Below, in pieces: positions 1 to 38,499 of a stretch of 38,499 nucleotides of DNA. Every line of letters begins with the position of its first letter. Within the stretch, counting starts at the first letter, position 1. The notes under the pieces are model-generated. The model made no database searches and was not told the origin of the DNA. It saw only the letters and a list, made by a program, of their open reading frames with translations. Both the position numbers and the translations under genes were made by a program. Origin of the DNA: Acidobacteriaceae bacterium (GTDB lineage Bacteria > Acidobacteriota > Terriglobia > Terriglobales > Acidobacteriaceae); NCBI GenBank assembly GCA_030041435.1, contig JASHNW010000128.1, positions 1 to 38,499 of the forward strand. The letters run 5' to 3'.

Positions 1-1134
1 CTCGGTCTGGGAGGAGAGCAGCTGACGGAGATCAACGGCTCCAACCAGTGGCAGCACACCAACGTGTTTGCGGGAGGGGCGCTGCTGGCGACCTACTCCG
101 GAGCGAATACGTACTTCGACCTGACCGACTGGCAGGGGACGAAGCGCGCGGAGGACAGCGCAGGGGGATGCCTGATGGGGTGGTCGAGCCTGCCCTACGG
201 CAATACCAGCGGCAGCAACTCGAATCCGACGCCTGTATCGATCGACAGCGCCTCGCAATGCAGCGTCGATGCCACGGAACACCATTACACGAGCAAGATC
301 CACGACTCGGAGACGGGCAACGACGACTTTGGGGCGCGGTATTACGCCAGCACGGCGGCGCGCTGGCTGAGCCCCGACTGGGCAGCGGCAGCGGAGGCCG
401 TCCCCTATGCCACCTACGCCAGTCCGCAGACGCTGAACCTGTATGGATTCGTGGGGAACAACCCGCTAAGCAAGGTGGACCCGGATGGACATGACCCGCG
501 GGAGTGGAACGTGGTCAGCCCCGGAGCTACAGACTTCAACATGGTGGGCACGTACGGAGGTGGACCCGTAGGCGCGGATTCGGCTTCACCGAATGATGGC
601 GACTGGAATCCCTACCAGGCGCCGCCAACGCAAAGCAATCAGGCCCAACAGCAGAACAACGCCGCACTTGCTGGAGAAGCGTCCAACGCGCAAGGATCGC
701 AGCATTGGGATGTAGCGAATAAAACAGCGATTGCCGCCGGGAAAGACAAGTGCAATGAGTTTGTCGGCGACATGATTGAGGGCGTTGGTAGACAACGGCC
801 GAAAGTCCCATACACCGGCATCGAAGGAAAGATACTGTCACTCTTCGGCATCATGCGTGATCCGTCGGCTAAAGAATGGGCGACGATCCCTATCCCCGGC
901 TACTCTGCACCAATGCCCATATCGAGTGCTTCCAAGGGCGACATCATTGCAGTAGGACATTCTGGCAACGCGCAGGGGCACGTCGGAATCTATGTCGGAG
1001 GTTCGGGCGTTGCCTCGGCAAACTGGTATCAGGGCGGGGCGATCACGATAAATAACTGGGGCTTCCGACCCGCTGGGCAGAACGATGAAGGAGGCGGCAC
1101 AGTCGTCGTCAGAAAGTGGTTGGGTGACCAATGA
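1..1134 (+). CDS. Rhs-family protein, C-terminal part with papain-like (NlpC/CHAP-type) toxin tip
   Basis: The frame is open from base 1, so this is the 3' part (377 aa) of a larger Rhs/YD-repeat gene that begins outside the window. Nucleotides about 280-490 encode a typical Rhs-associated core: a YTSKIHDSETG segment, FGARYY, RWLSPDW, and the closing NLYGFVGNNPL..VDPDG that marks the end of the conserved shell. What follows is the variable tip. It has a Gln/Asn-rich linker (about 560-700) and then a domain with a Cys in KCNEFV (codon 751-753) and a His in GHVGIYVG (codon 979-981). This Cys...His order and the GDIIAVGH..GHVGIYVG strand pair look like NlpC/P60 or CHAP cysteine peptidases, so a peptidoglycan amidase or endopeptidase toxin is inferred. 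The stop overlaps the next gene by ATGA, as expected for a toxin-immunity pair. Rhs identity is firm; the toxin class is by eye. Confidence 0.85.
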   Translation, partial: LGLGGEQLTEINGSNQWQHTNVFAGGALLATYSGANTYFDLTDWQGTKRAEDSAGGCLMGWSSLPYGNTSGSNSNPTPVSIDSASQCSVDATEHHYTSKIHDSETGNDDFGARYYASTAARWLSPDWAAAAEAVPYATYASPQTLNLYGFVGNNPLSKVDPDGHDPREWNVVSPGATDFNMVGTYGGGPVGADSASPNDGDWNPYQAPPTQSNQAQQQNNAALAGEASNAQGSQHWDVANKTAIAAGKDKCNEFVGDMIEGVGRQRPKVPYTGIEGKILSLFGIMRDPSAKEWATIPIPGYSAPMPISSASKGDIIAVGHSGNAQGHVGIYVGGSGVASANWYQGGAITINNWGFRPAGQNDEGGGTVVVRKWLGDQ

Positions 1135-1526
1135 CCAGAGGCCGATTGATTGCGTTGCTGGTTGTAGTTCTCTGCGGGGTCGTGCTTGTTGCGACGGTGT
1201 TTCTCCGGCCCGATCCCACAGAAGCAACAAGTGTGCGTTACTGGGCGTGGAAACATGGCTTGGTAAAAATGGACCTGGACCGGGCGCTAGACGAGATGGT
1301 GAACGACCCTGGGCGTGACAGTATCGTTCTCGGAAAAACAGAAGCGGAGCTAAGGGCCAAGTTCGGATTTACACTGCCGGTCGAGCAGGCGTCGCCTTAC
1401 GTCCAGTACTGCTACAAGAACTCGCAGTACACCAAAGACCATGTGTTCATGCTCAGGCATAGCAACTGGATGGTCCTGATGCGGGACAACAAAGCCGCAC
1501 AGCTGCTTCGAGTGTCCGGCTGCTAG
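1131..1526 (+). CDS. Membrane-anchored small protein, candidate immunity protein for the Rhs tip
   Basis: The product is 131 aa and I recognise no family. Residues about 5-25 form a hydrophobic helix (LIALLVVVLCGVVLVATVF) after an MTRGR basic start, so it is either an uncleaved signal anchor or a signal peptide. The rest is a soluble domain of roughly 100 residues. The gene overlaps the Rhs stop by four bases (ATGA), so translation is coupled. A periplasm-facing protein encoded directly after an Rhs tip resembling a peptidoglycan hydrolase fits a cognate immunity protein that acts where the toxin would act. That role is inferred from position and topology only. A GC-rich stem-loop lies just downstream and may end the transcript. 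Confidence 0.6.
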   Translation: MTRGRLIALLVVVLCGVVLVATVFLRPDPTEATSVRYWAWKHGLVKMDLDRALDEMVNDPGRDSIVLGKTEAELRAKFGFTLPVEQASPYVQYCYKNSQYTKDHVFMLRHSNWMVLMRDNKAAQLLRVSGC

Positions 1527-1537
1527 ACCAGCCGCAG

Positions 1538-1562
1538 GCCGCCTTTCGGGGCGGCTTGCTGC
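1538..1562 (+). terminator. Possible terminator after the Rhs/immunity pair
   Basis: A GCCGCC (1538-1543) / GGCGGC (1550-1555) stem with a six-base loop starts 12 bases after the immunity-gene stop. It is followed by a weak T-containing tail (TTGCTGCTTT), so Rho-independent activity is plausible but not strong. Nothing else is seen between here and the IS end at about 1644 except a short CATGC/GCATG hairpin near 1608. Confidence 0.4.
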
Positions 1563-1659
1563 TTTAGCGGCTCCATCTGGCGGCATCGGCAAGCCGTCAT
1601 CCCGGCCATGCTTCGCATGGGCATAAGGTAGGACACGTCATGTATGAAAGCGCCGCCGA

Positions 1660-1938
1660 TGTCAAGCTGAATTCAGGACCAGATTGCCGCCGGAGGCGGC
1701 AAAGCTCCGCTGCAATCGTGAGCGGCACGATGGTTGGGAGGAGGCGGCGATGATCGGGAGGTTTTTTCTTTAGCTGCTGTTTTTCCTTTCGTTGGGTTGA
1801 GGCCCCGGTGAGTTGAGAAGGCTGCCCTGGTCCAATTGCTCGTGCTTTCTGCTTCGTCGTGAGCCATGTATCCGCCGTCGTTGCGGCATGAGCATCTTCG
1901 TATCGGGTGTCGCATTCACCCCGAGGTCTGGGAACCGA
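1660..1938 (-). ncRNA. Candidate bridge/seek RNA region of the IS110/IS1111 element
   Basis: This stretch of about 280 bp lies between the transposase stop and the inner side of the inverted repeat, on the transposase strand. It contains a clean stem-loop (TTGCCGCC-GGA-GGCGGCAA, 1684-1702). In IS1111-type elements this region encodes the structured RNA whose loops pair with donor and target DNA. The assignment rests on position and one hairpin. Guide loops were not resolved. Confidence 0.4.
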
Positions 1939-3009
1939 TCAGACGTGTCTCGCGCTTACCCGATCCTGGACGAAGTCAGCTTTGCGTTGTGGCGGCCGGT
2001 AGGGCTGCCGCTTGCGGAGCATCCAGTAACTGGCCTCCGCGAGATGACGGGCGACGGCGACGATGGCCCGACCGTGGCCGCGGGTGGGGAGCAGGCGCTG
2101 GTACAGCAGGCCGATGTGGCTGCCGCGATACGCGTGCAGGTGCACGGCGCAGGTGGCGGCCTCGACGAAGCCCCAGCGCAGATAGCGGTTGACGTGGGGA
2201 TTGGTGTGGCCGAGAACTGTGTGTCCGCCGGAGGAATAGACGCGGGGCACGAGGCCGGCATAGCCAGCCAGGTTCTCGGCATGGGGGAAGCGTTCGACGT
2301 CGCCGATTTCCAGCCACAGCAGGGGCGCGAGGATGGGTCCGACGCCGGGCAGGGTGAGCAGAATCCGAACCTCCGGGGTGGGCGCAATCACCTCGGCGAT
2401 CCGTTGCTCGATGGCGGCGATGCGGGGTTCGAGATCGTCCATGGCTGCCAGTTCGGTCAGGAGCATGGCATAGGTTTCCGGAGGAAGGCCGGTGAGCCGA
2501 TGGAGCAGGAACTCGCGGCCCGCCCTGCCGAACAGATCGCTGATGGCATCGTTGTGCAGCCCATAGCGATCGATAGCCGCATGAATGCGGTGCTTGAGCG
2601 AGGTGCGCAGATCGCGCAGGGCCATGCGGGTGCGCAGCAGCTCGCGCACGTCGCGCAGATCCCGGGGCGGAATCCAGCTCTCGGGCAGAGTGCCGTTGCG
2701 AAGCAGGATGGCCAGCCCGCCGGCGTCGAGAGCGTCATGCTTGTTCGGCTTGCCCATGCGCTTCTTCGCTTCGAAAGGGTTGGCAAGATGTGGGTGATGG
2801 CCGGCCTGTTCCATCTCGTCGACGATCCAGTACCAGTGGCCTGTGGCTTCGACGGCGATCTCCGAGCCGGGCGGCAGGGTCTGGAGATAAGTGCGAAACG
2901 CGGTACGCTCATGTTCCACGCGATCCGGTTTGGAGAGTTTTCCGCGATGGTCGATGGCCACGAAGACCGAATACCGCTTGTGAACGTCGCATCCGATGAC
3001 AGGCTGCAT
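1939..3009 (-). CDS. IS110-family transposase (DEDD recombinase)
   Basis: The product is 356 aa, full length for the family. The N-terminal RuvC-like domain shows the DEDD residues in order: D8 in GCDVHK, E54 in AVEATG, and D92/D95 in KHDALDA. The C-terminal Transposase_20 domain starts near residue 215 with LLTLPGVGP. It includes AGLVPRVYSSGG, whose serine (about S259/S260) sits where IS110 enzymes carry their catalytic Ser. The reading frame is intact, so the element may still be active. The recombinase is expected to act with the element's own guide RNA, encoded downstream. The element separates the Rhs locus from the restriction-modification operon. Confidence 0.93.
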   Translation of the reverse strand: MQPVIGCDVHKRYSVFVAIDHRGKLSKPDRVEHERTAFRTYLQTLPPGSEIAVEATGHWYWIVDEMEQAGHHPHLANPFEAKKRMGKPNKHDALDAGGLAILLRNGTLPESWIPPRDLRDVRELLRTRMALRDLRTSLKHRIHAAIDRYGLHNDAISDLFGRAGREFLLHRLTGLPPETYAMLLTELAAMDDLEPRIAAIEQRIAEVIAPTPEVRILLTLPGVGPILAPLLWLEIGDVERFPHAENLAGYAGLVPRVYSSGGHTVLGHTNPHVNRYLRWGFVEAATCAVHLHAYRGSHIGLLYQRLLPTRGHGRAIVAVARHLAEASYWMLRKRQPYRPPQRKADFVQDRVSARHV

Positions 3010-3153
3010 GAAGAGCCACCTCCCTGTGGCTGCGACGGAGTATCGCAGCCGGGAGCGCCGAAGCGCGGCGCTTTCATCCGATCATCCCTAGCAGCCACGC
3101 CGAACCAATTTGGTACCCGCTTTCCCACCGAGGAGAACAAATACGAAGCAGCC

Positions 3154-3197
3154 GCTGGGAATTTCTGCTAGCATCCGTGCTAGCAGTTCTTCCCAGC
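3154..3197. promoter_or_regulatory. 44-bp nested palindrome ahead of the methyltransferase
   Basis: The layout is GCTGGGAA - TTT - CTGCTAGCA - TCCG - TGCTAGCAG - TTC - TTCCCAGC: an inner 9-bp and an outer 8-bp arm pair, all perfect, with symmetrical spacers. It ends 8 bases before the methyltransferase ATG at 3206 and abuts the weak Shine-Dalgarno-like GCGAGG. It could be an operator for an autoregulating methyltransferase (known for EcoRII/SsoII-type enzymes with N-terminal DNA-binding extensions). It could also be an mRNA hairpin that masks the ribosome site. Confidence 0.6.
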
Positions 3198-3205
3198 GAG
3201 GCAGA

Positions 3206-4423
3206 ATGTCGAATCAATTGAATATCAGGAATGTCCCGACCGACCTGCGGCACTGGATAAGGCGTGAGACCCAGCGCAGCCAGCAAAAGCAGAACGAATT
3301 CCTGATTACTACGCTTCGACAGGCGGCCCAACTCAGCTACACGCCGCCCCTCCCTTTCGATTTACCGCTGGGCCGAGCAACCAATGAGGAAAGATTGCCT
3401 TTTTCCTTTATCGACCTGTTCGCTGGGATTGGTGGATTCCGAATTGCGCTCGAAGAAAACGGCGGGAAATGCCTATTCACTTCAGAATGGGACCGCTACT
3501 CGCAACGAACGTACAGCAGATGGTTCGGCGAAATGCCGCGCGGCGATATAACGGAGATTCATCCCAGCGAAATCCCCGACCACGACATCCTGGCCGCGGG
3601 TTTCCCATGTCAGCCTTTCTCGATCGCGGGCGTTTCCAAGAAAAATAGTCTTGGGAGGCTGCACGGATTCAAATGCACCACGCAGGGAACCCTCTTCTTC
3701 AACATCGCGACGATAGCAGAGATAAAGAGGCCGCCCGTATTGCTGCTGGAGAACGTCAAGAACCTGAAGTCTCACGATCAAGGGAGGACGTGGAAAACGA
3801 TTTGTGACACCTTGGAAGAACTACAATATGCCGTCTTCTCTGAGGTGATCGACGCAGCGGGCTGGGTTCCCCAACACCGCGAGAGAGTTTATATCGTGTG
3901 CTTCGACAAATACTTATTTGGGGACGCGCCCGCATTCGAATTCCCAGCTCCACCGGAAAATAGCCCGAAGTTCGAAGACATCCTTGAGCAGAGCCCCGAC
4001 CCAAAGTACACGCTGACGGACCATCTCTGGGGTTACCTCCAGGAATATGCGGAACGACATCGCGAAAAGGGAAACGGATTCGGTTTTGGCTTGGCCGATC
4101 TCAGGGGCGTTTCCCGAACCCTGAGCGCACGCTACTACAAAGACGGCTCAGAGATCCTAATCCCCCAAGCTCGAAAAAATCCGCGCAGACTGACTCCGCG
4201 AGAATGTCAAAGACTCATGGGATTCCCAGACGACCCATCCCGATTTCCCATCGTGGTCTCTGATACCCAAGCCTACAGACAGTTTGGAAATGCAGTGGTC
4301 CCGAAGGTCGCCTCCGCCGTGGTGCGCTCCATCCTTCCGGTCTTGCGTGGTCAATGGGAACGCCAGAACAAGGGATGCCTCCTAAAGCGCCCCATTCCTG
4401 AACTGGAGCAGGCCGCGGTGTAA
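3206..4423 (+). CDS. dcm: DNA (cytosine-5) methyltransferase, Dcm/EcoRII type
   Basis: The product is 405 aa from the ATG at 3206. A longer in-frame start at 3110 would run through the upstream palindrome and is less likely. C5-methyltransferase motifs appear in order: I (FIDLFAGIGGF, about 68-78), IV with catalytic C135 in GFPCQPFS, VI (ENVKNLKSHDQGRT, from 182), VIII (QHRER, 223-227) and X (QFGNAVVPKVASAV near the C terminus). The segment AGVSKKNSLGR..HGF..TQGTLFF is the hallmark of the Dcm/EcoRII group, so CCWGG (second C) is the predicted site. Residues 1-45, before the catalytic domain, start with NIRNVPTDLRHWIRRE. This resembles a ribbon-helix-helix segment and could bind the palindrome upstream. 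The gene is followed by an EcoRII endonuclease with a one-base overlap (TAATG). Confidence 0.93.
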   Translation: MSNQLNIRNVPTDLRHWIRRETQRSQQKQNEFLITTLRQAAQLSYTPPLPFDLPLGRATNEERLPFSFIDLFAGIGGFRIALEENGGKCLFTSEWDRYSQRTYSRWFGEMPRGDITEIHPSEIPDHDILAAGFPCQPFSIAGVSKKNSLGRLHGFKCTTQGTLFFNIATIAEIKRPPVLLLENVKNLKSHDQGRTWKTICDTLEELQYAVFSEVIDAAGWVPQHRERVYIVCFDKYLFGDAPAFEFPAPPENSPKFEDILEQSPDPKYTLTDHLWGYLQEYAERHREKGNGFGFGLADLRGVSRTLSARYYKDGSEILIPQARKNPRRLTPRECQRLMGFPDDPSRFPIVVSDTQAYRQFGNAVVPKVASAVVRSILPVLRGQWERQNKGCLLKRPIPELEQAAV

Positions 4424-5601
4424 TGGCTTCACCCGACTGTGAGGCAGCGATCGAAGCGGCCCAAACGACTGGCAACACCCTCCTGAAGTTCATTTCTCCG
4501 AACGACGTTGGCATAACAGGAACACACCAGCGCGGCTTTTACCTTCCGAAGAAAGACGAAGTGTGGCGAATATTCACGACGCAGCCTCCGACAAGGGGTG
4601 AATCCAGCGAACGCGCCGTGACGATCCGTTGGCAGATTCAGCGTTACGAAACGCATTCTGCGATCAAGTGGTACGGCAGGAGGACGCGGAGTGAGTATCG
4701 CCTCACTCGATTCGGGCGACATTTCCCCTTTCTCACCGGGGACTCGGTCGGCGACCTATTTGTGCTTGTGCCAGACGACGTGAACTCCTTTCAGGCATTT
4801 CTGCTTGACCTTCCCGACGACATTGAAGAATTGCAGGCGGCTTTGGGGGTTCAGTTCGGCCAAGGCTGGGCGATCTATCAGAACGGTGCGCCACGTGAGG
4901 AGACAGAAAACGAATGCATAGAACGCGCCTTTCGGGAGTTTGTGGATGGACTCATTGTGTTTCCCACCGGAAGCCAATTCTCGGCGGCAACGCGAAGAGC
5001 GGTCGAAGATTGCATCCGGGGCTTTGAGCAGCAGGACGCCGACTCAGCACTCCTGAGACTCATGGAATGCGAGTACCGCCTGTTCCGAATGGCCGAGCGC
5101 GCACTTTGCACCCAAGAGGTACAGCGCCTCTTTGTTGACGTCGATGATTTCCTGAAGACTGCCTCAACGATCATGAATCGTCGCAAGTCCCGAGCTGGAA
5201 GGTCTTTGGAGAATCATTTCGCCGCCCAACTTGCCAAACGTCGTATCCCCTATGCGATGCGTCCAGCCGAAATCGACGGAGAGCCAGACGTCATCATCCC
5301 GGGTGTGGCCGCCTACCTCGACACTGCATGGCCAAGAGAGCAGCTCTTTGTAGTCGGCGTGAAGACGACCTGCAAAGATCGATGGCGCCAGGTGCTAAAC
5401 GAAGCGCCGCTAGTCCCGCACAAATACATTCTGACTGTGCAGCCTGCGATTTCGGAGAATCAGCTTCGACAGATGCATCAGGCAAACATCTCCCTTGTTG
5501 TTCCACGCGCTCTCCATCGTGAATATCCGCAGACCACGGAGATTGAGATTCTGACAGTCGAGGCCTTCTTAGCCCGCGTGGAGGCCGAACTGCGAGAATG
5601 A
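4423..5601 (+). CDS. EcoRII-like type II (IIE) restriction endonuclease
   Basis: The product is 392 aa, close to EcoRII (about 400). The N-terminal effector-binding domain begins with SPNDVGITGTHQRGFYLP, and SEYRLTRFGR puts E91/R93 at the EcoRII effector-site positions. The hinge NRRKSRAGRSLE is near 252. The C-terminal catalytic domain has PD (288-289), Y298 and VKTTCKDRWRQ, with K314 and K318. The spacing is the same as EcoRII D299/Y308/K324/K328 as I remember them. It should cleave at CCWGG and need a second site as effector. It overlaps the methyltransferase by one base and vsr by four, so the three genes are one operon. All motif residues are present, so the enzyme looks functional. Confidence 0.93.
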   Translation: MASPDCEAAIEAAQTTGNTLLKFISPNDVGITGTHQRGFYLPKKDEVWRIFTTQPPTRGESSERAVTIRWQIQRYETHSAIKWYGRRTRSEYRLTRFGRHFPFLTGDSVGDLFVLVPDDVNSFQAFLLDLPDDIEELQAALGVQFGQGWAIYQNGAPREETENECIERAFREFVDGLIVFPTGSQFSAATRRAVEDCIRGFEQQDADSALLRLMECEYRLFRMAERALCTQEVQRLFVDVDDFLKTASTIMNRRKSRAGRSLENHFAAQLAKRRIPYAMRPAEIDGEPDVIIPGVAAYLDTAWPREQLFVVGVKTTCKDRWRQVLNEAPLVPHKYILTVQPAISENQLRQMHQANISLVVPRALHREYPQTTEIEILTVEAFLARVEAELRE

Positions 5602-6035
5602 CCGACGTTCACAACCCTGAAACCCGCAGCCGCAACATGGCGGCCATCCGCTCCGTCAACACCAAACCGGAGATGCGCGTCCGCTCCGTCCTCCACGCTA
5701 TGGGCTTCCGCTTCCGCCTGCATCGCAAAGACCTGCCTGGCCGCCCCGACATCGTCCTCCCCAAATACCGGACCGTTGTCTTCGTCCACGGCTGCTTCTG
5801 GCACTGTCACCGTTGCAAATATGGATCGGTCATCCCCGCCACGCGCGCCGATTTCTGGGCCGCCAAGCGCCAGGGCAACGTCGCCCGCGACCGCGCCCAC
5901 CGCGCCGCCCTCCGCAAACTCGGCTGGCGCGTCGTCGTCCTCTGGGAGTGCGAAGTCCGCACCGAAGCAGCCGCCCGCGTCAAATTGGAGCGCTTCCACA
6001 TCGGCGAACCCGCAGGCACTCACCCGAAAAAATAG
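5598..6035 (+). CDS. vsr: Very short patch repair endonuclease
   Basis: The product is 145 aa, typical of Vsr. It nicks 5' of the mismatched T in T:G pairs that arise when 5-methylcytosine deaminates in Dcm-type sites, which starts repair. D51 (GRPDIVLP), H64 and H69 (VHGCFWHCHRC) match the E. coli active-site numbering, and zinc-type ligands C66, H71 and C73 are visible. E. coli T63 is V63 here. The aromatic and Arg residues that wedge into the DNA lie in the following FWAAKRQGN region. The ATGA overlap with the endonuclease gene puts this repair function directly under restriction-modification control. Codons here are noticeably richer in C than in the two genes before it, so vsr may have joined the module from a different source. 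Confidence 0.95.
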   Translation: MTDVHNPETRSRNMAAIRSVNTKPEMRVRSVLHAMGFRFRLHRKDLPGRPDIVLPKYRTVVFVHGCFWHCHRCKYGSVIPATRADFWAAKRQGNVARDRAHRAALRKLGWRVVVLWECEVRTEAAARVKLERFHIGEPAGTHPKK

Positions 6036-6047
6036 CCGAAAACGGGC

Positions 6048-6076
6048 TTGAGCCGACAGCTGTCTGGCGATACAGT
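6048..6076 (+). promoter_or_regulatory. Promoter for the TonB-C protein, leaderless layout
   Basis: TTGAGC (6048-6053) and TACAGT (6071-6076) are separated by 17 bp. Transcription would start around 6083-6086, which is the GTG start codon, and no Shine-Dalgarno sequence is present. It lies right behind the restriction-modification operon. Confidence 0.5.
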
Positions 6077-6085
6077 GGTGCAGCC

Positions 6086-7180
6086 GTGTATCCAACTGCG
6101 AAACCCGCCTGCTGCCTGACCTCCGTCCTGCTGGCGACCCTTGCTGCCGGGGCCGCGGGCCAAACACCGGTTCCACAAGCCACCCCATCGGCCCTGCCCA
6201 CCGATCCCGCCGCGCTCCTCGAGCTGGCTCATCAGGTCAATGGCTTTCACGACCCCGGTCTCAAACCGTGGCACATCCGCGCTACCTGGCAGACTCTCGA
6301 CGATCAGCAGCACGTCACCGATCAGGGAACCTGGGAAGAATGGTGGGCCGGCGAGAAGAAGTACAAAATCGCTTACAAATCGGCGGATGTCGATCGCATC
6401 TCCTACGGCACGGACCACGGAACCTGGCTCGTGAAAAACACTGATAAGGTTGCGTGGCAATTCGGGACGGTCGAAAGGCTGATTCAGGGTCCGGTGCAAA
6501 TCGTGCGCGTCGTTCCGCCCATCACCCTCGACTCGCGTGAGCTGACCATCCAGCAGGGCAGTGCCTCGCTGCTCTGTGTTGTGCAGAATGAGCTGAGAGA
6601 AGATGGGGAGCCGGTGAAGGTAATGGCCGCCAACGGAACGGCCCGTCCTCTGGAACTCCGCTATTGCTTCTCCGGCGATCTTCCCGCGATCCGGGCGGAG
6701 GCCATCTCCGACGGCGGGCAGACCGTGTTCAATTCTTTGATCAGATTTCAGGGGCAGTATCTTGCGCAGAAGATCCGCTCCTTCGGCGCCAGTGGCATCG
6801 AGACCGACATCAGCCTCGACCTCGTGGAACCACTCGATCCGGTCGTCGATGCCGATTTTGCCCCACCCACCAATGCCAAGCCCATCAGCAATTTCAAAAA
6901 GATTGCCGTCTCCTCCGGCATCGCCCAGAGAAACAGGATCTCCGGGCGTCCGCCGGAATATCCGGCCGATGCCCGTGCAGCTCATGTGCAGGGAACCGTC
7001 GTCCTGCAGGCGACCATTTCGGAAGAAGGCTCCATCACCAGCCTCGACGTTATCTCCGGCCCTCCACAGCTCCAGCAGGCCGCCATCGATGCCGTCAGGA
7101 CCTGGCGTTATAGACCCTATTTGCTGAATGGCGTACCAGTTGCGGTGGAAACCCAGGTGAATATCGTATTCAGTCTCTGA
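6086..7180 (+). CDS. Exported LolA-like protein with C-terminal TonB domain
   Basis: The GTG start at 6086 gives 364 aa and places a signal peptide at residues about 8-27 (LTSVLLATLAAGAAG then Q). Longer in-frame extensions run into vsr. Residues about 50-270 resemble the periplasmic lipoprotein-sorting/LolA-like half-barrel (WHIRATWQTLDD, TWEEWWAGEKKYK). The last 80 residues are a clear TonB C-terminal domain: PPEYPADARAAHVQGTV, then SGPPQLQQAAIDAVRTWRYRPY. There is no N-terminal membrane anchor for ExbB/ExbD coupling and no proline spacer, so a classical energy transducer is unlikely. It is probably a secreted periplasmic TonB-fold protein of the kind common in Acidobacteria. Function unknown. 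Confidence 0.8.
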   Translation: MYPTAKPACCLTSVLLATLAAGAAGQTPVPQATPSALPTDPAALLELAHQVNGFHDPGLKPWHIRATWQTLDDQQHVTDQGTWEEWWAGEKKYKIAYKSADVDRISYGTDHGTWLVKNTDKVAWQFGTVERLIQGPVQIVRVVPPITLDSRELTIQQGSASLLCVVQNELREDGEPVKVMAANGTARPLELRYCFSGDLPAIRAEAISDGGQTVFNSLIRFQGQYLAQKIRSFGASGIETDISLDLVEPLDPVVDADFAPPTNAKPISNFKKIAVSSGIAQRNRISGRPPEYPADARAAHVQGTVVLQATISEEGSITSLDVISGPPQLQQAAIDAVRTWRYRPYLLNGVPVAVETQVNIVFSL

Positions 7181-7206
7181 CGCCCGACGCGTTACTATCA
7201 TCCTGG

Positions 7207-8097
7207 ATGCCTGACCTCGCGCACCTCCCCACCGAAGCCCCGAATCCAGCCTCCGAGCGGATCGACGAGCTCTCCATCGGCGAAATTCTCGACCTGATGC
7301 ACGCTGCCGACCAGGAGGCCGTCGACGCCGTCGGGCGTGTGATGCCGCAGATCGCCATCGCCGTCGACGCCATCGCTGCCCGCATCGAGAGCGGCGGCCG
7401 CCTCTTCTATCTCGGCGCAGGCACCTCCGGCCGCCTCGGCGTGCTCGACGCCTCCGAATGCCCGCCCACCTACAACACCCCGCCGGAGCTGGTGCAGGGC
7501 CTCATCGCCGGGGGCGACGGCGCGCTGCGCCGCTCCGTCGAACGCGCCGAAGACGACCCCGCCGAAGGAGCCCGCGACCTCAAGGAGCTGCGCTTCTCCC
7601 CCCGCGACATCCTCATCGGCATCGCCGCCAGCGGCCGCACCCCTTACGTCCTCGGCGCGATCGACTATGCCCGCGGCCTCGGGGCGCTCACCATTGCGCT
7701 CACCTGCGTCCCCGGCTCGCCCATCGCCGCCGCTGCCGAATTGAACATCGTGCCCGAAACCGGTCCCGAAATCATCACCGGTTCGACCCGCATGAAGGCC
7801 GGGACCGCGACCAAGCTTGTCCTCAACATGCTCTCTACCACCGTTTTTGTGCGCCTGGGCTACGTCTACGGCAACCTGATGGTCAACGTGCAGCCGACCA
7901 ACTCGAAACTCTCCGACCGCGCCACGCGCATCGTCGCCGAAATCACCGGCCTCGACGCCGGCAGCGCCACCCAGCTGCTCACCCAGGCCGGCTCGGTCAA
8001 AGCGGCGATCGTCATGCACAGGCTCGGCGTTGACCGCCCCGCCGCTCAGGCCCGCCTTGCCGCAGCTCGCGGACGCCTGAAGGAAGCCCTGCGATAG
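7207..8097 (+). CDS. murQ: N-acetylmuramic acid 6-phosphate etherase
   Basis: The product is 296 aa, standard for MurQ. It cleaves the D-lactyl ether of MurNAc-6-phosphate to give GlcNAc-6-phosphate and lactate during peptidoglycan recycling in the cytoplasm. The SIS-domain phosphosugar loop LFYLGAGTSGRLGVLDASECPPT (residues about 67-88) carries catalytic E84. GSTRMKAGTATK (about 195-206) is the family's second signature, and VERAEDD near 116-122 supplies the second acidic residue region. The ATG at 7207 has no ribosome site. A TACTAT -10-like hexamer at 7193-7198 suggests a leaderless transcript. A small C-terminal helical domain is present. No anmK or murP partner is next to it. Confidence 0.95.
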   Translation: MPDLAHLPTEAPNPASERIDELSIGEILDLMHAADQEAVDAVGRVMPQIAIAVDAIAARIESGGRLFYLGAGTSGRLGVLDASECPPTYNTPPELVQGLIAGGDGALRRSVERAEDDPAEGARDLKELRFSPRDILIGIAASGRTPYVLGAIDYARGLGALTIALTCVPGSPIAAAAELNIVPETGPEIITGSTRMKAGTATKLVLNMLSTTVFVRLGYVYGNLMVNVQPTNSKLSDRATRIVAEITGLDAGSATQLLTQAGSVKAAIVMHRLGVDRPAAQARLAAARGRLKEALR

Positions 8098-8146
8098 ACC
8101 CATTGATCGCTGACCATTCCATCCCTGGCCGCTTCTTCGCTCACCC

Positions 8147-8881
8147 ATGAAAGCTACTCAGCTCGAATTCCGCTTCCGCGTCTGGATCATCGCCGCCCTC
8201 TACTGCCTCGGCTTCTGGGCTCCGTGGACCCGCTACGGCGATGTCCCGCCCGACACCACTGCCTGGCTTGCCGTCTCCACCACTCTTGCCCGCTGGCGGT
8301 GGCTGCCCCTCGATCAGGCGACCATCCTCGTCACCGGCCTCGCCATTGCCTGCGCCATCGCCGGCGCCGCGCTGCGCCTCTGGGGAACAGCCTTTCTCGG
8401 AGCCTCCATCGTGCACTCCGGCGCCATGCAGGCCGGCCAGGTCATGGCCGCCGGGCCCTACCGCCACCTGCGCAACCCGCTCTATCTCGGATCGCTCCTC
8501 TTCGCCCTCAGCGTCGCCATCCTCATGCCGCCCTCGGGCGCGCTGGTTTTCGTCATCGCCGTCGCTGTCTTCTACGTCCGCCTCATTCTCGGCGAAGAGG
8601 CGTTCCTCATCCGCCAGCTCGGCGAGCCCTACCGGCACTACCGTCAGCATGTGCCGCGCCTGCTGCCCAGCCTGCGCCCGCGCATCCCTTCGCCGCCCGC
8701 GCAGCCGCAGTGGCTTCAGGCATTCCTCGGGGAGATCTTGCCCATCGGATTCGCCCTGTGCCTTGCCGTGCTGGCCTGGCGCTACGAGCCGCAGCTGCTC
8801 ATCCGCTGCCTGCTCGTCTGCCTCGGCATCTCGCTCGTTGCCCGCGCCCTGCTCCCCCGCGATCAGCTCGCGGCAGAGTAG
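8147..8881 (+). CDS. Isoprenylcysteine/phospholipid methyltransferase-like membrane protein
   Basis: The product is 244 aa. Several membrane helices are visible: about 12-28, 55-85, 130-150 and 190-230. The diagnostic block is GPYRHLRNPLYLGSLL (about 103-118) followed by LILGEEAFLIRQLGEPYRHYRQHVPRLLP (about 145-173). This is the SAM-binding catalytic core of the ICMT/PEMT superfamily. Substrate is unknown; in bacteria these proteins methylate small lipids or carboxyl groups. The gap to murQ is 49 bases on the same strand, so co-transcription is possible. Confidence 0.8.
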   Translation: MKATQLEFRFRVWIIAALYCLGFWAPWTRYGDVPPDTTAWLAVSTTLARWRWLPLDQATILVTGLAIACAIAGAALRLWGTAFLGASIVHSGAMQAGQVMAAGPYRHLRNPLYLGSLLFALSVAILMPPSGALVFVIAVAVFYVRLILGEEAFLIRQLGEPYRHYRQHVPRLLPSLRPRIPSPPAQPQWLQAFLGEILPIGFALCLAVLAWRYEPQLLIRCLLVCLGISLVARALLPRDQLAAE

Positions 8882-9082
8882 CCGGACTCCCTCCGCGCTG
8901 CAGGCACGGTGCAGGCTCCAGGGTTTTCTGCAATTTGCAGCGCATGAGTTCGAAATTCGTGGAGTCAACCGTTCAGCACTCGGCCGATCTCTCATCCGTG
9001 CGAGCAGAAGGCTTGCCTCGCTCCCGCTGAGCATTTCAGCGCTCATCATGCTTTTGCATTATTCAGATATCATGCGGCTTCG

Positions 9083-10267
9083 TTGACACGCGTCGCGTAC
9101 TTTCCCGATTCCTTTCACGAGATCAACGGAGTGGCGCACACCTCGCGGCACTTCGAAGCATTTGCGCGGCGGCGCAATCTGCCCTTTCTGTGCGTGCGGG
9201 CCGGCGGCCGGCCGCTGCGGATGGCGACCGAAGGCAATTTGACCACCCTCGAATTTTCGCGCGGGCCGCTCTCCATTCCGCTCGACAAAGACCTTCGCCT
9301 GGATCCGGCGTGGGTTCGCCACTTCCCGGCTATGGTGCGAGCGGTGCGCGCCTTTCGGCCCGACATTGTGCATGTCACCGGACCCAGCGAATGCGGGCTG
9401 ATGGGCGCCTGGGTGGCGCGCCACCTCGGCGTGCCGCTCGCCGCTTCGTGGCACACCAATCTTCACGAGTATGCGGCCATGCGTTCGCGCTGGCTGCTCG
9501 ATCGCCTCCCCTCTTCAGGCCGTGCAGCGGCGGCCCGGCAGATCGAAAACGCGGCCCTCCGCATCGCCTGTGTTTTCTACCGCTGGGCCCGTGTGCTGTT
9601 TGCGCCGAATCTCGATCTTTGCCGCCTGCTCGAACAGAGGACGGGGCGGCCGTGCCACCTGATGCAGCGCGGCGTGGACACGGAGCTGTTCTCGCCGGCA
9701 CGGCGGGAGCGCCATCCCGCGGATTCGGATATCGTTTTGGGATTTGTGGGGCGCATGAGCGTCGAAAAGAATGTGGCGCTGCTGGCGCAGGTGCAGCGGG
9801 AGCTGGAAGACCGGGGACTGCGCAATTTCCGCTTTCGCATTGTCGGGCAGGGCGCCGGCGAGCCGTGGCTGCGGGCGCATCTGCCGCGCGCGGAATTCCT
9901 CGGCGTGCTGCGCGGCGAGGCGCTGGCGCGGGCATACGCGGGGATGGATGTCTTTGTCTTTCCATCCCATACAGACACCTTCGGCAACGTGGTGCTGGAG
10001 GCCCTGGCTTCAGGTGCGCCCGCGGTGGTGACGCCGGATGGTGGGCCGAAGTCGCTGGTGCGCGAAGGCGCAACCGGATTCGTTGCGGCCGATGCTGATT
10101 TCGCGGCGGCGATTTTGCGCATGGCGCGCGGCCCCGCGCTGCACGCGGAGATGCGGGCGCGTGCGCGGGAGTTTGCGCTGGGCGCTTCCTGGGATGCCGT
10201 GTTCGAGAAAGTGTACGCGGCTTATTGCGACGTGCCGGCCTTGCCTTCGATCGCGAACCCGGCGTAG
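9083..10267 (+). CDS. GT4 glycosyltransferase (MgtA/PimB/SQD2-like)
   Basis: The product is 394 aa from a TTG start (TRVAYFPDSFHEINGVAHTS, the usual N terminus of this group). It is a GT-B fold retaining glycosyltransferase. The N-terminal acceptor domain runs to about residue 190 and ends with the RGVDTELFSP linker. The nucleotide-sugar domain starts with VLGFVGRMSVEKN (about 215-227). The signature HTDTFGNVVLEALASG (about 295-310) has Asp in place of the first Glu of the EX7E motif, as is usual for alpha-mannosyltransferases of this subgroup. A role in glycolipid or surface-polysaccharide assembly is inferred. A TATCAT hexamer at 9068-9073 may be its -10, giving a near-leaderless mRNA. Its 3' end overlaps the convergent gene by 46 bp. 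Confidence 0.85.
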   Translation: MTRVAYFPDSFHEINGVAHTSRHFEAFARRRNLPFLCVRAGGRPLRMATEGNLTTLEFSRGPLSIPLDKDLRLDPAWVRHFPAMVRAVRAFRPDIVHVTGPSECGLMGAWVARHLGVPLAASWHTNLHEYAAMRSRWLLDRLPSSGRAAAARQIENAALRIACVFYRWARVLFAPNLDLCRLLEQRTGRPCHLMQRGVDTELFSPARRERHPADSDIVLGFVGRMSVEKNVALLAQVQRELEDRGLRNFRFRIVGQGAGEPWLRAHLPRAEFLGVLRGEALARAYAGMDVFVFPSHTDTFGNVVLEALASGAPAVVTPDGGPKSLVREGATGFVAADADFAAAILRMARGPALHAEMRARAREFALGASWDAVFEKVYAAYCDVPALPSIANPA

Positions 10268-12147
10268 CTGTGTGGCTGCAGGGTGATCGGGAAACTCGTC
10301 TGCTCCGAACCCGCCGAACCGCGGCGATTCATCGCCTGCGCCGTCTTGCCCTCGATCTCTTCGCCCGTCGCCAGATTCCGCAGACGCTTGCCCGTGCCGG
10401 CGAGCGTTACGCTCACCGTCACCGGGTCGCCGCGGAATGACTCGACGACAAATGTGTCGTTGTCATAGGGGAACAGGCTCACCTGGCTGGGACCGTCCAG
10501 CTCGACGGGCAGGCCTGCGCCCAGATAGCCGCGGAGGGCGGTGAGCACGCCCGCGGGCAGCGCGTAGAGGTCGTTGAAATTGTCGGGGATGGTGAGCACG
10601 TAGAGGATGCCCTTGCCGTAGCGGTCCATCAGCAGGATGGGCGCGCCGCCTCCGTTGGCGGTGCCGCGGATGAGCGGCCACGCATCGTTGGTCATGAAGT
10701 CGATCTTCGGCATGAGGATCGGTGCCGAGGTCCCGAGATTCGCTCCGCCTCCTGCGCCATACGCCCCCCAGTAGGCGCTGGGCGTTATTTTGCGGTCGGA
10801 GGAACGCAGCTCGCAGATGTCGTCGAGTTTGTCTCCGAGGGCGTGGAGCAGGCCGGAGGTGATCGCCACGTTGCCTCCCGCCATCAGGTGCGCTTTGATC
10901 TTCGCAACGATCTGCGGGTCAAACTTTGCCGCCTCGGTCAGCACGACGGTGTGCGCGTCTCCCGGGAATACCGGATACATTTCAACCGGAATGCCGATTT
11001 CGCCAAGGTAATTTGCCAGAAAATCTTCGCCGCTGGAGTTGAGCGGGCGATAGACCGCGATGCCGGCCGGGTTGCCGAGCTTGCCGATGAGGGGATCGAT
11101 TTCGTTCAGCGCGTGTCCGGCCACGGCGGCATAGTCCGGCGTCCTGTCGCCGAACCACTGCGCGTAGTCGAAACTGGGATGCAGCCCCGCCCAGCCCTCG
11201 CGATTGCCCGCCGGCGCCGGGCGCAGCATGCCGCTCCACTCGAAGAGCATCATCTGCGGTGCTTTGGCCAGCATGGTGTCCCACAGCTGCTCCGCATAGC
11301 GGTCGACGTAGCGGATGTCGTATGTGTCGACCCAGCCGCCGCCGTTGCGGCCGGACGCCACGTTGTCCAGGTAGCGAACGATTTCGTAGCTCTCGTAGGG
11401 CTGAAGATGCTGATCGGTGATTTCGCCGTCGCGCGTCTCGGTCCCCGTGTAGATGCCGCCGAAGATCTTCGGCTCCACGGCGAGGTCGTAGCCGTTGCCC
11501 TGGAAATGCGGATACCAGTTGGGGAACTTGATGATGATTTTTACTTTGGGATTGACGGCGCGCGCCGGATCCACGACCAGATCCCGCGCTGCCTCGTCCA
11601 TGAGCTTCAGGCGAAAGCCGCTCCAGCTTTGCGTTCCTTTGGCCGCGATGTCGGAGAGGTCCTTGGTGTTGTTGAAGAAGAAGTCGTCGAGCATGATTTC
11701 GTTGAAGTGGCGGGCGGTCAGCTCGGCGACATGCTTTACATAGGCGCGATCTTCCGGGTTGGTGTAGCAGAAGGAGCGGAACTGCGCTGTATCGAAATCG
11801 CTGTACGCGATGCCGCCGGCAACCTGGACGCCCTGATCGGTAAAGAACTTCTTCACGCTCTCGATCAGCGCGTCGTCGGCGATGACGCGGCTGCGGTAGG
11901 TCTCGATATAGACCTTGTCGACGTGGACGCCGCTGGAGATTTGCTTCCACGAGGATTCGAGCCAGGCGCGGTCGCGCATGTGCTCAACCACGCTCACCGG
12001 GATATACACGGCGACGCGGAAATTTCTGCTGGGCGGCGGCTGGCTGGCGGAGTTGTTTTGCGCCTTCACGCCGGTTGCCAGCACAGAGAGCAGCAACGCA
12101 AACCACGCAACATGCCCGCAGCAACGCTTCCCGGGAAGAGGCTGCAT
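10222..12147 (-). CDS. Large secreted protein, TIM-barrel hydrolase-like, family not recognised
   Basis: The product is 641 aa from ATG 12147, which has a good AGGGGG ribosome site and gives a clean signal peptide (WFALLLSVLATGVKA-Q). An extended in-frame start at 12192 would bury it. The N-terminal half looks like a TIM barrel: FRVAVYIPV, YIETYRS, EIMLDDFFFNNTKD and KIIIKFPNWYPHFQG, with an Asp pair (LDDF) and LFEWSGMLRP later. Residues about 370-520 look like a Rossmann/glutamine-amidotransferase-type module of the kind found in GH42 trimerisation domains (GIAVYRPLNSSGEDFLANYL, HTVVLTEAAKFDP). The C terminus is beta-rich. A periplasmic or outer-surface carbohydrate-active role is inferred, but no glycoside hydrolase family signature is certain. 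Confidence 0.75.
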   Translation of the reverse strand: MQPLPGKRCCGHVAWFALLLSVLATGVKAQNNSASQPPPSRNFRVAVYIPVSVVEHMRDRAWLESSWKQISSGVHVDKVYIETYRSRVIADDALIESVKKFFTDQGVQVAGGIAYSDFDTAQFRSFCYTNPEDRAYVKHVAELTARHFNEIMLDDFFFNNTKDLSDIAAKGTQSWSGFRLKLMDEAARDLVVDPARAVNPKVKIIIKFPNWYPHFQGNGYDLAVEPKIFGGIYTGTETRDGEITDQHLQPYESYEIVRYLDNVASGRNGGGWVDTYDIRYVDRYAEQLWDTMLAKAPQMMLFEWSGMLRPAPAGNREGWAGLHPSFDYAQWFGDRTPDYAAVAGHALNEIDPLIGKLGNPAGIAVYRPLNSSGEDFLANYLGEIGIPVEMYPVFPGDAHTVVLTEAAKFDPQIVAKIKAHLMAGGNVAITSGLLHALGDKLDDICELRSSDRKITPSAYWGAYGAGGGANLGTSAPILMPKIDFMTNDAWPLIRGTANGGGAPILLMDRYGKGILYVLTIPDNFNDLYALPAGVLTALRGYLGAGLPVELDGPSQVSLFPYDNDTFVVESFRGDPVTVSVTLAGTGKRLRNLATGEEIEGKTAQAMNRRGSAGSEQTSFPITLQPHSYAGFAIEGKAGTSQ

Positions 12148-12204
12148 CGAGTCGACCCCCTGATCAATCGATTCAGCATACTCCCGGGGCAAAGTTCCTG
12201 GCGT

Positions 12205-12495
12205 CTATTGCGGCTGCTTCGCGCCCGCCTTCGCGCCGTTCACCGCGCCTTTGGTCGTGCTCCTGGTCTTGTGGTACGCCGTCTTCGTTCCCTTTTTTGT
12301 CGCGTGCCAGCTTTTCGTCGTGCCCTTCTTCACGCCCTTGCCGGCGTCCTTCGCCGCGTCCTTCGTGTCGTGTCCGGCGCTCTTCATGTCCTGGCCGGCG
12401 CTTTGCGCGCTCAGGGCGCGAGGCATCGCGTAAACCGGAGCCGCCAGCAGTGCTGCTGCGAATAAAGCCGTAACCCGGTGCAGAGTTCTTCTCAT
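12205..12495 (-). CDS. Small exported Lys/Ala-rich, H1/LEA-like protein
   Basis: The product is 96 aa from ATG 12495, with a signal peptide MRRTLHRVTALFAAALLAAP. The mature part is almost entirely low-complexity Lys, Ala, Gly, Thr and Asp: DMKSAGHDTKDAAKDAG, then KGVKKGTTKSWHATKKGTK and KTRSTTKGAVNGAKAGAK. This resembles histone-H1 or LEA repeats but is secreted. A role in envelope protection or polyanion binding is conceivable; no family is assigned. It lies 57 bases upstream of the large secreted protein on the same strand and is divergent from ctaA. Confidence 0.65.
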   Translation of the reverse strand: MRRTLHRVTALFAAALLAAPVYAMPRALSAQSAGQDMKSAGHDTKDAAKDAGKGVKKGTTKSWHATKKGTKTAYHKTRSTTKGAVNGAKAGAKQPQ

Positions 12496-12571
12496 GGTTA
12501 AGGGGATGGCTCCCGTGGGTCCGGAGTTGCGCCGCGTGGGGCTAAAATCGAGGTGGATCGCAGAACGCGCC

Positions 12572-13537
12572 GTGACGACTTCCACTGCCATTCCAGCCCG
12601 CATCGCTCGCCCTCCCGCTGCTTTGCGGCGTTTCGCCTGGGGCGTGCTCGCTTACAACGTCGCGGTCATCGTGTGGGGATCGGCAGTGCGTGCCACTGGC
12701 TCCGGCGGAGGATGCGGCGAGCACTGGCCGCTGTGCAATGGAACCCTGGCGCTGCATCATCCCGCAGTCGCCACCATGATCGAGCTGTCGCATCGCGCCA
12801 CCAGCGGCGTCGACCTCGTGTGCGTGCTGGCGCTGTTCTTCTGGACCTTTGCCGCCGTTCCGCGCCGGCATCTGGCCCGCGCCTGGGCGGTCGCTGTGCT
12901 CGTCCTCACGCTCAATGAGGCGCTGCTGGGCGCGCTGCTGGTGGAACTCGGCCTGGTCGCGCACAACGTGTCGCCGGCGCGGGCTGTTTATCTCGGCCTG
13001 CATCTGACGAATACTCTGCTGCTGCTCGCGGCCCTCGCCCTCACCGCCCATTTCCTGTCGCGAACCGGCGCAACCATGCGCGGCGGTGTCGTCCTGCGCT
13101 CGCCCGCTCTTGCTCTCACCGGACTCATTGCCGTCCTGATCGTCGGCGTCAGCGGTTCGCTTGCCGCACTCGGCGATACGCTCTATCCGGCCCACAATCT
13201 GCTCACCGCCATCGCGCAGGATTTCTCCGCGGGCACTTCGTGGCTGCTGCGCATTCGCTGGGTGCATCCCGCCATTAGCCTCATTGCCGGCGCCTTCATC
13301 TGCTGGCTGGTGCTGCGCGCCTGGCAGCGGCGCGACCATGTTGCTGCGCGGCCGCTGGCCCTCGCCGTAGTCCTGCTGCTCGCGCTCCAGTACGCGCTTG
13401 GCATTGCCGACGTGGCGCTGCTCGCCCCTGTCTGGCTGCAGATGATGCACCTGCTCGGCGCCGACCTGTTGTGGATCGCCCTCATCCTGCTCGCTGCGCG
13501 CCTCTGCTTCGTGCCAAAACTGAGTAACCCGGCATGA
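12572..13537 (+). CDS. ctaA: Heme A synthase (CtaA/Cox15 family)
   Basis: The product is 321 aa from GTG 12572; ATGs at 12494 and 12506 are alternatives but add a non-conserved tail. It oxidises the C8 methyl of heme O to give heme A for aa3-type oxidases in the inner membrane. There are eight predicted helices. The four heme-ligand histidines are in MIELSHRATSG, GLHLTN, RWVHPAISL and MMHLLGADL. The first loop has the Cys pair GGGCGEHWPLCNG seen in the Cys-containing type. A TAAAAT hexamer at 12542-12547 is a likely -10. No ctaB or cox genes are in the window, so this is a stand-alone copy. Confidence 0.9.
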   Translation: MTTSTAIPARIARPPAALRRFAWGVLAYNVAVIVWGSAVRATGSGGGCGEHWPLCNGTLALHHPAVATMIELSHRATSGVDLVCVLALFFWTFAAVPRRHLARAWAVAVLVLTLNEALLGALLVELGLVAHNVSPARAVYLGLHLTNTLLLLAALALTAHFLSRTGATMRGGVVLRSPALALTGLIAVLIVGVSGSLAALGDTLYPAHNLLTAIAQDFSAGTSWLLRIRWVHPAISLIAGAFICWLVLRAWQRRDHVAARPLALAVVLLLALQYALGIADVALLAPVWLQMMHLLGADLLWIALILLAARLCFVPKLSNPA

Positions 13538-13685
13538 TGCTCTTTCCCCGTTGCCGGCAGCAGCTTGCTTCGCCGTCGCCGGCGCATTAGATTGCAAAGT
13601 GGCGTGTTTCCGGCCCCTCCCGGCGCTCAAATTCGCCGCTGTCAACCCGCTCACCGAATCGATCCAGGCTACAGAAAGGCCACCT

Positions 13686-14813
13686 TTGACATCCGCCGGA
13701 AAAACGCCTCTCACTCCAGCCGAACGCTCCGAACTCGAAGCCAAACACGCGCGCCTCGCCGCATTCATCGCCGAGCAGGACTGCTCGGCGATTCTCCTCA
13801 GCCGCCACGAAAACATCGCCTGGGCCACGGCCGGACGCGTCGAGGCCCGCGTCGCACTCGGAACGGAGACGGCCGTTTGCTCGCTGCTCATCACGCGCGC
13901 CGGCAAGCGCTATTACATCGCTCCTGAGAACGAAGGCCCTCGCCTGGCCGATGAAGAGTTTGCCGGCCTCGATTTCGAGCCCATCCTCTACCCCTGGGCC
14001 ACCGGCGACGGCTGGGACCTCGCCCACAAAATCGCGGGGCCGGAGATTGCCTCGGATACCCCGCAGCCAGGCTTCTACCCGGTCCAGCTCACAGCGCTGC
14101 GCACCCCTCTGCTGCCCACGGAGTGCGACCGCTTCCGCACCCTGGGCGCAGCCGTCGCCGCCTCCACCACCCGCCAGCTGCAAGCGCTCACCCCCGGCAT
14201 CACCGAGGACGAGATCGCCGCGCGCGTGGCTGCCGATCTGTTCGCGCAGCACATTACGCCGACCGTGCTGCTGATGGCCGCCGACGAGCGGATCTTCACA
14301 TATAAGCACGCGGTCCCCCGCACTGGCGTTCTGAAGAATTACGGCATGATCAACCTCTGTGCCCGCCGCTCCGGCATGGTGATTTCCATTACGCGCTTCG
14401 TCTACTTTGGCGCCATTCCGGCGGAGCTGGCTGCGAATTTCGAAAAGGCCGCGCGCATCGATGCGGCGCTGCTGCATGCAACGCGCGCCGGCGCCACCTC
14501 CGCTGAACTGTACGCGGTGGCTGCGCAGGGCTACGCGGACGCGGGCGTCCCTGACGAGATTAAGAAGCATCACCAGGGCGGACCGTGCGGCTATGTCGAG
14601 CGCGACTGGGTGGCCACGCCCGGCGGGACGCAACAGGTCGACGCGGTGCAGGGATTCGCGTGGAACCCCAGCCTCAAAGGAGCCAAAGCGGAAGATACGG
14701 CTCTGCTCAGCGGCGGGGCCATCGAAATTCTGACCGCGACGCCGGAGCTGCCCGTGATCGAAACAGAACTCGGTGGCAGTATGTATCGTTCTGCTGGTGT
14801 CCTTCTGCGTTGA
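13686..14813 (+). CDS. M24-fold (Xaa-Pro peptidase-like) protein lacking Asp metal ligands
   Basis: TTG 13686 is preferred because GAAAGG lies 6 bases upstream, giving 375 aa; the open frame extends up to 13551 without conserved content. The N-terminal creatinase-like domain (SRHENIAWATAGRVE) is followed by the pita-bread fold (TPGITEDEIAARVAADLF). Where active M24 enzymes have the two Asp ligands (IDAG...D(V/I)TR), this protein reads NLCARRSGMVISITRF. The IEPG Glu is also absent (WNPSLKG). A His (HHQGGPCGYVERD) and the last Glu (AEDTALL) remain. A metal-independent, creatinase-like or pseudo-enzyme function is likely. Confidence 0.75.
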   Translation: MTSAGKTPLTPAERSELEAKHARLAAFIAEQDCSAILLSRHENIAWATAGRVEARVALGTETAVCSLLITRAGKRYYIAPENEGPRLADEEFAGLDFEPILYPWATGDGWDLAHKIAGPEIASDTPQPGFYPVQLTALRTPLLPTECDRFRTLGAAVAASTTRQLQALTPGITEDEIAARVAADLFAQHITPTVLLMAADERIFTYKHAVPRTGVLKNYGMINLCARRSGMVISITRFVYFGAIPAELAANFEKAARIDAALLHATRAGATSAELYAVAAQGYADAGVPDEIKKHHQGGPCGYVERDWVATPGGTQQVDAVQGFAWNPSLKGAKAEDTALLSGGAIEILTATPELPVIETELGGSMYRSAGVLLR

Positions 14814-14884
14814 TTCTCAGCGCTTCGTCGCCTCCTGCAGCGGACGGTTTCACCAGTCATTTTGATTTCAGGGAGAATTGAAAA

Positions 14885-16969
14885 ATGCGCCTCTCGTGCT
14901 CCGCAATTGCAACGGTTTTCACTGCTCTGGTCTTCGCTGCCATCCCGCAACTGAACGCCCAGGCAACGCAGTATGCGGAGAAACCGCCGCTGCTGGTGGG
15001 CGCGGCGTGGTATCCGGAACAATGGCCCGAGTCGCAATGGGACCACGATCTGTCGCTGATGGAAGCGGCGCACATCGACGTGGTGCGTGTGGGGGAATTT
15101 GCGTGGAGCACGATGGAGCCTTCCGAGGGCCACTACGATTTCGCCTGGCTCGATCGGGCCATTGCCCTGGCCGCGAAGCACCACATCTGCGTCGTGCTGG
15201 GTACGCCCACTGCGGCGCCGCCCGCATGGCTGACGACGAAATATCCTGAGACCCTGCGCGTTGACGAGAACGGCGTTCGCGACGAGCACGGCAATCGCCA
15301 GCAATTCTCGTTCACCGACCCGCTGTATCGCAGGTTCGCCCGCGATATCGCCGAGCAGATGGCGATCCACTTCGGTCACAACCCCGACGTGGTCGGCTGG
15401 CAACTGGACAATGAATACGGGAACCCATCCTTCGATCCCACGGCGAAGGCGCAGTTTCACGCCTGGCTCCAGAAGAAGTACGGCACCATCGCCAGTCTCA
15501 ATCGTCATTGGGCGACAGCCTACTGGAGCCAGACCTACGACAACTTCGACGAGATTCCGGTGCGCGAAGACGGCGAGAACCCTGCGCTGCTGCTGGAGTG
15601 GAAGCGCTTCGTCAGCGATACCTGGAAGAGTTATTCCGAGAACCAGATTGCGGCCATCCGCCCCCACGCCGACCCGCGCCAGTTCATCACCACGAACACC
15701 ATGGGCTGGTTCGAAGGATTCAACGAATACACCGTGCACTCGGTGCTCGACATCGCTGCGTGGGACGACTACATCGACTCCGACCGCTACGACTACCTTG
15801 CCAACGGTGCGGCCCATGATCTGACGCGCGGCTACAAGATGAAAAATTTCTGGGTCATGGAGACCGAGCCGGCCTTTGTGAACTGGCGGCCGACGAATAC
15901 CCCGCTCCAAAAGGGAGAGGTGCGTGACATGGCGTGGCAGGCCATCGGCCACGGCGCGGAAACGGTGGAGTACTGGCAGTGGCGGAGCGCGCCGAACGGC
16001 CAGGAGGAATATCACGGGGTGCTGGTCGGCGCGGACGGCACGCCGGTGCCGGTATATTACGAAGTCCAGCAGGTGGGCAAAGAATTTGCCGAGGCTGGGC
16101 CCGAAATCGCCGGAACCTCGCCGCATTCGGAGGTCGCGCTGGCGAACGATTTCGACAGCCGCTGGGCGATCGGCTTCCAGCGGCACAGCGCCGGCTTCGA
16201 TCCGGTAAATGAGATGCTGGCGTTCTACAAGCCGCTGCGGCAGCAATCCCAGGCCGTCGATATGATCTCCATCGACACGCCGCTCGACGGCTACAAGCTG
16301 GTGGAGCTGCCCGCGTTGAACGTGATTTCCCAGGCCACAGCCGATCGGCTCATGGCGTATGTGCGCCAGGGCGGCCATCTCCTGCTGGGTCCCCGCACCG
16401 GCATGAAAGATGAGTACGACGCGCTTGAGCCGCAGCGGCAGCCGGGCCCGCTGGTGGACTTCCTGGGCGGACGGGTCGATCAGTTCTACGCGCTCGACTA
16501 TGCCGTGCCGGTGAGCGGCGAGCTGGGCGACGGCACCGCCAATATCTGGGCCGAGCAGCTGAGCGTGCAGGCGCCGGATGCGAAAGTGCTTCTCACCTAC
16601 GGCAAAAGCAACGGCTGGCTCGACGATCGGCCTGCCGTCATCACGCGATCGGTGGGGAAGGGAAGGATTACCTATGTGGGTGCGTGGCTCGATGCTGCCA
16701 CCATGGGCCGGCTCACGCAGCAACTGCTGCAGCAGGCCGGCGTGCAGCCGATTTTGCCTGGCGTGCCGGAGGGCGTGGAAGTGTGCCAGCGCTCCAATGC
16801 GGAGAAGTCCGTGCTGATCCTGATCAACCACAACACGAAGGACGAGCATGTGGGGCTGCCGGAGCCGATGCGCGAACTGATCGGGGAGCCGGGGATCGGC
16901 TCGCAGGAGACGGTCAGCGCGGTGGACCTGCCGGCGTATGGCGTCGCCGTGCTGGAAACGCAAAAATAG
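14885..16969 (+). CDS. Exported GH42 beta-galactosidase
   Basis: The product is 694 aa. A GGGAGA ribosome site lies 9 bases before the ATG, followed by a signal peptide (residues 1-25, ending LNA-Q). Domain A is a GH42 TIM barrel starting GAAWYPEQWPESQWDHDL. The acid/base Glu is E177 in WQLDNEYGNPSFDP. The nucleophile is E326 in FWVMETEPAFVNW. The trimerisation Rossmann domain follows (about 390-600: MLAFYKPLRQQSQAVDMI, LPALNVISQATADRL, GGHLLLGPRTG), then a small beta C-terminal domain. It hydrolyses beta-galactosides, and the signal peptide places it in the periplasm, unlike most cytoplasmic GH42 enzymes. Plant galactans or galacto-oligosaccharides are plausible substrates. Confidence 0.93.
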   Translation: MRLSCSAIATVFTALVFAAIPQLNAQATQYAEKPPLLVGAAWYPEQWPESQWDHDLSLMEAAHIDVVRVGEFAWSTMEPSEGHYDFAWLDRAIALAAKHHICVVLGTPTAAPPAWLTTKYPETLRVDENGVRDEHGNRQQFSFTDPLYRRFARDIAEQMAIHFGHNPDVVGWQLDNEYGNPSFDPTAKAQFHAWLQKKYGTIASLNRHWATAYWSQTYDNFDEIPVREDGENPALLLEWKRFVSDTWKSYSENQIAAIRPHADPRQFITTNTMGWFEGFNEYTVHSVLDIAAWDDYIDSDRYDYLANGAAHDLTRGYKMKNFWVMETEPAFVNWRPTNTPLQKGEVRDMAWQAIGHGAETVEYWQWRSAPNGQEEYHGVLVGADGTPVPVYYEVQQVGKEFAEAGPEIAGTSPHSEVALANDFDSRWAIGFQRHSAGFDPVNEMLAFYKPLRQQSQAVDMISIDTPLDGYKLVELPALNVISQATADRLMAYVRQGGHLLLGPRTGMKDEYDALEPQRQPGPLVDFLGGRVDQFYALDYAVPVSGELGDGTANIWAEQLSVQAPDAKVLLTYGKSNGWLDDRPAVITRSVGKGRITYVGAWLDAATMGRLTQQLLQQAGVQPILPGVPEGVEVCQRSNAEKSVLILINHNTKDEHVGLPEPMRELIGEPGIGSQETVSAVDLPAYGVAVLETQK

Positions 16970-17004
16970 GCCGCCCTGCACTGAATCCGAAGGGCCGCAG
17001 CAAC

Positions 17005-18288
17005 TCAGGAATTGCCGTACCCTCTCCCTTTGGCCCACACGCGTGAGATCGCGCGCAGCACGGCCTTTGCCGGTACGCTTCCATCGTCGCCGGCGAAGAT
17101 GATTTCGCCGCTGCGTTTTGCCTGCGGACGGTAATACCAGCGGGAGAAGAGGCCGAGATAGTCGGCGGTGGGGCCCAGGGCTGGCGGACCGAAGCGCCGC
17201 CGCAGCGGGGGCGGAGCCAGCTCAGCAAGCGCGCGGTCGAGACGCGCCTCCAGTTCGTCGCGCGAGGCCAGGGTGACCACCGGCGCATCGAGCGGCACGG
17301 CTTCCGGAGCCGCGACCGGCTGAGCATAGAGCGAGGTGGATCCGGCGGCTTCGTTCGCGTGGCGCATGCCGGCAACGGAGAAAAGCGCGGGGCCGCGCAA
17401 CGCGCCCTGCCTGAGCGAGAACAGGGCGACGGTCTCGGATTCGGCCGCGGCCTGAACGACGACACCGTTGAGCTGAGACAGCGGGCGCATGGCTTCGGGT
17501 GCCTCAGCGGCGACGGCTTCGGCTTTCGCCAGGCGGGCGTGCAGCTCGGCGGCTTTCTCGAATTCGAGCAGCTCCGATGCGGCCTGGCGTTCGCGGCCCA
17601 GCGCCTCCGCCAGGCTCGTCCCCCGGGTGTGCAGAAAAGCGCGCACCGCCGCTGCTTCCTCGCCATAGCGCTCGTCGCTGCAGCCCTGATAGCAGGGCGC
17701 GAGGCATTTCTTCATCTCGGAATAGACGCAGCCGGGAAATGCCGGGTCGGGTGACAGGTTGTCCACGCAGCGGCGCAGCTTGAAGAGGTCGAGCATGTCT
17801 TCGAGGAAATGCTCCGCCGCGGCGCGCGAGGGAAGCGGCCCATAAAGATCGTCCATCGCCGATTTTGTAACGTGATTGGTTACATAAACGCGGGGATAAG
17901 CATTCTCAACCGTCATGCGGAGCAGAAACGGAGTGCGCAGATGCAGACGCTTGCGGACGCGGTCGCCGAAGGCGGTGCGAGTGGCATCGTAGAGGCGGAG
18001 CCAGGATTCGAAATCCGATCCGGTCCGTGCGAATTCAATCCGCGAGACGCGGCCGGCAAGCTGGAGGCGCTTCGTCTGATCGGGGCGGGCGTCGAGCAGG
18101 CGGCGGATGCGGCGGCGCAGGTTGGGTGTGCGGCTGATGTACGGTTCAACACCCCGCCGGGCAGGCTCGCCGGGGGCCCCGGGTTCTGCGTGGGCATCCT
18201 CAGCGAAGAGCGCGAAGACCCCCGCGGCTGTCGGGATCGATTCCCACGCCGGCCTCGCCTGGTCGAACGCAATTTGATTCGGAAACAC
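17005..18288 (-). CDS. UvrC-like protein with degenerate GIY-YIG domain and no C-terminal nuclease
   Basis: The product is 427 aa from a GTG start. It resembles the N-terminal two-thirds of excinuclease subunit C. The GIY-YIG region is degraded: GVFALF replaces GIYxxx and EPYIS replaces YIG, although an Arg-rich helix follows. The UvrC cysteine cluster is intact (C in FPGCVYSEMKKCLAPCYQGC), and a UVR/UvrB-binding helix (LEFEKAAELHARL) is present. The RNase H-like second nuclease and the helix-hairpin-helix region of true UvrC (about 600 aa) are missing. It is probably an accessory UvrB-interacting protein rather than the main nucleotide-excision nuclease, possibly a Cho-like relative. Downstream it converges on the GH42 gene. 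Confidence 0.8.
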   Translation of the reverse strand: MFPNQIAFDQARPAWESIPTAAGVFALFAEDAHAEPGAPGEPARRGVEPYISRTPNLRRRIRRLLDARPDQTKRLQLAGRVSRIEFARTGSDFESWLRLYDATRTAFGDRVRKRLHLRTPFLLRMTVENAYPRVYVTNHVTKSAMDDLYGPLPSRAAAEHFLEDMLDLFKLRRCVDNLSPDPAFPGCVYSEMKKCLAPCYQGCSDERYGEEAAAVRAFLHTRGTSLAEALGRERQAASELLEFEKAAELHARLAKAEAVAAEAPEAMRPLSQLNGVVVQAAAESETVALFSLRQGALRGPALFSVAGMRHANEAAGSTSLYAQPVAAPEAVPLDAPVVTLASRDELEARLDRALAELAPPPLRRRFGPPALGPTADYLGLFSRWYYRPQAKRSGEIIFAGDDGSVPAKAVLRAISRVWAKGRGYGNS

Positions 18289-18322
18289 CCGCGTGTCTCT
18301 CTCGCTTGATCTTAGAGGTTGG

Positions 18323-19717
18323 TTATTCTCCGGCGATGGTCATGCCGTCAATGCGCAGCGTGGGCGCTGCGCTGGCGCTGCGAAAGACCAGGTCGCTGCC
18401 GATGGCGGTGATGTTGCGCAGCATTTCCTTCAGATTCCCGGCGACGGTGATTTCCTGAACCGGATACGTCAGCTGACCGTTCTCGATCCACAGGCCGGCC
18501 GCGCCGCGCGAGTAATCGCCGGTCACCAGGTTCACGCCCTGGCCCATCAGCCGCGTGACGTAGAGGCCCCGCTCCACCCCGCGCAGGATGTCGTCCGGAG
18601 ACTGCGCTCCGGCTTCGAGAAAAAGATTCCCGGAGGCGATGTAGGCATTGCCTGCGAGCCCGCGGCCTGCGTTGCCCGTGCTCTTCATGCCCAGCTTGCG
18701 TCCGGTGTAGGTGTTCAGCACGTAGCTGCGCAGCATGCCGCGTTCCACCAGCACGGTCCGCCGCGAGGGCAGGCCTTCGGCGTCGAACGGCGAGGTGCCG
18801 AAGCCGCCGGGAATGGTGCCGTCGTCCACGATGGTCACCGAGTCCGCAGCGACCTGCTCGCCCAGCTTGCCGTTGAAAATCGACGCGCCGCGATAAATGG
18901 CGTCGCCCGAGGCTGCGTCGAAGACCGCGCCCACCAGGCCGCGCGCCACTTCCGGCGCGAAGACGACCGGCGCCTGCTGCGTGGGGACGCGGCGCGCGTC
19001 GAGCATGCGCAGCGTGCGCCGCGCCGCTTCCCGGCCTACGGATTCCGGGTCTTCCAGATCGCGCAGCGCGCGCGCCTGCGACCACCAGAAATCGCGCTGC
19101 ATTTCCCCCTTCGCGCCCTGGGCGATGGGGCTGGCGGCGATCGAACAGTACGACGAGCGATATTCGCCCACGAATCCGCGCGAGTTGGCGAAGATGCGGC
19201 GGCCCGTGGCAGCGTCAAAACTTCCGCCGTCGCTGTTCACCAGCCGCGTGTCGACCGCCATCGCGGCGGCCTCCGCGCGCCGCGCCCACGCGATGCGCTC
19301 TTCGCTGGGCAGGGAATAAACGTCATCGTGACACAGCGCGAGGTCGTCTTGCAGCTGCCCGAATTCGGACGAGTCGGCCAGCCCCGCGAAAGGATCGACC
19401 GACGTGACCTGCGCAAGGGCGACTGCGCCGCGAACCAGATGCTCGATGCCTTCCTGCGTGAAGTCGCTCGACGACGTGCTCGCCACGCGGTAGCCGTTGT
19501 CGGCCTGCATCAGAACGCGCAGTCCCACGCCGCGTGAGCCGGACTCCTTCAGCGTCTCCACTTCGCCCATGCGCACCGAAGTCGAGAACTCGTCGCCCTC
19601 GCGGATCGTCACTTCGGTGTCGCACGCGCCGGCGGCCAGAGCGCGGGCGACGATTTCGGAGGCGAGGCTCGAGAGGTCAGTCGAATCTGTTGCGGATTGT
19701 GCAGTGGAATGCAGCAT
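18323..19717 (-). CDS. pmbA: PmbA/TldE subunit of the TldD-TldE protease
   Basis: The product is 464 aa, typical of PmbA (TldE), the non-catalytic partner of TldD. Together they form a heterodimer that degrades unfolded peptides and processes some RiPPs and antitoxins. Family blocks seen: VRMGEVETLKESGSRGVGLRV (about 49-69), SDGGSFDAATGRRIFANSRGF, VFAPEVARGLVGAVFDAASGDAIYRGASIF, and the C-terminal TGDYSRGAAGLWIENGQLTYPVQEITVAGNLKEML. As expected for the E subunit, no HExxxH motif is present. Its partner tldD lies 1.4 kb upstream on the same strand, separated by an oppositely oriented toxin-antitoxin/nuclease insertion. Confidence 0.92.
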   Translation of the reverse strand: MLHSTAQSATDSTDLSSLASEIVARALAAGACDTEVTIREGDEFSTSVRMGEVETLKESGSRGVGLRVLMQADNGYRVASTSSSDFTQEGIEHLVRGAVALAQVTSVDPFAGLADSSEFGQLQDDLALCHDDVYSLPSEERIAWARRAEAAAMAVDTRLVNSDGGSFDAATGRRIFANSRGFVGEYRSSYCSIAASPIAQGAKGEMQRDFWWSQARALRDLEDPESVGREAARRTLRMLDARRVPTQQAPVVFAPEVARGLVGAVFDAASGDAIYRGASIFNGKLGEQVAADSVTIVDDGTIPGGFGTSPFDAEGLPSRRTVLVERGMLRSYVLNTYTGRKLGMKSTGNAGRGLAGNAYIASGNLFLEAGAQSPDDILRGVERGLYVTRLMGQGVNLVTGDYSRGAAGLWIENGQLTYPVQEITVAGNLKEMLRNITAIGSDLVFRSASAAPTLRIDGMTIAGE

Positions 19718-19764
19718 AGGTTCAAGCTATCAAACCGGCGGGGCGCAATCCCGCTTTGCGCAGA

Positions 19765-19792
19765 TTGACAGATATATCCATTTGGATATATG
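19765..19792 (+). promoter_or_regulatory. TA promoter with 20-bp palindromic operator
   Basis: A consensus TTGACA -35 (19765-19770) and a TATATG -10 (19787-19792) are 16 bp apart. Between and over them lies a perfect palindrome, ATATATCCA-TT-TGGATATAT (19772-19791). Binding there, most likely by the Xre antitoxin, would block RNA polymerase. The GTG start of the toxin at 19802 is so close that the message is leaderless or nearly so. Confidence 0.8.
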
Positions 19793-19801
19793 CTCCCTTG
19801 T

Positions 19802-20128
19802 GTGAAGCCGATTCGGTTTCTTGGCAATTCGCGAAGGGTACTCCAGGATTTTCCAAAGAGCGCGCGCCAGGAAGCCGGGTACCAGCTGGAGCGGATACAA
19901 ATGGGAATCCAGGCGCAGGATTTCAAGCCGATGCCGTCGATTGGCAGAGGCGTGGAGGAGATCCGAATTCGGGACGACTCCGGCGCTTACCGCGTGGTGT
20001 ATACGGCGCGGCTGGCGGAGGCGGTATACGTGATTCATGCATTCCAGAAGAAGACCCGGGCTACGCCACAGCGCGATATCGAGATTGCGCGAGAGAGATT
20101 CCAGCAATTGATGCGAGGGATGGGATGA
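19802..20128 (+). CDS. RelE/HigB-type (Gp49-like) toxin
   Basis: The GTG at 19802 gives 108 aa beginning KPIRFLGNSRRVLQDFP. An upstream ATG at 19790 lies inside the -10 box and cannot be used from this promoter. The family pattern is clear: SARQEAGYQLERIQMG, then GRGVEEIRIRDDSGAYRVVY, then AVYVIHAFQKKTRATPQRDIEIA. This is the Gp49-like subgroup of RelE/ParE-fold toxins, normally ribosome-dependent mRNA interferases. The toxin gene comes first and overlaps the antitoxin by ATGA, the HigBA order. It lies in the small island between pmbA and tldD. Confidence 0.9.
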   Translation: MKPIRFLGNSRRVLQDFPKSARQEAGYQLERIQMGIQAQDFKPMPSIGRGVEEIRIRDDSGAYRVVYTARLAEAVYVIHAFQKKTRATPQRDIEIARERFQQLMRGMG

Positions 20129-20412
20129 AAAAGCTGAAGGTGGAAGAATTTGCCAGCGTTTGGGATGCTCTTGGCGAGACGCGGGAAAAGGCGGCGAACC
20201 TGAGCCTGCGTTCCGAACTGATGAATCGGATTGAAGGGATCGTGAAGGAAAATGGCTGGACCCAGGCAGAGGCCGCGAAGCGCTGCGGCGTCACCCAGCC
20301 GCGTATGAACGATCTGCTGCGTGGGCGGATCTCGCGGTTCTCCCTGGATGCGCTGGTGAATATTGCGTCGGCGCTGGGGCAAAAGGTAAAGATCCGGCTC
20401 GAAGCTGCGTAA
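20125..20412 (+). CDS. Xre-family antitoxin (HTH)
   Basis: The product is 95 aa starting at the ATG that overlaps the toxin stop. An N-terminal arm (MKKLKVEEFASVWDALGE) probably wraps the toxin. A helix-turn-helix follows at about 42-85: WTQAEAAKRCGVTQPRMNDLLRG, then FSLDALVNIASALG. This matches the Xre/HTH antitoxins paired with Gp49-like toxins. It probably represses its own promoter at the palindrome 19772-19791. Confidence 0.9.
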   Translation: MKKLKVEEFASVWDALGETREKAANLSLRSELMNRIEGIVKENGWTQAEAAKRCGVTQPRMNDLLRGRISRFSLDALVNIASALGQKVKIRLEAA

Positions 20413-20437
20413 GGTCGATCGGAATCGGGTAGCAAAA

Positions 20438-21076
20438 ATGCTCAATGTGGAAGAGTTGTTAATTCAGCTTGGAGAAGAGCGCCCGGTATTCCATTCGGAA
20501 GCAGATTTTCAGCATGCGCTTGCCTGGCAACTTCATCTGCGATATCCGAATGCAGAGCTCAGACTGGAGAAGGTTTTCGCTTCATCGTCGCGGCGGTTGC
20601 ATATAGACGTATGCTGCGTGATTGACGAGCAGACATACATTTTCGAACTAAAGTACAAGACTTGTTCGGCGTCTCTATCGGTTGCCAGCGAAGAATTCAA
20701 CTTGCAGAACCATAGCGCGCAACCGCCGAGTCGCTACGATTTCGTAAAGGATATAGCGAGGCTGGAGGCAGCCATTGGTGGTTCAGCGCGGCCAATGTCT
20801 GGCTTCGCTATTTTTCTGACAAATGACAGGAGTTATTGGAGCAAGCCGCGACGAACGGGTGGAGTCTCAGATGCCTTCAGTATCCATGAAGGCCAGCGCC
20901 TTTGGGGTGAGTTGATCTGGGGACCCGGAGCCAGTGCCGGAACCAAAAAAAATCGAGAAGAGCCAATTGCGCTTGCGGCGGAGTATCGGATGAATTGGAG
21001 AGATTACTCGAAGCCAGATGCGCAAGCTCTCTCCCGTTTCCGATACCTCTGCGTGCCGGTGATACGGCAGCCGTAA
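20438..21076 (+). CDS. PD-(D/E)XK nuclease-like protein of unknown function
   Basis: The product is 212 aa. The core of a restriction-endonuclease fold is visible: a leading helix with E21 (SEADFQHALAWQL), then D57 in RLHIDVCCVI, then E70-x-K72 in TYIFELKYK. These give the E...D...ExK arrangement. A DF/RLEAAIGG helix follows and a Trp-rich C terminus ends the protein. No family name is assigned. It starts 25 bases after the antitoxin on the same strand, so it may be co-expressed with the TA pair. Its AT content is higher than that of the tld genes on either side, which supports acquisition. A defence or mobile-element nuclease is inferred. Confidence 0.6.
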   Translation: MLNVEELLIQLGEERPVFHSEADFQHALAWQLHLRYPNAELRLEKVFASSSRRLHIDVCCVIDEQTYIFELKYKTCSASLSVASEEFNLQNHSAQPPSRYDFVKDIARLEAAIGGSARPMSGFAIFLTNDRSYWSKPRRTGGVSDAFSIHEGQRLWGELIWGPGASAGTKKNREEPIALAAEYRMNWRDYSKPDAQALSRFRYLCVPVIRQP

Positions 21077-21133
21077 TCAAGTGAAGCGTTTGACCGGAGC
21101 CACACGTAAGGGGCGCTATGATCCATCTCGCAG

Positions 21134-22561
21134 TCAGTGCCCCGTGCCCCCTACCGTCATGCGGTCCAGCTTCACCGTCGGCATCCCCACCCCCACCGGG
21201 ACGCTCTGGCCGTCCTTGCCGCAGGTGCCGATGCCTTCGTCGAGGGCCAGATCGTTGCCCACCATGGAGACGTGCTTGAGGGCCTCAGGGCCGTTGCCGA
21301 TCAGGGTTGCGTCGCGCACCGGGGCGGTCACTTTTCCGTCTTCGATCAGGTATGCCTCCGAGGCCGAGAACACAAACTTGCCGCTGGTGATGTCCACCTG
21401 CCCGCCCCCGAAGTTCACCGCGTAAAGCCCGCGCTTCACGCTGCGGATGATGTCGTGCGGATCGTCTTCGCCCGCCAGCATGTAGGTGTTGGTCATGCGC
21501 GGCATCGGAATCTGCTGGTAGCTTTCCCGCCGTCCGTTGCCGGTGCCGGGGATGCCCATGAGCCGGGCGGAGAGTTTGTCGCTCAAATAGCCTTTGAGAA
21601 TGCCGCCTTCGATCAGGACGGTTTCCTGCGTGGCCGAGCCTTCGTCGTCGACGTTGAGCGACCCGCGCCGCGAGGGCATGCGGCCGTTGTCCACCACCGT
21701 CACTTTCGGGCTGGCGACCGCGCGGCCGACCAGGCCCGCGAAGGCGGAAGTCTTCTTGCGGTTGAAGTCCGCTTCGAGCCCGTGGCCCACCGCTTCGTGC
21801 AGCAGAACGCCCGGCCATCCCGGGCCCAGCACCACTTCCATCTCGCCGGCCGGCGCGGCCACCGCGCTCAGCTGCAGGATCGCCGTACGGGCTGCCTCGT
21901 CGGCGAAATGTTCCGGCCCTTTCGCGCCCTGGAAATAGTCGATTGCGACGCGCCCGCCACCCCCGGAGCTGCCCCTCGCCGTGCGGTCGCCGTCTTTCGC
22001 GAGCACGAAGACGCTCATCCGGGCCAGCGGTTGCGTATCGCTGGCGAAGGTGCCGTCGGAGCCGGCGATCAGGATCCGGCGCAGCTCGTCGGCGTAGCTG
22101 GCCCGCACCTGGGTCACGCGCGAATCGTACCGGCGCGCCGCCCGGTCCGCGCGGTTCACCAGATCGAGCTTGGCCGCCAGATCGGTGTCCAGGTCCGCGG
22201 CCGGAGCCGGATACAGGCTCGGCGCCTCCGTCTCGGTGAATCCCTCGATGAGTTGCTTCGCCGGACCGCTGGCAATCAGCGCCGCCGTGCGCGCGGCGCG
22301 CAGCAGCCGGTCGGCGCTCAGATCGTCCGTGTAGGCGTAGCCCGTTCGTTCGCCGCTCACCACCCGCACGCCGCAGCCGGCGCTCACCCCCTGGCTGGCT
22401 GACTTGACGATCTGCTCGTCGAGCCCCAGCGAGGTGGCCGCCACGGATTCGAAGTAGAGATCGGCATAGTCGCCGCCTGCGGAGAGCGCCTCGCCGAGGC
22501 AACGCTCCAGCAGCCGCTCGGTAACGCCAAACTTCTCAAAAAAATACCGCTTATGATCCAC
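21134..22561 (-). CDS. tldD: TldD metalloprotease subunit
   Basis: GTG 22561 with a strong AGAGGAGAAGG ribosome site gives 475 aa beginning DHKRYFFEKFGVTERLLER. A longer open frame upstream is not conserved. The zinc motif HEAVGHGLEADF gives HExxxH at residues 255-260. Other family blocks are SGGGGRVAIDYFQGAKGPEHF, GSLNVDDEGSATQETVLIEGGILKGYL, MPRMTNTYM, and the C-terminal GNDLALDEGIGTCGKDGQSVPVGVGMPTVKLD. TldD is the catalytic half of the TldD/PmbA peptidase, and pmbA is the next minus-strand gene downstream beyond the inserted island. The two would normally be close neighbours. Confidence 0.93.
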   Translation of the reverse strand: MDHKRYFFEKFGVTERLLERCLGEALSAGGDYADLYFESVAATSLGLDEQIVKSASQGVSAGCGVRVVSGERTGYAYTDDLSADRLLRAARTAALIASGPAKQLIEGFTETEAPSLYPAPAADLDTDLAAKLDLVNRADRAARRYDSRVTQVRASYADELRRILIAGSDGTFASDTQPLARMSVFVLAKDGDRTARGSSGGGGRVAIDYFQGAKGPEHFADEAARTAILQLSAVAAPAGEMEVVLGPGWPGVLLHEAVGHGLEADFNRKKTSAFAGLVGRAVASPKVTVVDNGRMPSRRGSLNVDDEGSATQETVLIEGGILKGYLSDKLSARLMGIPGTGNGRRESYQQIPMPRMTNTYMLAGEDDPHDIIRSVKRGLYAVNFGGGQVDITSGKFVFSASEAYLIEDGKVTAPVRDATLIGNGPEALKHVSMVGNDLALDEGIGTCGKDGQSVPVGVGMPTVKLDRMTVGGTGH

Positions 22562-22720
22562 GCCTTCTCCTCTGCTTCCGCAGCCGGGCTGTGTCGGACC
22601 GTCTCTGGGGTCTGGTCCGGCTTTCGCAAAATTGCCTTGTATCTCTGTTGGATGCCGCTCCCTCGATTCTTCATCAGATTTCCACTGCCGTCGACTGCGA
22701 ATTGTGCCAGGATCGAAGGC

Positions 22721-22840
22721 ATGAAGAAGTCTCTCGTGTTTTGCCTGGTGATGCTCTTCTCGGCTTCGGCCTTCGCCGCGCCGCGCCACCATCATCATCA
22801 CCACCACCATCATCACCATCACCCCGCCGCCGCAGCCTGA
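22721..22840 (+). CDS. Secreted polyhistidine micro-protein
   Basis: The 39-aa product starts at ATG 22721 after an AGGATCGAAGG ribosome site. Residues 1-20 are a textbook signal peptide (MKKSLVFCLVMLFSASAFAA). The mature peptide is only P-R, twelve consecutive histidines (codons 22787-22822), then PAAAA. The histidine codons are mixed CAC and CAT, so this is a coding constraint and not a simple repeat slip or a cloned tag. Twelve His residues would bind Ni, Zn or Cu strongly, so a periplasmic metal buffer or metallochaperone is inferred. It is divergent from tldD, with about 160 bp between starts. It may be missed by gene finders because of its length. Confidence 0.65.
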   Translation: MKKSLVFCLVMLFSASAFAAPRHHHHHHHHHHHHPAAAA

Positions 22841-23045
22841 AGCGTGAGGGGCATTCCTGGCCGGCCGCCAGGTGCCGCGTGCCCCACATCCCTCGTGTCG
22901 GGATGTCGGAAATTCCGCGACAGCCCGTTGTTCCTCGACCCGCCTCCATTCGTCGAATTCTGAAGGGAACTCCAGAGAAACGGTCCTCGCCCGTTCCACG
23001 GCCCTCCTTGTCGATGCTTCTGGCCCGGTATACCTTTTTCTGTGT

Positions 23046-23594
23046 ATGAGCACCTCAGCGATTCCGCAAATCGAAAAAGATCCTCGCTATCCGATCGGCA
23101 AATTCCGCCGCTCGGAGGCCGATACCTCCGACCACCGCACCGCCATTGCCACCCTGGCTGCGCTGCCCGAGAACCTGCGCTCCGCCGTCGGCGGCCTCAG
23201 CGCGACGCAGCTCGACACGCCGTATCGCGAGGGCGGATGGACGGTGCGGCAACTCGTGCACCACGTCGCGGACAGCCACATGAATGCCTATATCCGCATT
23301 CGGCTCGCGCTCACCGAGGACTGGCCCGCCGTGAAGGCATACGACGAGAAGCTGTGGGCCGATCTTTCCGATGCCCGGTCTGCGCCGGTCGATTTTTCCC
23401 TGGAGTTGCTCGACGCCCTCCACGCCCGCTGGGCGCTGCTGCTCCGCTCTTTGAGCGAAGAACAATGGCAGCGCGGATACACCCATCCCCAGCTCGGGCG
23501 CCAGTCCGTGGCCGAAGCCATCGCGCTCTACGAATGGCACTGCCGGCATCACGTCGCGCACATCGTGGAATTACGAAAGCGTAACGGCTGGTAG
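23046..23594 (+). CDS. DinB/YfiT-like putative metal-dependent transferase
   Basis: The product is 182 aa. The sequence YPIGKFRRSEADTSDHRTAI at the start, GWTVRQLVHHVADSHMNAYIRIRL in the middle, and ALYEWHCRHHVAHIVELRKR at the end match the YfiT branch of the DinB four-helix bundle. The histidines in HHVADSH and WHCRHHVAH form the expected Ni/Zn triad. YfiT relatives are annotated as putative thiol (bacillithiol-type) S-transferases or hydrolases; the actual thiol here is unknown. A GGTATACC box at 23027-23034 just upstream is a possible -10. Confidence 0.85.
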   Translation: MSTSAIPQIEKDPRYPIGKFRRSEADTSDHRTAIATLAALPENLRSAVGGLSATQLDTPYREGGWTVRQLVHHVADSHMNAYIRIRLALTEDWPAVKAYDEKLWADLSDARSAPVDFSLELLDALHARWALLLRSLSEEQWQRGYTHPQLGRQSVAEAIALYEWHCRHHVAHIVELRKRNGW

Positions 23595-23640
23595 CTTTTC
23601 CCTTGCCGCCGGCCCGCGGGGGCGCGGAACATCGCTGTAG

Positions 23641-25239
23641 ATGCCCGTTCCTTCTCGCCTTTCTCAGGCTCCCGCGGATGCCGCTGCCCTCGGCCGCGCT
23701 CTTGAAGAATTCCTCGCCGCGCATCCCCATGCGGCGATCCTCGAAGACGGGCGATTGCTCTTCGATCTGCGCCTGGCGCATTGCTCCGTCTCGGCAGAGC
23801 GCGGGCGCTGCCTCCTGCATCTGTGGTCCGAGGAGCGCAACGTGGTGCGCACGGTGTCGGCCGTGCAGCCGCGCCGCGAAACCCTGCGCCTCGAAACGCA
23901 CCGCTTCGGCCAGGCGCAGCCGCAGACCCTGACCTTGGTGCCCGATCCCGACTTCCGCACCGCCACCGCGCGCGATACCTCGCGGCGGCGCTATTTACGG
24001 GCCCTGCAGCAGACCCTGACGACGCACTTCCCCGGCTGGAGCGCAGAAGGTTTCAGCTCGGCCATGGATCTGGAGCACAGCTTCGGGCCGGCCTGTGCGC
24101 GCGGCATGCTGCGGCGCGGGCAAAGCGCATGGGCCGTCGTCGGCGTCGGTCCCGACGAGCCTCCGCATGTCGTCGATGGTGCCCTCACGCTCGGCATTCT
24201 CTGGCTCGCCTATTGCCGCGAGCACGGCGCTGGTCGGCGGGTTTTTCAGGGATTGCGGCTCGTCGTCCCCCGTGGCTGCGCTGCCGCGGCCCGCGCCAGG
24301 ATGGCCTGGCTGCATGCAGGTGTGGCGCAGTGGGAATTGTTCGAGCTGCATCCGGCTGGCGATGAGCTCACCGCCTGCGAGACTGCGGACGATGGCAATC
24401 TGCAGGTGGAGCTGGTCCACGCGTTCGATCCGCAGGCGGCACTGGAGCGCTCCGCCATCGCCGTCGATCATCTGGGTTCGCTCCTGCCCGCGGATTTGCT
24501 GGCGCAGACGGAGATTCGTCCTCGCTCCGCAACCGAGATCGCCTTCTCGCTGCACGGTCTTGAGTATGCGCGTGTGCGCCACGGTCTCGCCCCCGGTTCG
24601 TTCACCCGCCAGGACCAGATATTCTTCGGCGCCGGGCCCAGCGAGACGCTGCTCGACGACGTGACAGAGGACCTGTTCCGCGACCTGGTCGATCGCCTTT
24701 TTGAAAGCCGCCGGCCGCAGGCCCGCCACCGCGATGCCCTCTATCGCCTGCAGTCCGAGCGCTGGCTCGAATCCATGCTGCGGCGGGATCTGTCGGTGCT
24801 CGATCCCATGCTGGGCGGTGGTCCGGTTTATTCCCAGGTGCCGGCCTTTGCCTCCGCCAGCCGCACTCTGCTCGATCTGCTCACCGTTACGCGCCAGGGA
24901 CGGCTGGCGGTGCTGGAGCTGAAAGCCGGCGACGATCTGCACCTGCCGCTCCAGGCGCTGGATTACTGGGCGCGGGTGCGCAGGCTGCACCGCGCCGGCG
25001 AACTCACGCGCCGCGGCTATTTTCCCGGCGTCGAACTGGCCCCCGACGACCCGCTGCTGTTTTTCGTCGCGCCGGCGCTCCATATTCATCCTGCGAATGA
25101 CACCGTGCTGCGCCATTTTTCGCCCGCTGTGCCGTGGCAACTGATCGCGCTCGACGAACACTGGCGGGAGCAGTGCCGCGTGGTGCTCAGGAAGCGCGCC
25201 GAGTCGGCCAACCGTCCCCAGCCATGGGCGAGTTCATAA
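23641..25239 (+). CDS. 532-aa protein with C-terminal PD-(D/E)XK nuclease-like domain
   Basis: I do not recognise a named family. The C-terminal third has a convincing nuclease core: E377 in SERWLESMLRRD, D412 in SRTLLDLLTV, and E426-x-K428 in RLAVLELKAGDD, followed by a helix QALDYWARVRRLH. This resembles the NucS/restriction-like E-D-ExK layout, and YSQVPAFASA precedes the Asp strand. The N-terminal 340 residues are a mixed alpha/beta region (LLFDLRLAHCSVSAERGRCLLHLW; TSRRRYLRALQQTL) with no catalytic motif I can name. Codon use and GC are like the chromosome, so it may be a conserved acidobacterial protein, not a recent arrival. DNA repair or DNA cleavage is a guess. Confidence 0.7.
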   Translation: MPVPSRLSQAPADAAALGRALEEFLAAHPHAAILEDGRLLFDLRLAHCSVSAERGRCLLHLWSEERNVVRTVSAVQPRRETLRLETHRFGQAQPQTLTLVPDPDFRTATARDTSRRRYLRALQQTLTTHFPGWSAEGFSSAMDLEHSFGPACARGMLRRGQSAWAVVGVGPDEPPHVVDGALTLGILWLAYCREHGAGRRVFQGLRLVVPRGCAAAARARMAWLHAGVAQWELFELHPAGDELTACETADDGNLQVELVHAFDPQAALERSAIAVDHLGSLLPADLLAQTEIRPRSATEIAFSLHGLEYARVRHGLAPGSFTRQDQIFFGAGPSETLLDDVTEDLFRDLVDRLFESRRPQARHRDALYRLQSERWLESMLRRDLSVLDPMLGGGPVYSQVPAFASASRTLLDLLTVTRQGRLAVLELKAGDDLHLPLQALDYWARVRRLHRAGELTRRGYFPGVELAPDDPLLFFVAPALHIHPANDTVLRHFSPAVPWQLIALDEHWREQCRVVLRKRAESANRPQPWASS

Positions 25240-25408
25240 TTCCACCCCCGCCTTCCTTCTTCGCGGCACGCTGCCGGTGCCCCGCCGGCCGGCTGTGCCT
25301 CCGCGCCGAGCATGAACACACCCAACCCCATGGGCCCCATGCGCCCGGGTCGTTACGCCCTGCAAAATTTAAGGGGCGCCACCCCCGAATGAGCCTACAA
25401 TCCGGGCC

Positions 25409-26194
25409 ATGCCTAAGATCATTCGCCATCCCGCCGGAAATTTTGCGTGGATGGAACTGGCCACCACCGACCAGGCCGCGGCTAAACGGTTTTACGGCGC
25501 CCTCTTCGGGTGGACTGCAAAAGTTTCTCCAATGGGTCCGCACGCTGTCTATACCGTGTTCTCGCTCGGCGGCCGCAGCACCGGCGCCGCCTTCACCATG
25601 AGCGCTCAGGAACGCGCCGCCGGCATTCCCCCGCACTGGCAGCTCTACATTGCCGTGAAGGATGCCGATGCCGCTGCGCGGCGGGCCGAGGAACTCGGCG
25701 GCAAAGTCATCCATGCGTCTTCCAGCGTGGCGGCCGCCGGCCGCATGGCGGTCCTTCAGGACCCTACCGGAGCGCTCTTCTCCGTATGGCAGGCGCAGGG
25801 CCACAAGGGCATGGGCGTCTACGGAGAGAACGGTGCCTTGTGCTGGGCAGATTTGCAGACCCGCGACCGCGACAAGGCGAAGGCATTCTACGGCGGGCTG
25901 TTCGGATGGAAGTTCACACCCGGCAAGGATAAGAACGCGGACGGCTATCTGCATATTCGCAATGGCGAGCAGTTCATCGGGGGCCTGCCGGAGCCGCGCT
26001 CGATGCCCCCCGGCGTCCCCCCCCACTGGCTCCTGTACATTCAGTCCCCCGGCTGCGATGCGCAAACGGTCGCCGCCAGCGAACTCGGCGCGTCGGTCCT
26101 CGTGCCGCCCACCACCGTCGGGGAGCAGTTGCGCTTCTCCGTGCTCGCAGATCCGCAATGGGCGGTCTTTGCCCTGTTCACCCCGATGCAATAA
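25409..26194 (+). CDS. Two-domain VOC (glyoxalase-like) protein
   Basis: The product is 261 aa with two tandem vicinal-oxygen-chelate repeats. The first starts GNFAWMELATTDQAAAKRFYGALFGW and ends LQDPTGALFSVWQ. The second starts ALCWADLQTRDRDKAKAFYGGLFGWKF and ends LADPQWAVFALFTP. This is the common group similar to hydroxylase CyaA-like/27 kDa antigen glyoxalases; substrate unknown. TACAAT at 25396-25401 lies 7 bases before the ATG with no ribosome site, so a leaderless mRNA is likely. The 170 bp upstream contain nothing else recognisable. Confidence 0.9.
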   Translation: MPKIIRHPAGNFAWMELATTDQAAAKRFYGALFGWTAKVSPMGPHAVYTVFSLGGRSTGAAFTMSAQERAAGIPPHWQLYIAVKDADAAARRAEELGGKVIHASSSVAAAGRMAVLQDPTGALFSVWQAQGHKGMGVYGENGALCWADLQTRDRDKAKAFYGGLFGWKFTPGKDKNADGYLHIRNGEQFIGGLPEPRSMPPGVPPHWLLYIQSPGCDAQTVAASELGASVLVPPTTVGEQLRFSVLADPQWAVFALFTPMQ

Positions 26195-26386
26195 TTTCGG
26201 CGCCGGCGCGAGGAAAGGTTCTCCGCCAATTCCGCCAGCCGCGCGCGGCCACAGCCGGTGTTCGGCTCTGTCAGCTCAGCGCCGCGCACCCGGCACCACA
26301 GCTGTCTTTTCGGGATGAATCCCCACCGCATGCCGTTGAGCCGCTCGTCGGCCGTCGGTGCTATGCTCATCTCTCGTGAGCCAAAA

Positions 26387-26399
26387 GAGGTCAGACCTC
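26387..26399. promoter_or_regulatory. GntR/FadR-type operator-like palindrome
   Basis: GAGGTC-A-GACCTC is a perfect 6-1-6 palindrome. It is built on the GGTCnGACC core typical of FadR-subfamily GntR regulators, and it lies 35 bp upstream of the polygalacturonase ATG. A possible -10 (TATGCT, 26362-26367) is just upstream, so binding would be at or after the transcription start. Galacturonate-responsive GntR control is a plausible inference. Confidence 0.45.
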
Positions 26400-26433
26400 C
26401 TGGCTTTCTTTCCCTCTCCGAGCCATCGAGCCC

Positions 26434-27732
26434 ATGACCTGTTCCGTCCGGCCCGGCTGTCGCGCCCCTGGCATGCTTCTGGCCGCGCTGTGTCTCGCTG
26501 CGCCGGCCCTCGCTTCCCATTCTGCGGCCCCGCCCCAACCTGCCGTCTGCGACGTCACGCACTATGGCGCGGTTGCCGATGGCAAGACAAAAAACACCCA
26601 GGCCATCCAGGCCGCCATCGACGACTGCGAGCGCAGCGGCGGCGGCATCGTGCGGCTCGCCGGTGGCACCTTCCTCTCCGGGCCCATTGTCCTCCGCAGC
26701 CGCATCACCCTCGATATCGAGTCCGGAGCCACGCTCCTCGGCTCTCCCGATGAGGCGGACTATCCGGTGATCGCCGTCTTCCGCGCCCAGGGCCGCCAGT
26801 CCCTCATCAGCGCTGCGGCTGCCCACGATCTGGCCATCGCCGGCGACGGCGCCATCGACGGCAACGGCGCAGGCTGGTGGGCCGAAGCTCGCCGGCAAAA
26901 AGATCACGGCGTGGTGACCGACGTGGTCTTCCGTCCGCGCCTCATCGTCTTCGACCACTGCCGTCACGTCCTCATCGACCACGTCACCATCCGGAACTCG
27001 CCCTCGTGGCAGGTGGTCCCCTACTACTCTGACGACGTCATCATCCGCGACAGCCGCATCTACGCGCCGCCGCACTCCCCCAACACCGATGGCATCGATC
27101 CGTTCTCCTCCACCCGCGTCACCATCGAGCGCATGACGATCGACGTTGGCGACGACAACGTCGCCATCAAGTCGGGCCTGCCCGGCTCGCCTGGCCCCGA
27201 CGCGCCCAGCTCCGGCATCACCGTCACCGACTGCGTCTTCCTCCATGGACACGGCATGTCCATTGGCAGCGAAGTCGCCGGCGGCGTCGAGAACGTTCAT
27301 GTCTCTCGCGTTTCCTTCCGTGGCACCGACAACGGCGTGCGTGTCAAGTCCGCGCGCGGCCGCGGCGCCGGCATCGGCAACCTCTGGTTCAGCCATCTGA
27401 CCATGGAAAACGTTGCCACCCCGCTGCTCATCACCGAGTACTACCCGCACATTCCTCAGCACGACGGCGCCCAGCCCGTCACCCGCCTCACGCCTCGCTT
27501 CCACGATATTCACATCGCAAACCTCACCGCGAGCGGCGCGAAGCAGACCGGTATTATCGCGGGACTGCCGGAAAGCCCCATCCGGAACCTCTTCCTCTGC
27601 AACGTTCACCTGCAGGGCGAGCAGGGCCTCACCATCGCCAACGCCACCGTGATTGCGCATAACCTCACGGTGGCGCCGGCCACACCCCCGCCTGTGGTGC
27701 TGCTCGACCACGCGCAGCTGATCCGCAAATAG
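26434..27732 (+). CDS. Exported polygalacturonase (GH28)
   Basis: The product is 432 aa with a signal peptide (APGMLLAALCLAAPALA). The right-handed beta-helix begins with DVTHYGAVADGKTKNTQAIQAAIDDC. All four GH28 catalytic blocks are present: SPNTDGID, GDDNVAIKSG, GHGMSIGSE and RVKSARGRG. It hydrolyses alpha-1,4-galacturonic links in pectin or related oligosaccharides, probably in the periplasm. The stop codon TAG (27730-27732) takes its last two bases from the end of an inverted-repeat fragment at 27731, so the natural C terminus may have been trimmed by that insertion. No other pectin genes are adjacent. Confidence 0.93.
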   Translation: MTCSVRPGCRAPGMLLAALCLAAPALASHSAAPPQPAVCDVTHYGAVADGKTKNTQAIQAAIDDCERSGGGIVRLAGGTFLSGPIVLRSRITLDIESGATLLGSPDEADYPVIAVFRAQGRQSLISAAAAHDLAIAGDGAIDGNGAGWWAEARRQKDHGVVTDVVFRPRLIVFDHCRHVLIDHVTIRNSPSWQVVPYYSDDVIIRDSRIYAPPHSPNTDGIDPFSSTRVTIERMTIDVGDDNVAIKSGLPGSPGPDAPSSGITVTDCVFLHGHGMSIGSEVAGGVENVHVSRVSFRGTDNGVRVKSARGRGAGIGNLWFSHLTMENVATPLLITEYYPHIPQHDGAQPVTRLTPRFHDIHIANLTASGAKQTGIIAGLPESPIRNLFLCNVHLQGEQGLTIANATVIAHNLTVAPATPPPVVLLDHAQLIRK

Positions 27733-27766
27733 AGGCTGTTATTAGCTTTCCCTCAGCCGGCGCCGG
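27731..27766 (+). repeat. Solo end of the AGAGGCTGTTATTAAC inverted-repeat element
   Basis: The first 20 bases match the terminal repeat of the two full elements at 34160 and 37951 at 19 positions (G for A at 27745). The next 16 (CCTCAGCCGGCGCCGG) are a diverged version of CGCGCGGCCGGCGCTGGG. No opposite end is found before the PRC gene, so this is a remnant. It contributes two bases of the polygalacturonase stop codon. Confidence 0.7.
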
Positions 27767-27780
27767 ACGCGCGGATAAAG

Positions 27781-27820
27781 ATCGTAATGCGATGTACAAC
27801 ACATCGTATTACGATATAAT
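27781..27820 (+). promoter_or_regulatory. Promoter and double MarR-type operator for the PRC gene
   Basis: ATCGTAATGCGAT (27781-27793, one mismatch) and ATCGTATTACGAT (27803-27815, perfect 6-1-6 palindrome) lie 9 bp apart, so their starts are two helical turns apart. A consensus TATAAT -10 (27815-27820) begins on the last base of the second site. The same palindrome precedes marR, so MarR is the likely repressor of both. Confidence 0.75.
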
Positions 27821-27914
27821 CAGTCAGGGGAGTTTCCGCATGGGCCGCGCTCGGTCTGTCAGCTCGGCCGTGCCGCGCTCTCCGGCAATGCGTCAGGCAC
27901 CGGCGGAGGTAAGC

Positions 27915-28559
27915 ATGTTTCACAGCATCGAAACTTTATTGGAGATTCCACTGGCAACTGCCGACGGGGAAACCAGAGCAATTCGCAACTTCCTTTTCGA
28001 CGACCGTTCCTGGCTGGTGCGCTTTCTCGTCGTCGATGTCGGAAAATGGCTTGCCCCCCGTCAGGTCGTCATCCCTGCCTCCGCTGTCGACGTGCCCGAC
28101 TGGAAAGGACATATCATCCGCGCCCACTTAACTTCCGCCGAGCTCCTCGCCAGCCCCGATGCTGAGACAATAAGGCCCGTCTCGCGCCAGCAGCAGACCG
28201 CATGGGCCGGGCATTTCGGCTGGGGCCAGGGCGATCCCAATTGGTCCGGTCCTTCCTCTGCCGACTTCCCCCGCAGAGAATTCAACGTCGGCGGCGAGGG
28301 CAACGATCCTCACCTGCGCCGCACCGGCGATCTCATTTCTTATCAGGTATGGGCGAAGAACGGCTACCTGGGGCTGCTCGAAGGCTTCTTCCTCGAGGAT
28401 GCGTCCTGGCACATCGGCTATCTCCTCACCCGCACCGGCGACTGGGTTTGCGAGGAGAAAGTCGTTCCCAGCTCCAGCGTCGCCGCCATTTCATGGGGTC
28501 AGCGGCGCGTCATGCTCGACTGCCCCAGTGATTCGGCCCACCAGCAGGCTTCTTTCTGA
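27915..28559 (+). CDS. PRC-barrel-like protein
   Basis: The ATG at 27915 with GGAGGT six bases upstream gives 214 aa; an in-frame ATG at 27792 lies inside the operator and is rejected. Two PRC-barrel-like halves are visible: IPLATADGETRAIRNFLFDDRSWLVRFLVVDVG at about 13-45, and DLISYQVWAKNGYLGLLEGFFLEDASWHIGYLLTRTGDW at about 135-175. Each carries the LxGxxG..D/F...W..RYLVV-type core. No signal peptide or membrane segment is seen, so it is cytoplasmic. PRC barrels are small beta domains in photosynthetic reaction centres and RimM, and in stress proteins of unknown role. The shared operators tie this gene to the marR-ClC operon immediately downstream. Confidence 0.8.
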   Translation: MFHSIETLLEIPLATADGETRAIRNFLFDDRSWLVRFLVVDVGKWLAPRQVVIPASAVDVPDWKGHIIRAHLTSAELLASPDAETIRPVSRQQQTAWAGHFGWGQGDPNWSGPSSADFPRREFNVGGEGNDPHLRRTGDLISYQVWAKNGYLGLLEGFFLEDASWHIGYLLTRTGDWVCEEKVVPSSSVAAISWGQRRVMLDCPSDSAHQQASF

Positions 28560-28615
28560 CCACGCCGTTCCACAGCGCGCGGCGTTGACGCAGGTGCCTG
28601 CGCGCTGCCGGATAG

Positions 28616-28635
28616 ATCGTACTACGATGTATAAT
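28616..28635 (+). promoter_or_regulatory. marR promoter with ATCGTACTACGAT operator
   Basis: ATCGTA-C-TACGAT (28616-28628) is a perfect 6-1-6 palindrome, followed after one base by a consensus TATAAT (28630-28635). Seven bases after the -10 is the ATG at 28642, so transcription and translation start at nearly the same base. No good -35 is seen, which suits a regulated promoter. Confidence 0.75.
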
Positions 28636-28641
28636 GTTTCG

Positions 28642-29196
28642 ATGAAACCTCGAGTCGCAGTTCGCCGCCGCCGGCCGCCTGCGCAGGGGCGGGACCTCAA
28701 ACGGGTCATTGTCAGTCTGGCCGGGTTTCGCTACGCGCTGCGAAAATTCCTGCGCTTCAGCGAGAATGCCGCGCGATCCTGCGGCATCACCCCGCAGCAG
28801 CATCAGCTCATGCTGGGCGTTGCCGGCTTTACCGGCCGCGGCTGGGCCACCGTTTCTGAGCTGGCCGAATTCCTGCAGGGGAGGCTTCATTCCATTGTCG
28901 GTCTCGTGGAGCGGGCAGAGCAAAGCGGCTTAGTTCGCTGCACAAAAAGCAAAACCGATCGCCGCGTTGTCATTGTCTCCCTGAGCCGTCGCGGAGAGCA
29001 GATCCTCTCCCAGTTGTCCACTCTGCACCACGAACAGTCGGCCCGCCTCAGGGCCTTCCTGCTCGACACCCGCGAAGCCCGCAGGGTGGCGGCGAGGCAC
29101 GAAAGGCGAGATGCTGAGCGGAACCCTGCAAATTCCAGGCCGCCCGCAGGGCGGACATACCGCAGAAATGCGAAAGGAACAATTCGACCTGCGTGA
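28642..29196 (+). CDS. MarR-family transcriptional regulator
   Basis: The product is 184 aa from the ATG at 28642, at a leaderless position. The winged helix runs from about residue 45 to 115: ITPQQHQLMLGVAGF, ATVSELAEFLQGRLHSIVGLVERAEQSGLV as the recognition region, then RCTKSKTDRRVVIVSLSRRGEQIL as the wing with its D-R pair. The N-terminal 20 residues are very Arg-rich, and the C-terminal 35 are basic and low-complexity. The stop overlaps the GTG of the first ClC gene by three bases, so it is translationally coupled to transporter expression. It probably binds the ATCGTAnTACGAT sites at its own promoter and at the PRC promoter. The ligand is unknown; an anion, pH or aromatic acid are candidates. 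Confidence 0.88.
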   Translation: MKPRVAVRRRRPPAQGRDLKRVIVSLAGFRYALRKFLRFSENAARSCGITPQQHQLMLGVAGFTGRGWATVSELAEFLQGRLHSIVGLVERAEQSGLVRCTKSKTDRRVVIVSLSRRGEQILSQLSTLHHEQSARLRAFLLDTREARRVAARHERRDAERNPANSRPPAGRTYRRNAKGTIRPA

Positions 29197-31037
29197 AACC
29201 TACACCGCCTAAGCTAATTCGGCAGAGAGACCGTCTTCTTCATCATCCTTTGCTGCGCAAATATCTGCCCCTGGTCCACGAGGACCTCGCCGCGGTGTAC
29301 TCCCGCGACCTGCAGAAATGGCTCATTGTCGCGCCCATTATCGGGGTGGTCACCGGCCTCACCATTACTGCCATCTCGATCGTCATTCTGGGCAAGCTCT
29401 GGCCGGTTGTTCTGGCATATTACCTGCACCATCACTGGGCCATCGTCCCCGGCCTCGTGCTGGCCTTCGCCGTCACCGGCGCCATCATGCAGTTCTTCAC
29501 CCCCGACCCCGACGAGCACTCCACCGAAGAGATCATTCGTTCCTACCACGAGCACCAGGGCGACATCGAGATGCGCCCCTTCTTTCCCAAGCTGATCGCC
29601 GCCATCACCACGGTCGGTTTCGGCGGCAGCGCCGCCCTCGAGGGGCCCAGCATCTACGGCGGCGGCGCCATCGGCTCCTGGTTGTGGGCCAAACTGCGCG
29701 GATTTCGCCTCGACGACCGGGACCGCCGCATCATGCTCATTTGCGGCGCCGCTGCCGGCATGTCCGCGGTCTTCCGCGCCCCCCTCACCGGCATCGTCTT
29801 TGCCCTCGAGATGCCCTACCGCGACGACCTTGCCCACGAAGCCCTCGTCCCATCCCTCATTGCCTCCGTGGTGGCCTTCGTCACCCTCAGTTCGTTTATG
29901 GGCGCCAAGCCGCTCTTCGACTTCATCGGCGGCGGCTCGTTCGATCGCCACGACCTCTACTGGAGCGCCCTGTTGGGCCTGCTCATCGGCCTCATCGCCA
30001 TGGTCTTCGTGGTCACCTTTCGCCGGGCGCGCAGTTTCTTCGTCAAATGGTCGTTCCCTCACTGGGTCAAGATGACCGTCGGCGGTCTGGGCACAGGCCT
30101 CTGCGGCCTTCTCTTCCTGCAAATCTACCCCGGCCTGCTCGTGCCCCTCGGCCCCAATTACGAGGCTGTGGGCATGATCCTCAGCGGCCACCATGGCACT
30201 CCCGAGCTCCTTGCCTTCAGCGGTCTCAAGTTGTCGGCCACCGTTTTCACCCTCGGTGCCGGCGGCGTCAGCGCCATGTTTGTCCCCCTGTTCCTCACCG
30301 GCGGAGCTTTGGGCACGGCCTTCGCGCAATCCATCGTGCACAGCCCGAACCTCGGTCTTTATGCCGCTGTCGGCATGGCATCTTTTATTTCCGCCGGATA
30401 CAAAACCCCCCTGGCGGCGGCTGTTTTCGTCGCCGAAGCAACCGGCGCTCACGCCTTTATCATCCCCGCGCTCATCGGAGCCGCCGTAGCCTACGCCATT
30501 TCCGGCGATGCATCCGCTTCCGCAGATCAGCGCCTGCACGAGGGGGTCAAGCTGCAGGAACTGACAGAAGTTCCGGTCAGCGAGGTGATGCAGCAGCATC
30601 TCATTTCAGCCCAGGCTTCCCTCACTGTCCACGAATTCGTCGGTACGCTGTCTCCGCATTCGCACCACGAGGGCTTTCCCGTGTTTGACGGCAACGACCT
30701 GCTCGGCGCTGTGACTCTCTGGGCCGTTGTTCACACCGCTCCGGAGCGATGGAAGACCACACGCCTGCACAGCCTCATCGATGCGCGCATCGGGAGAATC
30801 TCACCCGATGCCGATGTTACCGAGGCTCTTCGCCTCCTGCTCGGCGAACACAAGCAGCCCATGTTGCTGGTCGTTTCAGAGCAGGGCAGCATTCAGGGCG
30901 TCGTCACCAAGACCGATATCCTCAACGCGCTAAGGACTCGACGCAGTCCAGCGCACGGCCTCAGTCACGGGAATCCATCCGGCGGCCCGCAGGCAAAGGA
31001 ACTCGTTGAGACGGCTCGCGCGGGTGAGCTGCGATGA
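29193..31037 (+). CDS. ClC-family chloride channel/transporter with CBS domains, copy 1
   Basis: The product is 614 aa from a GTG overlapping the marR stop. It has the CLC membrane domain (about 45-430) followed by a CBS pair (about 455-590). The gating-Glu motif is present as GGSAALEGPSIYGGG, and the helix block AAGMSAVFRAPLTGIVFALE is conserved. Two features are unusual. The GSGIPE chloride-filter motif is replaced by HSTEEII. By eye, the position of the internal proton Glu of ClC-ec1 (E203) reads Met (ALEMPY). The last motif is GAGGVSAMFVPLFLTGG. It moves anions across the inner membrane; channel or exchanger mode cannot be decided from sequence. The CBS pair suggests nucleotide control. 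Confidence 0.9.
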   Translation: MKPTPPKLIRQRDRLLHHPLLRKYLPLVHEDLAAVYSRDLQKWLIVAPIIGVVTGLTITAISIVILGKLWPVVLAYYLHHHWAIVPGLVLAFAVTGAIMQFFTPDPDEHSTEEIIRSYHEHQGDIEMRPFFPKLIAAITTVGFGGSAALEGPSIYGGGAIGSWLWAKLRGFRLDDRDRRIMLICGAAAGMSAVFRAPLTGIVFALEMPYRDDLAHEALVPSLIASVVAFVTLSSFMGAKPLFDFIGGGSFDRHDLYWSALLGLLIGLIAMVFVVTFRRARSFFVKWSFPHWVKMTVGGLGTGLCGLLFLQIYPGLLVPLGPNYEAVGMILSGHHGTPELLAFSGLKLSATVFTLGAGGVSAMFVPLFLTGGALGTAFAQSIVHSPNLGLYAAVGMASFISAGYKTPLAAAVFVAEATGAHAFIIPALIGAAVAYAISGDASASADQRLHEGVKLQELTEVPVSEVMQQHLISAQASLTVHEFVGTLSPHSHHEGFPVFDGNDLLGAVTLWAVVHTAPERWKTTRLHSLIDARIGRISPDADVTEALRLLLGEHKQPMLLVVSEQGSIQGVVTKTDILNALRTRRSPAHGLSHGNPSGGPQAKELVETARAGELR

Positions 31038-31162
31038 CCAGTTCGCGCCCCGTGCGCACCCGCGGCCCCTGCACGCCAGCGCCGTCGCGCTGCCGGGGAA
31101 CGCCTGCAGGTTTCACGGCCAGCTGTCTGCAGTGAGAGAAGCGAATGTTCAGGAGGTCTACG

Positions 31163-32974
31163 ATGGCCGAATTTCCGATTCCGGAGGCCGCTGCCACTCC
31201 CGAGTCGCAGTCGAACAAGAAAGGGCAGATCGGCGTCGCACTGGAGCCCGAGGTGGTGCGAATCTGCGGCTACGCCCTCCTCGTCGGGTTGGTTGCCGGG
31301 TTGGTGGCGCAGGGCCTGCTCGAGCTGATCTACGTGTTCACCAACATTTTCTTCTACGGCCGGTTCTCCTTTGCCATTACCAATCCCGCGCACAATCATC
31401 TCGGGCTCTGGGTGATTCTCATCCCGCCCCTGGGCGGATTGTTAGTCGGCATCATGATCTACTTCTGGGAGCCCACGCTCAAAGGTCACGGGATTCCCGA
31501 GGCGATGGAGTCCGTGCTCTTCGGCCACAGCCGCATGCGCATTCGCGTGGCCATCCTCAAGCCCCTCGCTACCGCATTTGCCATCGGCACCGGCGGCCCC
31601 TTCGGCGCGGAAGGCCCGATCATCCAGACCGGAGCCGCGCTCGGATCGCTGTTTGGACAAGCCATCGGCCTCACCCCGTATTATCGCCGCGTCCTGCTTG
31701 CTTCCGGTGCTGCGGCCGGCATGGCGGCCACCTTCACTGCGCCTCTGGCTGGCATTCTGGTCGCCGTGGAACTGCTGCTCTTCGAGCTGCGCGCCCGCTC
31801 CTTCATTCCTGTCGCCCTTGCCTCCGCCGTCGCAACCGGGGTTCGCATCCATTTCGTCGGCTGGGCGCCGCTGTTTCCCACCCCCGCTTTCAAGCTCACC
31901 GGCATGCGCGAGCTCTGGCTGTTTGCCGTGCTCGGTCTCCTCATGGGGCTGGTCGGCATCGCCATGATCCGCGCTCTTTCCTGGCTCGAAGACTTCTTCG
32001 ACAATCTCCCCGTCAAGCGTTCCCTCATCTGGTCCCCGGTAATCGGTGCCTTCATCCTTGGTGGCATTGGCTACTTCTACCCCCAGGTTCTGGGGACCAG
32101 CTACGACACCATCCGCGATATGCTGAACGACCGGCTCACCACCGGTCACCTCGTGGGGATCTCCTTCGCCAAGTTCTGGGCCCTGGTCATCTCGCTCGGT
32201 TCGGGCACCACCGGCGGTGTCTTTGCGCCTTCCCTGGTCGTCGGCGGTGGTCTGGGCGCCACCTTCGCTGTCGGCGCGCAGCACCTCTTTCCCTCCGTGG
32301 TCAGCAATCCCGCCTTCTATGCCCTGGCCGCCATGGCTGCTGTCTTCGGCGGCATTGCCCGGGCTCCCTTCACCAGCATCGTCTTCCTCTTTGAGCTGAG
32401 CCACAATCCCAATTCGCTGCTCCCGCTCATTGTCTGCGTCATGATCTCCGACGGCTTCGTGCGCCTCTTCAGCCGCGATTCCATCATGACCGTCAAGCTG
32501 GTCAAGCGCGGACTGATCGTTCTCCAGGATTACTCCGTGCCGGTGCTGATGCGCGCCCGCATCGACCAGGTCATGCGCAAAAATTTCAGCGTATTCCAGG
32601 CCCAGGACGAACTGCGCAAAGTTCTTGAGACCTTTGTCCCGGGAGATGAGGCACTAATCCCCGTGGTGGACGCATCCGGCGCTCTCACCGGAATTGTCGA
32701 ACCCCACGATCTGCTCCGGACCGAACCTCCCGATCACCACTTCAGGATGCGCGAACTGGCGCGGCGGGATTATGTCGTCGCCTATCCAGGCGAATCCGTC
32801 GATCAGGTGCACCGCGACATGATGCTGAAAAACACCGAGAATGTCGTGATTGTCCAGTCCACAGGCCTGCGCAAGCCCATCGGGCTCGCCCGCGCCAACG
32901 ACATTCTGCAATTGCGGCGCTGGCTCATGGAGGAGGAGACGCGAGAAATGCGGTCGAACGGCTCCCAAAGCTGA
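31163..32974 (+). CDS. ClC-family chloride channel/transporter with CBS domains, copy 2
   Basis: ATG 31163 follows a perfect AGGAGG six bases upstream, giving 603 aa; an ATG at 31145 is too early for that ribosome site. The canonical motifs are complete: GHGIPEAME (chloride filter), GGPFGAEGPIIQTGAALG with the gating Glu, FTAPLAGILVAVELLL, and SGTTGGVFAPSLVVGGGLG. As in copy 1, the position matching ClC-ec1 E203 is not acidic (VAVELL). A CBS pair fills about 465-595 (MRKNFSVFQAQDELRKVLE; RRDYVVAYPGESVDQVHRDM). It is 126 bp behind copy 1 in the same orientation and probably the same transcript. The two copies are strongly diverged, so they are not a recent duplication. Confidence 0.92.
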   Translation: MAEFPIPEAAATPESQSNKKGQIGVALEPEVVRICGYALLVGLVAGLVAQGLLELIYVFTNIFFYGRFSFAITNPAHNHLGLWVILIPPLGGLLVGIMIYFWEPTLKGHGIPEAMESVLFGHSRMRIRVAILKPLATAFAIGTGGPFGAEGPIIQTGAALGSLFGQAIGLTPYYRRVLLASGAAAGMAATFTAPLAGILVAVELLLFELRARSFIPVALASAVATGVRIHFVGWAPLFPTPAFKLTGMRELWLFAVLGLLMGLVGIAMIRALSWLEDFFDNLPVKRSLIWSPVIGAFILGGIGYFYPQVLGTSYDTIRDMLNDRLTTGHLVGISFAKFWALVISLGSGTTGGVFAPSLVVGGGLGATFAVGAQHLFPSVVSNPAFYALAAMAAVFGGIARAPFTSIVFLFELSHNPNSLLPLIVCVMISDGFVRLFSRDSIMTVKLVKRGLIVLQDYSVPVLMRARIDQVMRKNFSVFQAQDELRKVLETFVPGDEALIPVVDASGALTGIVEPHDLLRTEPPDHHFRMRELARRDYVVAYPGESVDQVHRDMMLKNTENVVIVQSTGLRKPIGLARANDILQLRRWLMEEETREMRSNGSQS

Positions 32975-33043
32975 TCGAGCCTCTTCCCGGCGTCGTGCTG
33001 CACACGACTCGCGCCGGGGACCTTCCCCTGTACCTCAATCGCC

Positions 33044-33187
33044 CTACGAGTCCTTGCCGGGCTTCAGCACATCTTCTTCTTCCGAGTCCGCCGTCGCCGT
33101 GCGCCCGTGCGTTGCCCACAGGATGCAGACCAGGAAGACCGCGACGAAAAGCAGCAACAATCCCCACGTATTCGGCGTTCCCACCAT
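33044..33187 (-). CDS. Micro-membrane protein B (47 aa), LWATHG family
   Basis: The ATG at 33187 is preceded by a strong GAGGAGGGAC ribosome site. The product has one hydrophobic helix (about 8-24: WGLLLLFVAVFLVCI), directly followed by LWATHG and an acidic/polar tail (TADSEEEDV). The same helix-LWATHG-polar-tail design occurs in the 42-aa protein encoded just upstream on the same strand, so the two are paralogues. It is probably a single-pass inner-membrane peptide that helps a larger complex, as KdpF or CcoQ-like subunits do, but no family is recognised. It is convergent with clc copy 2. Confidence 0.7.
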   Translation of the reverse strand: MVGTPNTWGLLLLFVAVFLVCILWATHGRTATADSEEEDVLKPGKDS

Positions 33188-33317
33188 TTTCGTCCCTCCT
33201 CATCACAGAGAACGCCGCACCGCCCATTTCGTTGTCTCGCCGGGCGCCTTTCCTCTCGCCTCCAGGGCAAACACCACCCCTCCCCTGTTCCGGAACCCGG
33301 CCGCCCGCGCCGCCGGC

Positions 33318-33446
33318 TCAGTGATCCTTCGCCACCACCGAAAGGTCCTGGTTGTCCGCATCCGACGGATGACCATGCGTGGCCCACAGGAGGCCTGCCA
33401 GGAAGATGAGCAGAAACGCCAGGATGATACCCATCACTTCGGCCAT
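33318..33446 (-). CDS. Micro-membrane protein A (42 aa), LWATHG family
   Basis: The ATG at 33446 has GGGGGAAAGAGG upstream. The product is MAEVMGIILAFLLIFLAGL, then LWATHG, then a polar tail containing SDADNQDLS. It shares the helix-LWATHG-acidic tail layout and similar length with the protein encoded at 33044-33187, 130 bp downstream on the same strand. A longer frame to 33602 covers the intergenic region and lacks a ribosome site. Tandem paralogous single-pass peptides suggest subunits of one membrane complex; the partner is not known. Confidence 0.7.
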   Translation of the reverse strand: MAEVMGIILAFLLIFLAGLLWATHGHPSDADNQDLSVVAKDH

Positions 33447-33605
33447 ATCCTCTTTCCCCCGGGCTGCATTCTGCGCCTTCCCAGCCCTTCCGGCGGCCGA
33501 TTTGATTACCCCGCAGGGTACGCAGGTAACATTTTTTGTTGCCAAAGCATCCAAAATATGGTTACCATCGCGCTGCTCGTTCGCTCCGCAGATCGGAGAC
33601 ACGCC

Positions 33606-34136
33606 ATGAATCGCTGCTCGATGCTGTTCGCAGTGGCCTTGTTGTCTGCCGTAATCGCCTCACCCGCCCCGGCGCAGGATCCCACCTCAGGCCTCGGCAG
33701 CCATACCGGCAACTTCTTTGCGGAATTCTCCGCAGCCAACCTCGGGCAGGGCAGCGGATTCATCTCCGGTGCCAGTGCCGGAGGTTACTTCCAGGGCCGC
33801 CTCCTGGGCATGGTGCTCCGCGCCACCGCTGCCCCCGGCGGCGACAGCTTCCACGTCTACAGCGCCGTGCTCGGGCCCCGCATCGCCTTCGATCTGCCGA
33901 TGGTCAAGCCTTTCCTCGAGGCGGGCGGCGGCATCGGCCACAGCAGCTACTACAATCCTGCCGGAGACTTCTCCCGCGCATGGGGTCCCGCGTGGCAGGT
34001 CGACGCCGGCGTCGAGCATAGCCTCCTGCCCTGGGTCAACTGGCGCATCCTCGAAGTCGCCTACGGCCACATCGACGTCGGCTCGGGCATCGCCCCCACC
34101 ATCGTCAGCTCTGGCCTCACCCTCCACCTTTGGTAA
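33606..34136 (+). CDS. Exported beta-barrel protein (outer-membrane type)
   Basis: The product is 176 aa with a CGGAGA ribosome site 8 bases before the ATG and a signal peptide (MLFAVALLSAVIASPAPA-Q). The mature protein alternates polar and apolar residues in short strands: FFAEFSAANLGQGSGF, GAGGYFQ-like turns, MVLRATAAPGGDSFHVYSAVLGPRI, and a C-terminal GLTLHLW ending in an aromatic residue. This fits an eight-stranded OmpA/OmpW-like barrel. Its role is unknown. It is divergent from the micro-membrane genes, so the shared region 33447-33605 holds both promoters. Confidence 0.75.
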   Translation: MNRCSMLFAVALLSAVIASPAPAQDPTSGLGSHTGNFFAEFSAANLGQGSGFISGASAGGYFQGRLLGMVLRATAAPGGDSFHVYSAVLGPRIAFDLPMVKPFLEAGGGIGHSSYYNPAGDFSRAWGPAWQVDAGVEHSLLPWVNWRILEVAYGHIDVGSGIAPTIVSSGLTLHLW

Positions 34137-34159
34137 GCCGGGTAGACAAAGCGATTCTA

Positions 34160-34428
34160 AGAGGCTGTTATTAACTTTCCCACGACCGGCGCTGGGAGCC
34201 CATTTTTCTCAGTTCGAGGAGCGAGGAGCGACGCATACCGGATGTCTGCGAGCGACGAGCGACGAAGAAATGAGGAAAATGGGCCCCAGCCCGCAGGGTT
34301 GCGGGGCAAATCGGGCCATACTTCATTCTCGCCCTCGACAGTGGACCCGCCACAGCCTTCGGGCTCGGCTTCGTCTGGCCCGATTTTCCCTCGCAACGCC
34401 GGCCGCGCGAAAGTTAATAACAGCCTCT
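34160..34428. repeat. MITE-like inverted-repeat element, copy 1 (269 bp)
   Basis: The ends are AGAGGCTGTTATTAACTTTC and its exact complement, 20 bp perfect and extending imperfectly through ..CGGCCGGCG. The interior is self-complementary: CTGGGAGCCCATTTTTC near the left pairs with GAAAATGGGCCCCAG, and TTGCGGGGCAAATCGGGCC pairs with GGCCCGATTTTCCCTCGCAA. Nothing in it codes convincingly. The right flank begins TA and the left flank reads AA, so a TA duplication is possible but imperfect. Any RNA read through it would fold into a long hairpin. It sits just before the hepT stop, between two convergent genes. Confidence 0.8.
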
Positions 34429-34465
34429 AGGCTGGAGCCGACGCGGCACCGCGCCCGAAAGCGAT

Positions 34466-34839
34466 TCAGGGTGCCGGTCGTCTCTCCAGCATGGCAATGG
34501 CCTCCTCCAGCTTGCTCCTCAACTGGGGAATATCCCGTTCGACCACCTTCCAGACGACATCCGGATCGATTGTGAAGTATCCATGAGTGAGCTGGTTGCG
34601 CATCGCGTAAATCGCGGCAAATGGGATGTCAGGGAATTTGCTCGCCGCATCGGGGACGATTTCAAGGAGCTTCCTTGACGCTTCGCCGAGAATCTCGATG
34701 TTACGAATGACGCCATCCTGAAGCAGCCGGTCCGAAAGAAAGCTGTCGCGTTCTTACCCCGTATGTACTGCTGAATCTGCCCGACGGCGTCCAGCATATG
34801 GCCCAGGTAATCGCGCTCCCTCGGGGCATGTTGGCTCAT
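34466..34839 (-). pseudogene. hepT: HepT (HEPN) toxin, single-base frameshift
   Basis: The N-terminal 34 codons (start ATG 34839: SQHAPRERDYLGHMLDAVGQIQQYIRGKNATAF) are HepT-like. At the TTTCTTT run (34735-34741) one base is missing, and the frame then leads to unrelated sequence. Restoring one T gives a full 124-aa HepT ending at the TGA 34466-34468. That restored frame contains DRLLQDGVIRNIEILGEASRK and the RX4HXY signature (RNQLTHGY) with its Tyr AMP-acceptor. HepT is a HEPN RNase-type toxin neutralised by MntA. Either the gene is inactivated or the assembly has a homopolymer error. It overlaps mntA by ATGA. Confidence 0.85.
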
Positions 34840-35126
34840 ACGGGCACGGCTTCTGCAAGCACCTTGTCGCGAAAAGATTCGGGCAGAAACTTCGGCGTTC
34901 GCAGGTCTACCTTCACCCCCACCGTCGCTTCCAGCTCTATCTGTAGCCTGGCAAGATCCAGCAGGCTGGTCTCCGGCGTGGGATCGACCAGCAGATCCAG
35001 ATCGCTGTCGTCGCCATCCTCACCATGCACGACCGAACCAAACAGACGCGGATTCGCCATCCCGGAGTTGAGTACCATCCGGCGGATAGCGTCGCGATGC
35101 CGGGCTACAACCTCGGACGGTCTCAT
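34836..35126 (-). CDS. mntA: MntA-type nucleotidyltransferase antitoxin
   Basis: The ATG at 35126 gives 96 aa; a longer open frame upstream (to 35258) runs into hemL and is not conserved. The minimal nucleotidyltransferase motif is complete: LFGSVVHGEDGDDSDLDLLVD has GSxxxG and the D-x-D metal pair, with VKVDLRTPK giving the third acidic residue. MntA AMPylates HepT on the Tyr of its RX4HXY motif. The antitoxin comes first here and overlaps hepT by four bases. The antitoxin is intact while the toxin is frameshifted, the harmless combination. Confidence 0.9.
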   Translation of the reverse strand: MRPSEVVARHRDAIRRMVLNSGMANPRLFGSVVHGEDGDDSDLDLLVDPTPETSLLDLARLQIELEATVGVKVDLRTPKFLPESFRDKVLAEAVPV

Positions 35127-35208
35127 GGACGCGATTCTACCCCCAATCCCGCGGCCTGCCACCCGCGACAACGAACGAGATTGCCAGCCTGGAAAAGGTA
35201 CATCGGGC

Positions 35209-36504
35209 TCACTGCGCCTGAAACGCCCCCCGAGCCGCCGCAATCGTCCGCTCCACATCCTCCTCAGTGTGCGCTGTGCTCATAAACGCCGCCTCGAACT
35301 GCGACGGCGGCAGCCACACCCCCGCCTCCAGCATGGCCCGATGAAAGCCCCCAAAGCGCTGCGTGTCGCTCTTCGCCGCCTCCTTGTAATTCGTCACCGG
35401 CCCCTCGCTGAAGAACCACGTCCACATCGCCCCCACGCGATTCGTCGCCATCGCAATCCCCGCCTGCGCCGCCGCGCCCGCCACCCCCTCGGCCACCGCC
35501 GCGCTCAGCCTCTCCAGCCGCGCATACACCTCGTCCTCATGCTTCTGCAAATAGCCGACCGTCGCCAGCCCCGCCGCCATCGCCAGCGGATTCCCGCTCA
35601 GCGTTCCCGCCTGGTACACCGGCCCCAGCGGCGCCAGCTGATCCATGAACACCCGCTTGCCCCCGAAAACCCCCACCGGCAGCCCCCCGCCCACAACCTT
35701 GCCCAGCGTCACCAGGTCGGGATCGATCCCGTACAGCGCGCACGCTCCGCCCAGCGCCACGCGGAATCCCGTCATCACCTCGTCGACGATCAGCAGCGCG
35801 CCGTTCTTTTGCGTAACCCTCCGCAGCCCCTGCAAATACCCTGGCGCCGGCGGAATGCACCCCGCATTCCCCACCACCGGCTCCACAATCACGCACGCAA
35901 TCTCCCCCGGATGCGCCTCAAAAGCTGCCTCCACCGCTGCCAGGTCGTTAAACGGCAGAGCCAGCGTCAGCTGGGCAATCTCTTCCGGCACGCCCGCCGA
36001 CCCCGGAATCCCAAACGTCGCCACACCCGACCCCGCCTTCACCAGCAGCCCGTCCGCGTGCCCGTGATAGCACCCCTCGAACTTGACGATGATTTTGCGC
36101 CCCGTCGCCCCTCGCGCCACCCGGATCGCCGACATGGTCGCCTCGGTCCCCGAGCTCACAAACCGCAGCTTCTCGATTGCGGGGTAGCAAGCAACAATCC
36201 GCTCCGCCAGATCCCCCTCCGCCGCCGTCGACGCCCCAAAGCTCGCGCTCCGCGCCGCCGCCTCCCGGATCGCCTCCACCACCGGTGGAAACGCATGCCC
36301 CAGGATCATCGGCCCCCACGACCCGAAGTAGTCGATGTACCGGTTGCCGTCCGCGTCCCACAGATACGCGCCCTCGGCCCGCTCCACGAACGGTGGCTCA
36401 CCGCCCACCGCCCGGAACGCCCGCACCGGCGAGTTCACCCCGCCCGGAAAAAGCTTCTCCGCCCGCGCAGCCAGCGCCTGCGAACGCCTCATGTCTCTCG
36501 CCAT
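35209..36504 (-). CDS. hemL: Glutamate-1-semialdehyde 2,1-aminomutase
   Basis: The product is 431 aa from ATG 36504; ATG 36492 is the next option, and the frame upstream of 36504 is the repetitive leader. This PLP enzyme converts glutamate-1-semialdehyde to 5-aminolevulinate in the C5 heme pathway. Signatures: [17 protein letters not shown] at the N terminus, [17 protein letters not shown] (PLP phosphate loop), [30 protein letters not shown], and the lysine in [13 protein letters not shown]. Its promoter region is shared head to head with galU. Confidence 0.96.
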
Positions 36505-36521
36505 GCACCCAGTATAGGAGC

Positions 36522-36562
36522 GTGCCCTGAGCCCTGAACCCTGTGCCCTGAGCTCTGTTCCC
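36522..36562. repeat. Two-unit 21-bp tandem repeat ahead of hemL
   Basis: GTGCCCTGAG recurs at 36522-36531 and 36543-36552 within units GTGCCCTGAGCCCTGAACCCT and GTGCCCTGAGCTCTGTTCCC. CCTGA-type sub-repeats are also visible. It lies in the hemL leader, 18 bases before its ATG, on the opposite strand. Its length could vary by slippage. Confidence 0.5.
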
Positions 36563-36665
36563 GCCATCTTCACCTGCAAACACTCGCATCCAATCCACTT
36601 CTCCTTGTAGAATGCCCGGTCACGCTGCTGATCGTAAATCCACGGAAGGAAACCAGAATCTGTCC

Positions 36666-37541
36666 ATGCCCGCCAAAGTGCGCAAAGCCGTTTTTCCCGC
36701 CGCCGGCTTCGGAACCCGCTTCCTGCCCGCCACCAAGTCCATTCCCAAAGAAATGCTGGCGCTCGTCGACAAGCCCCTCATCCAGTACGGCGTCGAAGAA
36801 GCCCTCGCCGCCGGCTGCGACCAGATCATCGTCGTCACCGCCCGCGACAAGGCCGCCATCGAGGACCACTTCGACACCAGCTATGAGCTTGAAGCCATGC
36901 TCGAGCGCCGCGGCAAGACCGACCTGCTCGCCCTCGTGCGCCAGGTCTCCTGCATGACCCAGCTGGCCACGATCCGCCAGAAGGAAGCCATGGGCCTCGG
37001 CCACGCCGTCCTCATGGCCCGCGAACTGGTCGGCGACGAGCCCTTCGCCGTCATCCTCCCCGACGATGTCATTGACGCTCCCACCCCATGCCTGAAGCAG
37101 ATGGTCGACATCTTCGACCAGGTCCACTCCTCCATCCTCGCCACCCAGGTCGTCGAGGGCCCCGCCATCTCCGCCTACGGCGTTCTCGACGGCGCCCACG
37201 TCCCCTCCAACCCGCGCCTCTTCGATGTCACCGGCTTGGTCGAGAAGCCCAGGCCCGCCGAAGCGCCCTCGAAAAACGCCATCATCGGCCGCTACATCCT
37301 CACCCCGAAGGTCTTCGACCTGCTCGAGCACACCCCCCTCGGCGCCGGCGGCGAACTCCAGCTCACCGACGGCATCAAAGGCCTGCTCCAGACCGAAAAG
37401 GTCTACGGCTACAGCTTCGAAGGCACCCGCCACGACGCCGGCGACAAATTCGGCATGCTCAAGGCCACGGTCGAGTTCGCCCTCAAGCGCGACGACCTCG
37501 GCCCGGCCTTCCGCGAATACCTGAAATCCCTGAAGCTTTAG
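36666..37541 (+). CDS. galU: UTP-glucose-1-phosphate uridylyltransferase
   Basis: The product is 291 aa from ATG 36666, with GGAAGGA 15 bases upstream. An earlier ATG at 36612 lies inside the TAGAAT -10 (36608-36613) and is not usable. It makes UDP-glucose from UTP and glucose-1-phosphate for envelope polysaccharides and glycogen or trehalose. Signatures: [27 protein letters not shown] (nucleotide loop), [48 protein letters not shown], and the C-terminal [21 protein letters not shown]. It is a stand-alone gene, divergent from hemL. Confidence 0.96.
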
Positions 37542-37950
37542 CGTCCTGTCTCACAAGTTCGTTCGAGAATCGTCGGTTGGTTTTGTACCAGGCTACGACT
37601 TCACAGTCCGCGAAGAATGCGGGGTGCCCCATCCGAGCCGGTGTTGCTCGGGTGGGTGTAGCAGGCGCCCCACTAAGGCTGGTTTTGCCTGGGAGGGTAC
37701 GCGCGCATAGCGCGCCGGGAGGCCCGTTTCGCCCCGATCCTTTGCTTTCAACAGGTTTACGCCGCAGCAACCAAGGTTACTCCCGCAGGAACCACACACA
37801 GGCCGTTTCGCCTCTTAGCCACTTTGTCTTCAACATGTTTACCCGCGTAAACACGTAAACGCCTGTGTTGGCGCGGTCTCCGGCTGTATGGCGCTGATTG
37901 TATTCACGTTCCCGCAGAGTTACCGCCCGGTAACTCTGCAGCTCCCGTCT
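37542..37950. other. 409-bp non-coding stretch rich in hairpins and short repeats
   Basis: No reading frame is convincing. It holds two diverged direct repeats (37721-37760 and 37801-37842, core TTTCGCC...TTCAACAxGTTTAC), a GTTTAC-CCGC-GTAAAC palindrome (37837-37852), and a strong 11-bp hairpin GCAGAGTTACC-GCCC-GGTAACTCTGC (37914-37939). GGGGTGCCCCA with GAGCC/GCTC arms (near 37620-37660) makes another. It lies between galU and a MITE copy, and reads as accumulated mobile or repeat debris. Confidence 0.55.
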
Positions 37951-38303
37951 AGAGGCTGTTATTAACTTTCGCGCGGCCGGCGCTGGGAGCCCATTTTTCG
38001 CAGTTCGAGGAGCGAGGAGCGACAGATACCGGGTGTATCTTAGCGACGAGCGGCGACGAAATGGGGAAAATGGGCCCCAGCCCTCTGGGTTGCGGGGCAT
38101 ATCGGGCCATACTTCATTTTCGCCCTCGACGGTGGGCCCGCCACAGCCTTCGGGCTCGGCTTCGTCTTCACCCCACGAACAAAAACCTGTTCGCGGGGAC
38201 CCCGGTTCTGGCCCGATTTTCCCTCGCAATGGGGTCCCCGGTGCGCCAGTTTTTGGCGCACTGGGGCGGAACGCCGGCCGCGCGAAAGTTAATAACAGCC
38301 TCT
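37951..38303. repeat. MITE-like inverted-repeat element, copy 2 (353 bp)
   Basis: This has 32-bp perfect terminal inverted repeats (AGAGGCTGTTATTAACTTTC continuing GCGCGGCCGGCG). The interior matches copy 1 but carries about 80 extra bases between the TTCGTC and CGGAACGCCGG segments. That extra part has its own hairpins: CACGAACAAAAACCTGTTCG and GCGCCAGTTTTTGGCGC. Both flanks read TA next to GAGGC, consistent with insertion at TA. Its right end supplies part of the stop codon of the IS481-family transposase. Confidence 0.85.
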
Positions 38304-38499
38304 AGATGTGGAGGCTCAAGAGGTTGTTCCGATTCATGCCGGAGCGAGAAGCTGGTGTGTTGAGTTTAAGACTGGCATGGGGTCTGTGGAAGTTGTAGTC
38401 ATGCAGCCATGGATCGAGGAGCAGTTCTCGTTCGACTGAGTTCTGGTAAGAGCGGGCATAGGCCCACTCTCTGAGGGCGGTCTGGATGAACCGTTCGGC
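38302..38499 (-). CDS. IS481-family transposase, C-terminal fragment (runs out of window)
   Basis: Read on the minus strand, 65 codons are open to the window edge. They start AERFIQTALREWAYARSYQN, continue DPWLHDYNFHRPHASL, and end SRSGMNRNNLLSLHI. This is the classic end of IS481-type integrase-core transposases, and the Glu of AERF is the third DDE residue. The stop TAG (38302-38304) straddles the junction with the MITE at 38303. The rest of the gene lies beyond 38499, so whether the element is complete is unknown. Confidence 0.85.
   Translation of the reverse strand, partial: AERFIQTALREWAYARSYQNSVERELLLDPWLHDYNFHRPHASLKLNTPASRSGMNRNNLLSLHI

Follow-up and report, generated by a model that had tools for sequence, protein, structure and literature searches.

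In the present analysis of a 38,499-nucleotide stretch of Acidobacteriaceae DNA (hereafter, the window), sequence comparison points, with a probability of roughly 0.7, to an autoregulated MarR-ClC operon that would be repressed by its own MarR through a 13-bp palindrome, with a PRC promoter added to the same control in this lineage. The features of the locus are listed in Table 1.

Table 1. Candidate operators, promoter elements and genes of the marR-clc locus (window positions).
Feature	Position	Strand	Remark
Operator O1, PRC promoter (ATCGTAATGCGAT)	27781..27793	no strand	1 mismatch; 22 bp upstream of O2
-35-like TGTACA, PRC promoter	at 27793	+	sequence
Operator O2, PRC promoter (ATCGTATTACGAT)	27803..27815	no strand	exact match
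-10 TATAAT, PRC promoter	27815..27820	+	one base common to O2
PRC gene, tandem PRC-barrel protein, 214 aa	27915..28559	+	probable start at ATG 27915
Operator O3, marR promoter (ATCGTACTACGAT)	28616..28628	no strand	exact match
-10 TATAAT, marR	28630..28635	+	1-bp gap after O3
marR, winged-helix regulator, 184 aa	28642..29196	+	Pfam MarR_2
clc1, 614 aa, ClC and CBS domains	29193..31037	+	GTG start; Pfam
clc2, 603 aa, ClC and CBS domains	31163..32974	+	Pfam

The initial annotation had reported three copies of the palindrome, two perfect and one with a mismatch, and all three were located (O1 to O3). They are the only matches in the window at up to two mismatches, a number reached by 1 of 100 shuffled sequences (mean 0.44), and no such match was found in front of clc2. 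Exact copies of ATCGTAnTACGAT occur twice in the 5.77-Mb genome, both within the window at O2 and O3, where base composition predicts about 0.07 copies; the reversed control pattern gave no match in the whole genome at up to one mismatch. Besides the window locus and the promoter of a MarR paralogue on contig C112, the genome holds four further one-mismatch sites, three of them (C80, C124, C131) within long predicted ORFs and the fourth (C70:24837) in a predicted ORF of 223 aa and uncertain start, some 28-32 codons from that start. A genome-wide regulon beyond the window locus is not claimed; the other one-mismatch sites lie mostly inside predicted ORFs.

The gene order described earlier was also borne out, with marR overlapping clc1 by 4 bp (29193-29196) and clc2 starting 125 bp after clc1, preceded by its own AGGAGG. 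The marR mRNA is probably leaderless, since the ATG lies only 6 nt past the -10. For the PRC gene, a start at 27840 had been proposed, but the start is more probably ATG 27915, because GGAGG stands just upstream of it and homology begins there.

The putative regulator belongs to the MarR family, with a MarR_2 match of 28.7 bits (cut-off 27), a score of 20.6 bits against the second Pfam model, MarR (PF01047), which is below its cut-off of 24.6, and a fold model with a pLDDT of 86, in which residues 82-94 are taken as the recognition helix. As in the family, a palindromic candidate operator is found at its own promoter. Profile comparison placed it with the MarR structures 2rdp, 4hbl and 5hlg (E 2.8e-12 to 1.6e-11), the last two of which we take to be AbfR. 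R30, R34, F36 and H129 are among the invariant residues of the MarR alignment (A1), and H54 is nearly invariant; unlike these structures, the alignment has no invariant cysteine, and redox sensing through a MarR cysteine was for this reason rejected.

The association of palindrome, MarR and ClC recurs in relatives. MarR similarity, with a query alignment whose members came mostly from ClC-linked loci, yielded 521 loci, of which the best 80 (L210-L289) were counted. In this group, 69 carried a ClC gene within 900 bp downstream on the same strand, 62 had a palindrome of the form ATC-N7-GAT within 230 nt upstream, and 54 had both; the other 18 upstream regions had no recognisable palindrome. Random windows from 63 of those loci contained the palindrome in 130/2520 cases, with the strand inferred from protein letters, here as in the shuffling, spacing, -10 and residue-84 figures given below, and with at least one row (L231) mis-stranded. 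In a pooled non-redundant set, from which matches below 50 bits, identical cores and those containing over 40 gaps had been dropped, 107/141 MarR genes had the site (mononucleotide shuffling: mean 3.26, largest 9), and with the strand taken from the match 106/140 had the site and 104/140 were ClC-linked. Loci L062-L189 were picked partly for MarR, ClC or the palindrome and are no unbiased sample. The tandem 22-bp operator spacing was seen again upstream of marR in relatives. Culturable relatives that carry the MarR-ClC unit include Paracidobacterium acidisoli (L211) and Acidipila rosea (L229). On the opposing side, control ClC genes had the site in 3/20 cases by a loose criterion, though in 0/20 at up to two mismatches to the exact motif, and in family f2 seven of the eight loci scanned had neither a site (at up to two mismatches) nor an adjacent ClC, the eighth (G064) having both. 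One genome (G003) has the MarR and the site with no adjoining ClC. The initial annotation had made its operator-linked, MarR-controlled ClC unit depend on the palindrome being present upstream of orthologous genes; because numerous relatives combine palindrome, MarR and ClC, and orthologues retain the site in their upstream regions, this proposal stands at the level of sequence.

Both window ClCs fall within the CLC superfamily, with Voltage_CLC scores of 242 and 310 bits and CBS domains. The GxEGP gating glutamate is present in all covered MarR-linked ClC rows. At the position of the internal proton glutamate, Leu was found in 63/63 covered rows of MarR-linked ClC2 and Met or Val in 71/71 of ClC1, whereas a different ClC clade within these genomes kept the glutamate in 20/20, all rows being grouped by MarR linkage and not de-duplicated, so that a genome in two locus sets counts twice. 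In the window, clc1 has Met at this position, and clc2 carries the changes S107 to His, E203 to Leu and Y445 to Met (CLC-ec1 numbering), by which it lacks both the Ser and the Tyr chloride ligands. ClC1 keeps the Ser ligand without GSGIP, and the alignment does not reach its Tyr position. From these residues, the two ClCs are probably not standard chloride/proton exchangers. It is conceivable, and we advance it tentatively, that the MarR-linked ClCs form distinct CLC branches that carry a non-chloride anion or conduct passively, by way of a site lacking the internal proton glutamate and, in ClC2, the Ser/Tyr ligands as well, with MarR sensing the same stress or anion.

Regarding the PRC protein, its Pfam score of 19.9 bits is just under the 21.2 cut-off; 4/5 homologues scanned passed, and the close homologue L072 gave no match. 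Its AF2 model (pLDDT 78, with residues 105-130 below 50) matched the PRC-barrel structures 8qzo (E 5e-8) and 3htr (E 1.7e-3) in Foldseek, which indicates a PRC-barrel fold. It has tandem barrels like CdpB1/CdpB2 and other such proteins, but identity to 8qzo/3htr is 12-14%, the barrels are arranged differently and the rmsd to the 8qzo chains is 4.6-12.6. CdpB is an archaeal cell-division protein.

In the mechanism that we favor, a MarR dimer would bind the 13-bp palindrome in the -35/-10 spacer, abutting or touching the -10, and would keep RNA polymerase off the marR promoter; at the PRC promoter of this lineage it would block through two sites 22 bp, or two helical turns, apart. The inducer would most likely be an organic or phenolic acid able to cross the membrane, or some other signal of acid stress, upon which MarR would be released and marR, clc1 and clc2 would be expressed, and the PRC gene separately. 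ClC1 and ClC2 would then provide an inducible anion pathway, offsetting charge or expelling an anion during stress. The anion/pH response of the unit stays a guess, because the ClC active sites are atypical.

It is unlikely that the palindrome serves mainly another regulator, such as the C112 paralogue, with the linked MarR as one of several readers, although the operator of that paralogue, ATCGTGCTACGAT, differs from the palindrome by one base. Three genomes also fit that reading, keeping the operator before the ClC2 orthologue (an exact palindrome about 90 bp upstream in G002 and G008, two tandem copies in G006, each with a single mismatch) with only the paralogue clade found and the linked MarR not among the matches. 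Furthermore, of 31 exact palindromes in other genomes, 20 have neither this MarR nor this ClC family as a neighbour, and several are near or inside unrelated genes in other genera, so that other regulators may use the same palindrome or some copies may be due to chance. Against it, the palindrome co-occurs with the linked MarR in the 62 loci counted above, and sites at paralogue loci are 15 bp apart in 7/9, not 22. Covariation argues weakly in the same direction: Ser84 of MarR pairs with ATCG..CGAT in 76/84 rows and Ala84, in 22/23, with sites that have A or T in one or both half-sites (Fisher value 3e-15, kinship ignored), but other MarR columns correlate too, residue 68 scoring above 84, and a tree built without residue 84 holds only two independent changes there, so that phylogeny-corrected covariation cannot reach significance. 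Some MarR proteins (SlyA/RovA) work as activators or anti-silencers, and such a role here is most improbable given where the sites lie. The perfect copies had been described as abutting TATAAT; more exactly, O2 overlaps its -10 by a single base and O3 ends 1 bp before that of marR. Among 107 homologues, the -10 begins on the last base of the operator in 48, a classical repressor position, and follows after a 1-bp gap, as at the window marR, in 10.

It appears doubtful that the unit is a simple acid-stress operon whose ClCs work as ordinary chloride/proton exchangers to confer acid resistance. ClC exchangers do serve acid resistance in E. coli (PMC7231039), exchangers without the internal glutamate are known (PMC3519907) and H+ can be pumped even where the internal glutamate is replaced by a residue that does not titrate (PMC7253180). 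The hosts also appear to live in acid soils, judging from record titles such as bog or acidisoli. Nevertheless, the loss of the internal glutamate throughout the covered MarR-linked rows and of the Ser and Tyr ligands in ClC2 speaks against ordinary exchange. Chance or duplication as the origin of the PRC promoter sites, with a PRC protein unrelated to the ClCs, is rather improbable. The gene is absent from most relatives and was found in only 3/12 genus members, several of these genomes being incomplete, and the G004 site is palindromic in its four outer pairs only; yet 3/3 of these PRC genes adjoin marR, each with ATCG-N5-CGAT directly against its -10, and the other two proteins are only 49-51% identical to that of the window. 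The earlier proposal that PRC is a co-regulated partner is partly supported. Returning to the proposed MarR-repressed operon, we read the PRC gene, from these comparisons, as a local extra of the unit in this lineage, and its product is probably an accessory protein.

The marRAB and emrRAB operons are MarR-family autoregulated transporter operons. The window unit resembles them in that a small regulator of the winged-helix type has palindromes lying over its promoter and is followed directly by a transporter gene, and differs in having one or two ClCs instead of a drug pump, tandem 22-bp operators and the added PRC promoter. With the exchanger CLC-ec1/ClcA, the window-type ClCs share the Voltage_CLC fold, the gating glutamate and E202, but differ in the ligand and motif changes noted above, in Leu/Met for the internal glutamate and in their C-terminal CBS domains. 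CLC-F fluoride exchangers sit under fluoride riboswitches; there too, an ion or a stress signal presumably turns on a ClC, whereas the window ClCs would be under a protein repressor at the DNA. The CLC-F structure 6d0j was a weaker match of ClC1 (E 4e-14). In the open-access literature searched, we found no description of a MarR-controlled ClC, of a PRC, MarR and ClC combination, or of any comparable DNA-binding regulator acting on bacterial ClC genes, an absence that is weak evidence because subscription journals were mostly uncovered.

In brief, our data offer a specific and testable set of regulator, operator and targets that recurs in Acidobacteriota, a phylum abundant in acid soils. If the tentative reading of the MarR-linked ClCs as carriers of a non-chloride anion or as passive conductors is true, the unit would be a repressor-controlled anion-relief system, widespread in the Acidobacteriota of such soils. 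The atypical MarR-linked ClCs, as against the canonical ClCs of the other clade, suggest two jobs for one superfamily within one genome, and the inducer of MarR may provide a route to the natural substrate of these ClCs.

The three palindromes that the initial annotation had placed at this locus were re-located in the window sequence, where they accompany a series of four genes (table below). Exact ATCGTAnTACGAT occurred twice in the whole source genome (5.77 Mb in 134 contigs, of which the window is one), both times at this locus, compared with 0.07 copies expected from base composition and 0 matches to the reversed control pattern in the same genome. The -10 of the PRC-barrel-like gene and the operator O2 have one base in common, and 1 bp separates the end of O3 from the marR -10; since only 6 nt lie between the latter -10 and the ATG, the transcript would start at or beside the start codon. 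The nearest named records to the window MarR were from Acidobacteriaceae and other Acidobacteriota. Directly upstream, on the same strand, lies a glycoside hydrolase family 28 (polygalacturonase-like) gene (26434-27732).

Coordinates of candidate operators and genes at the locus
Feature	Position	Description
O1	27781-27793	candidate operator palindrome
O2	27803-27815	candidate operator, PRC promoter
PRC-barrel-like gene	27915 (probable start)	first gene of the series
O3	28616-28628	candidate operator, marR promoter
marR	28642-29196	second gene
clc1	29193-31037	third gene
clc2	31163-32974	fourth gene

A MarR homologue was detected in 77/100 genomes (own genome included; E 1e-5) and the exact palindrome in 24/100; by count, 11 of the 31 exact sites in other genomes neighbour a gene from these MarR or ClC families and 20 do not. 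In the least biased sample, the best 80 of 521 loci retrieved on similarity to MarR, a same-strand ClC gene lay at most 900 bp downstream of MarR in 69/80 (the contig ends in 3 of the 11 loci scored without ClC). The palindrome, which could have been missing upstream of the orthologues in relatives, was found as ATC-N7-GAT, with 4 or more of 6 pairs matching, within 230 nt upstream of MarR in 62/80; the background, measured in random windows of 230 nt taken from 63 of the loci, was 130/2520. ClC and palindrome occurred together in 54/80 and neither in 3/80, so the co-occurrence of marR, clc and palindrome that was to be sought in relatives is present. Upstream of control ClC genes from another clade, the exact motif with up to 2 mismatches was found in 0/20, and a site by the loose criterion in 3/20.

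The unit is modular. Within the genus (G000-G011), orthologous MarR was read in 9/12 genomes from the E 1e-5 search; in three genomes (G005, G010, G011) the stretch seen contains MarR-ClC2 and no ClC1, G003 has MarR and site but no adjacent ClC, and in G002, G006, and G008 (L125, L167, and L124) ClC2 keeps the operator and the MarR search found a paralogue only. In family f2, the MarR homologue lacks both site and adjacent ClC in 7 of 8 loci scanned; both are present in G064 of this family. At phylum level the MarR profile, MarR alone being scored, matched 40/199 genomes (E 1e-12), 18 from the own family and 22 others, only 4 of the latter below E 1e-40. A MarR-ClC pair was also found in a Bacillota MAG (L289).

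The paralogue clade (G000:C112:2807 in the own genome, L101; L126-L131, L188, and L189), about 33-38% identical, carries separate operators, ATCGTGnTACGAT with variants, spaced 15 bp in 7/9 loci, and by reading the own-genome gene is convergent with an MFS-like transporter gene. In two genera the exact palindrome stands, by reading, at a TolB-like gene start (L114 6325 in G026; L117 5527 in G033), suggesting another or a wider regulon there. G026 carries six exact palindromes (L113 5204 and 9161, L112 6521, L114 6325, L115 5452, L095 8962), one at its MarR and others, by reading, near NADH dehydrogenase-, nitric-oxide reductase-, and response regulator-like genes.

Across 107 homologues the operator/-10 consensus was aaaaTAtATCGta.TaCGATATAat; the -10 began on the last operator base in 48/107, followed a 1-bp gap in 10/107, and was not scored in 39/107. 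Successive sites were most often spaced by 22-23 bp (n=12), 15-16 bp (n=10), or 11 bp (n=4), and a 22-bp pair is present at the window PRC promoter. A perfect ATCACA.TGTGAT replaces the usual palindrome in five named loci (L236, L246, L251, L267, L273), whose MarR genes carry Ala84, in helix 82-94 of the MarR model. Ser84 rows had an ATCG..CGAT operator in 76/84, and in 22/23 Ala84 rows one or both half-sites contained an A or T. This association fits direct recognition, short of proof: residue 84 changed only twice on the tree, the operator shifted likewise in 1.7 of 2 (random pairings), and the test is powerless.

The suggestion that the PRC protein is a co-regulated partner was partly supported: candidate sites abut the -10 of PRC promoters in relatives too, yet the gene is confined to few genomes. 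Homologues occurred in 7/100 genomes; the only carriers within the genus were the own genome, G004, and G009, where the gene always neighbours marR. The G009 promoter has a tandem site pair abutting TATAAT; that of G004 has ATCGTGAGGCGAT abutting TACAAT, with just 4 outer pairs palindromic (chance expectation for ATCG-N5-CGAT in 150 nt about 0.002). This placement makes co-regulation with the marR-ClC unit likely, yet PRC is a local addition outside the core unit. The window protein scored just under the Pfam PRC cut-off, the domain was found in 4/5 homologues scanned, and the model (pLDDT 78) folds into two barrels matching CdpB1/CdpB2 and, less closely, 3htr. In G009 (L062 8895-10148), the PRC gene and clc1 are separated by two different marR genes in tandem, and a separate palindrome or pair accompanies each marR.

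The closest solved relatives of ClC1 and ClC2 are ClC exchangers. Residues (CLC-ec1 numbering) were counted by linkage to MarR, in rows not de-duplicated: 72 ClC1 directly behind MarR, and for ClC2 50 directly behind and 19 further downstream. All 71 covered rows of linked ClC1 kept Ser107 and the gating Glu, and the internal proton glutamate, E203, was replaced by Met (70) or Val (1). Linked ClC2 kept the gating Glu (64/64 covered), with Leu replacing E203 (63/63). Among covered linked ClC2 rows, the S107 position was His (61) or Asp (3), and the Y445 position was Met (47), Leu (8), Asn (3), or Val (1), with Tyr in 0. Control ClCs of the same genomes had Glu at E203 in 20/20, Ser at S107 in 19/20, and Tyr at Y445 in 9/16 covered. 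The atypical site tracks clade rather than MarR linkage itself, since Leu was also at E203 in 22/23 ClC2-type rows without adjacent MarR. PMC7253180 names S107 and Y445 as the residues of the intracellular constriction in CLC-ec1 and describes H+ pumping as degraded, though not abolished, when E203 is lost; a few antiporters lack E203 (PMC3519907). Thus, the ion and coupling of the linked ClCs should not be assumed.

The component parts are individually of known kinds; searches of the open-access literature, limited in coverage, yielded no description of the combination, the operator family, or the atypical ClC subset. Beyond the observed sites, gene order, conservation, and residues, we infer that MarR likely represses its own and the PRC promoters, most probably by occupying the spacer beside each -10 or reaching into it. 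Organic-acid-type ligands are commonly bound by MarR proteins. Given this habit and the role of ClC proteins in acid resistance elsewhere (PMC7231039), an organic acid or acid stress is the proposed inducer, which would free MarR from its operators, and ClC1, ClC2, and the PRC protein would then be produced.
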